The notes under the pieces were generated by a model. The model was not told the DNA's origin. It saw nothing but the letters and a program-made list of their open reading frames with translations, and did not search any database. Shown here piece after piece: positions 1 through 64,000 of a stretch of DNA of 64,000 bases (position 1 is its first letter; each line of letters starts with the position of its first letter). Origin of the DNA: Zasmidium citrigriseum (taxonomy: Eukaryota; Ascomycota; Dothideomycetes; Mycosphaerellales; Mycosphaerellaceae); assembly GCA_002786025.1 (NCBI GenBank), contig NHNW01000005.1:310001-374000 (forward strand), in the 5' to 3' direction. The translations under genes were made by a program, and so were the position numbers.

Positions 1-363
1 TCGAGTTTCTCCTGACCATTTCAGGATATCTGTCGCTATATAATTCTCTCTCGGCTCCGCGAGGTTTACGCCACTTGTTATTATTTTGGATTCCGTGGAT
101 GTGAGAGAGTCTTGGTCATTGATTGCTTTGTCGAGGAGTTGTTCGAGCGTTAGTCCACACTTCGTAAGGCATTTTGTGTCAAAGTCTTCTTTTGGCCAGC
201 GTCGAAGGATGAGTAGGCGGTCTTCTTCTGGGAGGGTTGAGGGGGAGGTGGTTGCGTGGCGCCAGCGAGCGAGGGAATCTTCAGAGGGAGGGATTGGGTC
301 TTGGAGGAATCGTGGGAGGGACGTTTTGGAGATTGCTTCTTTGAGGGATGGGGGGAGGTCCAT
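1..363 (-). CDS. Hypothetical protein, 3' end cut by window edge
   Basis: An open frame of 121 codons starts with ATG at 363 and runs without a stop off the left edge of the window. The protein begins MDLPPSLKEAISK and continues with a soluble, charged sequence containing two Trp-rich stretches (SLARWRHAT, LRRWPKEDF). Codon choice is C-ending rich, like the real genes nearby. I do not recognise the family. It could be the first exon of a longer gene; no splice donor is needed within the visible part. Confidence 0.5.
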   Translation of the reverse strand, partial: MDLPPSLKEAISKTSLPRFLQDPIPPSEDSLARWRHATTSPSTLPEEDRLLILRRWPKEDFDTKCLTKCGLTLEQLLDKAINDQDSLTSTESKIITSGVNLAEPRENYIATDILKWSGETR

Positions 364-1246
364 TTTGATTTCTGTGGTTTAGGGTTGGATGGGGAGTTTC
401 TAGCGATGGTCTGGTTGTTCCATTTTGATCAACAGAAAGGATTGCTATTACATCATTCGGCATGCGGTGAGGTCGAAATTTTCCTGAAGGTCCGCGGAGT
501 CCTACTCCTCTTGTTGAACATACCATGTTGGCCCTGCGTTTGCACTCTGTATGAATAAAGGCCGTCTTTACTCAGCCTTGTCTGCTTGCAGGGATTGAAA
601 GATTTGTCAATTCGAGATACTGCCATTGAGCCGTTTAGGTTGTCTGGCCATGACCGCATGCAAGACTTGATGAGTGTAACAAACTTTTAGTACGCTTTGG
701 AGAGCGGATGTCTGACCTGATATCGCTAATTTGACAGATGCATTGGTGCTCTGCCCAGGTCGAGAGCGGCCAAACCGCTGATAAGTCGCATGGCTCTCAA
801 ACTCGGCGTTGTTGAGATTGATGCTCGTCGATGCCTCTGCGACCCTGATAGGTCTCTCGCAGGGCGGTGGAGAAGCTTGTGTTGAAGGAGCGTGTTTTGC
901 CGAAACCTGCTCGTGGCCAGCGGTGTTCTGGGCGGTGTCTCCTTTCGTCGCCCCGGCCTGAACTTCAGGAGAGACCGAACGACACAGCCGCCACCTGCAC
1001 CTGACCTTCGCACATTGAGGGCGACCACTGCGACTTCCTTAACTTCATATATACACCGGTGCTCGAGACGTAAGGCTGCCAATCGCAAGCGCCCTACAGC
1101 CTGGTGTAAGAAAACCCTCATGTGAGTCACTTGGATTGCCTTGCAGGCCTCTGCTGCCTTGCTCGAAGAAGGTATATATACGCTCAATTCTTTTCATCTC
1201 CTCTTCTTCAGCATCACTCAGCCTGTGTGCACCTCTCGACATCACT
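364..1246. other. Intergenic region
   Basis: Lies between two divergently transcribed genes and presumably holds both promoters. The only distinct signal is a TATA-like run close to the AAA ATPase gene. The open frames here are short, overlap one another on both strands and resemble no protein I know. Confidence 0.5.
1173..1180 (+). promoter_or_regulatory. TATA-like element upstream of AAA ATPase gene
   Basis: TATATATA lies about 67 bases before the chosen ATG at 1247 and is followed by a pyrimidine-rich leader (ttcttttcatctcctcttct), a common fungal core-promoter layout. This favours the ATG at 1247 over the in-frame ATG at 1136, which lies upstream of the TATA run. Confidence 0.45.
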
Positions 1247-2773
1247 ATGGGCGATCGCGGCAGATCTGAGAGCCGCACCCCGGGCAGGCGAGACGCCGTC
1301 TTCCCACGCTTCAAATCGCATCTCGGGGCTGCCAGAGAGTGTTCACGAATCAACATTCTGGAAGCTGTTCGAGATATTCATCCAGACAAGCACGTTACAG
1401 CAATCGGAAACTGGTGTGACCTCATCGGGTTTGCTAAGGCTGGACATGCTAAAGCTGTTCTTCGACGACACAACAATAAAGTCTCATCGCATCGGACATA
1501 CAGTCCACCTCGTACACGACTGGAAGGTGGCGATGGACTTCTCGGAGAGGACATCGTCTTTGGATTGTACGACTTCACCTACGATAGTCACGAACTTCTC
1601 GTCTACAATGTAGAGTGGCCCGGCGATTGCGGCAGTGTCGAGCGGATCTACTACATTCTCACTCCCCTCACTGAGGAGGAGCACTGTCCAATCGCCGACA
1701 AGTTGATCACGGAGGCGGGGAAGTGGTCCAACGACCTCCACGAGGAAGTCTACGTCTTCGACAGCGGCGACTGGGATAAAAGCTCTCAACTCTGGCAAGC
1801 CGTCCAGTCCGCTTCCTGGGACGACGTAATCCTCGACCCAGCCATGAAAGACGCCATCATCCACGACGTGCACAGCTTCTTCGACAATAGATCCATGTAC
1901 GAGGACTATGGAGTCCAATGGAAGCGAGGCATCATCTTTCACGGCCATCCTGGATGTGGAAAGACGATCACTATCAAGGCTCTGATGCATAGTCTCCAGG
2001 ACCGAAATGTTGCCAGCTTGTATGTCAAGTCTTTCAAAGCCAGGCAAGGACCGCAGTATTCGATCCGGGAGATCTTCGAACAGGCGAGAATCATGGCACC
2101 TTGTCTGTTAATATTTGAGGATCTGGATAGTTTGGTTGTTGACAAGGTCCGAAGCTACTTCTTAAATGAAGTTGATGGATTGGAGAAGAATGATGGGATT
2201 CTTATGATTGGGAGTACGAATCATCTGGAGAAGCTGGATCCAGGGATCAGCAAGCGGCCTTCGAGGTTTGATCGGAAGTATTACTATAAGCTTCCAGGAG
2301 AGAAGGAGAGGGTGCTGTATTGCGAGTACTGGCGGAAGAAATTGCAAGGCAAGATGGACTTTGATCAGGAGATTTGTCGGGTTGTTGCGCAGATGACTGA
2401 GGGTTTCAGTTTTGCGTATCTGCAGGAGCTTTTTGTGCAGGCTTTGCTGAACATCGTGGGAGGTCGAGCCGATATCGAAGAAGAGGAAGACGAACTCAGC
2501 GATCAGAGAAACGACGAGCACGACGATGAGAGCGACCACGAATCGAATGACGAGGCAGAAACCCCAGCTAAAGCCGAAGCTGCAATACCGAAGAAGTCTT
2601 GCCCAGAAGTCGACATCCCAGAGCATTTACAGTCGAGCCGTCTTATGAGAATCCTGCACAAGCAAGTCAAGGCTCTGTGGAGAGATTTCGATTCTTTGGA
2701 GCAGGATCTGCATCGTCGTCCGAAAGTCGCTGGCGCTGGGGACTACGACAGCGATGATTCTGATAGTGATTGA
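1247..2773 (+). CDS. AAA-family ATPase (fungal type)
   Basis: Intronless gene for 508 residues. A Walker A motif GHPGCGKT is at residues 233-240 and a Walker B CLLIFEDLDS at about 286-295. These are followed by a sensor-like IGSTNHLEKLD and an RPSRFDRK arginine-finger region, so the protein should bind and hydrolyse ATP. The first 220 residues look like the fungal-specific N-terminal region of AAA proteins that resemble the BCS1/CDC48-type ATPase fold; no transmembrane helix is visible. The C-terminus is strongly acidic (EEEEDELSDQ, then DYDSDDSDSD). The substrate is unknown. An in-frame ATG exists at 1136, but that start would lie before the TATA-like run. Confidence 0.85.
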   Translation: MGDRGRSESRTPGRRDAVFPRFKSHLGAARECSRINILEAVRDIHPDKHVTAIGNWCDLIGFAKAGHAKAVLRRHNNKVSSHRTYSPPRTRLEGGDGLLGEDIVFGLYDFTYDSHELLVYNVEWPGDCGSVERIYYILTPLTEEEHCPIADKLITEAGKWSNDLHEEVYVFDSGDWDKSSQLWQAVQSASWDDVILDPAMKDAIIHDVHSFFDNRSMYEDYGVQWKRGIIFHGHPGCGKTITIKALMHSLQDRNVASLYVKSFKARQGPQYSIREIFEQARIMAPCLLIFEDLDSLVVDKVRSYFLNEVDGLEKNDGILMIGSTNHLEKLDPGISKRPSRFDRKYYYKLPGEKERVLYCEYWRKKLQGKMDFDQEICRVVAQMTEGFSFAYLQELFVQALLNIVGGRADIEEEEDELSDQRNDEHDDESDHESNDEAETPAKAEAAIPKKSCPEVDIPEHLQSSRLMRILHKQVKALWRDFDSLEQDLHRRPKVAGAGDYDSDDSDSD

Positions 2774-3306
2774 GGATAGAGCGTACATAAGTTGAGCGCT
2801 CATATCGAGAGATCGTTGATATAGACGCTCTCCTCTCCTTCATGCCCGGATCGATCTATCCTCGTTGATTGGAAACGTCTGCAGCCTCGTGGGAGCTGCC
2901 CGGCATGCTCTTATATTCCTGCTGACCAGACAGGCAGCAATAGGCTCTCTATATGATATGCGGCACCACTGGGCTGCGTATGGCTGGTGTACGAGTCACG
3001 AAAACAGCATGTCGTATATAATTCGACGAATAAGGCCAAACTTGCGAGGAGACTTGAAAGACCGACAGGATTGAAGGAGCCCGGACACTCCACGGACTCT
3101 GTCGATCAATCGCACTTACACACAATCATCGGATGTCACGCCGAATTGAATCAGATATAGCCAAGTATTGATCAAGGAGATCCGTGGAAAGAGTCATAGG
3201 TAGATAGGGTATAGTTCGTCGTATATGTCTCGGTTGTCGTACGGCCAAACCATGGCAGCTCTTTCCTCTCAGCAGTACCATCAAACTTCCTCACTTGGAT
3301 GTCAAG
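2774..3306. other. Intergenic region
   Basis: Contains the 3' flank of the AAA gene and the 5' flank of the degenerate gene that follows. I see no coding sequence or repeat here. Confidence 0.4.
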
Positions 3307-4319
3307 ATGGGGCAATACTACGAACAGATTCCAGAAAACATCTATCAATGGATCCTGAACCAAAAGATGTTCTTCGTCAGCACAGCTCCGCTGTCGGCTT
3401 CGAGGCATGTCAACGTTTCGCCAAAGGACGGGCAATACTTTGGGCTCCTTAATAGCAAGCAATTCTGGTACATGGACCTCACAGGAAGCGGATGTGAGAC
3501 CATCGGCCACTTGAAAGAGAATTGGCAGGATCACGGTGATGTTGCCAGCTTTTGTGGGTGCACCACGGATTGTGAGGCTGTGGGGATATGGTCAGTCGAC
3601 CTCCTTGTAACAATCTCCCAGGAGCTGCTGTCTGGTCGACCATGAGCAGGACGAGTACTCGAGCGAGAATCTCCGGCGTTCAACGCCTTCATTACAAAAC
3701 ACTCGATCCAAACGACACTGACAACAAGAGCAATCATCGTCGTAGACATCCATCAAGTCGGCTCATCCTGCGGATTCTCAGTACCCTACTACGACTTCAA
3801 GGCTCACCGAACGATGTTGCATGAGGTGTTTGACAAGAAGATCAAGGCGTACGAGAATGAAAAGTCAAATATGAACATGCCAAAGTATAGTCGAGTTTCC
3901 AGATGGTGGGAGCTTTGGTTGACGGAGTCCAGATTCTGGGCGTACATGAACGCTCGAAGCATGAATGGGATGCCTGGTTTGGCGAGCGCTATTGAGACGG
4001 GTTTCAGGGAGAAGGTGGAACCGATGAAGAAGATGGCAAGTATTGAACAACAGAGCACATGGGCATGCAACGACTAGTATCCGTGCAGGTCGGCCCCTAT
4101 GCCCCGACAGCTACCTTAGGATCGAATTCGTGCAAACTGAGTAGCCGACTATTTGATGTCTTTACCAGATTCAGGGATGCAAGGGTACGAATGGGTACAC
4201 TAGTGGTTGTTACAGTGGCTGCATTCTTGATTGGCATGGTGGTTGCCATGTACGGCTCATCTTTCATCGATTCGCAAAGGGCAGGAATGGAAACTTTGCG
4301 GAAATGGACAGCTACTTGA
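3307..4319 (+). pseudogene. Degenerate pyridoxamine-phosphate-oxidase-like (FMN-binding split-barrel) gene
   Basis: The sequence resembles the fungal PNPOx-like flavin-binding family but is spread over several frames. It opens with MGQYYEQIPENIYQWI...HVNVSPK...GSGCETIGHLKEN. One extra T near 3522-3523 shifts the frame; the homologous path resumes as RITVMLPAFVGAPRIVRLWG and meets a TAA at 3608-3610. A further shift near 3673 is needed to reach TTRAIIVVDIHQVGSSCGFS, which runs to a stop at 4075-4077. A third shift near 4059 gives a tail with one hydrophobic helix (LVVVTVAAFLIGMVVAMYG). No intron I could draw removes the breaks. Several independent lesions suggest real decay, not one sequencing error. 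Confidence 0.75.
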
Positions 4320-4432
4320 GTCTCTGTCATCAACGCTACGTTGGAAATACTATGTTGAAGTTGATCTTCGTCATCGATCAACGAAGCTTTTCTCCAGCCT
4401 AGGATACATCTCTCAACAACGATAATTGGTAA

Positions 4433-5710
4433 TTAGAGGGTGTTGCCAGCATCGGCAACCACAGCATCCTGAATGGAAGCCGCATCCTCAGCCTCCACAG
4501 CCGTCAGAGATGCAAACTCGGACAGGAAGCCGGTGTCACTGCTACTCAAAGTGCCAGAGTTGGTGAAAACATTAGGAACGCATGCTCGACCGAGAGAAGC
4601 AGTACACTGATCAACCTGCGACTCGTCCGATGTAAACAACTGACCGTCGAAGCCGTCGACAATGGGGGTTGGAACGTCGATGAAGACGTTGCCTTCGTAC
4701 AGGCCCCTGGACTCGCCACCGCCCTCGATCAAGTGGCCGGTGTTGGTAGACCAGACGTTGTTGACTGCATGAAGAAGGGTGCCGCCGGATAGCGCTGGGG
4801 TGCGGCCGGAGGTGTAGTAGACGTGGTTTCCTATCGTCTGTCAGTCCCATTGGTGTAGCAAATCGATCGACCCGTTTGATCTTACTGTAGAATGTGACGG
4901 TATCGTCAGTGCCCACCATCTCAATAGCCCAGTAAGAGTGGCCGTCGCACGTGGCTGACTGTGCGGTCTCGCCATTGAGGAAGCTGTTCGAGATGGTAAT
5001 GGAGCTGCTTGGATCTTGTCCAAAAACCCAGTGCTGTCTGCCTAGGCTCGAAGTCTGATACGGGAAAGCAGTTAGTATCTTTGTGTTGCAAAGAGTGTGG
5101 AGGGATGTATGCTATGGCTTACCGTAACATGATCGATCCAGATGGTATCCGAGTTGCTGAATGTGAGAGCATCGCCGCCCCAGACATACGCAGGATTCAG
5201 GTTGGTGATGGCAATGTTCTGAACAATGATATTGGAGGAGCCGGCGAAGCGAAGGCCTTTACCGTTCAAAGTTGCACCGTTCGTGCCGACAAGAGTCTTG
5301 TCGGATGCAACATCAATTCCTCTTCCAGCTGCAGCATCGATAGTGACACTGTACAACGCATTGTCGCCACATCCATCGAGGGTGTTCAGCAACGCCTGTC
5401 CGCCGTTCTCGGGAGTGCACGAGTAGGAGTTGCAGGCATCGTACGTCTCGGTGCCCTCGGATCCGGCAAAGTCGAACTCGCCGTCGATGACAATGTTCTG
5501 TGGCTCGGCAGATTCGAGGTAGGAGATGAGATCTTCGATGGTCGTCGGGTAGACTGGTTCAGCACTACCACCGCCAGTTACGGCGGAGGCGAATCCCATT
5601 GGAGTCCCGTTGACGATGGATGAGAGCTGACGTTTTGCAACCTTGCCAGAAGGTGCGGCGGCCGCCAGCGGCGCCAGTAAGGCAGCATAAAGACCGATGA
5701 GAAGCTGCAT
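4433..5710 (-). CDS. Secreted pectin lyase (polysaccharide lyase family 1)
   Basis: Three exons (5710-5123, 5054-4886, 4830-4433) join in frame to give 384 residues. The N-terminus MQLLIGLYAALLAPLAAAAPSG is a signal peptide, followed by VAKR, a Kex2-like site. Family landmarks are VWGGDALTF, WIDHVTVS, GRQHWVFGQD, ATCDGHSYWAIE and LLHAVNNVW, which match the parallel beta-helix pectin lyases that cleave methyl-esterified pectin by beta-elimination. Pectate lyases carry calcium-binding Asp clusters, which I do not see. The first intron begins right after the WIDHVT codons with GTAAGC. Expected to act outside the cell on plant walls, like the GH43 enzyme nearby. Confidence 0.93.
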
Positions 5711-5786
5711 GTTGAGCTAGGTGATATGAGAAGGCTGAAGGAATGAGTTGGATACGAGAAATGGCTCGAGAACAAAACAAGACTAT

Positions 5787-5792
5787 CTTATA
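5787..5792 (-). promoter_or_regulatory. TATA-like element of pectin lyase gene
   Basis: On the minus strand the sequence reads GGTATAAGATAG. The TATAAG core lies about 77-82 bases upstream of the ATG at 5710, a usual distance for a fungal TATA box. Confidence 0.45.
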
Positions 5793-6820
5793 CCATTTCT
5801 GTCTCGCATGTGGCCAGTGATGCCCCCTCTTCGCCTGTTTCGGCGCTTAACTCATTCTCTTTCATGTCCGTTTAGCATCAGACCTCCGCTTCATAGCCGA
5901 AGCGCTTTAATATCGAAGGTCGATCAGGAGTGGGTCAATCCTCACACTTCGATGAGGCATCGAAACTTCACAGGCTGATCAGTAACAACAATACATCGCT
6001 GAAACACTAAAATTTTCCATGGACTTTTAGATTTGGAAAAAGAAGACCCACTAGAAAACCTAAAATTTTCTATACTGGATTGACCTGCTGACTTCAAACG
6101 TCATGTTTCAGGTTTCTAGTCCCACGTGCATAGCCAAGAAGAGAGCTTATCTATTTGATGGAGCCATTTGGCTTGGCATACGTTTCGAGCAACATCGGCA
6201 AGGGCTTGATGGTCGATCAGGTGTCGTAGACTGCTGGAAGTAGCAGCGATGCCGTTTCGCCTTCCAGAGATGGAGAACTGCCTTGATGTCGTGCTTCTCT
6301 TCGCATTCCTCGGATCCACTCGTATCTTCGTTTGGGAAGCCAGTGTCGAAGCAAGATGTTTTCGCATTAATTGCATGTGATTGAGTGCCGGACTTAAGTA
6401 CTGCTGTGTAATTCCGGAGCCTTATGAAGCCGTCGACTTGGAGGATTGAGGAACGCACAGTGTGTTTCATCCCTACATGCTTGAACATGTCCAGGGGGTT
6501 CGGTCCGACGGACACAGCCTGACATATGCCTTCTTCCCGTGGCTCACGGCATCATCGGGCCGGTCAAATTCCAACGGCTTCTATCACCATCCTGCCGAAT
6601 ACCTCTGCTGATTTAAGATCCTCGACGATTGGTAAAGCCATGTTCGTCTTTGATCGATGAGCTTCATATGTATAAGCCATGGCCTTAGCGCTTTCGTCCG
6701 TTGTGACGATGACGAAGTCAGATAGTCAGTCATGTTATAAGCTGGAGCAGAAGTCAGGCTAAAGATTGCATTACGACCAATAGAAGCCCACTCCATTTAC
6801 CTGAACGGCTGATTGACCAG
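5793..6820. other. Intergenic region with a short AT-rich direct repeat
   Basis: About 1 kb between divergent genes. It contains two copies of a CTAAAATTTTC(C/T)AT word at 6007-6020 and 6060-6073. The 122-codon minus-strand frame at 6147-6515 shows no family resemblance and no signal or domain, so I do not call it a gene. Confidence 0.35.
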
Positions 6821-7939
6821 ATGATTGTGAAGATGCTGGTTATTCTTGTCCTTTCATGGACTCTCGTAGCCATTGTAGAAGCAGCTCGCTTCTGGCCACG
6901 CCCAACATCAGGCTGCTCCAATGCCCAATCATCCGGCCCTTTGACGACCCTGGTGCACTTCGGTAATGGCACATGGGCGGAGAATCTATACATTCGCAAA
7001 GACGGATCGATCATAGTGTCTCTTTACGAGGGCGGTCCTGGCCAGAACGTGCTCGTGACGCCCCAAGATGAAGGTCCTGCAACAGTCCAAGTCATTCACC
7101 GCTTCCCCAACAACAAAGTCGGAGCTCTTGGTGTTGTGAAACTCGAGCCCGATGTCTTCTACTTTGCGACAGTCCACCGCGGCCGTCTTGCAACCGACTC
7201 ACCTCCCGGAACAGGCCAAGTCTGGAGTTTCTCACTCCGCGGCTTCAACGGAACAGAAGTCCCCCTTCGCTTAATATCGACCCTGAAAGATTCCATACTT
7301 CCCAATGGGGTTACAACGACCACGCAAAAGCCACGGAAGATTCTTGTTGCAGACTCACAACGCGGTGTCGTTTGGCGTGTCGATCCTGAAACGGGAGCTT
7401 ACGATGTCGCTGCCAACGACACCCTGCTGTCGAATACAACCTCTACGCTCTTTGGCCTTGGCGTCAATGGCATCCACACCAAAGACAACCACCTTTACTT
7501 TACAAACACCCAGCAAAACACTTTTGGTCGATATCGTCTGTCCAATTCAGGACTTCAAGTCGGGCCAATCGAAATCCTGAACAATCTGACATTCGCCGGC
7601 GTGGACGACTTCACGCTTCTTTCAGGTCCGGGAAACGCAGCGATCATGGCTAGTGATCCTGACAATGGGACGTTCTTCCAGTCAGAACATTGCACGAAGC
7701 GACTAGCAACAACAAATGGCACGACGGCGAACAAGATTGCTTGGTCGCAGATGAAGCCTGATGGAACTGTACCGGTTTATGTGACCAGCGAAGGTGGATT
7801 CCTAGACTATGAGCAGCCTGGTCCTATTACCGTCGGAGTCATGTTGAGCATGTTTGAGATGAAGCTGGGTATTTCTCCAGCCCGTTCCTGGAAGGGTTGG
7901 TTCAGTGCTATGGTAGACTGGAGTAAAATCTGGCCCTGA
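6821..7939 (+). CDS. Secreted beta-propeller protein (SMP-30/TolB-like fold)
   Basis: Intronless, 372 residues. Residues 1-21 form a signal peptide (MIVKMLVILVLSW...VEAA); an ATG four codons later is an equally good start. The mature part has the repeated four-strand pattern of six-bladed propellers of the SMP-30/gluconolactonase type: GTWAENLYIRKDGSIIVS, LPNGVTTTTQKPRKILVADS, GVVWRVDPETGAYDV, GVNGIHTKDNHLYFTNT and GVDDFTLL. Several N-x-S/T sites fit secretion. Related fungal proteins are annotated as secreted lactonase-like proteins, but the substrate is unknown. The last 35 residues lack propeller character; a missed 3' intron is possible. Confidence 0.7.
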   Translation: MIVKMLVILVLSWTLVAIVEAARFWPRPTSGCSNAQSSGPLTTLVHFGNGTWAENLYIRKDGSIIVSLYEGGPGQNVLVTPQDEGPATVQVIHRFPNNKVGALGVVKLEPDVFYFATVHRGRLATDSPPGTGQVWSFSLRGFNGTEVPLRLISTLKDSILPNGVTTTTQKPRKILVADSQRGVVWRVDPETGAYDVAANDTLLSNTTSTLFGLGVNGIHTKDNHLYFTNTQQNTFGRYRLSNSGLQVGPIEILNNLTFAGVDDFTLLSGPGNAAIMASDPDNGTFFQSEHCTKRLATTNGTTANKIAWSQMKPDGTVPVYVTSEGGFLDYEQPGPITVGVMLSMFEMKLGISPARSWKGWFSAMVDWSKIWP

Positions 7940-8445
7940 CAGAGAGAGTGATAGTCGTCGCCAGCCTGGATCGATGCTCAAACGACGTTCTACCTCATGA
8001 GGTTGAGATGTACTGAATAAGGCCAATACCTCTTCGCTGCTCCAGGCAGTTGCAGGGCATTGTTAAATGTAATGGGGCTGCCTTCTATACGTAATCCTGC
8101 AGAGTTTCGTCTACGTCATATCTCGAACTTTGTGGCTGCGGTGGTCGCAAAGGGTGCTGCCATTCGTCTCGGCCTCTCACTCCGCTGACTCTTTGATCAT
8201 TTGCCGACACATGAGGGCTCCGGTGCTATACATGCCCTAGTGTGTAGGTACATGTCGCAATGTACACGCCCTAGCTTGTTGGTGGTTCTCCAACTTCGCC
8301 CTTATGCACGGGTCCTCCACTTGCATACATCTGCGAAACTCGCTCCCAGTCCAGCCTCAGCTGTTGCGGAGGCGAATATAAAGAAGCACCAGATGTTTCG
8401 ATAACATCTCCACACAATCCAGATTGTCGCTTCTGACAGGACATC
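7940..8445. other. Intergenic region, promoter of GH43 gene
   Basis: Tandem-gene spacer. Apart from the TATA-like box at its right end I see no feature in it. Confidence 0.4.
8377..8383 (+). promoter_or_regulatory. TATA box of GH43 gene
   Basis: TATAAAG about 65 bases before the ATG at 8446, in the context gcgaatataaagaagc. Confidence 0.5.
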
Positions 8446-9801
8446 ATGAAGGCTACCCAACTGCTCTCCCTCGCTCTAGGAACGGCTTCAACCGTCCTTG
8501 CTCAATCCGCATACTATGGAGCTCAGCCGACTCCGATGCCATGTTTGGGCGACGCATGTGTTGATCCAACCTACGACAACCTGAGATATCAGGACAACAC
8601 GATCATTCGTAGACCTGGCAAGAACGGTGGCAGCGATCTTTACTTTCGCTTTTCCAAGGGTGATCATCCAGGTATGTGCTTTGTCACTCAAACGCTCAGT
8701 TGATCTAACAATCGGAAGGAGATGGCATGAACGTAGCTACGTCCAGTACTTTGCGAGGACCATGGTATGCTCGAAACTGATCCAAGTGTTGACACTCCAC
8801 TGACTGCTTCAGGCATTTGAACTTCACTATCCTAGGCCAGCTCAGCGACATTCAAAAGTCAGACTGTGTCAGCGGCACCTACAAGAGTTCCAACTTCTCG
8901 AACTCTGACCTCAATCGCTGGGCACCGGAAGTTCATTTCTTCAACAATCAATATTATCTTTTCTACACCGTCGAAGACCAGGCTGCTGGCTCCTGCTTCG
9001 ATCAATGTGTTGCCACGAGCCCTTCGATGGACGCTGGAACTTGGACAGATCACGGGTAAATTCTGACTTGCTGTTTGTGAGCCAGTGCACGGCTGACGAA
9101 GATGCAGCACAATGAAGCTTCCGAACAGAAACTTCGCTGCCTGGCGACGAATCGATGGCAACATCTTGTCTGATGTCAGTGACCCTCAAGGAGTCGTCTC
9201 ACCATATATGGCTTTCAACAGCTTCGGATACGGCATTTACGGGATCGAGTTGAACAGCGACTACTTGACTGCGAAGAACGTTGAGCCAAAGCTGCTCATC
9301 AAGTCGCAGGATCAACCGGTATGTCGTCTTCTTATCTCCCCAATTTGTTTGCTTGAAACAGCAGCTGACAACTTTTCTCGCAAATAGGGCGGCAACCGTA
9401 CCGAAGGTGCTTATCAGCTCCGTCGTGGCAACTACATATACCTCTTCTACTCCCGCGGCTCCTGCTGCTCTGGCGGAGATGCTGACCCACAGAGCGTCTA
9501 CCGTACTCAAGTCTGTCGAACCAGCGCCTCAACTCCACAAGGACCCTACTACGATCGTGATGGAGCCGATTGTTCCAATGGGCCAACTAGCCGAGCTGGA
9601 TCGACAATCCTGTATCCTGTGCAGAAGAATTGGGAGCCCGGAAGTGTCAGTGTCATATCGGATCCGAAAGAGGGCTTGATCATGACATATCAATACACGG
9701 ACCTGACAAGGTCGAGCCCAGGGCCGTTCTTAGGTTGGGGCTGGAACTACCTTACCTTTGGAAGTGACGGATGGCCGGTACTCACCCAGACGAGAACTTA
9801 G
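8446..9801 (+). CDS. Secreted GH43 glycosidase, arabinanase-like
   Basis: Five exons (8446-8671, 8719-8764, 8813-9055, 9108-9318, 9388-9801) join in frame to 379 residues. One exon is only 46 bases but restores a smooth GDGMNVATSSTLRGPWHLN stretch. There is a signal peptide (MKATQLLSLALGTASTVLAQ). The block RWAPEVHFFNNQYYLFYT is the typical second-blade motif of GH43 five-bladed propellers. DNTIIRRPGKNGGSDLYF holds the expected N-terminal blade region, and YIYLFYSRGSCCSG also fits. Among GH43 enzymes it looks most like endo-1,5-alpha-arabinanase or arabinofuranosidase, acting on pectin side chains. Which of these it is cannot be read from sequence alone. Confidence 0.88.
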
Positions 9802-9910
9802 AGTGAGAGCTTCCTCTCGGATCCCGGAATGATCGATGGTTGTTGAAAGCAACGAGATGTGAGACGAGCACATAGAATTCATTCAATCATTTCAAGGCTC
9901 ATGATGTAGT

Positions 9911-10873
9911 CTATGCGGTAGCAGTTGGGACCAAGCAAGTGGTGAAGCCGTTGTTGCCGACAGCGGCACCATAGCACTCCCCTGGGGCGGAGATGAATCC
10001 AGAGGCTGGGCCCAAAGTTCCAACAGCGTTGCCACCCTCGACAGTACCCTTTTAATATAGTCAGCATTCATGACCATAATATTCGGGCTTTGTGCTTACC
10101 TTAGTCTCCGCAGGCGCAGTGGCAACTGGGAAGCAGGCGGTCGTGCCCTGACCACCGATGGCACCTCCAAGGCATCCCTGAACGAAGCCAGTTGGGCCAT
10201 TGATAGCACCACCAGCGGTACCCTGGAATGGACCCTCAGTGCCAGCCAGGCCACCACCGATCTCGATGGAAGTAGTTGCTTGAGCAACACGAGCAGCAAG
10301 AGTGACAGTCGTGCCCATGCCGTTGACATCGCCGCCGGCGAAGCCGTATGGCTCTCCGTTGTTCAGGTCGCCACCGATGGTGCCCTCAACGGGACCGAGA
10401 TGGCCCTCCGCGGAGCCACCAGCTTGACGAGCAACGAGTGCGGTTGCACGAGCAGCAAGAGTGACGGTCGTGCCCATGCCGTTGACAGCGCCACCAGCGT
10501 AGCCGTAAGGCTCGCCGTTGTTCAAGTCGCCACCAAGGGCACCCTCAGCTGGACCAAGATGGCCTTCAGCCGAGCCACCAGCTTGACGTGCAACGAGGCC
10601 GGTTGCACGAGCAGCGAGGGTTACAGTTGTCCCTTGGCCGTTGATGGCACCTCCAGCAAAGCCGTAGGGCTCTCCATTGTTCAAATCGCCGCCAATGGTG
10701 CCTTCAGCGGGGCCGAGATGGCCGTCAGCTGAGCCACCAGCTTGACGCTCAACGATCTGATCAATTGTCAGACATTCGGTTCCGATTCATGTTTCAATGC
10801 GTTCGGGTAAAGTTACCTCAGCAGACGCCATGGCGGCGGCTCCAAGAGCGAGGACGATGTTTTGGAAGTGCAT
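9911..10873 (-). CDS. Secreted protein with three 53-residue tandem repeats
   Basis: Three exons (10873-10817, 10756-10100, 10048-9911) give 283 residues. Exon 1 encodes just the signal peptide MHFQNIVLALGAAAMASAE. The body is three nearly identical units, each opening (I/L)V(E/A)RQAGGSA(D/E)GHLGP and ending GTTVTLAAR. A shorter, diverged Gly-rich part follows (GTAGGAINGPTGFVQGCLGG), and then a C-terminal domain with a few Cys (GECYGAAVGNN, GFTTCLVPTATA). It is rich in Gly and Ala, has almost no Lys and contains no recognised enzyme motif. I do not know the family. Extracellular location is inferred from the signal peptide. The 3' exon is supported by a GTAAGC donor and an AAAAG acceptor with a good open frame. 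Confidence 0.75.
10280..10756 (-). repeat. Three 159-base tandem coding repeats
   Basis: In-frame units at 10756-10598, 10597-10439 and 10438-10280, each 53 codons. The third loses similarity after the TLAAR motif. Units differ at few positions (AEG/VEG, GAI/GAV/GDV, NGQG/NGMG), which points to recent duplication or gene conversion. Confidence 0.85.
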
Positions 10874-12377
10874 GGTGGCGGATTTTGATGATGAAGAGTT
10901 GAGCTGGTGGGTTGAGATCGAGATTGGAGTTGGAGATGAGAGTGGAATTTGACGGCATGGTGGTCACATATTTGTAGTCCTCCAACATTGAAGTTCGAAT
11001 GGGGTAGACATGGCAAGTTCCATATCCCAAGAGCTTCTCCAAGAGTTTCCCAAGGACGGCGTGCAATTCTGAGCAGAATACCCTTCAATAGCGACCCTCT
11101 TCCCCATGTCTTGCTCTAAAATCTTATGCAAGTGAGGCTTTGTGACTGAGTAGCCGCTGGACTTGAGTATACTTCGCCGAGGTTCCAAGGTGAGGGAGAG
11201 TTGATGGAGAAGAAGGGGTGGGCGGTTAGAGTGAAGTTTGGAGTTTGGAGTTCTCGCGGTGCATGGGGTTCGAAGCAAAAGAAGCGCTTGAGGAAGATGC
11301 CAGCCACTACTGTAGGTGGCGGCCCACGGCATGCAGCAGGCGGCAGGATCCAGTCGCGCTCATTGCCACAAGCGGTTGGGGCGGCATGAAGCTTACTGCC
11401 AAGCATGAACTAGGTGAATTCTTAAAATGTTAATAAATGCTCTCAGGACTTCACTCTCCGGGGGCTGTACAGTCAGCCACTATTTTGGTCATCGACTGAT
11501 CGACGACTTGAATGATTGTTTCCCACGACCTCTACTGTTCAAATCCCCCAAATCTCCGTTTCCTCTCTCCCTGACAGTAGACGGCCTACAATTACTGACC
11601 TGGAAGTAGAGTTGTTCCAGAACACCTTGTTTGACTTCGACGTTGTGCTGTTAGACCGTGACAGATCACCACGTGGACATGTATGCAGGTTTGAACGCTA
11701 CCAAACCTGGAGACCGAGGAAGTTGTTGTCGCTGCACGAGAGGTCAGACGGCTCAGCTTCACGGTCTACCATGCAAGTGAGAGGAAAGATCTGGCGAAAC
11801 GTGGAAGTCTCTCACAGTAGTGAGATGTATTTAAGTCGCCGTACCATTACCGCTTCTTTCATTGGTCAAATGTTCCCCGAGTTCCGCCTACAAGATTTGA
11901 AGGGACGGCACACTGGCCTTGGCCCGCTGCGACACTAGCACGTGCAAGCTTAGCTCAAGCAAAACAGCTAAGCCTGATCGGAGATGCGCTGTCCTAAAGG
12001 GGAAGGTATGAACAGATCAACACATCAAACTACCCAACGCGGAAAAAAGCAGCTTCTGGTCTGGATGTGGCTGGTTTGCGTTTGCTGGAAAGTGACTTTA
12101 TAGCCTGTCAAGGTACACGCACTTTCTGCGGCAGGCAACACCATCCGAGGCAAGACTTGCAATACGATGAGGGGAATGTGTGTGGCTGATGTGCGCTCGC
12201 TCAATATTTTTTTGCTGTTTTCGCATTCGCAGCAAGAGGTAACGACGCCTCTGACATCCAAGGCATTCAACGCGACGGGAGGTCTCGGAGTATTTCCAAC
12301 GTAAATAGCCAGTGGTTGTCCGCCCAGATCAGCGGACATCACTCACAGCCAAACGATTTTTGATTACCACCATCATC
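10874..12377. other. Intergenic region, 1.5 kb
   Basis: Lies between divergent genes. Overlapping short frames on both strands have no signal peptide, domain or consistent codon use. I see no tRNA-like or transposon-like structure. Confidence 0.35.
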
Positions 12378-13970
12378 ATGCTTCTTCTCGCACTCGCTGC
12401 CTTGCAAGGCGCCTATGCCTACCCATGGGTTTCCAACGTTGCTGGTGTCGACTCGACGATGCTCAGACGAGCAGCCGTCGAGCGTGATACTCCAGACTGC
12501 CCATTCAACCCCAACCACGTCCCCGCCGCTCCGGTCACTGCTCAATATCCATACAACAACGCCAAGGATGGCAAGCCAGGAAACGGAAAGGGTGGATACC
12601 TTGTGCCAGCACCCGGCGACACCGAGCACGAGTTCAGAATGCCAAACCCAAAGACCGACATTCGTGGACCCTGCCCAGGTGAGACAGACTTGCGAGGAAG
12701 AGCTTGATTAATGGCAGCTGACGTTGTGAAGGTCTGAACACCGCCGCCAACCACGGTTTCCTTGCTCGAGACGGAATCACCACCTGTATGAAAACCTTCA
12801 TCTTGAGTCTTTAACATCACTAATGATGCTCTCACAGACAACGAGCTGGTCGATGCCCAACAAAACCTCTACAATGTCGGATACGATCTCGCCAACCTCT
12901 TGGCCATTGCAGGTGTTGGTCTGGATGGAGACCTCGTTGGCACCACCAAGCTCTCCATCGGCTGTGATGCCACCTCCCGCACTGCCACCCCCGGCAACGT
13001 TCTTGCGGACGAGTTGGGCCTGAATGGACACAACCACTTTGAGGCAGACACCTCATTGACTCGCAACGACTACTTCCTTGCCAACGGAGACAACTACCGA
13101 TGGAACGCTACTGTAAGCCTGAAGCCAAGACCTCCTCGCAGAGCTCAATGCTAACAATCTTACAGCTCTTCACCCAGATGATGAGCTACTGCAACGGCAA
13201 CTGTGATCTCCAGGCTCTTGCCAAGGTTCGTGTTCATAAGAAGGCTATCAAGTATGTTCATCCCGCTGACATGAATACCAGTACCGAGAGGCACGATACT
13301 ACGCAAGCAAGGCCGACAACGGCAACTTCTTCTTCGGCCCCGGCTCTCTGCTCCTCTACGGTGCCGCCTCCTTCCTCTACGAGCTTATGCCAACTGCTGG
13401 CGGTATCGCCGACGAGGCCGTAAGTCAAACAAAACGATCTTCCACGAAGCATGTCGAGACTGATGACTCTTTTGTAGACCATGATGTCCTTCTTCGGTGC
13501 CGACAAGACCAGCGACGGCAAGTACGTCTGGAACGGCGGCGAGAGAATCCCACCCAACTGGGCTGCGCGTGTCGACCCATACGACAACAACAAGGTCGGC
13601 GGTCAAATCATTGCCATGTACCTGCTCCACGTAAGTGTCACTCACTACTCCTTCACCAGCCAAACACTAACATCCTTTCTAGCCCGTCCTCTTCGGCGGC
13701 AACGTCGGCCGCAACAACTTCCTCGGCCTCAACTACACCACCTACATCCAGAACGGCCAGCTCGACACCTCTGCCCCTTACAACGCTATGTGCTTGATCT
13801 ACCAGACTTTGACTGGTGGTTTCCCAGCTGAGCTCGGCCAGCTGATCAACATTCCCGTTGCTGTTGAGAGCGCTATTGCGTCGAAGATTGCCCCAATGGC
13901 GGCGAACTTGGGCTGCCCAAAGAACCACAACTCTGGTGATGACGTTTCTGGAACGCAGACGCCGCAGTAA
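12378..13970 (+). CDS. Secreted heme-thiolate peroxidase (chloroperoxidase/unspecific peroxygenase family), copy 1
   Basis: Seven exons (12378-12678, 12732-12785, 12838-13112, 13166-13225, 13282-13419, 13478-13630, 13683-13970) join to 422 residues. A signal peptide MLLLALAALQGAYAYP opens the protein. IRGPCPGLNTAANHGFLARDG carries the family P-C-P motif, in which Cys99 should be the heme-thiolate ligand. EADTSLTRNDYF matches the ExDxSxTR acid-base and metal region. Length and the seven-exon layout fit long-type peroxygenases, which use hydrogen peroxide to halogenate or hydroxylate substrates. An in-frame ATG at 12312 would bury the signal peptide, so 12378 is preferred. A second copy lies at 55.9-57.3 kb. 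Confidence 0.9.
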
Positions 13971-14312
13971 ATGATGCTCATGATTCTTGTGGTTTCTTAG
14001 CGTAGATAGAGTATGAAAGCGTCGAATCATTTCGGTGATGAAGTCTCACAATCTTCATGAAGCCTGCGGTTGACATATGTGTACTGACCTCAATCTCTGC
14101 CCATGTTTTAACGCCACCAACAACTCCATTGAGAACATCAAAGCTGCCTTTCAAAGCCAGTGGAAATGAGTGGATGAAACAGTAAGTTCCCGCTCGCCCT
14201 ATGTGAGCGAAATTCAGAAAATATGTGTGCCTTCTCCTCGAGGTCTCAAATTGCACACCGACGCACCCGGATATCATCTCCATGTTCCCGCACACTTGTC
14301 GGCAATTCAATT
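13971..14312. other. Intergenic region between convergent genes
   Basis: Short 3' spacer. I see nothing distinct in it. Confidence 0.4.
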
Positions 14313-14702
14313 CTAAATCGGCGGCCGAGGATTGGGCGAGCAGATAATATCATCGTCGAAAGTGCATTCGCAGTGATAGCCGACCTTGCACCTCCTCTCG
14401 AGCTTCCATTTCTTGTTGACACAATTGAGCTATCCTTTAGATCAGCACAATCGCTGTTGATCGACAGAGAGGGGACTGCTTACGATGGCTCGTGGATCGT
14501 TCTGTCCACAAACATGTGGCTGGCCGCCTCCTGGACCCCAGCGGCATTGGCTGCCGGCTGGCTCTTTGCGGTTGCAGATGTCGACGCCGCGTTTGAAGAT
14601 GGTGTTCTCAACGTCCAGGGGCTGAGTGACTTCGACTGGACTTGCGGTGGCTAGAAAGGGCGTGAGGCCGGTCATGAAGATGCTTAGTTGGAAGAGCTTC
14701 AT
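14313..14702 (-). CDS. Small secreted cysteine-rich protein with Kex2-type propeptide
   Basis: Two exons (14702-14484, 14429-14313) give 111 residues. The intron is GTAAGC...GATAG. Splicing to this acceptor gives a Cys-patterned tail, while reading through or using the nearby AAAG site does not. Residues 1-20 are a signal peptide (MKLFQLSIFMTGLTPFLATA). A propeptide follows, ending in FKR at residues 36-38, a Kex2-like cleavage site. The 73-residue mature part holds eight Cys, enough for four disulfides, in the order C-x9-C-x11-C-x10-C-x10-C-x5-C-x1-C-x7-C. The region between the sixth and eighth Cys is acidic (TFDDDII). No family is recognised. Size, secretion and Cys count fit a defence peptide or a plant-interaction effector; that role is inferred. 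Confidence 0.75.
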
Positions 14703-16176
14703 GGTGATGGTAGCTAGAGACTGATTAGATAGGCTCGAATTCGATTGAGTACGATCAAGGGAAGCTGTTAGCTGATCAGAACGAGAACAGAAGACGATAC
14801 ACGAGCCTTTATCTTTTCACGCTGGACCTCGCCATTCAATCACAACGAATAGACTGCAAATCCGCGGCGAGAACGATCATCGAGAGGCTCTCCTCGCAAC
14901 CTTTGGGCATCAAAGCGGCCATGGAATCATCCATGCTAGCTTGTGCTACTGTGTGTAGAGAACGAAGCGGTTAGCTCTGCGTGAGGCTGAGATATGTGCT
15001 ACCACGACGTGGCCGACTACCTGGCATGGAGCGATCAAGACTCGCGGAGCCGGTCAGGATGGCCGAGATCCTCTCACTCCTTGCTGGGTTCTAGCCTCCG
15101 AGCGTCAAAGAATGATCCTTCGCGCCAACATGTGCGACAAGTAGCAGATCTTAAAGGTCTTCGTGCTTCATGCGGCTGAGCTTGTGACACCCAGACGGGA
15201 GTAGACTCCGATTGGAGTCTTGGATATGGGGAAAAGGCCAGGCTAGACTCATATCATGTCACAGATGATATTACGTGAGTCCTTCATCAGCATCATACCA
15301 GAGATCTGCCCGCATAGCTAGATCGATGAAAGACCAAGAAAAGCAAGATATAGGGCACTACATGTGATTTTCAAAGACACAAGAGAATTTGGTGCGACCT
15401 GGAGCCTTTAGCGCGAGCCTGATCCAGTGTGTCGGGACCGTGGGGCTTCGGTCGCAGTTCAGTTCAAACGTAAGTGCCGCCACTTTGGAAAGCAAGCCAA
15501 TCGATGAATAGCCTTTCAGACATGCGAGGAAACGGACTTGAATCCGCAGCCAGCATCCCTTCTGCCTTCCTACACTCCTGCAAGCTCAAATGCCGAGCCT
15601 CACATGTTGGTAAGAGGAACAAGAAGAAGCATATCCGAAGCATACTTGGTCGATGTATTCTTTCTGCCTTTCTCTTCTAGAGGTCGCAGATCTCGCCTCA
15701 TTTGTCCGTCAAAGAAGCGAAGATTTCCGACTGACTTCCAGTCACATGAGCTTCCGTCTCTCTATTCGAACGGCTTAAAAGACAGTTCGTACTCTTTCAC
15801 TCCTGGTTGAAAATGCTGGGCTCTCGGATGGGTGAAGGGCTGACAGAAGTCCCAACATGCTTTCAGAACTAGGAGCGGGCAACATTCCCTGTGAGACTTC
15901 GGTTGATGAGGCAAAGTTACGGCTTGGCTTGGCAGTCACATGAAGATTGGATAGATTAGGTTTGCTTTGTTCAGGCCGTAAAGAAAAGAACGAGAGAGAT
16001 CGATTGAGTTGATAAGCTGGATGAGCGATACATAAGAAGGGCAAAAGCACAACGGGGCATGGATGCATAACATGTATATGCATCTTGTTAGAACAATCAC
16101 CCCGAAAATACGCCCGTTGATTCGGATATGTCAGCGACAAGGATCGATCTGCGCACGAGTCACGAGCCGCGACGTC

Positions 16177-16208
16177 ACGAGACCGAAAAATTACGAGACC
16201 GAAAATTT
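16177..16208 (+). repeat. 16-base tandem duplication
   Basis: ACGAGACCGAAAAATT is followed at once by ACGAGACCGAAAATTT. It is a small perfect-but-one direct repeat in non-coding DNA; no function is suggested. Confidence 0.6.
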
Positions 16209-17105
16209 TATGCCAAGTCGCCAAGTCTTCAGACTTCACTTCTCTTCGATCCTCTTGTACTCTTCACCGTGGACAAAATTCTACTTGCTATACAGAATCA
16301 CAACATGTCAGCAATCAAGAAGGCAGATGCCTCATGTTGCAGGACCGAGCGGATGTCAAATGCCGCAACACGAGAGCCCCTTCCGAGAACTTCTTCTCGC
16401 GAACGCGGTGATTGATCCCACTTTGGAGATAGCCTCGCTCAATTGTCGGCAGTACTGACAGGCCACTGCGGAGCCCCGGTCCCCATGTGGAGAGCGCCTC
16501 CATGTGGTCCACATGACATGGACTTTTTTGACACTTCTGCCGTCGGTGTTCCGGTTGAACTGGTAGATGTCCGCAGCGCTCATGGACTTTACTGGAAAAG
16601 GCTCAGAGTGTAACAAGGTCTTCCAGAGCTCCCGATCAAGTCAGCTTGAAGAGAGAGCTGATGAGCTTTTGGGGGAAAAAGAATGCCGTCCATGATCCGT
16701 CATCTCTCCGCCTCCAGCTCTCCATCGTGGGGCTTCGATGGGCCGATGTTACCTGCTTCACCCACGTGGAGGCTGAACGATGCGGGGCGCCGAGTGAACG
16801 AACACACATCCAAGGAAACGGATACCTTGGCATTGCATGAATATCGGTCTCGGGTAGCCTCATCGCTCTCATCACCAATGACTGTATGCGGTATCACTCC
16901 CAGCGGCCCTTCCCGTGGTTGCAGCGACTTCATGGGAACACGGTCCGGATCCCCGTCCCCGTCTCGAGGCCAGATCGATTTCTTGTTAGTACAACCCGCC
17001 TTCCGTTCGCCAGTCCTTCGGCTTTGTGATGAGGCACTTGCTTCTTGACGGCAAATGACGATGCCATCACTTGCCGCTAGCTTGAAGACGGTCATGTCCA
17101 GGTTT

Positions 17106-17113
17106 TCTATATA
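17106..17113 (+). promoter_or_regulatory. TATA-like element of GH3 gene
   Basis: TCTATATA lies 65-72 bases before the ATG at 17178. Confidence 0.45.
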
Positions 17114-17177
17114 GGTAAGTCGTTGCCCGCGACGGATCGACCGTCATCCGTCACCCTCTGTTCGTCCTCTCTCCAAC

Positions 17178-19744
17178 ATGGCGCCCCTCGGATCCGTGCC
17201 TTGGGCATTGTCCTTGCTTGCACCTCTCGTGGCATCTCAGGCTTATGACGCCGGAACCCGTGGCGAGGGCGCTTTCAGCTATGTCCAGCCATTGAATACC
17301 ACCATCCTGACCCAGTACGGAGACTCTCCAGAGGTCCTGCCATCTCGTACGTTCTCTTCACATCTGTACTCTCACATAGATTATCAGACTAACATCGAAG
17401 ACAGCCAATGCAACCGGCCTGGGAGGTTGGGAAGATGCATTCGAGAAGGCCAAGTCTTTCGTTGCCCAATTGACCCTCGAAGAGAAGTCGTATATGGTCA
17501 CTGGTGAGCCAGGACCTTGCGTCGGCAACATTCGTGCTGTTGAGCGCCTTGGCTTTTACGGTCTCTGCCTGCAAGATGGTCCGCTTGCTATTCGTGTCGC
17601 AAGCTATGCCAGCGTCTTTTCCGCTGGTGTGTCGGCGGCCAGCTCCTGGGACCGGGACATCCTCTACGAGAGAGGTTACCTGATGGGACAGGAGTTCAAG
17701 GGCAAGGGTGCTCACATTGCCCTTTCGTATGTTCAGCCATTCTTTGTCGCTTGAATTTACCACTGACAATGACAGGCCCGTCGCTGGTCCACTCGGTCGC
17801 TCTGCATACGGTGGTCGCAACTGGGAAGGCTTCGCGGCCGATCCTTACCTCACCGGTATCGCCATGGAAAAGACGATCAAGGGCCACCAGGATGCTGGCG
17901 TCCAAGCCGTCGGCAAGCATTACATCGCCAACGAGCAGGAAATCATGCGCAACCCGATCTACGCCGAGAACGGTACCCTCACGGACCTCTCCCTCGAAGC
18001 CCTCTCTAGCAACCTGGACGACCGAACGATGCACGAGATCTACGCATGGCCTTTCCAAGATGCTGTCAAAGCTGGTGTTGCAGGTATTATGTGCTCTTAC
18101 CAGCGTATCAACGGCTCCTACGGCTGTCAGAACACCAAGACCCAGAATGGAATCTTGAAGACCGAGTTTGGATTCGAGGGCTACGTCGTCTCTGACTGGG
18201 GCGCCGTTCACGCTGGTGTCGCTACGGTAGAGTCTGGTCTTGATCTCAACATGCCCGGTGGTCTCGGCAACTACGGGATGACCACGGGAGTTGGTTCTTT
18301 CTTCGGCGGCAACATCACCGCGATGGTCACCAACGGAACCGTCCCTGAGTCCAGGATCGACGATATGATTATCAGAATCATGACGCCGTACTACTGGCTC
18401 GGCCAAGATCAAGACTTCCCCACTGTCGACCCTGATACCGGCTACCTGAACACCTTCTCACCCATCAGCACTTGGGAGCGTGACTGGAACTTGACTGGAG
18501 AGTCCAGCCGTGACGTCCGTGGCGACCATGCCAAGTACATCCGCCAGCACGGAGCCGCTGCCACCGTCCTCCTCAAGAACGAGAACAAGACTCTCCCTCT
18601 CGCTGCCCCCAAGAGGATCGCCGTCTTCGGCAACGATGCATCGAAGCCTTTCCAGGGATCGCTCAACCAACAGGACTACGAGTACGGCACCATTGTTGCC
18701 GGAGGTGGATCAGGCACTGGCCGCTGGACCTATATTGTCACTCCTCTTGAAGCCATCCAGGATCGTGTCACCGAGGACGGTGGTGTGGTCGAATACTGGC
18801 TGAACAACACCCAGATCGCCAACTCCGATGTGCGCAGCCTATGGAACCCCGGCCAGCCTGATGTCTGCCTGGTCCTGCTGAAGGGCTGGGCTGAGGAGGC
18901 CGCCGACCGTGAGATTCTCGACCTGGACTGGAACGGCAACGGTGTTGTCGAGTCGGTCGCATCGCAGTGCAACAACACCGTCGTCGTCACCCACTCGGCC
19001 GGTATCAACGTGCTCCCCTTCGCCGACCACCCCAACGTGACCGCCATCCTCGCCGCCCACTTCCCAGGCCAAGAGAGCGGCAACTCACTGGTCGATGTCC
19101 TTTACGGAGACGTGAATCCATCCGGCCATCTCCCATACACCATCGCCTACAACGCCACCGACTACAACGCCCCCATCACCACCAACGTCAACACCACCGG
19201 CAAGGAGGACTGGCAAGCGTGGTTCGACGAGAAGCTCGAAGTCGACTACCGCTACTTCGACGCCCACAACATCTCCGTCCGCTACGAGTTTGGCTTCGGT
19301 CTCTCCTACACCACCTTCGAAGCCAGCGATGTCACCGGCGAGCCCGTCGTCGATGCCATCACTGCCACTCCAGAGGCCCTCCCCACGGCTCCAGGTGGTA
19401 ACCCAGCTCTCTGGGAAGTCATCTACACCATCAACGCAACCATCTCCAACACCGGCGATGTCGAGGGCGCTGCTGTTCCACAGTTGTACGTTACCTTCCC
19501 CGACTCTACGCCATCTGGTACTCCACCACGCCAGTTGAGAGGATTCGACAAGGCCGTTTTGGCTGCTGGCGAGGAGAAGACCACGACCTTTGAGCTCACA
19601 CGTCGTGATCTGAGCTACTGGGACATCATCTCGCAGGGCTGGGTTATCCCGAGCGGCGAGTTTGAGTTCCATGTTGGATTCAGCAGCAGGGATATTAGGG
19701 GCACCTTCAGTGATGCTGTTGTTGCGGAGGCTCCTGGGTATTGA
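17178..19744 (+). CDS. Secreted GH3 beta-glucosidase
   Basis: Three exons (17178-17346, 17405-17726, 17776-19744) give 819 residues, the normal length of secreted fungal GH3 beta-glucosidases. A signal peptide is present (WALSLLAPLVASQ). The catalytic nucleophile is Asp304 in GYVVSDWGAVH. Other GH3 landmarks are LQDGPLAIR, PLGRSAYGGRNWEGF, KHYIANEQE (substrate-binding Lys-His), GVAGIMCSYQRING, and the C-terminal fibronectin-III-like domain (PRQLRGFDKAVLAAGEEK, FHVGFSSRD). It should release glucose from cello-oligosaccharides or other beta-glucosides outside the cell. Many N-x-S/T sites agree with secretion. Confidence 0.95.
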
Positions 19745-19977
19745 TTGAGCGTTCGGACCTATGATCCAAGATCGACATGTAGATAATGTTTGAAGAATGC
19801 CACGTTTTCAGGCAACAAACGTTCAGTCGCAACAGCTCGGACAATGCGGAGCGTCTCTCTTGACAAGCAGCGAGACCCGCCAACAAGCTGCCGCATGGCC
19901 ACTTTTCTGTGCTATGGAACCCGTCAGACTCTTTTTGAAAGTCTTTACTTCAGATTAGTGCGGCAGCAATTGTCCTC

Positions 19978-21623
19978 TCACACTGATATACTGTTTAACT
20001 TCAACAGCACCTATATTCATTGTCAGTAAGCCATATTCCGAGGGCAACCACAGTCGACTGACCTTCTCAATATATCGCACACCAACAGCTACACCATCGG
20101 TATCTTGAAAATCTTCCTCATTCCCAAAGTCCGCGTTGTCCTCGTCCAGGCAAGTGAGACAGTTAACAACCACCTCCTGATATGTTTCACCCACCACAGC
20201 GGGTAACTCTCGCCTCGCCAGATCCACAAGCAGATCCTTAATCTGCCCAGGCTTCTTCCTACGAAGCTCCTCGATCGAGAGCCCGAGGACTTCAATATTT
20301 GGACAACGAGGTTTCCCATTATCTCCGTAGATCACAAAGCTCTTCCACAAGCCAATCTCGAGCATACATACGCCAAGGCTGTAGATATCGTGTTGCATAG
20401 AATAATCGGTCTCTGGGTAAAGACCTTGACGAGACGGATGCCGGTATGTATTCTTCTCCCAGTCCGTATCGCCGCGTAGATATGTTCTCCCGTCAGCGCT
20501 GCGAACTTGCTCGAAGCCAATAAGGTAGAAGGAGCCCAATGCATTGTCACCGTCGGTGAAGCCAATCAGGTTTTCAGGTCGGATGTTTTTGTGTACAAAG
20601 TCGAGTGTGTGTACATAGTTGACGGATCTCGCCAGCTCTTTTGCGAGGTTTATTCGTTCAGTCAGGCTGTGCGGCGTATTCTGGGTAAGACAGGATCGTA
20701 GTGTGCGTGGGCGACCAGCAGTCGGTGTTTTGAAGATAATGTTGAACGATGTCACCCTGTTGTTAATCGCCTTGTGCTTAACGACCCCGCGACACTGGAG
20801 TATTCCGAATGTGGATGGATCTGTATGCTGGAGTTTCTGAGCTAATGATCGGATGTCACTCGTCATCAGACCAATGTATGAACCTGGGAGACAAGGTACC
20901 GGGTCGACGATGAGCCATTCATCGCTGTCTGCCCTTTTGGTGTATACAGCCGAAGACTGGTAGATTTCGTAGCTTCGAGTGCCATCGAGTCCGGCGTTTG
21001 GAAGGAATATATGCTGCTCTGCTGAGACAGCCCCGTATAAGGCATGCCTTATGCCTGTCGCCGTGTTGATAACACGTCTTTCTTGTGGAGAACATGCCTT
21101 ACGCCTCGCCTTCAATTCCCGGTCTATAATGGGATTTGCGATCCTGAAAATCAAGTGCCAGGACGGGTCGTACATTCGCTGCCATTTTCCTAGGCTCTTG
21201 ATAGTCTCGTCAAGGTAGGATTTGACAAAGACATACTTCAAACGTCGAACTTGCAATTTCTCCTCTGGATTAGGCGGCTTTGGTTTCTTGACGAGGCTGT
21301 TCACTCTGTCTATCGCAGTTCTCAGCTTCGAGACAAGGACTTTCAAAGTCTCTTCTTGCATAGCGAGATGTTCCTCATTCAGACACGACCACGTCTGCTG
21401 GAGGAACTCCAGCTGAACAACGGTTCGGCTCCAGAGGCTTCGTACTTCGACGATCTTCTCAGTGATCTCCTGGCGAGCATCTTTGATTCTGAAGTATACC
21501 TCGACAAGATCATTGCCGAGCCTTGGATAAGTCAGTCCATATGACAACCGCAAAACCCAGAACGGAGAGGACAAACTTAGAAGCATTCGTAATAATTCCA
21601 ACCACGGCACCAGCGACTTCCAT
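19978..21623 (-). CDS. Helical (HeLo-like) domain plus pseudokinase protein
   Basis: The protein has an N-terminal helical region (LVEVYFRIKDAR, SLWSRTVVQLEFLQQTW) resembling the HeLo/HET-s-type domains fused to kinase-like domains in fungi. The C-terminal kinase fold (VNYVHTLDFVHKNIRPENL) has degenerate catalysis: HKN replaces HRD and GFE replaces DFG, so it is likely a pseudokinase. An intron at 20062-20011 removes a spurious tail and gives the natural end RYIEKVLLKLNSISV. The start is uncertain: MEVAGAVVGIITNASK at 21623 is the expected N-terminus, but it must change frame near 21540 to join the main frame, through an unseen intron or a frameshift. It is divergent from the kinase-WD40 gene. 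A role in self/non-self recognition or cell death is inferred from the family. Confidence 0.65.
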
Positions 21624-22360
21624 GGCTTCGATTGATTCTTCACAGACCTGTCGTCACGCTCTGTCTTCGGAGTTGTTGAGAATGGCGACGGCAAAGTAAT
21701 GAACTGGAAAGGGCGAGCGCTGCGCCGCCCCCAACATTGACGCGGGGCGCAGCTGCAGGGCGGCCTCTGGTCTCAAGCTTGTAGAACCGTGCAAGGCTAC
21801 CACTTTGTTTCGCTTGAGAGCCCGGTTGGCTTGCTGATCTCACTTCACATCAACGATAATCATGCTGTGGTGGCGTAGCTCATCAGGTTGAATTGGAGAC
21901 AAAAGCCAGCACTGAGGCTGCTCGAAGTGATGTTGTTCATTGGGCAGGGGCGGAAGCTGGGCCGCAGCAGAGCGTGCATGTGGCTTGCATGAAGACAAAA
22001 GTCTGGACGGAACGAAAGATTAACAGGCGGCAGGACCCCGAGGTCGCCTCTTGACGACAGTGGCTGAACGAAACACGTGATACGAGCAGGGCCCTGAGGA
22101 GAACCTCCAGCCTTGCTCGCGTTCCGACTCTCGCCCACAACTGTCACTGACCGCTCAAGAGCGGTGACGGTAGTGCAGCATCAAAGATATCGTGCAGGCA
22201 GATGACTCAATCGCCTTCATCGCAAACACATGCTTCGAGGAAAAAACTATGCGGCATGCTCAAACACTCGAGTCGTAAGGCTTACTAGCTACCCCCTCTC
22301 CATACCGAAGCCAGTACCCTTGCGGCGAGAAGGTCTTTGGCCAGCGCTTGACTCGATGAA
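21624..22360. other. Divergent intergenic region
   Basis: A 737-base spacer between the pseudokinase and the kinase-WD40 genes, presumably a shared promoter region. No distinct element was seen. Confidence 0.4.
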
Positions 22361-24887
22361 ATGGATGATATTTTGGATGCAACTCGATACAGACGGACAA
22401 AGATATCTGGGAAGAGAACAACACACAGTCGATACCAGGGAGGGCTTGAAACATGGGTCAAAGTCAGACGTCTTGGTCAGGGTGGCTTTGGCTCAGTTTG
22501 GCTCGAGGAGGAGGAGGGTGGGAGAATTGGCGGCGTCCGTACGTCGACCTATTATATGTCCTGCATTGTGATTATGCTGACGACCTTCAGGGACAAGAGC
22601 TGTGAAGCATATCGAGAAATACGGGACCGCTGACAACTGCCGCAAAGAGATCATCGCAATGACCAAGTTGAGGAAACATGAAGAGTATTTCGCCTATTTC
22701 CATGGTTGGTACGAAGACGATGACTACATTTTCTTGGCGATGGACTACTTTCCATTAGGAGACTTGTCGCAATATCTTGATCTGGACCAGAAAATGCACG
22801 AGGACCAAGTCAGAGACCTCGCACGACAGCTGCTTAATGGGCTGCGGGCCATGCATAATCTGGGCTTCGCGCATCGGGACATTAAGCCTCAAAATGTGTT
22901 CGTGAAGGCCCGCTATCCGCCAGCCTGGCAAGTTCGCATCGGAGATTTTGGAATCGCGAAACGGGTGCAAGGTAACGACACCGAGCTCCGAACAGTGATC
23001 GGAACACCAAGATACATGGCCCCGGAGATGTTCCCTGAGATTGTCGGCGACGCTGCAAGTCACGCATATACGCAAGCCGTCGATGTCTGGGCACTCGGAA
23101 TCATGATTTATCAGATGCATGCTTTCCGAGTGCCTTTCTCTTCGCCAATTGCCATGCAAAAGTTCTACAACAATGAGATTGCTTTTCCTGACCACCCTCT
23201 GCAACTGGAACGAATCTCGCCTGCAGGTATTGGGTTTGTCAAGGCACTGCTTCAACCCATAGCGGCCGACCGACCGAATTCCACGGAAGCCCTGGATCAC
23301 GAGTGGCTGAAAGACGTTGTGTCAGAGGACCGCACAGTACAAGTTATGATACCTGCTATTCAAAGGTTCAAGAGAATGTCGTTTGACACAGCGACAGTCC
23401 GGAGAACTAACGCTTCGTCTGTTCAAGACACATCAGGCTCCGCGACTGCAAGATGGACGAGCGTATTGAACGGGGAGCCTAATGACGTTGGGACAGAACT
23501 GAAGGACCGCACAGTACAAGTTACGATACCTGCTATTCAAAGATTCCAGAGAATGTTCCAGAGAATGTCGTCTGACACAGCGAGAGTCCGGAGAACTAAC
23601 GCTTTGTCTGTTCAAGACACACCAGGCTCGGCGACTGCAAGATGGAGCGCATTGACCGGGGAGCCTGATGACGTTGGGAGAGAACTGACAGTACTGAGTA
23701 ACATAGGGCGTCCACGATCAGCTGCAGAGTCCCAGTTGCCGCCAACGAAGCCACACCGAAGTCAATGGACGGGAACGATACAGCTCAAGGGTCACACAAA
23801 TTTGGTGCGCTCTGTGGCGTTCTCACCGGACGGACGACTCGTGGCCTCGACTTCGGCGGACAAAAGTATACGGATCTGGGACATTACGACAGGGGAGGAG
23901 ATAAGATGTCTCAACGGTCACCTTGAAGCTTCGGTTGCATTTTCACCGAACGGACTGCGTCTAGCGTCTGGGTCCTCAAATGGGCCTATACGGCTCTGGG
24001 ACACCAGGACATGGACAGAATGGAAGCGGCTTGAGGGGAAAATCGTTCATTTGAATGCGGTAGCATTTTCTCCAGACGGACAATTCCTAGCCTGCGCGTC
24101 CGACAACCCTACTACAAGACTCTGGGATGTTGAGGCCGGGCGGGAAGAGAGTGGATTTGAATCACCTTATGGCCACATACACGTCCCCAAGTATCCACAG
24201 TCAGTGGCGTTCTCTCCGGATGGAAAATTCGTAGCATCAGTGTTTAAGGAGAGGGAGATAGTCATCTGGGACTTTGCGACGAGAGCGCATGTGAAGAAGC
24301 TGCACCCTAACGCTCGACAGGGTGAAACATCTATGGCATTTTCTCAAGACGGGCAATTTATAGCATCGGCTTCACACTTCGGCAGATACGGCAAGACCGG
24401 ATACAACGGGATTGTAAGGCTCTGGGACTGGCAGGCTGAACCAGGAAAGGAGGTGAGGCGATGCCAGCGCGGCTTGTGGACGCCAATGCGCTCCGTGGCA
24501 TTCGCGCCGGACGAAAAACTTATAGCATCTGGGTGCAAAGACGGAAAGATATGGCTCTGGGACTGGAAATCTGCGACAGATAAGGAGGCGAAACAGTTCA
24601 AGGCCCACACCGCTGAGGTGAACTCGGTTGCGTTCTCGCCAGATGGGCGGCTCATAGCATCCGCGTCAAGCGATCATACCGTACGACTCTTGGATTGGCA
24701 AGCTTACGAAGATTCGCCGCCTGTAAAGCGAGGATATTGGCACGCTTACGAAACTTCGCCGCCTGTAAAGCGAGGATGGATCAGAAACCTGGTGGAAGAC
24801 AAATCTTCCCATTCGACGATATACCCTACCTCCCTAGTCAGGCGCTCCCCCAGCCACCAGCTGTTCCCTTATTGGGTAGACGCTTAG
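22361..24887 (+). CDS. Ser/Thr protein kinase fused to seven WD40 repeats
   Basis: Two exons (22361-22538, 22591-24887) give 824 residues. The intron splits the N-lobe; joining it yields the ATP loop GQGGFGSVW, then AVKHI with Lys65. HRDIKPQNV (Asp156) and DFGIAK (Asp178) are intact, as is the GTPRYMAPE activation segment, so the kinase should be active. A linker of about 120 residues holds a 59-residue internal duplication. Seven WD40 units follow, with SVAFSPDG and RLWD-like ends, enough for one complete propeller. The C-terminus has a small PPVKRG duplication. Kinase-WD40 fusions on one chain are unusual in fungi. The repeats probably bind a partner that gates the kinase (inference). No transmembrane segment is present. 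Confidence 0.85.
23328..23690 (+). repeat. Tandem duplication in kinase-WD40 linker
   Basis: Unit 1 is 23328-23504 (59 codons), and unit 2 starts at 23505 with four extra codons (a repeated FQRM). Both begin DRTVQV(M/T)IPAIQRF and share RRTNA(S/L)SVQDT(S/P)GSATARW. This is a young duplication of the hinge between kinase and propeller. Confidence 0.8.
24702..24779 (+). repeat. 42-base duplication at kinase-WD40 C-terminus
   Basis: A unit starting GCTTACGAA and ending in codons for PPVKRG occurs at 24702 and again at 24744. It lies just after the last WD40 unit. Confidence 0.7.
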
Positions 24888-26093
24888 CGACATCCACCCT
24901 CACAAAAAGCCGCCGATTTTAGTTTCCGCAGCGTTCTGATTTAGGAGGTAGGATATACCTTCCTGGGGCTGCTTTGCCAGAAGGTACCGCCACGTAAGGC
25001 GGGACTGAAATGGCGAATGGGATCATTAATGGTAGATAGTTCGAGACAAAGCCATCCTCTCGTCAGTAGAAAGGGTTCGAAACGACGTCGTTCAAGCTGA
25101 CGCCTGCCGTCAAGCGGATGACCGGCTTGACCACCCAACGCCAGCTGGGTACGTATAAATTTCGTTATTCAAAGTCAAGATCAGGATGGAACGGTAGATC
25201 AGCCCAGATCTTTGATAGACAAGTCCGGTCGTGGAATGCGATGGTAAAAAGCCAATTAAGTGCAACTGCCATATTCTCGTCGTTCCATCCAGTAACACTC
25301 GACTCCTTTCTCAAGCCGTTGGTGACCTAGTATCGGATCAGACTCGAGTCTCGATAGTTACGGGAGGACACCGAGCGCCTCGAAGGCGAGACCTTCGTCC
25401 AACCTCCTCATTCAGCATAATCAGATACGGAAATGTGTGGCATGTTACACGAGAACATTGGGCCTGCGTCCGTGTTTAGGCGCTTCGCAAAAGCCGACCG
25501 TACGTCTGCACAACATCAACCCACCCCTTAAGAGCAAGTGCACACTCGCACAGGTCTGACAAAAGAGATAGCATTGGGCTACGTTCTGCTTTAAGGGAGT
25601 CTGAAGCGGCGTCTTCGACAGGCGTGTCTCGTCCGGCACCAACTGATAAATACGTCGAGAAACAAGCTCCGTTACGGGATTCAGGCTCCGATTGCTGGGT
25701 CAGGCAGGCTGCGACCGTCAATGCCGGCTTGACTTCATGGTTTCGAATCACAGCCAGAGGAAGCCGATATTCCTTTGAGTCATTTGCAGGAGAGCCGCCA
25801 GAGGGTGACATTGTTGATTCAAAAAGCATCCTCTCTAAGACGGCTCGCATCGGGAAAAGACTTTCTGAACATGAGTGTCAGTTCTTCGCCGAAAGCGATC
25901 TTGGAACACATACATTCTCACAGCATGTTTCCCGTAGCATGTCGATAGTCCATATACTCGTCATCGAGATCCTAAGATAGAAGAAGCGGCTGAACAGCCG
26001 ATACAGCAGCATAACATCCCATCTCAGACAAACAAAGTATTCTACATACTATACACTCCCCTCACCCCTCCTCAATACCCTCGCCCTCATGAC
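24888..26093. other. Intergenic region between convergent genes
   Basis: About 1.2 kb. Overlapping frames on opposite strands at 25476-25980 show no recognisable domain. I see no repeat or RNA gene. Confidence 0.35.
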
Positions 26094-29000
26094 CTAAGCA
26101 AAATACCTCGGCTCATCAAAGACATGATACCTATGATCCCTGACACCACGACCCCTGAACATAGTCGGGAAACGCATATCATAAGGAACCTGCTCCTCAG
26201 AGATCATCTGGTTCGAGAGGTCTTCCGGCTGCCCGACTTGGAATTTGCCGATCTGTAGAGTTATAACGTCAGTCTCAAAATACTCATCATGCGTGGGTGT
26301 TCGGTGGCGACTTACCTGCAACTCAGTATCCGTAATGGTACTCCTACTCACTCTCGCATATCCCGTCCTCTTCAAACCCTTGTACATGATGTACTCGCAC
26401 CATCGGTCCCAATCGCTTGGGTCGATGTCCTTCATGCCACTGCGCTCCGAGACCCAAGTGTTGTAGTTGCCTTGGCCTGGCTTGATGACCAAGTATGAGA
26501 GCAGAATCACGGGACGCGGTGAGTCGCCCATCAATTTGGTGAGATATTCGGTCTGTAGTCTTCGATCTTCAGGATCTTCTTCTTGGCCAGAGTGGAAGAC
26601 GACGACATCGATGAGCTCGCCGTAGGCGTCGATGGTGGCATGAATGGCAGGGGCCAGTTCACCGACTGGACTGGGCGTCAAGTGGTGGGTGGAGTTGACG
26701 ATTGGGAACTTGGAGAGCAGAGCGCTTCCCCAAGTGTGCTTGTTGGGTCCTGGGCCGTAGTCGACGTACATGCCGAGCTCCTCGGCGAGGTATTGTGTCG
26801 TATCGCGGTTGCCCATGATGATGCGCTGCAGATCGCTCTCGAGAAGACCAACGACGTCCAGTTCAGTCTCGCGAATCAGAGACTCCATACGACGTTCCGA
26901 GCTCCACATGTCGTTGTCGATGCTAAAGTGGATAGTCCAGATTCCGGCAGTGATCATCTTGCTGTCCGGGTGGTATGGCTTGTAGTCGTAGCTCGGGAAT
27001 CGCAGGTAGGCGACACTCGCGCTGAGGAGCTGGAGACCGATCAAGATGTAGATGAAGTAGCTCCTCTGTCTCCTGGCGGCAGGATTTGGTGGAGGGCTGA
27101 GAGACTTCTGCTTCGCCGGACTGCTATTCTGGATGGCCGAGAAGACACCACAACCAATCATGATCATGGTGGTGGCCATCACCCAATCAGTGCGCTCACG
27201 CACCAGGGGACCTCCTGGAACAAAGGCATATGCGACAACCCAGACGTGGAAAAGGACCATAATGTTGTAAAAGAAGAACCCGACGAAGAAAGTGCGGCCT
27301 GGTGAGAACCGAACGGCATTCGAAATGAGCGCTGGGGTCACGGCCATGAGGTAGAACGCGAGGGCGAGGCCACCATAGAAGCCAGTCCAGTGGGAGAAAG
27401 TGGTAAGAACAGCGGCGCCAATCGAGCCAACGCCAAATGCAGTCCATCCGCGTGCGAGGTTTGGATAGAACAGACCAAAGAGAAGACCAATGCCCATGGC
27501 AAGGATCGTGACAGCGCCGTGGGGAACCGCCAGGGGACCACGAACAGGAAATCCTTCCCACACCCATGAGATCATAGTGCTCGAGTCAGAGTACAGAGAG
27601 TGCAGCCCGAAGAATACACCAGTGAGACCAAGGCCAGCGAGGAAAGACGGGCCTTTGGGCTTTTCAGCCGGTACACTGTCGATATGCTTCGACTGCTTCT
27701 GGAAGGTGCGGAGGATGGCCAATGTGAAGAGAAGAAGTCCGGTCTTGTTCAGACCTCCATTGTTCTCGTTCATAATTGGCCAGAGCGGGTTGTTGGTCCA
27801 GAAGGCGAACTTCGCAACACTGCTGGCGCTCAAGCCAATGAGCCAGGCCGAGATTCTGGACTCCAGCATTGCAGGGCTGTTACGCTTCGTGTGCCAAGCT
27901 GCAGTCCAGGCCAGACATCCTTGCCAGACTCCAAGACTGACAGCTCCAAGACGTAGTTCGGGCGATTTGACGAGATAAGCCAGGAGGCCCACAACGGTGG
28001 TGAGGAAAGTCATGGGCAAGGATTTGGAGACCATTCGTCGAATTGGAGGTATCTCAAGCAGAATGGGAGAGATGGTACACATGACAGCGACCTCGTAGCC
28101 AGAGATGCCCATGTACCAGAGTGGGAAGTACCAGACAACGACGCCAAGGCCAGTCAGGATGGTCCAGAAGGTGAACTGCGAGGTTCAGCCGTGAACACTT
28201 CCAAGTTGAAACTTGAACTTACGCCGAGATAGACATCCGCCAAAGCATCGATCATTTCGTCCCACGAGAAACGCTCGTCAAAGACTTGGCCAACTTGCTT
28301 GTCCTTTTGCTTTTCAAGCACAGCATCGGCGACTCGTTTCTTGTCACTGTGCGTGTCTATCAGTCATGTGTCCAATCTACCACGGAGCGGCCACATCGTA
28401 CCAGCTACTTCGGGAGCCACTGGACGTACCCTCTGCTCAAGCCCTTGACATCTTTCACAACCAGCTCGAAGCTGCTGAAGTCCATTGCAGTGACCGCATC
28501 GAATGCGACATCGAGGAGGACGAGGGACCATTCGAAGAAGGCGTAGATGGTGTAAGCTGGGATGATGTAAGAACATGTCCGTATGGTAGTGAATGGGTGG
28601 CATACCTCCAGGCACGCGGTGAACTTTGTGCTGGATGAAAAAGTAGATCAGGGGCACAAGAGTGCCAAAGAAAGCACCAGCAAGGTACTTGCGGTACTTG
28701 ATGGCCTGCGGATTGGGCGGACTCAGTGCCAGACAACCCAATGTCCATGGCAGAGTAGCCACCAAGTAGCTAATCATGAAAATGTCATGCCAATCATGGT
28801 CGTCGGTACTCGTCACATATGTCCACCCTCCACACGTCAACGTCCTAAAGACTCCAACTCCTGCAACAAACTTGGGCAAGCTGCTTCCCGGCCTGTTGGC
28901 CAAGCAATACCACAGAAAGCACAAAGCAAATCGAGGACCAGAGCAGATGGCGATGAAGACCTGGAAGACGGATCGTTCGGGGTAGCGGTCGCCAATGGTT

Positions 29001-29254
29001 GCGCTGACGGAGGGGAACCATTCAATGGGGTAGCCGAAGTGCTCGTTCTGGACAATCTTGTGGTAATGCAGCCACATGCCCACGATTAATGCTCCCAGGA
29101 AGGCGGCATATGCGGCGGCGGTGTGTGCGTGGGAGATCCATTGGCCGGGAATCTGCTCGCGTGTCAGCCAAACCGTCTCAGGAGGGATGACAAGAGGTGT
29201 GATATTGCTACATACCACGGCAACGACGTCGCCGTCGCGGTGTTTGGGCGGCAT
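26094..29254 (-). CDS. CWH43: Cwh43-like GPI-anchor lipid remodelling protein
   Basis: A six-exon model (29254-29216, 29155-28606, 28556-28430, 28334-28223, 28175-26316, 26252-26094) gives 948 residues, close to yeast Cwh43. The N-terminal half is multi-spanning (Frag1/DRAM-type: HTAAAYAAFLGALIVGMW, FAVGVFRTL-like helices, YLAGAFFGTLVPLIYFF), continued by about ten more helices. The C-terminal domain has the endonuclease/exonuclease/phosphatase fold (MESLIRETELDVVGLLESD, WGSALLSKFPIV, VVVFHSGQEED). In yeast Cwh43 places ceramide on GPI anchors in the ER and affects wall integrity. The exon 4 acceptor is the least certain point; the alternative CACAG site leads to a stop. The intron 1 acceptor is a GAGCAG tandem site. 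Divergent from UTP6. Confidence 0.88.
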
Positions 29255-29480
29255 TTTGATTAAAAGCCCATCAAATGAACGAAAAGGAACGAAAGAGAAG
29301 GGCGGGGTGAATGAAGGACGTGGAAGTGTGTTGGGCGTGTTCAAGCAGGAGACGTGAAGCCAGCAGATCATCCTGGCATTCGGCTCCCGCGGGATCCCTT
29401 CCGTCCGGCTCGGTCCGCCGATTTTTCGCGACGACATCAAGAACATTTCCAGCTTCAACTTCTTCTTCAACACATCCACT
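29255..29480. promoter_or_regulatory. Short bidirectional promoter, CWH43/UTP6
   Basis: Only 226 bases separate the two start codons, so both promoters must lie here or overlap. No canonical TATA box is evident; polypurine runs (gaaaaggaacgaaagagaag) are present. Confidence 0.5.
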
Positions 29481-30803
29481 ATGGCGGCCGCCAGCGACAA
29501 GGCTCGCTTCTATCTGGAGCAGTATGTGCCGGAGCTGCAGGAGTACGAGCAGAAGGGCATCTTCTCCCGCGAAGAGATCAACGCCATCACCAAGAAGCGA
29601 AGCGATTTCGAGCACACTCTGAATGCGCGTGGATCCACGCCTGCCGACTACGCCCGATATGCCACCTACGAGATGAACCTGGACAGTCTACGGAAGAAGC
29701 GATGCAAGCGGTTAGGCGTCAAGTCGAAGACTTTCAACGGCCAGCGCACAATATTCTTCGTTCTGGACAGAGCGACCAAGAAATTTCCTGGCGACATGGG
29801 CTTGTGGATGCAGTATATCAACTACTGCAAGAAAGAGCAGGCGAACAAGAAGCTCGGAAAAGTCTTCACATCGGTCTTGAGACTGCATCCGCGAGATTGG
29901 AGCTTGTGGGTGTTGGCGGCGAAGCACTACGCTGAATTTCAGGGCGACATGGGCACGGCGCGATCATACATGCAGAGAGGTTTGCGGTTTTGCAAAGATG
30001 AGAGGAAGCTCTACCTGGAGTATGCGAAACTGGAGATGGTCTACCTTGCCAAGCTCGCTGCTAGACGGAAAATCTTGGGGTTGGACGAGAGCCGGGAGGA
30101 AAAGCAGGACGAGGACGAGAATATGATTGCTCTGCCGACAATTACTGCAGAAGACATCGACCCAGATGCCGGAAAGGGAATCGAAGAGGTCAACGAGGAT
30201 GCGCTGAAGAGATTGGAGAGTGCACCTGCATTTTCAGGCGCGATACCCATCGCCATCTTCGACGCTGCTATGAAGCAGTTCCAGCAAAACGGGTACGATG
30301 TCGCCGAAGCCTTCTTCGACCTCATTGCAACCTTCGACGGCGTACCATCAACATCCACCATCCTACAACACATTCTCGACTTTTTGCACTCCTCCGCTCC
30401 TTCATCCCCTGCGACGGTCATCTGCGACGCCAAGCGTGAGCTCTTCGCCGTGGATCCGCAGTCTGCAGAATTCCCGGCTGCTCTGAGCAAAGCTCTTGCA
30501 TGTGTGAAGAAGGGGCTCGAGAAGATGTCAAAGAAAGACCGGCCACGACTCGCGGAGAAGGCCGTGCTTCTACTGCTCTGTTACGTTGCAGCTGCTCGAG
30601 AGGACACTTCTGCGATCGACGAAGACGTCGTCAAAGTTCTGGAAGCCAGCGTCAAGCGATATTTACGCATCACATCAGAAGCCAAGCCAAAGCCTGGACG
30701 GAAGACCGGACCCGCGGCCATGATCGAGGAGGCTCGCAAGAGCGGTAACGAGACACGAGCCAACTTACTGGAAGCTTTCGCTGCAGGTATTGGACTTGGT
30801 TGA
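29481..30803 (+). CDS. UTP6: U3 snoRNP (SSU processome) subunit Utp6
   Basis: Intronless, 440 residues, matching the family length. The start MAAASDKARFYLEQYVPELQEYE and the following EINAITKKRSDFEHTL are the conserved N-terminal Utp6 signature. HAT-type helical repeats follow (RATKKFPGDMGLWMQYINYC, VLRLHPRDWSLWVLAAKHYA, ARSYMQRGLRFCKDERKLYL). The protein works in the nucleolus in early 18S rRNA processing as part of the UTP-B module. The short divergent promoter shared with CWH43 is typical of a constitutive gene. Confidence 0.93.
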   Translation: MAAASDKARFYLEQYVPELQEYEQKGIFSREEINAITKKRSDFEHTLNARGSTPADYARYATYEMNLDSLRKKRCKRLGVKSKTFNGQRTIFFVLDRATKKFPGDMGLWMQYINYCKKEQANKKLGKVFTSVLRLHPRDWSLWVLAAKHYAEFQGDMGTARSYMQRGLRFCKDERKLYLEYAKLEMVYLAKLAARRKILGLDESREEKQDEDENMIALPTITAEDIDPDAGKGIEEVNEDALKRLESAPAFSGAIPIAIFDAAMKQFQQNGYDVAEAFFDLIATFDGVPSTSTILQHILDFLHSSAPSSPATVICDAKRELFAVDPQSAEFPAALSKALACVKKGLEKMSKKDRPRLAEKAVLLLLCYVAAAREDTSAIDEDVVKVLEASVKRYLRITSEAKPKPGRKTGPAAMIEEARKSGNETRANLLEAFAAGIGLG

Positions 30804-31036
30804 ATACAGTGACACTGGACCATCACCGTATCCACGAACGAGCCTCAGCTGGGACTCACTGCAGATTTTTCACCGCATATCAGGATCATCGGCTCCGCGG
30901 GCATGTACTGCGCCCGTTGATGGATGCGCTAAGGATCTCTCCACGTGATGCGGCTCCACTGACATACTTAAACTGCGCATGACGCCCATTCATCTACTTC
31001 TCTGCTGCCCAGGCTTTCTCGCCCGAGTCTGGAATC

Positions 31037-32227
31037 ATGAAACGTTACAATCGCAGGACATCACCACCACCCGAACAATCCGGATCATGGCTGGAGAACG
31101 CCGAAGGTCGTCGCAAAACTCCACGTCACTCCTCAGACTCCTTTTACAGCCCTCAATATGGCCGTGATCCCCATGATCGTGAGAAGTCGTCCTCGGGTCA
31201 GCGTATCATTATCCTGCCCAATTTGTATGCCAAGGCCTTCTTCGACACCAATCGTCCATCCAAGTTCATCGATGCAGAGCTTCGTCGGATGCGAAACGAG
31301 CCCGAGGAGAAGAAGACGAAACGCAAGTCCATCTCAAAACACCGTCGGGCGCACTCAGATACTAGTCACCTCGGTAGTCTACCAACAGAGATCCTTGTCG
31401 AGGTCTTGAAATACATCGTCCCTACTGGTCGTATCTTTCACTTCAGCCCTACTGCGTGTCGACGAAAGCCGGGGACGTCCATTTCCATCCACCAGGTCTG
31501 CCAGGCGGACAGTGTCCAACCCAGTATAGACATTTCCCCTCTGGCACTGACCTCTCATCGGCTGCGAGATGTCTCCTACGGTCTCCTCTTCGGTCAGAAT
31601 CAAATCGTGATTGAGCTCGCAAATTCAAACCTTACTTCTGAGGTCCAACTCGATGAAGGGGCCTGTCTTACTGTCGATGTGGAAGAGAACTCGCACTTCC
31701 TCTCGTGGAACTACATCTGGACACCCAAAAGCAGAAGTCCGAATCCAGCGTTCCCCTTGACACCAGCCATGATGCAGCACGTTGCCGACCTCACGATATG
31801 CATCAACTTGCCTTCACGCTCAAGCTCCCTCTCGGAACGACAGGATCTCGCCGTACAAGTCGAATCCCTGGTATCCAACATCGAACACTCGCCGAACGGC
31901 CTCCGCCGGCTCGCCGTGACCCTGGACTTAGCCGAGAAGAGGCACAATCGATCATATAGCACGCAGTTGGAGCTTTCTGGGGAACCTTTGCGCATGGTTT
32001 TGAGGGATGGAACGGGGATGCGTTCTTTTGGTACGACGTCGAGACGGGCTGCGCTGGATGATCGGATTGCGGAGCCGCTGATGAGGTTGAGGGGTGTGGG
32101 AGAGGTGGTTGTTGGGGGGTTGTTGAGTGAGGAGTTTGAAAAGCGGTTGAGGGAGACTGCTGTGAAGAAGCGCGAAGCAGATGAGAACGGCGAGGAGCAG
32201 AGGGAGAAGAGGAGGCGGCGAGTATAG
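31037..32227 (+). CDS. F-box-like domain protein of unknown function
   Basis: Intronless, 396 residues. A basic, Ser-rich N-terminus (KKTKRKSISKHRRAHS) precedes LGSLPTEILVEVLKYIV at about residues 113-129, which reads as an F-box-like helix pair. The middle part contains LALTSHRLRDVSYGLLF, typical of fungal F-box-like proteins. The C-terminus is a highly charged EKRRRRV-type tail. F-box proteins usually present substrates to SCF ubiquitin ligases; no substrate domain is recognisable. The gene converges with the adenylation-reductase gene, leaving only 49 bases between stop codons. Confidence 0.6.
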   Translation: MKRYNRRTSPPPEQSGSWLENAEGRRKTPRHSSDSFYSPQYGRDPHDREKSSSGQRIIILPNLYAKAFFDTNRPSKFIDAELRRMRNEPEEKKTKRKSISKHRRAHSDTSHLGSLPTEILVEVLKYIVPTGRIFHFSPTACRRKPGTSISIHQVCQADSVQPSIDISPLALTSHRLRDVSYGLLFGQNQIVIELANSNLTSEVQLDEGACLTVDVEENSHFLSWNYIWTPKSRSPNPAFPLTPAMMQHVADLTICINLPSRSSSLSERQDLAVQVESLVSNIEHSPNGLRRLAVTLDLAEKRHNRSYSTQLELSGEPLRMVLRDGTGMRSFGTTSRRAALDDRIAEPLMRLRGVGEVVVGGLLSEEFEKRLRETAVKKREADENGEEQREKRRRRV

Positions 32228-32276
32228 TATTGAATCGATCGGCGATGACGAAGACCGCTACGAATTGAACTTGCTT

Positions 32277-35200
32277 CTACACGTTCTCCCGAATCCAACC
32301 CCACAGCTTCAGAACACACTCCCGGTCAATCGGCTTCACCCTCGCCACAGACGGCATCGCCTCAAAAGTCCTGGACATCTCATACTCCTCCTGCACGGCA
32401 CCCTCTTCAGTTTTCTCCCCACCATACGCCTCCCTCCAAAAATCCAACAATTTCAAGCACGCATGCTCACTCCCACTCAGCCTCAACTCCTCCAACCTCG
32501 CCAACCAAGTCTTCGCCTCCACAATCTCAACCCCCTCCTCAGCCCCACAAACCCACTCGCAAACCTCTCTCCAACTCGTCCTCGTATTCTCGTTCAAGAC
32601 ATGCATCACCCTCAACCCATCTCCCTCTCTATCATCCCGACACAGTTCCACAAAGGCTTTTGCTGCAACATCCACCGGAACCCACTTCATCCCCATTTTA
32701 TCCCCAAGATCCGGCAAACACCCCACCCCCTTCGCCCTCGCCGACGCCAGCATCAGAGGCACAGCTTCGGACATATTCCAAACCCCACTCCCCTCATCCC
32801 CGCTCAACTGTCCCGCTCTCACGACATCGATCCTCATCTCTTGGAAGTGTTTCGATGCGGAGAGCAGGATATTCTCAGCAACCCATTTCGAGCGCGCGTA
32901 CCCAATACCCCCTTCACAGCTTTCCGGGTCCGTGAGGATCTTTTCCGGGTGGGTTTTGGTGGTGAGTGATGCGGTGCTGGAGCAAAAAACGAAATGCTTG
33001 GGCTGCAGAGAGAGGAGGGATTGCAGGCCGATGAAGTGTTGCTTGAACCCTTTGAGTGGGAGGACGAAGTCGACGCTCCAGGCTAGGTGATATATCACAT
33101 CAACCTCTTGCGCGAGGTAGTCGTAGGTTTCGGGTGAGAGGCCAAGGAGAGGTTTCGAGAGGCTGCAGACGTGAATTGTTACTTGAGAGGAGAAAGTTGG
33201 TGGGATGGGGAGGTTGCGGGATGTGAGCGCTTTGAGGACTCGCTCCTTTGCGGCTTGGGGCGTAGAGCCGCGGAGCAGGAGGTGGATGTGTACGTTCTGG
33301 AGGGTTAGGAGGTGGGAGAGGAGGTGCGAGCCGAGGGAGCCTGTTGGGCCTGTGAGGAGGATTGTTCGCTTCTTGTGGCCGTTGGTGCCGTTTGTCCGTG
33401 GTGGCGGGTGGATGGGGTTGAAGGTGCTGTACTTTGAGACGAGGTCGAGCATTGTCCGTTCGATGTCTTCGTTCTTTTGGGAGTTCAGCGGTTGGCCCTG
33501 CCTGATGTCGAGGACGAGTTGGCCGAGTCTGGAAATCGTTCCGCTATCTTGAACAATTGTCAGAGGCAGCGGTTTATGGCCTTTGGGAAGGAGTTGGGAC
33601 AGTGCTTGTCGTATCCGGACGCAGGCTATTGAGTCGACTCCGAAGGCGAAGAGGTCTGTTTCCGGCTCGAGGCTTTCCGAAGAATTGTTGCTCATGACAG
33701 AGTTGACGATTCCCAGAACCTTGCTCGGTATCTCGTCATCGGAGATGTCTCCATTCGACGCGGTCGTCTGATTGTATGCGGACTCAATCTCATCGGCATA
33801 CCTCTCCTCCGCCTTCCCCCTCAAAATCGTCCCCTTACTACTCTTCTCCAACGGCCTCTCACTCCACGGCATAGGAACCAACATCCCCCTCGCAACCCTC
33901 GCATGACTCTGGCTCTCTTTATTAAACCCCTCAACCTTCCCCCCAACAACCCCAATCACCTCCCCATCATCCATCCCCTTCGCCTCCTCCGACCGAAACA
34001 CCAACGCCCCCGGATACGGCCTCCCATTCCCGAAAACCAACACATCACTCAACACCCCCGTGGACGCAGTGATAGCAGCTTCCAGCGGCGACGGATCAAA
34101 CTTCTTCCCCGTCACAAGCGTAAGCTGCGCATCCGCTCTCGAATGATATTTCCACGCATTCTCAATCTCCGGATGTGGCTGGAACAGATCACTCGTCGCG
34201 AACGACCCATCTTCTCGATTCCGTTTCGACATATGGGGCCAGCCGTCCAGAATCACGAGTTCAGATAACCCGTCTTCTCGTTCTTCGAAACGGAGTTTAT
34301 CTTCCTGTGGGTCGACGCGGAGGTATTGCCATTCTTTGTCTTTGGCGAAGGATCGGTTCGAGGAGAGCAGGAATCCACATTCTGCGCTGCCGAATCGCGA
34401 GACGAGGTTTACGTTTTGTTCGACGAGGTTGTTGCCGATGCTGGCTGGGAGTGCGGCGCCGCCGACGCCTACGAGTGTCATTTTTTGGAGGTGATGGAGG
34501 CCGGTGGGGTCTTCGCTGAGCATTTCGAGGACGTAGGGGACGCAGCTGAGGAACTCCACGTTGCTGGTCCCTGCCTTCTCGGAGGCTTCGAGACATTTGA
34601 CCACGTTTCCTGCCGTGATGGGCACTTCTTTTCCTGGGAATAGCCAGATGAGTGCATGGCTTATCCACGCCCGGAACAGGTCTGCGATGCCGCCGTGGTA
34701 GAGAGGTGTCGTGGTGAAGGTTGCTTGCGAGCTGCCGTCGAAGGGGTAGTAGACGCCTGCGCCGGAGTTGTGCGTCTGAGGAATGGGTTTGGGGATTCCG
34801 GAGGATGTGCCTGAGGTGTGATGGAGGTAGGCTACGTCGTGGAGGGAGATGGTTTCTGTTTTTGGAGACTCCTTGATTGGCTCAACGATTGATTCAAAGA
34901 TCCCCTTATCTTTGAATGGTAAGGGGACGAGCTGAATCGTTCCTGACTCTTTTTGCGAGGCTGTGGCGAGTTCGGAGTAGATCTCATCGTAGACGATCGT
35001 TGAGCATTCGCATTGATTGCACAACTCTACAACTGCTTTCGCCGAGCACTGTGGTGCAATTAGTAGCACTGCATGGCCCAATCTCATCAAACCCAGCCAT
35101 GTGAAGAGGAAGTTCGCCGAGCTTGGACACAGCAGGGCGACAGTCTGCTTTTCAGGATCCTTGACATTGTCTGCAAGCTTTGACGCAAAGATGGAGGTGC

Positions 35201-35393
35201 CGTTAAGGACTTGTTGGAACGTTAGGACTTTGGTTCTCCAGGAGTCGTTGGGGTGATAGAAGCCAACTGCTGGGAGATCGGCGTAGTCACGGGCTTGCTG
35301 TTCGATGAAGGTGGGTATGTTGCTGAAGGGAGTGAGTTGTGTTTTGAGGCGGGATGCCTGGCCAAGGGTGCAGATGAAGTAGTTGAGGTCCAT
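32277..35393 (-). CDS. NRPS-like adenylation-thiolation-reductase enzyme
   Basis: Intronless, 1038 residues. The adenylation domain (about 25-520) has the AMP-binding loop HHTSGTSSGIPKP at 191-203 and a FGSAECGFLL core. The carrier domain has the phosphopantetheine Ser588 in FGVDSIACVR. The thioester-reductase domain (about 675-1038) has the NADPH loop TGPTGSLGSH at 681-690 and a YARSK catalytic pair (Tyr832, Lys836). There is no condensation or thioesterase domain. Such A-T-R enzymes activate a carboxylic acid, hold it as a thioester, and release it reductively as an aldehyde or alcohol. Its place next to the mycosporine cyclase suggests the acid is a mycosporine amino acid or its side-chain precursor. 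The substrate is inferred from context. Confidence 0.88.
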   Translation of the reverse strand: MDLNYFICTLGQASRLKTQLTPFSNIPTFIEQQARDYADLPAVGFYHPNDSWRTKVLTFQQVLNGTSIFASKLADNVKDPEKQTVALLCPSSANFLFTWLGLMRLGHAVLLIAPQCSAKAVVELCNQCECSTIVYDEIYSELATASQKESGTIQLVPLPFKDKGIFESIVEPIKESPKTETISLHDVAYLHHTSGTSSGIPKPIPQTHNSGAGVYYPFDGSSQATFTTTPLYHGGIADLFRAWISHALIWLFPGKEVPITAGNVVKCLEASEKAGTSNVEFLSCVPYVLEMLSEDPTGLHHLQKMTLVGVGGAALPASIGNNLVEQNVNLVSRFGSAECGFLLSSNRSFAKDKEWQYLRVDPQEDKLRFEEREDGLSELVILDGWPHMSKRNREDGSFATSDLFQPHPEIENAWKYHSRADAQLTLVTGKKFDPSPLEAAITASTGVLSDVLVFGNGRPYPGALVFRSEEAKGMDDGEVIGVVGGKVEGFNKESQSHARVARGMLVPMPWSERPLEKSSKGTILRGKAEERYADEIESAYNQTTASNGDISDDEIPSKVLGIVNSVMSNNSSESLEPETDLFAFGVDSIACVRIRQALSQLLPKGHKPLPLTIVQDSGTISRLGQLVLDIRQGQPLNSQKNEDIERTMLDLVSKYSTFNPIHPPPRTNGTNGHKKRTILLTGPTGSLGSHLLSHLLTLQNVHIHLLLRGSTPQAAKERVLKALTSRNLPIPPTFSSQVTIHVCSLSKPLLGLSPETYDYLAQEVDVIYHLAWSVDFVLPLKGFKQHFIGLQSLLSLQPKHFVFCSSTASLTTKTHPEKILTDPESCEGGIGYARSKWVAENILLSASKHFQEMRIDVVRAGQLSGDEGSGVWNMSEAVPLMLASARAKGVGCLPDLGDKMGMKWVPVDVAAKAFVELCRDDREGDGLRVMHVLNENTRTSWREVCEWVCGAEEGVEIVEAKTWLARLEELRLSGSEHACLKLLDFWREAYGGEKTEEGAVQEEYEMSRTFEAMPSVARVKPIDRECVLKLWGWIRENV

Positions 35394-35771
35394 GGTGGTA
35401 CGGGGAGTGGAAGGACGATCTCATGGAGGGGCATGAGAGCTCGGAGGGGCAGTCTTTGGAAGCTGGACCACAGAAACGTGACGAAAAAGAACGTGAAACT
35501 GCAAGAGACAGGTTCAATTGTCAAGAACGGCTACACAATCGAGGTTTTATCCTTAGTGACATCATAGATATTTCGAGCGCTTGGGAATGCTGGCAAGAAT
35601 AGTACAGATTTGCAGGGAGGGAAAAGAACATTTGCTTGAGTTGGAGATTTTGTCCTCGCCTCAAGCGAGGCTGAGGAAAGCCATTCACACCACGAATCTA
35701 CCAAGATACTTTTCGGCCGCGGTCTTGCCAACAGCCCGAGCTCAATCTATGAAGTGCTCTGCGCTGCCTAT
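35394..35771. other. Intergenic spacer in mycosporine cluster
   Basis: A 378-base spacer between the cyclase stop and the A-T-R start, both genes on the minus strand. It should hold the A-T-R promoter. No clear TATA box was found. Confidence 0.4.
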
Positions 35772-37403
35772 CTAGTGGACGCCGTTGGCGTGGCCATTGC
35801 CATTGACGATGTGGCCGTTAGGCTGGCCTTGAGTACCATCAACGCCCTCTGGTCTCGAGGCATGGTACTTCGCCTCCTTGACACCATTTGCCGCAACACC
35901 ATTGGCATGGCCGATAGCATGGCCATTAGTGCCATTCGATGTGGTATCGTCGTTCAGAACCTTCAACTTCTTGAGGTTCTCGCTAACACCATTCGTCTCA
36001 ACAGGCATCTGGTTCATGGTATACCCCGTATCCGAAGCATCAACAAAAGCCTCAATCCCCTCGCCCTGGCGAGGATAGCTCTTCATAACCTCCTTATGCT
36101 TCCTCAAGGCGGCGTTGAGTTCCTCCTGGCTCACATCGTTCAGGAAGACACACTTGCCAAGCGGGCTAGGGATGGCAGCACGGAGCTTGCCATCTCGGGT
36201 ACGGAGGATGGCTTGGGTGCCCTTTTCAAGAATCTCTTCGTTGAATTGGTGGTGGTCCATGGAGAGGCCGGCGCGGGAGAAGAGGTTGAGGAGACGCTTG
36301 TAGTCTTCGTCGGGGAGGTTGCCGCGCATGTGGGCCAGCGTGGCGGAGTAGGCCATGTCGATGGAGATAGCGTGGCCGTGGCGGAGAGGAACGTCGGGAA
36401 CGAGTTCGTGGAGGGGAGACCAGGTGTGGCCGTAGGCAATGACTCTGTCGAGGCCAATCTCATGGAGGTTGGGTGTTTCACTGGATCGATAATCAGTGCA
36501 ATTCTCACGAAGTCAAAATTGTGTCCTGCTTACAGCTTCAACATCTCGTGGATTGCGTCTCGGTTTAGGATGTCTGCAGCCTTGCGGACTTCAGGCGAGG
36601 CATTGTCTGTTCGACCGAACGCCGTGCCGATGATCTCTTCGCAGTACTTGTCAAGAGCATTGAAAGTCTTGATATCAGCACATGAGCTGATCTTAATGAG
36701 CTCTGCGAAACCGTTTCGTATTTGTGCTTCGGGTAGCGTTCTGAGGAAACCGAAGTCGAGGAACGTTCGGATGCTGCAATTGAATCCATCAGCAAAAGCC
36801 TTTGCCACTGACAGCTTTGTTGACTTACGGAGCGTGGTAAGCACCCAGGCGGTTCTTGTAGTTGCCGTAGTTGACTGCGACCTTGATGGAGACTGAGGCA
36901 TCGATGAGGCCGATCACGGTCGTAGGAATACGGATGTAGTTTGTGTTTCTTCTGTATGCTGCACATGCAAACCCAGCAACATCGGTAACAAGACCGCCGC
37001 CAATGACCAGCACTGGCTCCTGTAAAAAGTGTAAGTACAACCACATTCGTGTACTTGGAGGCTTATCACTCACCTTCCTGTAAATACCGAACTTGGTCAT
37101 GGAGTCGACGATGGAAAGGAACGTCTCAATACTCTTCGCCTTCTCGCCGATCATGGTCTTGTGGAGGTTGAGCTCAATGTTGTGGTGCTCAAAGTACTGC
37201 TGCATCTCCTCGCCGTAGAGATTGAAGATGTTGGTGTCCATTACGGCCAAGCATCTTCCCCATCTCTTGTAGCAGTCTGCAAGACCGGTGTTCTTCTTGT
37301 CGAAAACACCGTCAATGAAGTTGAAGTCATATTCAATCTTCTCGTACCCCTCCACATGGAAACCGTCGGCACTAGGTGCCACGGTAGCTTTCATATCAGA
37401 CAT
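35772..37403 (-). CDS. mysA: Sugar-phosphate cyclase, 2-demethyl-4-deoxygadusol synthase type
   Basis: Four exons (37403-37074, 37019-36829, 36773-36534, 36480-35772) give 489 residues. The dehydroquinate-synthase-like fold is clear: the NAD-binding VIGGGLVTDVAGFACA, then RIPTTVIGLIDASVSIK, the metal-ligand region GFAELIKIS, YGHTWSPLHE and RHGHAISIDMA. The family cyclises sedoheptulose 7-phosphate. Members beside an O-methyltransferase and an ATP-grasp ligase are demethyl-deoxygadusol synthases; the alternative, 2-epi-5-epi-valiolone synthase, is close in sequence. True dehydroquinate synthase is unlikely because fungi use the AROM protein. The last 55 residues are an odd Asn/Gly/His-rich tail (NGTNGHAIGHANGVAANG). 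The symbol is borrowed from cyanobacteria. Confidence 0.92.
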
Positions 37404-38476
37404 GATTGCGGTTGTGGTTCTTCTGTAATGAAAGACAGAAGACCTAGAATCAAGAGAGAGAAAAATCAGAGTGTTGACAGGAACTCGTCAACAAAAGTGA
37501 GAGGTACCAGGTACCAATAAATAGACCCTTCGCTGGGGGAACGCGAATCGTGACGCGACTACCTGCGGCCGACTTTCACCGGCAGCACAAGAGCATTCAG
37601 GACCCAAGAGTCCCACCACCTGGCGTGGTTGATTGGCGTTTGCAGGCACGACCCCTCATGAGCAAGGCGGGATGGTTCACTCGTGCAGCCTCTGGTCCCT
37701 GTCCTGACCAAGATTTGTCTCGTGAAAATCACGCAATGGCTTGGAGGCTTGCCAGATGGGTGTTGGATCTGTTCGAGCAATGCACTCGATCGAAGGTGAT
37801 GATGTATTACATGCTCGGTAGATGGCCGGCAGCTTGAGGTGCAGTCAAACGGGATGAGGTGATTGGGTTGGAACGGAGGCGAAGGGTTCCTAAACGTGCC
37901 GGTTCCACGTTGCGAGGAGTTTCGAGCGGCTAGTCGCTGCTTCTTCAGGCAAGGTGTTCATCTGCAAGATCCTAGCGCGAGACTTCTTAGATTGAGTTTG
38001 TTGATCTCGGAGGACATCCCGTGCAAGACCGATTCCGAGTTGTGGCGAGAACAATTCCATTTCACTAATCTTTATGCTGGACAGAAAGAGGATTCATAAT
38101 GATATGATCATCGATCTTCCAGCCTTCGGTGACATTCCACATGATGAAATGTACTCGAAGTCCAAGTGCAAGTGTCCAAAACACCTCTGCCAACATGTGG
38201 AGACCTTGCACAACATGTACGCATCAAGAAGCTGTCATCGAATCTGCACGACGAAAAGGCTTTTTCTCCGCATTCCTCCAGCTCCCCACCAGATGCCTCG
38301 CCCTCGCTCCAAGCCAAGAATACCGAGATCTCAGACGCTGCAAGGGCGAGGTATGCGATTGGCGGGACCTGCATAATCATGCATCATTACATGAGGGGTT
38401 GGAGCTCGCTGTGTTTGCGTTTGAAAACAGTGTTTGGTAACAGCAAAGCTCGAGAACATCATTTTGTAGATCAATC
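37404..38476. promoter_or_regulatory. Divergent promoter region of mycosporine genes
   Basis: A 1.07 kb spacer between the cyclase (-) and the O-methyltransferase (+). On the cyclase side there is a direct repeat GGTACC at 37503-37508 and 37510-37515, directly beside a minus-strand CTATTTATT TATA-like box (37516-37524), 110-120 bases from the cyclase ATG. The rest shows no clear element. Shared control of both arms, for instance by light or stress, is inferred from the arrangement. Confidence 0.5.
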
Positions 38477-39365
38477 ATGGCTGAAGAACGGTCTGGCAGA
38501 AAGTTCGACAACGAGAAGGGGTATCAGCAGAAGGGAGAGACATACGTTCGTAACTTCGCTTGCAGTTCGGATCGAATGCTGACAAGCTAGTTCGACGATG
38601 GTCGTGAAGTCGAGCTTCTGCACTATGTGTACGATCGAGCCGAAGAGACTAGAAACTCGCCATCTGGTGTCCTGGCAGCGATAGACGAATATGGACGAAC
38701 GAAGAATTACCTCATGAACATTGGAGAATATAAAGGCAAAATCGTGACCGACCTCATCCAAGAACATAAGCCAAAGACCCTGGTTGAACTTGGTGGCTAC
38801 ATCGGATACTCTTCCATTCTTTTCGGCGAAGAGTTCAAGAAAGCTGGCGGGAAGCGCTACTTCACTCTCGAAAGCAGCCCAGAGTTCGCCGCGGTGATCA
38901 TGGCGTTGGTGAAGCTCGCCGGGTTGGACGACGTGGTCGAAGTCTTGGTGGGAGATAGCGGTGCATCTCTGGAGCGACTGCATCGCGAGAAGAAATTAGA
39001 TCATGTCGATATGCTCTTCATCGACCACATCGAGTTTGAAAGAGACACCAAGCTCTGTGAAAGGTTGGGTCTGATTTCGCCAGGCACGATGTTGGTTGCC
39101 GATAACTGCGTCTATCCCGGCCAGCCTGAGTACTGGAGCTACGTTACTGCGGATGTGCAAGAGAAGAAGGCCGCGTTCAACAGGGAGGAAGATCCAAGGA
39201 AGAGAGGGAATCCATATCTTGTCTATGAGAGCAGGTTAGCAGAAGGATGGGAGCCGAGTGGAGAAAAGGTGAGAGAGAAGATATCTCGGGCTTTGATACA
39301 TGCTGACTGCCATTTAGGATGCTGTTGGTATATCAAAATGCGTTCAGGATACTGAGAAGTCGTGA
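38477..39365 (+). CDS. mysB: SAM-dependent O-methyltransferase of the mycosporine pathway
   Basis: Three exons (38477-38545, 38591-39268, 39318-39365) give 264 residues. The short first exon MAEERSGRKFDNEKGY joins to FDDGREVELLHYVYDRA. The catechol-O-methyltransferase-like fold shows SAM motif I LVELGGYIGYSSILF, an acidic motif II YFTLESSPEFA, and the metal-site region VDMLFIDHIEFERD followed by VADNCVYPGQPEY. In the pathway it would methylate demethyl-4-deoxygadusol to 4-deoxygadusol. The last intron restores a short Lys-Ser tail. The gene runs in the same direction as the ATP-grasp ligase 427 bases downstream. Confidence 0.88.
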
Positions 39366-39792
39366 TCCTTGCAGCACTTGCTCATCTCGCAGCCTGGTAT
39401 TGCTCGACGGCCATTGGCTGAGCAAATCTCACAGTTGCCCAAAGAGGACGAGTCTGAGTTCCCCATTCACTTCACTCCATCACCAGGCTCTGTATAGTAT
39501 TCGAATGTATCAAAGTCCGGCACTGAAGCAAACGTAGTCTGTAGCTCTGAAAAATAGATCCATCAAAATTTGGTTCTTCTCGCGCCAAAATGACCTTGCA
39601 TGACACAATCCCCAAGCCGCCCATGTAAGCGTCATCGAGCTCCACTCTTTCACGCGCTCGTCACCATCACGTGCTGGGCGTTCGGTCTCGCTCGCTTGGC
39701 ACAAGGAAGGGTCCTCTTGTGATGCATGAGAGACTTTCGGCATTGAATTCGTTCAGAAAGCCCATTGACTTCGTCCCAATCAGAAGTCCAAC
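39366..39792. other. Intergenic spacer in mycosporine cluster
   Basis: Lies between the O-methyltransferase and the ATP-grasp ligase, both plus strand; it presumably holds the ligase promoter. No other feature seen. Confidence 0.4.
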
Positions 39793-41256
39793 ATGCTGGA
39801 CGGAACGTCCTCACGGACGGCACATATTCTACAGAATGCCGCACTCATCCTGCTCCACATCGTAGCCCTGCCAATTACATTGACGACCGTCTTGCTCAGT
39901 TTGGCCATTGGGAAGCTTTTGCGTCTTCAAAATGGCGCAAGAACGATCATGCTACCACCATCAAAACGGAAAACCGTCCTCGTCACAGGCGTTGGCATGA
40001 CCAAAGGTCTTACTCTCGCAAGATCATTCCACAAAGCCGGACACAGAGTGATTGGAGCAGACTTTGAACCGAATGAGGCATTGTCGCCAGGACGTTTCTC
40101 GAATTCCCTAGCAAGATTCTACCGCCTTCAGAAGCCGTCGTCAAATCATGGATCTGGTAAATACATCCAAGGGCTGCTGGACATCATTCGAAAAGAGAGT
40201 GTCGATCTTTGGGTCAGCTGCTCAGGTGTTGCATCTGCAGTGGAAGACGGCGAAGCCAAAGAGATCATCGAAAACAGAACAACATGCAAAGCGATCCAGT
40301 TTGACGTGGCAACGACTCAGACCCTTCACGAGAAGCACACATTCATCCAGCAGGTCCAAAGATTCGGATTGAACTCCCCCGAAACTCATACCATCACGTC
40401 CCACGGAGAAGTCCAAGATGCCTTACGAAATGCTGCTTTTGGACAGAAGTACATCATGAAGCCCATTGGAATGGACGACTCGGCGAGAGGAGACATGACT
40501 TTACTGCCGAAGGCGACTTGGGAGGAGACGCTGAAACATGTCAACGGACTGAAGATATCGAAGAAGAACCCGTGGATTTTGCAGCAATTTGTTCGTGGGG
40601 AGGAGTTCTGTACTCACTCATTGGTGATTAACGGCAAGGTCAAGGTCTTTGTCAGTTGCCCGTCATCGGAGCTATTGATGCACTATGGGGCATTGCCGGT
40701 AACTTCGCCGGTGCATGTTGCGATGAGGCGGTTCACAGAACGTTTTGCTCAAGCGTATGGGCATGGCTTCACGGGGCACCTGTCTTTCGATTTTCTTGTC
40801 GAGGACACAACCCCGAAAGAAGCGGAGAAGATCAGGCTCTATCCTATTGAATGCAACCCAAGGGCCCACACAGCCGTGGTGTTATTCAGCGACACGCCTG
40901 AAATGGTGGCTGCATATCTCAGCCTGTTGGACAAGGAAGCAGATCCTGGCGAGATCGTCACACCTTTACGACCGAAGAACTACTACTGGATTGGACACGA
41001 TTTGGTCGAGAAATCCTTTGTTCCATTTTGGCATCTCCTGCTCATGCGAACTTCTTTTAAGGAATGTCGACAACACAGTGAGACGCTGGCCACGCACTTA
41101 CTGACCTGGAAAGACGGAACATTTACTTTGGATGATCCTTTACCATTCTTGGCGTTGTACCACTTGTACTGGCCGGTGCAGTTTCTGAGTTGTATCCGGC
41201 GTGGAACGAGGTGGAGTCGACTGAATGTATCGACGTTGAAGATGTTTGAATGTTGA
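39793..41256 (+). CDS. mysC: ATP-grasp ligase of the mycosporine pathway, membrane-anchored
   Basis: Intronless, 487 residues. A hydrophobic segment at about residues 17-42 (ILLHIVALPITLTTVLLSL) should anchor the protein to a membrane. A nucleotide-binding-like VLVTGVGMTKGLTLARSF starts the soluble part. The ATP-grasp core contains KYIMKPIGMDDSARGDMTLL, WILQQFVRGEEFCTHS and the metal-binding LYPIECNPRAHT. MysC-type ligases activate 4-deoxygadusol with ATP and join it to an amino acid (glycine in cyanobacteria). The amino acid used here is unknown; glutamine or glutamate would fit fungal products. An upstream shorter start is not needed. The symbol follows the cyanobacterial pathway. Confidence 0.9.
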   Translation: MLDGTSSRTAHILQNAALILLHIVALPITLTTVLLSLAIGKLLRLQNGARTIMLPPSKRKTVLVTGVGMTKGLTLARSFHKAGHRVIGADFEPNEALSPGRFSNSLARFYRLQKPSSNHGSGKYIQGLLDIIRKESVDLWVSCSGVASAVEDGEAKEIIENRTTCKAIQFDVATTQTLHEKHTFIQQVQRFGLNSPETHTITSHGEVQDALRNAAFGQKYIMKPIGMDDSARGDMTLLPKATWEETLKHVNGLKISKKNPWILQQFVRGEEFCTHSLVINGKVKVFVSCPSSELLMHYGALPVTSPVHVAMRRFTERFAQAYGHGFTGHLSFDFLVEDTTPKEAEKIRLYPIECNPRAHTAVVLFSDTPEMVAAYLSLLDKEADPGEIVTPLRPKNYYWIGHDLVEKSFVPFWHLLLMRTSFKECRQHSETLATHLLTWKDGTFTLDDPLPFLALYHLYWPVQFLSCIRRGTRWSRLNVSTLKMFEC

Positions 41257-41324
41257 CGTTGCGACAATAGAGATGCCAACAGCAGTGAAAGGGTATCCAT
41301 TCTTGGTCCATCATTCACCGATTC

Positions 41325-42332
41325 TCACGATACAGTCGTCTCTTCCGAAGACTTCTCCTCTCGAGCTCTCAGTCGTTCCTCCCTGGTCTCAATCGCAGTC
41401 TCCCGATCCGTGCGCAGCTCCCTCCGCCAAACTTCCAGCGAAAGCATCCGCAATCTCTGCGTCCCGATTCTGTCTTCACTCTGCAAGCCATCGTCATCAC
41501 GATCGAAGTAAAGCGCCCACAATGGACTGTCTTCCGTCTCTTCTACTGCGACAAAACCCTCCCATCCTTCGAACGTGAGTCGTCGATCGTATTTGGTCAC
41601 ATCCCACGGCCCAACAGCGTGTGGCTGCGAATCGTTCCGAACGCCGTATTTGACTTCGTGTGTTTGTTTGTCGACGTACACCCAGTTCAGGAATGGCGGG
41701 TCGACTGCTATGGTTGTGACCATACCCTCGCCCTTGTAGTAGCCTTCTTCACGCCACGTCGAGGCCATGTCGCCGGGATATGGCAAGAAGTATCCAGTGA
41801 CTGTATTATGTCAATTTCGTGTCTCTTAAGACTATAACTAGATCGTTGCCTACATGGATGCAGCTGGTCTCTCCGACTGACTCCGACGACATCTACCCAG
41901 AGCTTGTTGTCCTTGAGCACGATCGGAGCGCCATCGAATCGTTGGCTGTATGCGCTTCGGTTTAACAACGACACGACAAGGTGGCTTTTGCGACCCCGTT
42001 GTTCCTCTCGAGCATTTTGGCGTTGGCCTGGAGAAATGACGATGTCAGCACGTCGCCTTTACCATTTCGGGTCGTCCTTCTTACCATGCCTGATGGCTTC
42101 AGTGGTGCCGATAATTGCAGGACATGCTGCAACGGCGGTGAGAATCCCCAGCACCTGCAGATATGAATCGTCAGTCGTTTTCAAAGAGCATGGACTCTCC
42201 TTCTTCACATACCATCACCGTCGAAAAACGAAAGTTAGTTAGTCTTCAAGAGCTCACGCAAGCTCCCACCGCAAGAACTGATGTAATAGCACCCGGCACT
42301 CCTCCCGTCATCGCAAACTCAAAAGCTCCCAT
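41325..42332 (-). CDS. Conserved fungal membrane protein of unknown function
   Basis: Four exons (42332-42258, 42154-42085, 42027-41854, 41800-41325) give 264 residues. The N-terminus has one or two hydrophobic helices spanning the first two exons (AITSVLAVGACVLGILTAVAA). A basic hinge (GQRQNAREEQRGRK) follows. The soluble part has well-formed motifs: FTGYFLPYPGDMASTWREEG, YYKGEGMVTTI, NWVYVDKQTHEVKYGV and RLTFEGWEGFVAV. The C-terminus is a charged helix (LRTDRETAIETREERLRA). I recognise it as a widely conserved fungal protein type without known function. It converges with the ATP-grasp gene, 68 bases apart, and is probably not part of the cluster. Confidence 0.7.
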
Positions 42333-42730
42333 CGGAGAATTTGTGCATTAGCTCTAGCCATCCATGGCGACGACGCGGACAATTTGAAGCTTGTGTATTT
42401 CCCCCTTCCGTGCAAGATCGGCGCTTGGAGTGAGGAGGATGCAGTAGTTCGTGAACCCGGTGTTTGGTACACAGCAACGACAGCTACCCACTCATGCAGG
42501 TGTACGAGGTTTGATTGGATTGGAGCAATCGATCGAGTGGCCTCGGCGGCAGATGCCAATGGCGGCTACGGTGCACCATCTGTCATAATGCTGCGTGAGC
42601 TGCGGTGCATGGAGAGGTAAATAGCTATCGGTACCTGCGCCTTGTCATTTTTTGATTTCTGACTTTCTTCCGACAAGGTACAGGGGAAACGGAGTATTGG
42701 ACTGTACCTCTTACACCACAAGCGCACAAA
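42333..42730. other. Intergenic region between divergent genes
   Basis: 398 bases; the promoter region for the genes on either side. No distinct element seen. Confidence 0.4.
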
Positions 42731-43109
42731 ATGGCAGACAAGCTTAAGGACGCAACCGGCACTGCTGGCAACCTGTCAGTCTCGAAAGAGATTCCGAGCG
42801 AAGCTTCAAGTACTGACCATGAGTAGGGGCAAGGACCCAGCTGGAGGAGCTCTCTCTACAGTCGATCCAGCAAAGAACGATGTCACCGGAAACAGGAAGC
42901 CTGGTGCTACCCCTGGCGAAGCTGGCGGAAACACGGCAAGTGTTGACCCAGGAAGTGCCTCGATTGTGGATGCTAACATTGTGTTGTTGTAGGTCACTCC
43001 AAAGGAGAAGAAAGACAGCAGCTTGAGAATCAACATTGAGCTGGATTTGGATGTTGAGATCCATTTGACTGCCAGAGTGAAGGGTGACATTACCATTGGC
43101 TTGTTGTAA
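42731..43109 (+). CDS. Small conserved fungal protein with a non-canonical GC-AG intron
   Basis: Three exons (42731-42774, 42827-42935, 42993-43109) encode 89 residues. The N-terminal half is Gly/Pro-rich and likely disordered (DPAGGALSTVDPAKND). The C-terminus LRINIELDLDVEIHLTARVK, then GDITIGLL, is an amphipathic beta-strand type ending found in a small fungal family of unknown function. The second intron has to start with GCAAGT and ends TTGTAG; no GT donor gives an open frame here. There is no signal peptide. The clean end after GLL supports the model. Confidence 0.65.
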
Positions 43110-43261
43110 GGATACAACTGGCAAGAGCTGGGACCTGAGAGCCGAAAGTCTGACATCGACAGCTAAGAACGGAATAATGAAATGCCCTCCTCAATAAGCC
43201 AGTCCATCTCCGCCGAGTTCCGATATTCCTTGTCTCGAGACACGCCCTCAAATGCAACGAC

Positions 43262-43958
43262 TCATGTCAATCTCAGCCATTGGTTTTCGACGGTGGCATG
43301 CTCGTTCATCTTGTCAACACCATCGTCGCCGCCCATTCGGCTCGTTACTGGCATTGACGCCGCTTTATCAGTCCCGTTCTCAGCAGTCTTGGGCTTCTTG
43401 CTTTGCTGCTCAGCACTTTCCTGATCTTCGGTCAAATCTAAAGCCCTCTTCTGTGAACTCCCCTTTGGGAAGAGCTTCGCTTCGTTCTTGTCCAGTGCCT
43501 GACGTACTTTTGAATTCTGCTCGCCAGCGTGCGCCAGGACTGTGGTTATCAATGAGCATTCCCATCTCGACAATGATCCCTTTATGGCGCTCTGCAAAAA
43601 GCTCTTCAGAGTTGTCTCCATCTCGGCACATGGAGTACGACTTGTCCCTGCCGAGTGTTCTCTCCAGACCTTCTTCAGCATCGGAGGATCTTCGAGGTCG
43701 AGGCGATTTTCATCCCGCATAAACTTCTTGAGATCGGAAGGTCTTTTGCTCGGGTCTACGTAGGCCGCGAGTTGCCACATGTAGGTCCGGTAAGCACTCG
43801 GTCGCAGGAGGTCATGGATGCTGTTCCAACGACTTTTCATGCCGAGACTGGTCTCTTTCATTTCGTGGGCGTAGTTCTGGAGCAATATGACTTTGGACCT
43901 GGTGATTTTCGTGGATCAGTTTGACAAGTTCTTCGGTCTTCGGTCTTTTTGCCGCCAT
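43262..43958 (-). CDS. Uncharacterised fungal protein with nuclear-type basic tail
   Basis: The main frame (to 43885) contains LLQNYAHEMKETSLGMK, YRTYMWQLAAYVDPSKRPSD and ENRLDLEDPPMLKKVWREH. It then has a charged C-terminal part with KKPKT, a possible nuclear signal. A plausible N-terminus, MAAKRPKTEELVKLIHE, starts at 43958 but lies in another frame. One base must be gained or lost near 43905 for it to run on through ITRSKVILLQNY. No intron fits that distance. This may be a genuine frameshift or a sequence error. I do not recognise a function. Confidence 0.5.
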
Positions 43959-44117
43959 CGTGCAAATGTCGTTGGTGTCGTTGGTGTCGTAGTTGGCGAG
44001 GATGTGGATGATTTGATGTTGGTATTTTTGGAGGAGAAGCCAGACAATGAAGAGGGACTATAGAGTCGCGGCGCCCCCTCTCTCACATGCATGATCACAC
44101 TCTTTCTCACTTCCTGC

Positions 44118-44537
44118 TCAGATCTGCAGCAATCGCTCCCACGTCAAAGGGTACCATTCCTGAAGCACATGTCGACCGATCCGACCGAGCCGAGACATTC
44201 GCACCATTGCTTTTGCACGCTCCCGAACTTCAGCAGGACACATCAGTCTTCTGATATCCTCCTCCTGGCCTGTACCACAGCCTCGATTCTCAAGCTTGAG
44301 GGAGTTCAAAATCGCCGCTAGTGGATCTGCATCTGGTTCATGGTCAAGGCGATTGATACTGATATCATGCCCCAGATCTCTGAGCTGGCTCGAGATTCTG
44401 GCTATCTTGGTGTTGACTCTCGCGATTCGGGCTACTGCGTATGCCAGGGCCAGGACAAATGTCGGTCTCCTCGTGCCAGATGGTTGCTTAACTGCAGCAG
44501 TTACTCGTTTCTTGTTGGCCTTTCGACGCTTGGATAC
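44118..44537 (-). CDS. Hypothetical basic protein
   Basis: A frame of 139 codons from MVSKRRKANKKRVTAAVK to a stop at 44118. It has a very basic N-terminus, a helical middle part (FVLALAYAVARIARVNTKIA), and a charged C-terminus (EVRERAKAMVRMSRLGRIG). No domain is recognised. A longer start at 44597 is possible. It may be spurious; the only support is length and the balanced helical composition. Confidence 0.3.
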   Translation of the reverse strand, partial: VSKRRKANKKRVTAAVKQPSGTRRPTFVLALAYAVARIARVNTKIARISSQLRDLGHDISINRLDHEPDADPLAAILNSLKLENRGCGTGQEEDIRRLMCPAEVRERAKAMVRMSRLGRIGRHVLQEWYPLTWERLLQI

Positions 44538-44597
44538 CATGACCACTGTTCTGATGTTTGTCAAGAAGCGTGAACTGATTCCCAACGGAACTTCCAT

Positions 44598-45006
44598 CGC
44601 GGTCTTCTATTGCTCTTGATCTTCCCATTGAATGTTTGCTCAATCGGAACTTGCATGGCGAAGATTTCCGGGGCCCTTTGACCACAAAAATGTTGGCTTT
44701 TGATTTCCAGAGAGTCCTTTGTTGATGCTACAAACATATCATGCAGATGCAAGTTGACAAAGTGTCGTCGAAAGAAACAACCCCTGTCCTTGCGCTTCAT
44801 TCCCCTGCAGCTCGGTAGAATGTTTAGCCGAAAGCAGCGACGATGTCATCGCGCCAAGAAGATCCGACTCAACGAGCTCTTGCACGTGGTGACTCGAAAC
44901 CTGACCTTGAAAATCTTGGTCACCGAACATCGAACACAACATCAACAAAATACGTCAAGGAGAGATTCGCGGGCGTTTGCCAACATCCGCATCACGTCAC
45001 ACCAAC
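44598..45006. other. Intergenic region
   Basis: About 0.4 kb upstream of the histidine phosphatase gene. No feature seen. Confidence 0.35.
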
Positions 45007-45754
45007 ATGGCACCCAACTCCCGAATCTTCCTCACCCGCCACGCCCAAGCCGAGCACAATGTCGACTTGGACTACAGCAGTACGATCACATGCCAAAGTT
45101 TACTTCTTCGATTCAGACAGCTAACTTTTCTATTCAGTCCCCGACGCCCCTCTCACACCACTGGGCAAGAAGCAAGCCGCATCACTCGCTCCCCAACTCA
45201 GCCATCTCCACGACAAGATCGACCTGATAGTCACTTCGCCTCTCCAAAGAACCCTCCAAACCACCAAGCTAGGCTGGGGACCCGCCCTCGAACGCCTTGG
45301 TATCAAGAACGCAATCTGTCTCCCCGAAGCGCAGGAATGCAACCCTCTTCCCTGCGACACTGGCTCGTCGAGGGAAGAACTCGAAGCCAACCCCGAATTT
45401 TCCGACTTCGACCTCTCCCGTCTCAAGCCTGAGTGGACGTCCAAAGAAGGTTTCTGGGCCGTGGAGAACAAAGGAAAGCGAGCACAGTGGGTGCGTCAGT
45501 TCTTGCGGGAGAGGCCGGAGAAGAACATCGTTGTTGTTGCACACGGCGACATTCTCAGGCAGATCACTGCGACGGCAGAAGGCGAGAGCATCTACATGTG
45601 GAAGAATGCGGAGGTGAGAGAGTTTGTGTTTGATCCGAAGTTTGTGGAGACGGAGGAATGTTTCTTGATGCAAGAAGAGGATGTGGCTGTGGCGGGAGGC
45701 TATGCACCTACGAGCTCCGAGAGCGACTTGGTGTATGGAAATGGGAAGTTGTGA
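45007..45754 (+). CDS. Histidine phosphatase (phosphoglycerate-mutase superfamily)
   Basis: Two exons (45007-45079, 45138-45754) give 229 residues. The phosphohistidine motif is FLTRHAQAEHN (Arg11-His12); the usual Gly of RHG is Ala here. IDLIVTSPLQRTLQTT gives the second Arg, and NIVVVAHGDILRQI holds the conserved second His. The C-terminal WKNAEVREFVFD is typical of the fungal branch close to YOR283w-like broad-range phosphatases. It is probably cytosolic. The physiological substrate cannot be told from the sequence. Confidence 0.85.
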
Positions 45755-46073
45755 GTGGTGAGTTGCAGAATTACATAGAGAGAGCGCTGATGCTATAGAT
45801 GATACACGCCAAGGCTATAGAGATTACTCGTGATAAATGGAAGAACGGTTAGAGCTCGAAAGCAATGCAGACAGAGTGACTTACCATCTGCAAATAATGT
45901 TGACCTTCTACTAGGTACTTTTGGCAATTCAGTAGATTGGCACGCGCAAGGGCAGGGAAGCTTGAATGATTGCTTGTACAAAAGAGGGGTATCGGTAGGG
46001 CGTGAGAACAAAATGTTTTCTGACCGTGAACAGCACCGCCTTCAATTACTCACGAAAGGACCACCACGACACC
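45755..46073. other. Intergenic region
   Basis: Spacer between two plus-strand genes; no feature seen. Confidence 0.35.
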
Positions 46074-47108
46074 ATGGCAGCATCAGCAACCCCAGGCGAC
46101 GGCTCCGGACGATCTTCAATCATCCAAATGGACCGGGGAAAACGCTTTCGTCCACCCCCAGATCCTCACAAGCTCACCGGATTCATCACTCCTGACACCG
46201 ACCTGTTCCAAACCTTCCACAGCGGGGCCGCCATCGTCAATCACGACCTTTGGCGTCTGCACATCCACGGCCTGGTCTCCAATCCCTACTCGCTCAACCT
46301 GCAAGAACTCAAAGCCCTGCCATCAACGGCCGTCACCACTTTCCACGAGTGCTACGGCAGTCCCCTGAAACCACCTACCGACTTTGTCCGCAGAATCGGA
46401 AATGTCACCTGGACAGGCGTGCGGCTATCCACACTTCTGGCCACAGCGAAGCCATCGCCTGATGTCGACTTCGTCTGGTCCGATGGTCTGGATTCTGGAA
46501 GGTGGCAGGGCGTCGACACGGATCGGTATCAGAAAGATCTTCCCTTATCCAAGGCACTACAAGATGAGGTCCTAGTTGCATACGAGATCAATGGCGCACC
46601 GCTGGATGTTGGGAGGGGAGGACCCGTGAGACTGGTAGTGCCCGCGTGGTTTGGGACGAACAGTGTTAAGTGGCTTTGTTCCCTGGCTCTGCAAAAAGGC
46701 CGGTCGCCGGGGATGTTTACGACACTTTATTACAACGAGTTCATTCCTGGGGACCCAACTAGGAAGAAGAGGCCGGTGTGGGAGATCGAACCGAATTCCA
46801 TCGTCGTGAGCCCGCAGCCGGACGCAATCATTGAAGGAAGTGAGGTTCACGTCTGGGGCTGGGCGTGGAGTTTTGACGGAGTTGAAAAGGTCGGGATTAG
46901 CATCGACGAAGCCGAAGCATGGCAGGTGACATTTCTCACCGATCGAAAGCAATTCGAGTGGCAGAGGTTCGAAGCCACACTGCAGCTCACCAGCGGCCAG
47001 TATGTCATCGCCGCCAGGGCCTCTTCTCTCCAAGGCCACCGGCAGCCCCTTCAGGGCCGTCGTAATCAAGTCCATTCGATTGCCGTAAACGTCGTTGGAG
47101 ACCATTAG
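46074..47108 (+). CDS. Sulfite-oxidase-type molybdopterin oxidoreductase
   Basis: Intronless, 344 residues from the ATG at 46074; an in-frame ATG at 46002 adds 24 weak residues. The molybdenum-binding domain has the Cys ligand in FHECYGSPLKPP (Cys93). The usual flanks follow: GNVTWTGVRLSTLLA, VWSDGLDSGRW, VLVAYEINGAPLDVGRGGPV and VPAWFGTNSVKWLCSL. The C-terminal Mo-co dimerisation domain starts about residue 225 (IIEGSEVHVWGWAWSFDG). There is no cytochrome b5 domain, so an external electron acceptor is needed. Sulfite is the expected substrate but is not proven. No mitochondrial targeting signal is obvious. Confidence 0.88.
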   Translation: MAASATPGDGSGRSSIIQMDRGKRFRPPPDPHKLTGFITPDTDLFQTFHSGAAIVNHDLWRLHIHGLVSNPYSLNLQELKALPSTAVTTFHECYGSPLKPPTDFVRRIGNVTWTGVRLSTLLATAKPSPDVDFVWSDGLDSGRWQGVDTDRYQKDLPLSKALQDEVLVAYEINGAPLDVGRGGPVRLVVPAWFGTNSVKWLCSLALQKGRSPGMFTTLYYNEFIPGDPTRKKRPVWEIEPNSIVVSPQPDAIIEGSEVHVWGWAWSFDGVEKVGISIDEAEAWQVTFLTDRKQFEWQRFEATLQLTSGQYVIAARASSLQGHRQPLQGRRNQVHSIAVNVVGDH

Positions 47109-47605
47109 TACCTTGAAACTGAGGGCATCAGGTGAATGAGCAAGGTATCATCTCGTTTGATCGTAGAGCGAAGCTGAGACTGAACGAATTGCTGATACCA
47201 TGCAGGCATTTACAGAAAGCGAGACCAAAATGTTGAAGCCTTACCATCAGATGGCGAACAGGTCCATCGTGTTGCAGCAACAAGCCAAATGCGCAGAGTG
47301 GGCCATCACAAGAAGACATAGGCCAACTACCCATGACCCCGGCCACGGTACTTTCACACGGGACGGAACGCGATGTTTTGTACCGTCCCGTATCGCCGGG
47401 TGGCGACAAGTCAACCATATCGTCCGAATCGGTGCACTCTGAGCAAATAAACGATCTAGTGGGACCGCAGTGGAATACGAGATGTGGTACCTGATACCAA
47501 GCTTAAACGCGCTCACAAGCCATGGCCATGGAAAGAAATACTTCAGTTCTGGCGCATCCATCGCCATCGTCACACGCACTCACGCACCATACACTCTCGA
47601 CTGTC
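47109..47605. other. Intergenic region
   Basis: About 0.5 kb upstream of the Atg22-like gene; no feature seen. Confidence 0.35.
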
Positions 47606-49472
47606 ATGTTCCGATCGATCTGGTCCTGGTGGACCAGCAACACCGCTCTGCACACCTACGTCTATGCTCAGACACTTATCTCTCTGCCCTTCTCGGTCTT
47701 CAGCACCTACACCACATACCAGCTCCAGACCGTGGGCTTTGTCATCGGTACTGACAGGCAAGGGAATCCATGCACCGGCGACTACTGCATCGTAGAGTGG
47801 GCGGGCACAAGAATGGACCTCAACTCTGTTCTTCTCTATATGCTGGCCTTTAGCACCGGTCTCTCGGGCTTCGTCACCTTGTTCTTGTCCGCCTACTCGG
47901 ACTACTGGTGTACGCAAACCCAATCGCCGCTTGAAGATCTCATTAACACATTCAGCCCGAAAGCATCTCCTCGTCACAGCTCTGTTCGTCGCCTACGGAG
48001 TCATCACGATCCCAGTCTATTGGCTGCAAGGCTATACCATCCGTGACTTTCATGCTTTGACCGCTTTGCTCATCGTCTTCAACATCCTCACGAACATCCT
48101 AGTTGCCATCCTCAACATCTACATTCCCTACTGCATGCGGACCGACGTCGCCGCGACGACTACAGCAACAGATGGTAAGGTCCGAGATTATCCTTCGCGA
48201 AGACTTTGGCTGAAGCTATACTCTGTCAGCCGCCGACTTGAGCTCGAAGAAACGTACATATGGCTTCAAGATGGCCGCTTTGGGTGCGGTGGCTAATTCC
48301 GCCGGTGCCTTGCTCATGTACATCATTGTCATCATCATTCAGGAAACAACGACGAACGTTACCAGTCCGTGAGTATGCCTTCTTCTCCAAGAAAAGGCCT
48401 TGATCAGCCAACAGTCAATGATATCAGGGGTCTTCTCGTCGCCACAATCGTCGGCTTCATCACTGTCGCAGCCTCTTCAGTATGCTACTTCGGGCTCCCT
48501 CGCCTGCCTTCCAAAGACAGGTCCGATTTAAGAGCAGGCTCGCTAGGCCCCCTGATCGAATGTGCGTCCCCCCTCCTACCAATCTCTCACCTGTCAGCTG
48601 ATCTAGCATCCTCGCAGTCCTGCGGCCATTCGCCGACATGTCCAAGCGTCGAAGCATGACCCTTCTCTTGATCTCCTACACCATCTGCATCGACACGCAA
48701 TACGCCGTCGCCTCTGTCGTCGGCCAACTCTTCTACGCCGAAGTCAAACCCGGAACTCTCGAATACACCCTCTACTCCCTGGCATCGACAATCTGTGGCG
48801 TGCTATGCAGCATCTTCTTCTTGCTAGCTCGACCCTACATCCCTATCCGCCTGGAGACCTGGCTCCTGGTCGGCTACTCCATTCTCTTGATCACGGGTGT
48901 TTGGGGATGTATCGGCCTCGCGGACGTAGATTTTGGCTACAAGGTAAGTAAATCCGAGACCGACTTCACTCGTACAATCTCTTGACCAGTAGAGCAGGAA
49001 CGCTGGGAATTCTACGTGCAACAATTCCTCGTCTCCCTTTCGGGAATCATCACCATAACCTCTTTCCGTGTCTTGTTCTCCGAAATGGTGCCTCCGGCAA
49101 ATGAAGTGCGCTGGTTCAGTCTGCAGTACATCATATCCAGCGCAACGGTAAAAGATTACCCCCCAAAACCCCCTTCTAATCTCTGACAACAGCCATTGCT
49201 GACGATGTATCCAGGTCTGGGTCAACTACGTCGCCAGCGCCCCGCTCCAAAACGCCACGCATAATCTTCGCTTTCCGCTTGTGCTCAGCACGATCTTTTC
49301 TGCGATCGCCCTGGTACTCGAGCTTGGCCGGACGCGGATTGCGTACTTTCGGCGAGACCAGGAGGCGTGGGCGGCGTGGGACCGCACTGAGCGGAGTATA
49401 GCTCCTGACAGCGGCAGGGACCATGACACCGACAAGGTCGGCAGCGTGCTTGTGTCTAGGGCCAAGATGTAG
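47606..49472 (+). CDS. Atg22-like vacuolar transporter (major facilitator fold)
   Basis: Seven exons (47606-47909, 47956-48174, 48230-48368, 48428-48561, 48618-48943, 48998-49147, 49215-49472) give 509 residues with about 10-12 transmembrane helices. Landmarks are LSGFVTLFLSAYSDYW SRKHLLV across the first junction, KRTYGFKMAALGAVANSAGA, and LVLSTIFSAIALVLELGRTR. Atg22 in yeast exports amino acids from the vacuole after autophagic breakdown. The family in filamentous fungi is expanded, so orthology to yeast ATG22 is not assured. All seven exon joins keep the frame and give helices of normal length, which supports the model. Confidence 0.8.
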
Positions 49473-50188
49473 GCATCTACAGTGTGCCTGCTACAGCATT
49501 GTTGCATTGGCAGATGCCATTGCAGACAACCCGCTCTCAAGAAGCCGGGCTCTTCCAGAGGCTCGGGAGATGGAAATTGAAAGCCTGGCGGAGCTCGAAT
49601 ACGCTCATGCTACAGCGTCTAGCAGAGGAAGAGGGCAAGTTCGACCGGGCTTTGCATAGTAGCCACACATGTGTTCACTTGTCTCCAGAACTGGCATTCA
49701 CACATGATAGCGTCGAGTGGATTGCAAGCCGCATTGCATTTTCTTCCGCGGTCGACATACCACCACCGCCCTAGCTGCTTCTTTGCAGAGCAACCAGCAG
49801 CCGCTTCAAAGACACCGGAGTCACGTCCACACAATTGCTATACAAGTATCGTGACACCACGAGGACCTGGATGGTGCGGTGCTGATCCAGCCCGTTCCTT
49901 ATCTCACCCAGCCTTAGAGGATTCTGGTGGCGCACCACACGTGCCCTCACACAGGCATCTCGACCAAACATGGCGCCGCGGAACAGAGATCAAAATTTAC
50001 CATTCAGGCCAGCGAGAATGCCTTTCATAAAGTATCAGGGAGCCTGTTCCAATGAGCTGCGAAAGAGGCGCTCGGCACAGCGGTGTGCTTGAGCTGGACC
50101 GGGCCTTGGTGAGGTAACAAATAAGTATGAGGCCCCGCGTGTTGCGAAAGGCTGGGACAACTCCTCTGTTCATCTTTGTCTGTCTAAG
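49473..50188. other. Intergenic region
   Basis: 0.7 kb without a supported gene. Upstream coding exons of the following protease-like gene, such as a signal-peptide exon, might be hidden here, but I could not find one. Confidence 0.35.
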
Positions 50189-51735
50189 ATGTCCAAAGGA
50201 AGTGCGGCAGCGTTGGCGGTGCCAGCTGATGGAAGGTGGTAAGTCATTTAGACCAACTGGCTGAGAAATATTGACCACTAACCTTTGCAGGCATGGAAGC
50301 GACGGGAACTGGTCCACATTCTCTCTACAAGTCGGTTTTCCTCGTAAGTCAATGAGCCAAAGCTCTTAAGTCCCGAATGCATCTGCTGATCCTTTCTCTC
50401 ATCCAAACAGCCGTACTAGAGCACGTCCTCCCAGGCACAAACTCAGCGACCTGCCGCTCAGTATCCCTCTACTACGACCCAACACAATCCACAAACGTCA
50501 CCCATCAAGGCGGAGGGACAACTAAAAGAGCATACAATGGTCAAGGAAGTATCAGCTCCGAAGGCACCACCAACATCAGCTTCGCCTCAGTCGGGTCAAG
50601 ACACATCTTCCTCGGCGACATATCTGCCGCGGCTGGTGCGCCTATGGGGGTATTTCCTTTGAGTCCATTTAGTAGTTATCTGTCCACCCGCTCCAGTCTT
50701 TTGCAGAGGCTATACTCCGTCGAGGGCATCATCCCCAGCCTCTCGTGGGCCTATACGGCTGGAAGATCGTACAGCACTCCTCCGACGTATGCAAGTTTGA
50801 CGCTCGGAGGTTACGATCGAAAGCGACTGCAAGAGCCCGTCCTGCGAATCCCCCTCCATCAAGCCAACGACTACGCCCGAGACCTCACCGTCCAAGTCCA
50901 AGGTATAACATCCACCGAGAATGGGACCTCATCTTCACTCCTGGCTTCCACCATCTCAGCTTTGATCGACTCAACAATCTCTCAACTCCAACTCCCAGAG
51001 TCCATCTGCGACACCTTCGAATCCCAATTCAACTTGACCTACAACTCCACCCTCGAACTCTATCTCCTCAACGACACCGTCCGCTCCGCTCTCCTCACCC
51101 GCAACCCAACCTTGACTTTCACGCTCGGATCAGACACCAGCGCCATCAACATCACTCTTCCGTACGCGGCCTTTGACTTACAGGTCCGGGCACCTATCGT
51201 CAACACTACGTCGTACTACTTCCCCCTAAATCGAGCAGCGAACGAATCACAGTACATCCTAGGCCGGGTCTTGCTACAAGAGGCGTATGTCGCGGCGGAT
51301 TACAGCGAGGCGTCCGCTTTTTGGATTGCGCAGGCGGCGCCGGTGAGGGTTGAGAATGAGCGGGAAATTGTGTCTATAACTCGTGACGAGTCCTCGGTCT
51401 CGGGAGTGCCCGGTTTGGTAAAGGGCTCTACGAAGGATGATCATTTGTCTTCAGGTCTCACTGGTGGTGAGATTGCGGGTATCGTAATCGCGGTCGTGGT
51501 AGCCGTGGCAGTCATATCGGGATTGATAGTCTTCTTGCTTCGAAGACGAAAGCGGCGAGAGAGACAACGGCAGCCGAAGTCCGAGCTCGAGGAGTACGAA
51601 GAGAAAGCAAACATGTTCGATGCGCCGGGGATGACCACTGATGTACGTGAGCTTCACGAAGTCGAATCTGCGCGCTCGGAGTTGAGGGCAAACGGTGGTC
51701 GTCACGATCTATCCGGCATCGATGCGGTTCATTAG
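50189..51735 (+). CDS. Membrane-anchored aspartic-protease-like protein, likely inactive
   Basis: Exons 50189-50238, 50291-50343 and 50411-51735 give 475 residues. The start of the A1 pepsin fold is visible as GNWSTFSLQVGFPPVLEHVL. However, where active enzymes have D-T/S-G the sequence reads LPGTNSA, so the first catalytic Asp is missing. The second lobe keeps ALIDSTISQLQLP in place of D-T-G-T. Near the C-terminus is one transmembrane helix (GGEIAGIVIAVVVAVAVISG, then VFLLRRRKRRER) and a cytosolic tail. The ectodomain has many glycosylation sites. The first exon lacks a signal peptide, so the true N-terminus may be further upstream. A binding or sensing role seems more likely than proteolysis (inference). 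Confidence 0.65.
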
Positions 51736-52526
51736 CTGGAAAATGGTCAGGAGACCTTGGAGTTGGACTCAAAAATCAGCATGCTGATGATGTCTTTTGC
51801 TTGGTATGTTTGTTTGGTTTGCAAACGTGGTCAGACTTGGCTTCTCGTGAGAACCGTGAAAAGCTTTGGTATCGCTCTTCACATCACCGCTTGTTCGATC
51901 GTTTGATGAGTCTTCTCGTATTTTCAGCTCTGTGCAAAAACCATCACCTGCTAGAGGTGAGGATCCTTGGCTAGTATCAGTGGGGTTGGTGTCCTATCAA
52001 CGGGGGAGGTCATGAAGAAGTCTGCGTTGCCCGATCAAAATGAAGAACGATCTTTCCAATGCTGCATCCAGCCCTGCAAGATCATAACATCGTTTCAAAG
52101 CGTTAACGGCGAATGTTTGAAGGTCGATGGCGATGTTTTGGTGAAGGTGTTGTTCGACACGCTACGTCAGGGTGCGTTTAGTACCTGCATGATTGAGATT
52201 AGCCGGGGCAGCTACAGCCAACCGTTGAGCTTTATCGCCCAAAAAGATCAATGGGCGACCAAAGCGCGCCGCCTCCCCTTAACCTCCCGCACGCCGTCGC
52301 GCCAGGGGACCTTTTGTACGACAACCTCCAACATCGCCGTCGCGAACTGTTTGTTCCTGTTTCTTGCTTTCGTCGTTTCGCGCAGTCACTCATTTCAGAG
52401 ACACAACTCACTTCAGTCAATCCTTAGAAACAGCAGAGTCGGCAGGCCGGCCCTGTTCCGATCAGAAACACACGACTTATCTAATCGACAGCCCAAGACA
52501 ACGACAGAGACAAGACAGTCGCAGCC
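51736..52526. other. Intergenic region, promoter of CRH-like gene
   Basis: About 0.8 kb. The long frame at 51967-52674 overlaps the next gene's signal peptide in a different frame and has no recognisable content, so I read this as non-coding. Confidence 0.4.
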
Positions 52527-53721
52527 ATGTTCCGCAACACCCTCCTCTCCCTCGCCTTGCTGGCGACAACAGCCCTCGCGCAGACCTCGACCGACTGCAA
52601 CCCGCTCAACGCAACATGTCCCGAAGACCCAGCCCTCGGTACCACATTCTCCACGCAATTCAACAAAACCATGAACGAGTTCGACCCTACCTATTGGAAC
52701 GTAACCGCCGGCACCTCGCTCGTCAGTTTCGGCGACGATAGCGTCGAAATGCCCATCCACAAAGACGGCGATCTTGTTACGGTGAAATCAAACTTCTACA
52801 TTTTCTTCGGCACCGTCGAGATTGTCATGAAAGCTGCCCCAGGGACTGGAATCATCAGCACGGTGATCCTGCTCTCCGACGACCTTGACGAGATCGATTG
52901 GGAGATCATGGGCGGGAACACCACGACTGTGGAGAACAACTACTACGGCTGGGGAAACACGAGTCAGTTCAATGCGGAGTACCCAGCTCACGATGGGGCG
53001 CAGGAGAACTATAATAATTACACGATCAACTGGACGCAAGAGAAGATCCAGTGGATTTTGAACGATAACGTCGTCCGCGAGGCGAGTTATGAGGAACCAG
53101 GACTGTACCCGCAGACGCCGGCCAGGATTCAGTTTGGGCTTTGGTGTGGTGGATGCTCGAAGAGTGAGGGGACGAGGCAGTGGGCTGGTGGAGATACGAC
53201 CTTCGACGATGCGTAAGAACCATCTCCTATCCCCAGAATGTCTTGATCATTTGTACTGACATGATATATCTAGCCCCTACGTAATGTACGTCAAATCCCT
53301 CCGCATAACCGACGGCACCACCAACTCCTCCTCCTACTCCTACTCCGACCACAGCGGCTCCTACCAATCCATCAAAGTCACCGAAGGCGAATCCGAAGCC
53401 TACAAAGCCATCAACTCCCTCTCCACCACCGAAAAAGTCGAGAAGAAATGGTCCGGCCTCAGCACCGGCGCCAAAATCGGAATCGCCTGTGGCGTCCTCG
53501 GAGCTTTCGCTATCGGGTTGATTGCGTTTGCTTTCTATTTCATTGGGCAGAGGAAGAAGGGGCGGGCGGAGGCCGCGCAGCATGAGAAGGAGTGGGAGCA
53601 GCAGAATAATGAGCTCATGGAGTATCGGGCTATGATGGCGAAGGGGAATTTTGCGGTGAGTCGGCAGAGTATTTTGATGGATGGGAAGAGTATGGGGGCT
53701 GTGAATGGGGGACGATTCTAG
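52527..53721 (+). CDS. CRH-like GH16 cell-wall transglycosylase, membrane-bound
   Basis: Two exons (52527-53212, 53274-53721) give 377 residues. There is a signal peptide (MFRNTLLSLALLATTALAQ). The GH16 catalytic motif DEIDWE is at residues 121-126, with Glu122 and Glu126 as nucleophile and acid/base. Further GH16/CRH landmarks are VKSNFYIFFGTVEIVMKAAPG, NYYGWGNTS, YTINWTQEKIQW and IQFGLWCGGC. The C-terminus has a transmembrane helix (IGIACGVLGAFAIGLIAFAFY) and a short cytosolic tail in place of a GPI signal. Crh proteins cross-link chitin to beta-glucan in the wall. There is no CBM18 domain. Confidence 0.9.
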
Positions 53722-54101
53722 AGAGGGGAGGTCAATATCGACAGAAGTCTTTCTGCTTGCGAGTGCGTGTGCATGGGGTTGTCTTTTGGTTTGTCTGGCT
53801 GTGTGGTACAGGGTAACGTGCATCATGAGATACCATTCGTTCGCTGCTATATACCCTGTTCTTCTTCGATGAGCTTCTCTTCATGGATTTGTCTTTCGAT
53901 TCATTTACATGAGCAGTGGCTCCTGTCAAGTCAAACTCACTTCTGTACTGACAGTATACACCGAGTCTCCCACTCAAGAGCACCGCAAAAATGCCTATTT
54001 TGATGCTCTCTTGCCTTTTTCATCGTGTCTATCATTTATTCATATGTACAAAGCACTATCTTCTCAAGGAGCTACAGCTCCCAAGTCTACACATCTACCC
54101 T
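53722..54101. other. Intergenic region between convergent genes
   Basis: 380 bases of 3' flank; nothing seen. Confidence 0.4.
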
Positions 54102-55286
54102 CTACTCCAAATTCCACCTCGCACTCCACTGATGCCTCGGCGGATACCCCCCAGGTCCACGATGCCCCGGCGGTCCCCAACCCCCAGGTCCACCACCCCA
54201 ATGATGACCCCCTCCATTCCCATTCCCACTCCCCGTACCATTATACGGCGCCACACTGCTCAATCTCCACCTAACATCCGTCTGCGCTTTGCCAAGCGGA
54301 GCATCATAATCCACCGTAAAGACGCTGATACTGCTCTGGCACCCCGTACTCAACACGTCCGTCTCGCCGGGAAGAGAGCAGTCGCCGTTAATGCAGGTGT
54401 TTCCACCCGGCGGGACGATGTTCTCGTAATGGAAAGTCTTGGAGGTGGCGTTCCAGGCTGCGATGTCGTAGTCTGCGCCGCCGGTGAGACGGGTTTGGAC
54501 GAAGGGTGGGTTGATACAGGTATCATTTGTCAAGGACGTGATATACGGTGTATTCACCGAGATTCCATATCCCAGCGGCAGCAACCTCTCACCCTTAGGC
54601 GTATTCTTGATCAGAGCGTTGACGACCTTAAGGGCGAGCTGGGCCTGGATGGTCGCTGGGTCGGGGTGGCCGGAGGCGGTGGTCTGGTTAATCCATTGGT
54701 AGGAGCGCTGCTCGGAGTTGCCGCCGGAGAAGGCGATGGCTGGGTAGCCCCGGCCTACGGAGGAGTAGGTGTAGCCTGCGGTGCCGCTGAGGGTGTAGAG
54801 GAAGGGGCCGAGGTTGGTGCCGAAGTTGGGGCCGGCGACGATGAGGTCGGGCTCGGAGAAGTTTGTGAAGTTGGGGATTACGTAGTCGAGGCCTGGAGAG
54901 ATATTAGAGTGAGTTGTTCATTTGGGCTTGGAGAGTGAGGACATACCAACGAAAGCACACGCAGCTGGCGTGCCATTGTAATACCAAATGTTGGAGTCGT
55001 TTGGATCAGTTCCAATGGACGGCGAGCCCGCTGGGATGATATTGTACTCGGAATTCTGAACGAGAGAGGCATTGTTGGTGAAGACAGCTCGACCTCCCAT
55101 GCCAGACTGGTTGTCGGCGGACGCAACGAGGACCACATTGTGGCCTTCCTCCTTCAGAAGGCGGTAGGTCTCGCGAACATTGGCAGCTGCAAAGCCATCA
55201 TCGTTGCCGAGCAAGATGTTCAACGCCGAAGCCTGGGAAGAGAGAGCGAGTACTGCCGCAGCAGCTGTTCCAAACGAAGACCGCAT
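54102..55286 (-). CDS. Secreted SurE-like phosphatase/5'-nucleotidase
   Basis: Two exons (55286-54947, 54892-54102) give 376 residues. A signal peptide MRSSFGTAAAAVLALSSQASA precedes ILLGNDDGFAAANVR, the SurE metal-site motif (Asn28, Asp29, Asp30). VLVASADNQSGMGG and LIVAGPNFGTNLGPFLYTLS, followed by GTAGYTYSS, complete the SurE core. SurE enzymes hydrolyse phosphomonoesters of nucleotides; secreted fungal versions are annotated as acid phosphatases. The C-terminus is a Gly/Pro/His-rich tail (GGGHHWGGGPGGWGPPGHRG) of unknown role. The ATG at 55286 is preferred over 55319 because it starts a clean signal peptide. Confidence 0.87.
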
Positions 55287-55861
55287 GGTTGCAGTCGGTA
55301 TGCTGAAACAACCTACCACAATTTCCCAAGCATTGGGTCAAGCAGCGATGATATAGCTTGCCCAGTAGCAAGCTTCGGACCTGCGTCCCAGCCGAAGCTT
55401 ATCAGGCGAGTGCGGCGTCAATGGAAAGAATGGGTCCTGGGCATACGCAATGGCTTAAAGACCATTCAGGTACAGCAGCCAGTTGATATCGCAGCTGATA
55501 AGCACGTGGTTCGGATAGGAAGCCGTCTTCGATGCGGTGAAGTGCGATTCTGACGTCTGGATTCCCGTTGAGGCTGAAGGATTGCCGTGTGCTTCTCCAC
55601 CCCGCGGTCATCGATCGAAACGGCACTCATCGTCATCGTGGGCAATGAAATCCCGTGGCATCCAAGGCTGGTCCTCTGGACACATGCAAGCATGTTGTTG
55701 ATGACATTGATGACTGGAGGAAGCTGGAAGCCAAGCTACCTGGTAGACAAAGAAATCTGAATGCTGATTTTGATGCCTCAGGCATCGCCCACCTGGACAG
55801 ACACATGACGGACCATCAACGTCCGCTCTTCCATTCTTCCACCATCGCCGCCTCACATTTC
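55287..55861. other. Intergenic region
   Basis: 0.57 kb between two minus-strand genes. No supported coding sequence or repeat. Confidence 0.35.
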
Positions 55862-57288
55862 CTACATCAACACCTTCTCACACCCCAAATTCCCCAATAC
55901 AGGATCCAACCTCCCCGCCAAAAACGCCAACGCATCCCTCGACGGCACCAGCACAGAATTCAACGACGACGGCACCGCAAAACTCGCAAGCTGATAAATA
56001 AAACACAGCAACTCAGCCGGCTGAACCGTAGGTGCAATAGTCCCATTCTTGATCGGACCGAGATCGTTGGGTAAAGCCAGAAATGTGCCGTCTGCTGTGT
56101 TGCCGCCGATGAGGACCGGGTTGCGGCGGTACATGTCGAGGATTTGGAGGGCGAAGGGTGGGCCCTATGTAAGTGTGTTAGGGGTTGGGATATAAGTGTG
56201 TGTTTGTGGGGAGGACTTACGAGTAGTGCTGTGGCTCTATTTGTCCAATTCGGGGGGATCCGCTCGTCAACGAAGAATGATTGAATCGTTTCTAGATCGG
56301 GTGTGTAATTTCTTGTGCCGGAGGGCATTAGTTCGTAGAGGAAGACTGCGGCGCCGTAGAGGATCACACCGAAGGGACCGACTGTTGTCATCAGCGAAAG
56401 CCCGTGCAATTCGGGAGGGTGCGCACAGAAGAAATTCCTGTTCTCGACTCGAGATTCCTGCCATCGCTGCTTGCGGTAGAGAGACAGGCCTGCGACGTCG
56501 AAATTACCACGCGTCACTTCTGCCATTCGATCGAAGAGCGTATGGTTGAAGCTGAAATTGTCTCCGTTGGAGGTGAAGTAGTCGTTCCGCGTGAGGGAGG
56601 TATCCATCTCGAACCTGTTTTATGTGCCGTTAGTCACGACCACTTGGGAGGCTACTGGCATGCTTGATGATTACTTGTTATGTCCGTTCAAGCCAGGCTC
56701 ACTCCCCGTGAGAATAGGATTAAACGACGTCCGTTGCGTCGACTCACATCCGATGGAAAGCTTCGTGGTAATGACATCGCCGTCTTCGACTATACCCACA
56801 AGGGCGAGACCCAGGGCAATGTCGTAGCCAAGGTTGAACACATTTTGCTGCGCGTCCATCAGTTCGACGAGATCTGTGAGTCCCGAACGGCTGATGAAGC
56901 CATGGTTTGCAAGAGTGTTGAGACCTGGGAGCTTATGGTCAGGTCGAGACGTAGACAATATGCAATGGCGGCAGAGCGAACCTGGACATGGCCCCCGAAT
57001 ATCCTGCGCCGTTGGCGCTCTCCATTCGTGGTCAGTGTCGCCGTCGGCAGGCACTTTGTAGCCTCCCAGGCCTGTACCTGGAAGTCCTTCTCGGGCATGA
57101 TTGTAAGGAAAGTCGGGGTTAAAGGGAACAGCTGGTTGAGCATCCGCCGGGTTGGGACACTGTTTGGAGTCTCTCGGCAGAGGGGTGTTGTGATCAACGG
57201 AAACTTTTGAAGGAGAGGCTGAAGTAACAAAGGAGAAGCCGGAGACGACCTCTCCGAATATGAGGAGTGCTGCGATTGCAATGCTCAT
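55862..57288 (-). CDS. Secreted heme-thiolate peroxidase, copy 2
   Basis: Four exons (57288-56982, 56924-56675, 56614-56221, 56164-55862) give 417 residues. A signal peptide (MSIAIAALLIFGEVVSGFSF) and a Pro-rich spacer precede IRGPCPGLNTLANHGFISRSG, with the heme ligand Cys101. FEMDTSLTRNDYF is the acid-base region. It resembles the copy at 12.4-14.0 kb throughout (KLSIGCESTQRTSF vs KLSIGCDATSRTAT; YELMPSGTRN vs YELMPTAGGI). It has three introns in place of six, and the usual Gly of the E-G-D motif is Met (Ala in copy 1). The first intron has an atypical GTTCGC donor and is a multiple of three; reading through it would insert 19 residues between Cys101 and LNT. Confidence 0.88.
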
Positions 57289-57892
57289 GGTATTCGTTTG
57301 GATTGAGGGGCGGAATGTGGTCGATGGCGACGTTCACACTTATACCTGACGGCTGTGAGAATTGCCGGGCTGGAGAAGAATGGATAAACCGGATCATGGC
57401 CAGACATCGTGCTGTCTAGTATACTGTAGTGTCTTTTAGGTCAAAGTCCTGGATCAGACCGCGTTCAACAAACTATCGAAGACAGCAGAATATGGAAGGA
57501 GTCCTCAGTATTGACCAATCAGACAGCTGCGGAGAATCAGCAAAGCCACTTGCGTAACAGTGCATAAGCTGTAAGGTATAGAAACTCACCAGGCACTGCG
57601 TTATCTTATTAGAGAAGGCCTGCGCTATCCAGATAAAGCGAAAATATTCATCGCTTGTGGACTCTGCGCTGGTCCGAACAGGCCTATGAGCGGCCGCTGA
57701 CTCGTCATCGTCGACAGGAGCAAAGCCTCTAGTCGACTCTTGGACATATCAGGCCAGTGATCGAGAGTATTAGATGAAAGAGCTGGCGGGCATCGCCTGA
57801 ATTTGACGAAGCTCGTTTGGGCCAGCCCACTTGGCGCGAACCATCCCAAACTACATCAGGCTGGGCATCGCAGCAGATCGACGGCCGTCGCA
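57289..57892. other. Intergenic region between divergent genes
   Basis: 0.6 kb promoter region; no distinct element seen. Confidence 0.4.
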
Positions 57893-58300
57893 ATGACTAC
57901 GAGAACATCATCGTCCACAGCAAGCTCGACTGAGCCGCGCATGTACAAACATGTACACGAGATGAGTCCCGAGGAGCGCCTCCAGTCTCTCAAAGAGTGG
58001 GCCGAAGAGAAGAAGTACGTGCGGCCTGGTGAAGGTGGCACTTTTGCCTTGCATGGTGCTGGTGGTATGAGGTCTTTGGCGAATGGTGGGCCAATGCCAT
58101 ACCCCAGGAGTCAGAGTCAGGCTGTCGACCAGTATGGCGGGCAGTATGATGCGCCTGTTGGACCTCCTTCGTATCGAGCTGCGACGAATGAAGAGCATGG
58201 AGAAGCGAAGAAGAAGGGTGCGGTAAAGAGATGGATCGAGAAAAGGAAGGAAAAGAAGGAAGCTAAGAGAAGGGAAAGTGCGCCCGCATACTTTCCTTGA
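57893..58300 (+). CDS. Hypothetical basic protein
   Basis: 135 residues from the ATG at 57893; an in-frame ATG at 57803 adds 30 residues of poor quality. After a Ser/Thr-rich start the sequence MYKHVHEMSPEERLQSLKEW is a well-formed charged helix. A Gly/Pro/Tyr-rich middle part (YGGQYDAPVGPPSYR) follows, and then a strongly basic coiled end (KRWIEKRKEKKEAKRR). I do not know the family. The ordered-disordered-basic layout resembles small fungal stress or signalling proteins but gives no function. Confidence 0.5.
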   Translation: MTTRTSSSTASSTEPRMYKHVHEMSPEERLQSLKEWAEEKKYVRPGEGGTFALHGAGGMRSLANGGPMPYPRSQSQAVDQYGGQYDAPVGPPSYRAATNEEHGEAKKKGAVKRWIEKRKEKKEAKRRESAPAYFP

Positions 58301-58619
58301 CGAAGTGTACGGCAGACACAGAATGGGTACAGACCTGATCTCTAGAAGAGTAACCTCCACGCCGATATAGCAACAGCTACTGTCTGCAGAACGCAGCGTT
58401 CCTGTTCCTCGTCCTGAAGTCGCCGACAAGCGGCCTTCCAGCGGAGATATGGCGGGGGCGCGTGACGGACCGGTCCCCTGTCAAGCATCAGTACAGCCAA
58501 GATATGGAATTGTGAGCTGGTACAAGCAGGTACTCACGAGTTTGACGATAGGACACATGCTTACAACAGCAAGTTCGTACGCATGTTTGCGACTTCGGCA
58601 AGCACATCGGACGAGAGCA
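58301..58619. other. Intergenic region between convergent genes
   Basis: About 0.3 kb; nothing seen. Confidence 0.4.
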
Positions 58620-59330
58620 TCATCCGACTGCGTTTTCAATCAAACCAGCTTTCTCCTTGAGGACTTTCTTCCTATCTTCCCTCCACTTCTTATCCCACGC
58701 ATCCACCTTCCCACCCAGGACAGTCGTGCCGCGAGCAGTAAGCATGATGACGCCGCGAGCGACCACAAAGTCTCTGAGCACTAGCTTGGATCCGATGGCC
58801 ATAGACACATCTATCCCATTGACTGTTTCCAGCTCAAAGGCATAAGCCTTGTTCCCTCGCGCGTCTTGCAGAAGCAGCTTGTGAGGGCCAGACGGCGCAC
58901 TCGCAGTGGAGTTTGTAGGCGGATTCGGGTCCGAGTTGTCTTCCTCGTCAGGCACCACGCGAATGACTTCGTGCCCTTTGCGGGTCTCGCCTCGCTCCTC
59001 CATCTCAATGGCTTCGACCTGACTCCATCTGCTGCGTCCAATGTCCTCAATATCCAGCACCTGGACGGGCACTGGGCCTGGAATTCGCTGTTCTTTGACA
59101 TCGGGACTGGAGATGCCAGCCGGGAATGTCGAGCTTGGTGAGGACTGCAGCGCGTGGACGAAGTCGGTGCCCAGCAGACGGAATTCTGCCGTCTTCTGCA
59201 GAGCCTGGATGGGCGTGTTTGGACGGACAGACTGAGCGAAGGTGTGCGTCCACTCCGGCGTAGGCGGGATGTTCTTCGCGGTAAGGGCGGCGGAGATGCC
59301 CGCGACGATCTGCTGCACGTCTGCCGGCAT
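58620..59330 (-). CDS. RMI1: RecQ-mediated genome instability protein 1 (Rmi1)
   Basis: Intronless, 236 residues from the ATG at 59330 (MPADVQQIVAGISAAL); the longer in-frame start at 59426 adds residues without homology. The N-terminal three-helix part ends near FAQSVRPNTPIQALQKTAEF. The OB-fold contains VQVLDIEDIGRSRWSQVEAI, HKLLLQDARGNKAYAFEL and GSKLVLRDFVVARGVIML, a set typical of Rmi1. Rmi1 binds the RecQ helicase and topoisomerase III and helps dissolve double Holliday junctions in the nucleus. The acidic linker EEDNSDPNPPTNS interrupts the OB-fold, as in other fungal members. Confidence 0.85.
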   Translation of the reverse strand: MPADVQQIVAGISAALTAKNIPPTPEWTHTFAQSVRPNTPIQALQKTAEFRLLGTDFVHALQSSPSSTFPAGISSPDVKEQRIPGPVPVQVLDIEDIGRSRWSQVEAIEMEERGETRKGHEVIRVVPDEEDNSDPNPPTNSTASAPSGPHKLLLQDARGNKAYAFELETVNGIDVSMAIGSKLVLRDFVVARGVIMLTARGTTVLGGKVDAWDKKWREDRKKVLKEKAGLIENAVG

Positions 59331-60638
59331 GAGGTGTATCGATCCTGCTGGTATTCGTTCGTCACATGGTGACTGATGTTGTACTTTGCATGTGTTGGCG
59401 CGGAAAACGCGTCTGTCTGTCTGCAATCTGCCAGTCCTCGGCTCGCCCCGCAGCCATCAGTCATTCACTTGCAGGGTCTGAGCTCTGCCATCCTTACCTC
59501 ACCTCTCTCTTCCCCTCTGCACATGTCTTGTTTGGACTCACCACCCCCTTCCAACACACTACCAGACTCCGCCAAGCCCCTTGATCAAACACTCACTGCC
59601 ACCCTCAAACCACCTCCTCCCCACCACCGCGTCAGCCCAACATCCCCAACGAACACCGCCATCGACCGACAACCATGCCTCATCCCCGATAGCCTCGCCC
59701 GCCGTGAAATCTGCCACAATCCCGCCATATCCGTGCTCGCCGTTGGGAACGACGTCCGCTGGGATGTTCGTCGCAGCCAATGGCACTCAACAAATCATGG
59801 CGGAAGGCCGACAGGGACACCCATAGCTGTCAACTGTCAAACCTGCCAAGCTCGCTGCCCAATCAGAAATATTCGCACTCGCACTGCCGACACACGATGA
59901 TGGCGTGTCCCCTCCACGTGTCCGTCGACGTGAGGGGGTGACGACTTGCGAAACCGCCGTCTCGAGCAAGACGATGCGATGCGCTGCAGCTCCGCCCTAT
60001 CGCCCAGCTCCTGCCAACTTTCCCACTGCCGCGAACCACCAAAGGGACCCGTCATGGGACATTCCCGCCTGCCAGCGCGGACCTTATCTCCGGCAGCATA
60101 TGCCAGATTGACACACATCAAACATACACCAACCCGCGAGATAAACCAACAGCGAGCACCCTATCACACCTCAGGGTCCACCTGCCTACACGTGTTTGCC
60201 TTTGTCATACGCGCCCGCCGAGCTCCAACGGGACACGGAGGTGCGATAACTCTCGCCTTAAAAAGTACTGCGCCAAACCCCAGATCCCCGACTTTGACAG
60301 GCAGACGCCGTCTCCCGCCCCCGGCATCCGCTGCCGTGCCATCGCGATGCAGGGCGCATGTGAGGGCAAATTTGGAAGTCGGCAGAGCTCTATCACGATA
60401 GCTGGGCCCCTCGGCGCTAAGATTATGGCGATGGTGGGCGAGGTCGGACTCCGACTCATTCATGGGTGGTCAAGATAAGTATCGGAGCACATGCTCCTCG
60501 ATGGTGGTCAGATCAACTGTTCCTCTCTTCTCTTTATACGAGTCACGGCCTTTTCTCTTTGTCATCTCTTCTTCACCCCCTAATCCGAAGAAGACCTCGA
60601 CCACACACCTCTAATCCTTCTAATTCTCATAACGCATA
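59331..60638. other. Intergenic region, 1.3 kb, between divergent genes
   Basis: No supported gene. A TTTATA-like run at about 60533-60538 lies roughly 100 bases before the next ATG and may be its TATA box, in a pyrimidine-rich leader. Overlapping frames around 59376-60463 have no recognisable content. Confidence 0.4.
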
Positions 60639-61147
60639 ATGTGCCTCTACCGCTACCGCGTCTGGCCCTGCGGCTGCGACGAACGCTTCCTTACCAAGCC
60701 TTGCTCCTACAGAGACGTCAAAGGCCACGTCCTGCACAAAGACCGCGAACGAAGGGACGTCTCCGTCAAAGGCTCCTGCCCTTGGAACTGTCCCATCCGA
60801 AGGTCCAAAATGGATAAGCCTGGACCGGATCCCTTGGCCCATCAACCGACGTATGTGGCCATGGGCAAGTTTGCGCTGGGCATGTTGAAGGAGGTTACGA
60901 AGTGAGCATTGCTTCGGCTTTCGCACTTTTGTTTTGATGTTGAGGGGTGGTGAGTTGCGAGAGGTGTAGGCGGGTGGTTGAAACTGGATGTGTGCTAATA
61001 TGTGACGATAGGGGCTTGATTGAGAAAGACCCTGAACTCCTCGCGAGGTTCCAAGACTTCGAGAAGAATGCTATCTTGGCTGGAGTGAAAGGCGAAGCCA
61101 CCATGCCGTATGTCGGTGGAGGTGCGGTTGAGTCTATGCACCAATGA
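60639..61147 (+). CDS. Small Cys-containing fungal protein of unknown function
   Basis: Two exons (60639-60901, 61012-61147) give 132 residues. The start MCLYRYRVWPCGCDERFLTK has a CGC pair, with CSYRDVKGH and GSCPWNCPI further on, so six to seven Cys could bind a metal, although the spacing matches no zinc finger I know. The MCLY opening with an early C-G-C/H is seen in a fungal family of unknown function. There is no signal peptide. The C-terminus (GLIEKDPELLARFQDFEK) is helical. The 110-base intron is longer than its neighbours. Confidence 0.6.
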
Positions 61148-61930
61148 CCGGTGCTTTAATCGACCATGAAGAACACGGGGAATCTGGAAGACTGCAAGAC
61201 GCCCACTGGACGGTGACGATTCGATTCGACTCCGATGTTATTGGATTCTGGGAGAGGTTGCTGCGTTTGCCAGCGATGCATCCATTGCGTTACTACGGAT
61301 TTTGGTGCTGGGTTTGGGGCTTCGGGTTTTGGGATGAGTGGACGCTGTGTAATTGTACGGACTCAGGACGCATTGGGAAACGCTACTCGTCTCAACGATG
61401 GTGGCTGGATTGTAGACGGGTGCGGAACTGGGCAACTGGGTAATACCAATGAGATAGGGTGACGATATGATTGCTAATGAACGAAGTACTACGACATCCC
61501 TTTCCTTCTCGTCTTGCTCGTCTTGTCTTTCTTTGGCTTTCCTTGGCCCAAATCCTTCGACGCACTAAGGAACGGCCTGGTCTGATTGGTTTGCTTGCAC
61601 ACCAAAGAAAAGGAGTCCCACTCCATGCGAGGCATATTCTCCCACAGAGGATGACTTTCGCTGGCTTTGGTAAGCCTGAAGAGGTTTGGTATGGCTATCC
61701 GTGGCTGAAGGCTGCATGGAGTTCACGAAACATCCGAGGCTTCCCCGAGAGAAGAATGATGTCGACGGCTTGCAAGATGCATGTGATTCTTGGGAAAGAA
61801 GGATTATTATCAATATGAACTGACGTCCTGGGAGTGTAATACCAGGAGACCGCCCCGTAGTCTTACAGCAAGATCAATCGATACCCAAACCCGACCATCA
61901 ACCAACACACCAACTCCCTCACCTACGAAG
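61148..61930. other. Intergenic region
   Basis: 0.8 kb between two plus-strand genes; frames here have no domain. Nothing else seen. Confidence 0.35.
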
Positions 61931-62900
61931 ATGACCTCCCCCTACAAAACAGTCGCCATAGCCGGCGCCTCCGGAAACCTAGGTCCCAGCATCGTCTCCG
62001 CCCTCGTCAACGCCGGCTTCACGGTAACAATCCTCTACCGCTCCTCCACCAAAACACCCCCCAGCCTCCCCCACAGCGTCACCCGCGCCCTCCCCGTCGA
62101 CTACACCTCCACCGCCTCCCTCACAGCCGCCCTCCAAAACCAAGACGTCTTCATCTCCAACCACCCCATCCACTCCGCGCAGAAACCCCTCATCGACGCC
62201 GCGATCGCCGCGGGAGTGAAGAGGTTTTTGCCCTCGGAGTTTGGGATGGATGTCATGGCCGATGACAGGACGGCGGAGCTGCCGTATTTCAAGGATGGGA
62301 AGAGGGAGATTCAGCGGTATTTAGAAGAGAAGAGTGCAGGGGTGATGGAGATGAGCTGGACATGTGTTGTTACGGGGTTGTTTTTGGATTGGTGTTTGGA
62401 GAGTGGGTTTAGTGTGGATTTGAAGGTGAGTTGTCCCATTTCAACTTGTCGGGGTTGTGCAGGTGGGTTTGTTGACACAGGGCTGATAGGGAACCACGAG
62501 GCTCCTTGATGAAGGAAAGAAAAAACACAGCACAACCCTCCTCTCAGACATCGGAAAAGCCGTCGTGGGCGTTTTGCAACATCCCAACGAAACTCGCAAC
62601 CGCGCCGTCTACGTTCAAAGCGCCTGTCTCTCGCAGAAAGATCTTCTCGATATCGCGAAGAAGGTCAAGCCGGGCTTTGAGCCCAAGGTTGAGAAGTTCA
62701 GTACGCAGGAGTTTGAGAGGCAGGCGTATGGGAAGGTGGAGAGGGGAGAGGATGAGACTATGATGGATTTTGTGTTTCTGACGGCTTTTGGGGAGGGGTT
62801 TGCTAGTGATTGGAGTGGGAAGAGTGAGGGGGATATGTTTGGGATAAGTCAGATGGGGGAGGGGGAGGTGGAGGGGTTGGTTGGGAGATATGTGCTTTGA
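61931..62900 (+). CDS. NmrA-like/isoflavone-reductase-like NAD(P)-binding oxidoreductase
   Basis: Two exons (61931-62425, 62490-62900) give 301 residues. VAIAGASGNLGPSIVSALV is the Rossmann NAD(P)-binding motif of the atypical short-chain dehydrogenases. VTILYRSSTKTPP carries the NADP-type basic residue, and GVKRFLPSEFGMDV is the typical isoflavone-reductase-like motif with the FGMD element. The family includes phenylpropanoid and sugar-ketone reductases and the NmrA redox sensor. The catalytic Lys of isoflavone reductases cannot be located with confidence. It is cytosolic, with no signal. The neighbours give no clue to the substrate. Confidence 0.82.
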
Positions 62901-63317
62901 TGGGGATGGGGATTGAGGTGAGTCTTAAATGAGGAGGATCGGCCAGTTGTATGATGTTTGCTGACGTCGCGACAGAGTTTCTTCCCCTAGGTTGTGAGGG
63001 AAATCGATCAGAATAGAGATAGAGTACGACTACGGACTTACGAGTACGGAAGGCACCACGCAACGATTGCCCTAAGCAAGATATTATTCATCCTTCAGCC
63101 GCATTGAAGTCAGGTAAGAAAGGAAGCTCTTGGAGGCCAAGAAAATGATGATGTGGTGCATCGAATGTCGCGGCATCAGATCTTGGCCGGACTTAGACCC
63201 GGGGTTCGAGGCTGGCTTTGAACGAGAAGGATGAAACGGCCCCTAGAGAACAGAACATACAACTAGTTGGGTGATCTAGGTAGCAAAACCTCATTGAATA
63301 GTTCGTCGCTCAAAGCG
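62901..63317. other. Intergenic region
   Basis: 0.4 kb upstream of the membrane protein gene; no feature seen. Confidence 0.35.
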
Positions 63318-64000
63318 ATGGATCTCTCATGTGCAAAGCCAAACCAATATCATCGGCCATTGGCTACAACGACCCCTTCGTCGACCCTCCTCATCAACAC
63401 CATAACAACGATACTCACAACACTCTCCGTCGTCCTCTTCATGCTCATCAACGCCATCTCCGCCCCTTCCTACTCTGTCGAGATGAAAAGCTGCACCTGT
63501 GAATGTTTCGACCGAAGATTCAAAGAACGGCATTTTCAGGAGTCGAAACAGTACCGGTGTGTTGATCTCCTTTCTTTCGATTCTATGATGTGAGCTGATG
63601 ATTGGTGCGTCAGGCACATCTACTTCAACCTCACGCCCTCCGCTGCCATGGCGTTCTGCTGGTCTGCGGGACATTTCGTGTTGTTGAAGGCGTGGATTCG
63701 GAGGGCGGTGGGGTGTTTGGTTGTGTCGGTGAGGGAGAGACGAAGAGATATGAGAGGAGGGCTGAGATGGAGAGTTTTGGGGTTGGGGAGTTTCAGTTTG
63801 TATGGATTGGTGAGTCGTCCTGCTCGTGGAATTGTTTGGAGTGGGGAATATTGATGGCATGATGCAGGTGTATGGATGGTGGGTCGTCTTCAATTACATC
63901 AACGATGCTCATCGATTGTCTGAGATCGGTATGTCAGCCCTCATGTTCCTGGATGATCGGGATACTAACGAGGATGCTGGTGGAGGTGTTCTCTGGCCAA
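63318..64000 (+). CDS. Fungal membrane protein, 3' end cut by window edge
   Basis: Exons 63318-63556, 63614-63809, 63868-63928 and 63986 to the window end keep one frame. The first exon carries a hydrophobic helix (TILTTLSVVLFMLINAISA) followed by a Cys-rich turn (MKSCTCECFDRRF). Exon 2 has HIYFNLTPSAAMAFCWSAGH and a basic stretch. Exon 3 adds YGWWVVFNYINDAHRLSEI, then GVLWP at the edge. The start at 63318 is chosen over 63267 because the extra codons look non-coding. I do not recognise a family. Confidence 0.55.

Follow-up and report, generated by a model that had tools for sequence, protein, structure and literature searches.

A predicted four-gene mycosporine cluster in Zasmidium citrigriseum with a candidate reductase for the amino alcohol of fungal mycosporines

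The DNA analysed here is a window of 64,000 nucleotides from Zasmidium citrigriseum. Between positions 32277 and 41256 the presence of four intact genes is confirmed, encoding a protein with adenylation, carrier and thioester reductase domains (ATR), a predicted demethyl-4-deoxygadusol synthase (DDGS), an O-methyltransferase (OMT) and an ATP-grasp-type ligase (ATPG). We consider it likely that this is a fungal mycosporine cluster, in which ATR reduces the carboxylate of a mycosporine-amino acid to the alcohol, giving mycosporine-glutaminol or mycosporine-glutamicol. Fungal mycosporines were the first found of this class of sunscreens and, unlike the cyanobacterial ones, they often bear an amino alcohol. 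In the text available from the literature searched, mostly outside subscription journals, no enzyme is assigned to the reduction that forms it, and ATR is a concrete single-gene candidate for this missing step. If the proposal is correct, the fungal pathway would be complete up to glucosylation, and there would be a defined route to amino-alcohol mycosporines.

ATR lies on the minus strand (35393-32277) and is a single exon of 1038 residues. DDGS, on the same strand (37403-35772, 489 residues), is a sugar phosphate cyclase gene interrupted by three GT-AG introns (37073-37020, 36828-36774 and 36533-36481). OMT is on the plus strand (38477-39365), has two GT-AG introns (38546-38590 and 39269-39317) and encodes a catechol-O-methyltransferase-like (COMT-like) protein of 264 residues. 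It is followed by ATPG, also on the plus strand (39793-41256), with one exon and 487 residues. DDGS and OMT are divergent, and to judge from its position the 1.07 kb between them (37404-38476) is possibly a shared promoter region. Pfam scans of 24 flanking frames found no glucosyltransferase, and those frames that do have a Pfam match show no visible tie to mycosporines. The genome has no other close copy of DDGS, ATR or ATPG; for OMT it has a second locus (on C70), 53-67% identical.

A preliminary description of this DNA had placed a cyclase, an O-methyltransferase and an ATP-grasp ligase beside the A-T-R protein, and the gene models, Pfam, NCBIfam and homologue names, taken together, bear this out. 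The open frames over the DDGS exons match the Pfam families DHQ_synthase and DHQS_C. The closest solved structure is 5tpr, at 501 bits, and 4p53 scores 237 bits; we take these to be a cyanobacterial DDGS and the EEVS ValA, respectively. The remaining PDB matches reach at most 114 bits, and all but one are DHQ synthases. These scores point to a demethyl-4-deoxygadusol synthase rather than an EEVS or a DHQS. A protein of Zasmidium cellare is 91% identical to it. OMT, which adjoins DDGS, matches Methyltransf_3. ATPG has no Pfam match, not even to the Pfam ATP-grasp domain, and no solved relative in the PDB at E < 0.1; it is assigned as an ATP-grasp ligase from several homologues named 'ATP-grasp domain-containing protein' and from its likeness to NCBIfam PRK06849 (4e-70, 236.7 of 406 bits, which is below the family cut-off).

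ATR contains the Pfam domains AMP-binding, AMP-binding_C_3, PP-binding and NAD_binding_4, and thus has the adenylation, carrier, reductase order of the A-T-R carboxylate reductases. An alignment of 30 ATR sequences was made, comprising the window ATR and 29 chosen from the best 120 of 908 matches. The adenylation-domain residues S194, E338, D402, R419 and K520 and the carrier Ser588 are invariant in all 30, as are G682/G685/G688, Y832 and K836 of the reductase domain, which upholds the earlier claim of an intact NADPH loop and Tyr/Lys pair. From its domains and residues, ATR is predicted to be an ATP- and NADPH-dependent carboxylate reductase. The predicted structure, which has a mean pLDDT of 74, is weak in parts of the adenylation domain and served for domain matching, matches thioester-reductase and CAR domains first. 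The same domain order, AMP-binding_C_3, NAD_binding_4 and catalytic residues are found in fungal A-T-R carboxylate reductases such as the Neurospora carboxylate reductase (CAR). The known members use aryl or other acids as substrates and belong to unrelated clusters, whereas the ATR clade recurs in mycosporine clusters, and in the alignment has a conserved N terminus and adenylation-domain motifs of its own.

Three core enzymes with an amino-acid-handling fourth are also seen in cyanobacteria and actinobacteria, as MysA-MysB-MysC plus an NRPS-like protein or MysD. The cyanobacterial NRPS-like enzyme attaches a second amino acid and has a thioesterase as its last domain, whereas ATR ends in a thioester reductase (NAD_binding_4) and the fungal products bear one substituent. 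Within its own genome ATR is accompanied by at least five other A-T-R genes; the nearest paralogues are 33-34% identical to it, and five of the other frames have AMP-binding_C_3 and NAD_binding_4, as ATR does. ATR falls outside the L-aminoadipate reductases by NCBIfam TIGR03443 (Lys2), scoring 103 bits where the family cut-off is 1030. A separate Lys2-like open frame, judged by eye, is present at G000:C88.

The reductase domain was compared with known structures. Both a single-sequence search (narrowly) and the predicted fold give the terminal R domain of MxaA (PDB 4u7w/4w4t) as the best match. This domain, from the myxalamid system, releases an amino-acid-derived alcohol; unlike ATR it is part of a bacterial PKS-NRPS, and the identity is 22-23%. 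A profile search ranks the R domain of the Neurospora CAR (8aep) first among solved structures, and this enzyme is an aldehyde producer. The sequence of the R domain does not here separate the two-electron from the four-electron type. ATR could yield only an aldehyde, or change the mycosporine in some other way (the aldehyde might be cyclised or conjugated), with general cell reductases making the alcohol. The profile match to 8aep would fit this, and A-T-R enzymes have been described as aldehyde generators (PMC9605436). We nevertheless regard it as unlikely, because the fungal compounds named in the available text of PMC4665425 include alcohols and no aldehyde mycosporine. Reduction by ATR itself through two rounds, to the level of the alcohol, is what we infer.

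The adenylation domain gives a clue to the substrate. In NRPS-type adenylation domains, the Asp of the A4 motif holds the free alpha-amine of the amino acid. This column is Asp in three NRPS-type domains of the same genome; in ATR it is Gly234, and it is Gly in 30 of the 30 aligned sequences, with His233 preceding it as in acyl ligases. ATR thus lacks this mark of an NRPS-type amino-acid domain. The best solved relatives by sequence profile are 4-coumarate CoA ligases, though NRPS adenylation domains are also among the fold matches. PDB sequence searches found no close relative of the domain with a known acid, so that of the pocket only the missing Asp has been used. Since the domain lacks this Asp, mycosporine-glutamine or mycosporine-glutamate is favoured as substrate over free glutamine or glutamate, and a mycosporine-amino acid becomes a likelier bound substrate than the glutamine or glutamate of the preliminary description. 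The first carboxylate to arise in the core pathway would be that of the added amino acid, so that an acid-activating enzyme would have few substrates to choose from.

Some fungal A-T-R enzymes are nonetheless known to use amino acids. ATR might similarly reduce free Gln, Glu or Ser first, the ligase then joining glutaminol or glutamicol to 4-deoxygadusol, and the authors of the work on Phaffia rhodozyma do have the ligase incorporate glutaminol, drawn as the last step (PMC10057719). This order is in our view improbable, given Gly234, the 4-coumarate CoA ligase relatives (with the reservation about fold matches made above), and the occurrence of free mycosporine-glutamine in fungi, as expected of an intermediate (PMC4665425).

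In the pathway that we prefer, DDGS and OMT would convert a pentose-phosphate sugar into 4-deoxygadusol, to which ATPG would join an amino acid, as is established for homologues. ATR would then use ATP to activate the resulting mycosporine-amino acid, which is probably mycosporine-glutamine or mycosporine-glutamate, at the alpha-carboxylate and pass the activated acid to its own phosphopantetheine arm. NADPH-dependent release at the alcohol level would give mycosporine-glutaminol or mycosporine-glutamicol. Formation of the amino alcohol by ATR is the best explanation of its predicted domain chemistry together with the reduced products known from fungi.

The closest described system is the MYC cluster of Phaffia, which like the window has a compact DDGS-OMT-ATPG set and is reported to yield mycosporine-glutaminol as well as its glucoside (PMC10057719). 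Unlike the window, it has no A-T-R gene described in the available text of that paper, where the authors assign no glutaminol-forming enzyme. In the same work the Phaffia DDGS, OMT and ATPG, expressed in S. cerevisiae with no reductase, gave a peak that co-migrates with Phaffia mycosporine-glutaminol, which speaks against a required fourth enzyme, at least in Phaffia. Retention time and absorption spectrum were the only grounds for this identification, and a term search of the methods section found no mass spectrometry (PMC10057719); the glutaminol and glutamine forms are 14 Da apart in mass. The earlier suggestion that ATR is linked to the amino-alcohol step thus stands as regards membership of the pathway, from the linkage and trees given below, and is weakened as regards bound glutamine or glutamate and, by the Phaffia result, the need for a fourth enzyme.

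The amino alcohol might also be made by another fungal enzyme, such as an A-T-R protein of the ChNPS10 type, or by an activity that S. cerevisiae also has, with ATR being redundant or acting on a minor product. In ChNPS10 the A-T-R domains precede a second short-chain dehydrogenase (SDR) domain (PMC2823734); the protein is conserved in 18 Dothideomycetes, and oxidative stress is poorly tolerated by mutants in its gene (PMC3516569). The three-gene result in S. cerevisiae (PMC10057719) likewise speaks for such an enzyme. We think this quite unlikely, as the five other A-T-R frames scanned in the genome show no second SDR domain (one lying beyond an intron would escape), and the available text of PMC2823734 and PMC3516569 does not report ChNPS10 beside mycosporine genes. 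It is worth adding that a Fulvia fulva homologue of ATR is named 'Nps10'. An identity of ATR with ChNPS10 was considered for this reason and rejected, since Pfam shows no further SDR domain for ATR; the distinction is made from the published domain description of ChNPS10. Nps10 of C. fulvum is moreover termed a pseudogene (PMC3895014, PMC3510045), and the 'Nps10' names therefore probably refer to different genes.

Linkage in other fungi was assessed from 120 ATR rows (the best 120 of 908 matches), 120 ATPG rows and 56 of the 120 DDGS rows, with an identical longest-contig size in both rows taken as a proxy for the same contig. A contig of 3739 bases common to one ATR and one ATPG row is too short for both genes and was left out as a coincidence. 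On this basis, ATR and ATPG share a contig in nine of 14 named species, and in the seven that have sequential tags they are 3, 3, 3, 4, 4, 5 and 8 genes apart. They are on separate contigs in the other five, all Cercospora or Pseudocercospora, and perhaps also in Exophiala viscosa, which would make six. The tags in Exophiala bonariae are 012358 for ATR, 012357 for DDGS and 012355 for ATPG, and in E. spinifera 08763, 08762 and 08759, respectively. This gene order, in a second fungal class, is compatible with that of the window.

ATR orthologues therefore adjoin the ligase, and where visible DDGS, in both Mycosphaerellaceae and Chaetothyriales. In Teratosphaeriaceae and Pleosporales ATR is on the DDGS contig in several species, where countable at a distance of tens to more than 100 genes; Hortaea, Aplosporella and Bipolaris oryzae have the two genes on different contigs. 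The lack of co-occurrence that by the preliminary description would refute the proposal was thus not what the comparison showed, although ATR and the ligase are unlinked in the five species noted above. Hypoxylaceae have 'mycosporine-like' clusters with an NRPS-like core gene, an association already noticed; they were assigned through similarity to an actinomycete cluster, and in the available text no reductase domain is given a part in making the amino alcohol (PMC8403587). The position of ATR orthologues beside mycosporine genes in other fungi is new here. The unlinked species, and the other A-T-R genes in the genome, would be expected if ATR served some other pathway and were a neighbour by accident. 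Close linkage in two classes, the compatible order and a phylogenetic conflict like that of DDGS make this very hard to credit, and the same neighbourhood in distantly related moulds makes ATR the best candidate for the step.

Ascochyta and Cladosporium are genera reported to make glutamicol-type mycosporines (PMC4665425), and an ATR orthologue was found in another species of each among the best 120 of 908 matches. Knufia petricola A95, a rock-inhabiting laboratory strain with a genetic toolkit, is likewise a reported mycosporine producer (PMC10512386). Colletotrichum is a source of mycosporine-alanine and, under the name Glomerella cingulata, of mycosporine-glutamine (PMC4665425). The 120 best DDGS matches include several of its proteins, yet its name does not occur among the best 120 of 908 ATR matches, which is suggestive, and no more than suggestive, of the absence of ATR there.

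In the trees for both DDGS and ATR, the Mycosphaerellaceae join the Chaetothyriales and not most Teratosphaeriaceae of their own order. An AU test with DDGS held with the other capnodialean rows rejected that arrangement (p 0.00018) for a first row set lacking Neohortaea, Cryoendolithus, Patellaria, Chrysothrix and Glonium, all present in a quick tree. With these five rows restored, together with 18 of the first test's 26 remaining rows, the grouping is the same and the rejection weaker (p 0.0044-0.0047). The DDGS of Neohortaea (Teratosphaeriaceae), which has a long branch, is also placed among the Chaetothyriales. The corresponding arrangement for ATR is rejected with p 1.4e-5. The ATPG tree has too few comparison taxa for a clean sight of this conflict: a grouping of Mycosphaerellaceae with two Teratosphaeriaceae-type rows is disfavoured (p-AU 0.0064), yet those two rows do not group with one another, and the tree is given no weight here. 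DDGS and ATR thus look as if they had been inherited or transferred together. As ATR lies beside the ligase or DDGS and shares with DDGS a history that departs from the species tree, it very probably belongs to the mycosporine pathway. Their joint history makes the cluster a suitable subject for studying whether a photoprotective pathway moved from one fungal class to another or was retained from ancient times.

A fuller scenario can be offered, tentatively. ATR would be a late tailoring enzyme, loaded with finished mycosporine-glutamine or mycosporine-glutamate and releasing it by a four-electron reduction, so that in many ascomycete mycosporines the amino alcohol would be formed on the chromophore rather than on the free amino acid. 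The three-gene peak in S. cerevisiae would be unreduced mycosporine-glutamine, and whole mycosporine clusters, ATR included, would have passed between Chaetothyriales and Mycosphaerellaceae.

Four close-set genes occupy positions 32277–41256 of the window, which is part of contig C94 of the 44.4 Mb Z. citrigriseum assembly. In order, they encode ATR, an adenylation-carrier-thioester reductase (A-T-R) protein of 1038 residues (35393–32277, −), a demethyl-4-deoxygadusol synthase (DDGS; 37403–35772, −), an O-methyltransferase (OMT; 38477–39365, +) and an ATP-grasp-type ligase (ATPG; 39793–41256, +). A divergent gap of 1.07 kb separates DDGS from OMT. The spliced models have uninterrupted reading frames, and all their introns are GT-AG. 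Domain searches concur with the preliminary description, which had named a cyclase, an O-methyltransferase, an ATP-grasp ligase and an adenylation-carrier-reductase protein. Among solved structures, DDGS lies far nearer to PDB 5tpr, a cyanobacterial DDGS (501 bits), than to 4p53, an EEVS (237 bits), and OMT resembles catechol-O-methyltransferase. ATPG has no Pfam match and no solved relative at E < 0.1, and is annotated as a putative ligase because of the names of its homologues and a match to PRK06849 that falls short of the family cut-off. Among the matches listed, the closest named relatives belong to Zasmidium cellare of the Mycosphaerellaceae (DDGS 91%, ATPG 71%, ATR 63–64%). In a scan of 24 flanking frames, those with a Pfam match had no visible tie to the mycosporine pathway.

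The three-gene core DDGS-OMT-ATPG is already known, and has been demonstrated in work reported on Phaffia (PMC10057719). It would generate a mycosporine bearing one amino acid, and we hypothesise that ATR activates the carboxylate of that amino acid, followed by reductive release; the substrate, the order of steps, the two reductions and the amino-alcohol product are predicted. Mycosporine-glutamine, -glutaminol, -glutamicol and -serinol have been reported from fungi, with glutamicol-glucoside described from Ascochyta pisi, Cladosporium herbarum, Septoria nodorum and rock fungi (PMC4665425). Different species of Ascochyta and Cladosporium, as well as two of Knufia, occur among the matches to ATR (best 120 of 908).

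The domains of ATR are, in order, adenylation (including the C-terminal subdomain), carrier and thioester reductase. The window protein was aligned with 29 homologues taken from the 120 listed. In all 30 sequences the catalytic residues are invariant: S194, E338, D402, R419 and K520 for adenylation, the carrier Ser588, and Ser805/806. The same holds for glycines 682, 685 and 688 of the NADPH loop, Tyr832 and Lys836, so that the loop and Tyr/Lys pair first described as intact are indeed so. Among solved structures, a profile of the alignment matches the R domain of the Neurospora carboxylate reductase (CAR; 8aep), MxaA and bacterial CARs, the last of these from the A subdomain onwards. The A domain draws 4-coumarate CoA ligases and a fatty acid transport protein; as for NRPS A domains that use amino acids, LgrA ranks just above the acyl-ACP synthetase, and surfactin synthetase further down. 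The predicted fold (mean pLDDT 74) has MxaA and CAR domains as its top matches, with mixed matches for the A domain (EntE, CAR, SrfA-C, 4CL).

In amino-acid A domains, the Asp of the A4 motif holds the alpha-amine of the substrate. The A4 motif of ATR is PLYHGG, with Gly234 at the Asp column and His233 just before it. At these two positions Phe-Asp or Trp-Asp is found in three NRPS-type A domains encoded by the same genome, while His followed by a non-acidic residue occurs in seven other frames of non-NRPS (acyl-ligase-like) type and in the five other A-T-R proteins shown. The lack of this Asp in ATR makes a substrate acid with no free amine more likely. Mycosporine-glutamine or -glutamate, in which the ring enaminone takes up the nitrogen, would fit. 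Five residues past the A4 His, Asp238 is invariant in all 30 aligned ATRs; in the five other A-T-R proteins of the genome this position is Asp in none and Glu in one. Asp238 may be a clade-specific substrate contact.

Against this proposal stands the report that three Phaffia genes in baker's yeast yield mycosporine-glutaminol (PMC10057719). The peak was assigned there by retention time and absorption spectrum, and the spectrum of the chromophore would not separate the glutamine from the glutaminol form. The peak may be the unreduced compound in both yeasts; alternatively, baker's yeast itself provides the reduction, or the ligase uses a preformed amino alcohol. On account of this three-gene result, we regard ATR as no more than probably the amino-alcohol-forming enzyme of the cluster.

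Enzymes of the A-T-R type are already known as producers of aldehydes (PMC9605436). An NRPS-like gene has been noted in 'mycosporine-like' clusters of Hypoxylaceae through similarity to an actinomycete cluster, with no role in reduction stated in the text consulted (PMC8403587). Our literature search found no A-T-R enzyme assigned to the amino-alcohol step, though such publications may exist. The association of ATR with mycosporine genes is well supported; its reaction is predicted.

Linkage in other fungi was judged from the best matches to ATR (120 of 908), ATPG (120 of 1422) and DDGS (120 of 3276, with 56 of the 120 used), using locus tags and taking identical contig size to mean the same contig. 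Among the matches listed, ATR and ATPG share a contig by this proxy in nine of the 14 named species comparable, but are apart in five. The nine are Zasmidium cellare, Fulvia fulva, Dothistroma septosporum, Cladophialophora chaetospira, Cl. psammophila, Exophiala spinifera, E. bonariae, Fonsecaea erecta and Knufia peltigerae. Sequential tags give the ATR-ATPG distance in genes for seven: Zasmidium 3, Cl. chaetospira 4, Cl. psammophila 8, E. spinifera 4, E. bonariae 3, Fonsecaea 3 and Knufia 5. Seven additional contigs carry both genes; an eighth was too short for both and was dropped. The five exceptions are Pseudocercospora fuligena (ATR tag not visible; one assembly assumed for both genes), P. 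eumusae, Cercospora berteroae, C. zeina and C. zeae-maydis. The 14 exclude E. xenobiotica, Fonsecaea multimorphosa and Zymoseptoria tritici (differing strains or tag prefixes), a Septoria pair with an incomplete species name, and E. viscosa, which has the two genes on different contigs with the ATPG tag not visible and is possibly a sixth exception. In E. spinifera and E. bonariae ATR immediately adjoins DDGS, an order compatible with ATR-DDGS-(OMT)-ATPG of the window in another class (Eurotiomycetes). In nine other dothideomycete species among the matches listed, ATR and DDGS sit on one contig, widely spaced where tags permit counting: by 76, 69, 140 and 112 genes, and in Neocucurbitaria by 250 tag units. 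The two genes occupy separate contigs in Hortaea, Aplosporella and Bipolaris oryzae. Two database ligases, P0122 (624 residues) and P0188 (743 residues), exceed the others in size; P0188 also has methyltransferase domains, and P0122 is labelled catechol O-methyltransferase by one source. They are probably OMT and ATPG models merged in annotation, in which case the two genes would be neighbours in those genomes.

What the analysis shows directly is the gene content, the intact residues, the linkage and an anomaly shared between two trees. Zasmidium and Hortaea belong to the same order, Mycosphaerellales. In the DDGS tree (52 of 120 listed matches plus the window), however, Mycosphaerellaceae group with Chaetothyriales (support 100/99), and forcing them with 13 other capnodialean sequences, mostly Teratosphaeriaceae, is rejected (p-AU 0.00018). 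When five left-out sequences are restored, a second tree recovers the same grouping (100/100; p-AU 0.0044 and 0.0047). In it the long-branched Neohortaea acidophila (P0335, Teratosphaeriaceae) falls among Chaetothyriales, away from its own family, possibly through a second transfer or as an artefact. In the ATR tree (36 of 120 listed matches plus the window), a 100/100 branch sets Mycosphaerellaceae and Chaetothyriales apart from every other dothideomycete in the sample, and forcing Mycosphaerellaceae with eight other capnodialean sequences is rejected (p-AU 1.4e-5). All these p-values are somewhat optimistic, since the groups were defined with a quick preliminary tree already in view. The same conflict in two unlike enzymes points to inheritance as a unit, via transfer or ancient duplication. 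The ATPG tree does not contain the taxa needed to judge this conflict. One Zymoseptoria ATR has a long branch. Two ATRs labelled Elasticomyces elasticus, P0011 and P0081, lie in different parts of the tree, with Exophiala and with Aureobasidium, and the Knufia peltigerae ATR (P0063) groups with Exophiala spinifera, not Knufia obscura; these placements may reflect mislabelled or mixed genomes.

Searched against the assembly it comes from, DDGS finds nothing beyond its exons and one stretch at 29% identity, the next paralogues of ATR are 33–34% identical, and ATPG has a single other match (24%). A second OMT-like locus lies outside the cluster on contig C70 (175804–176470, −), in two pieces that share 53% and 67% identity with the OMT of the cluster. 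On contig C118 (155189–159429), a reductase-only frame adjoins one with the Pfam order A domain, carrier domain and major facilitator transporter (frames L018 and L020), possibly a split A-T-R gene. Elsewhere in the window, two neighbouring open frames at 55963–57333 (−) match separate parts of Peroxidase_2 and are possibly one gene with an intron between, and a single open frame at 22581–24884 (+) combines a protein kinase domain with WD40 repeats.
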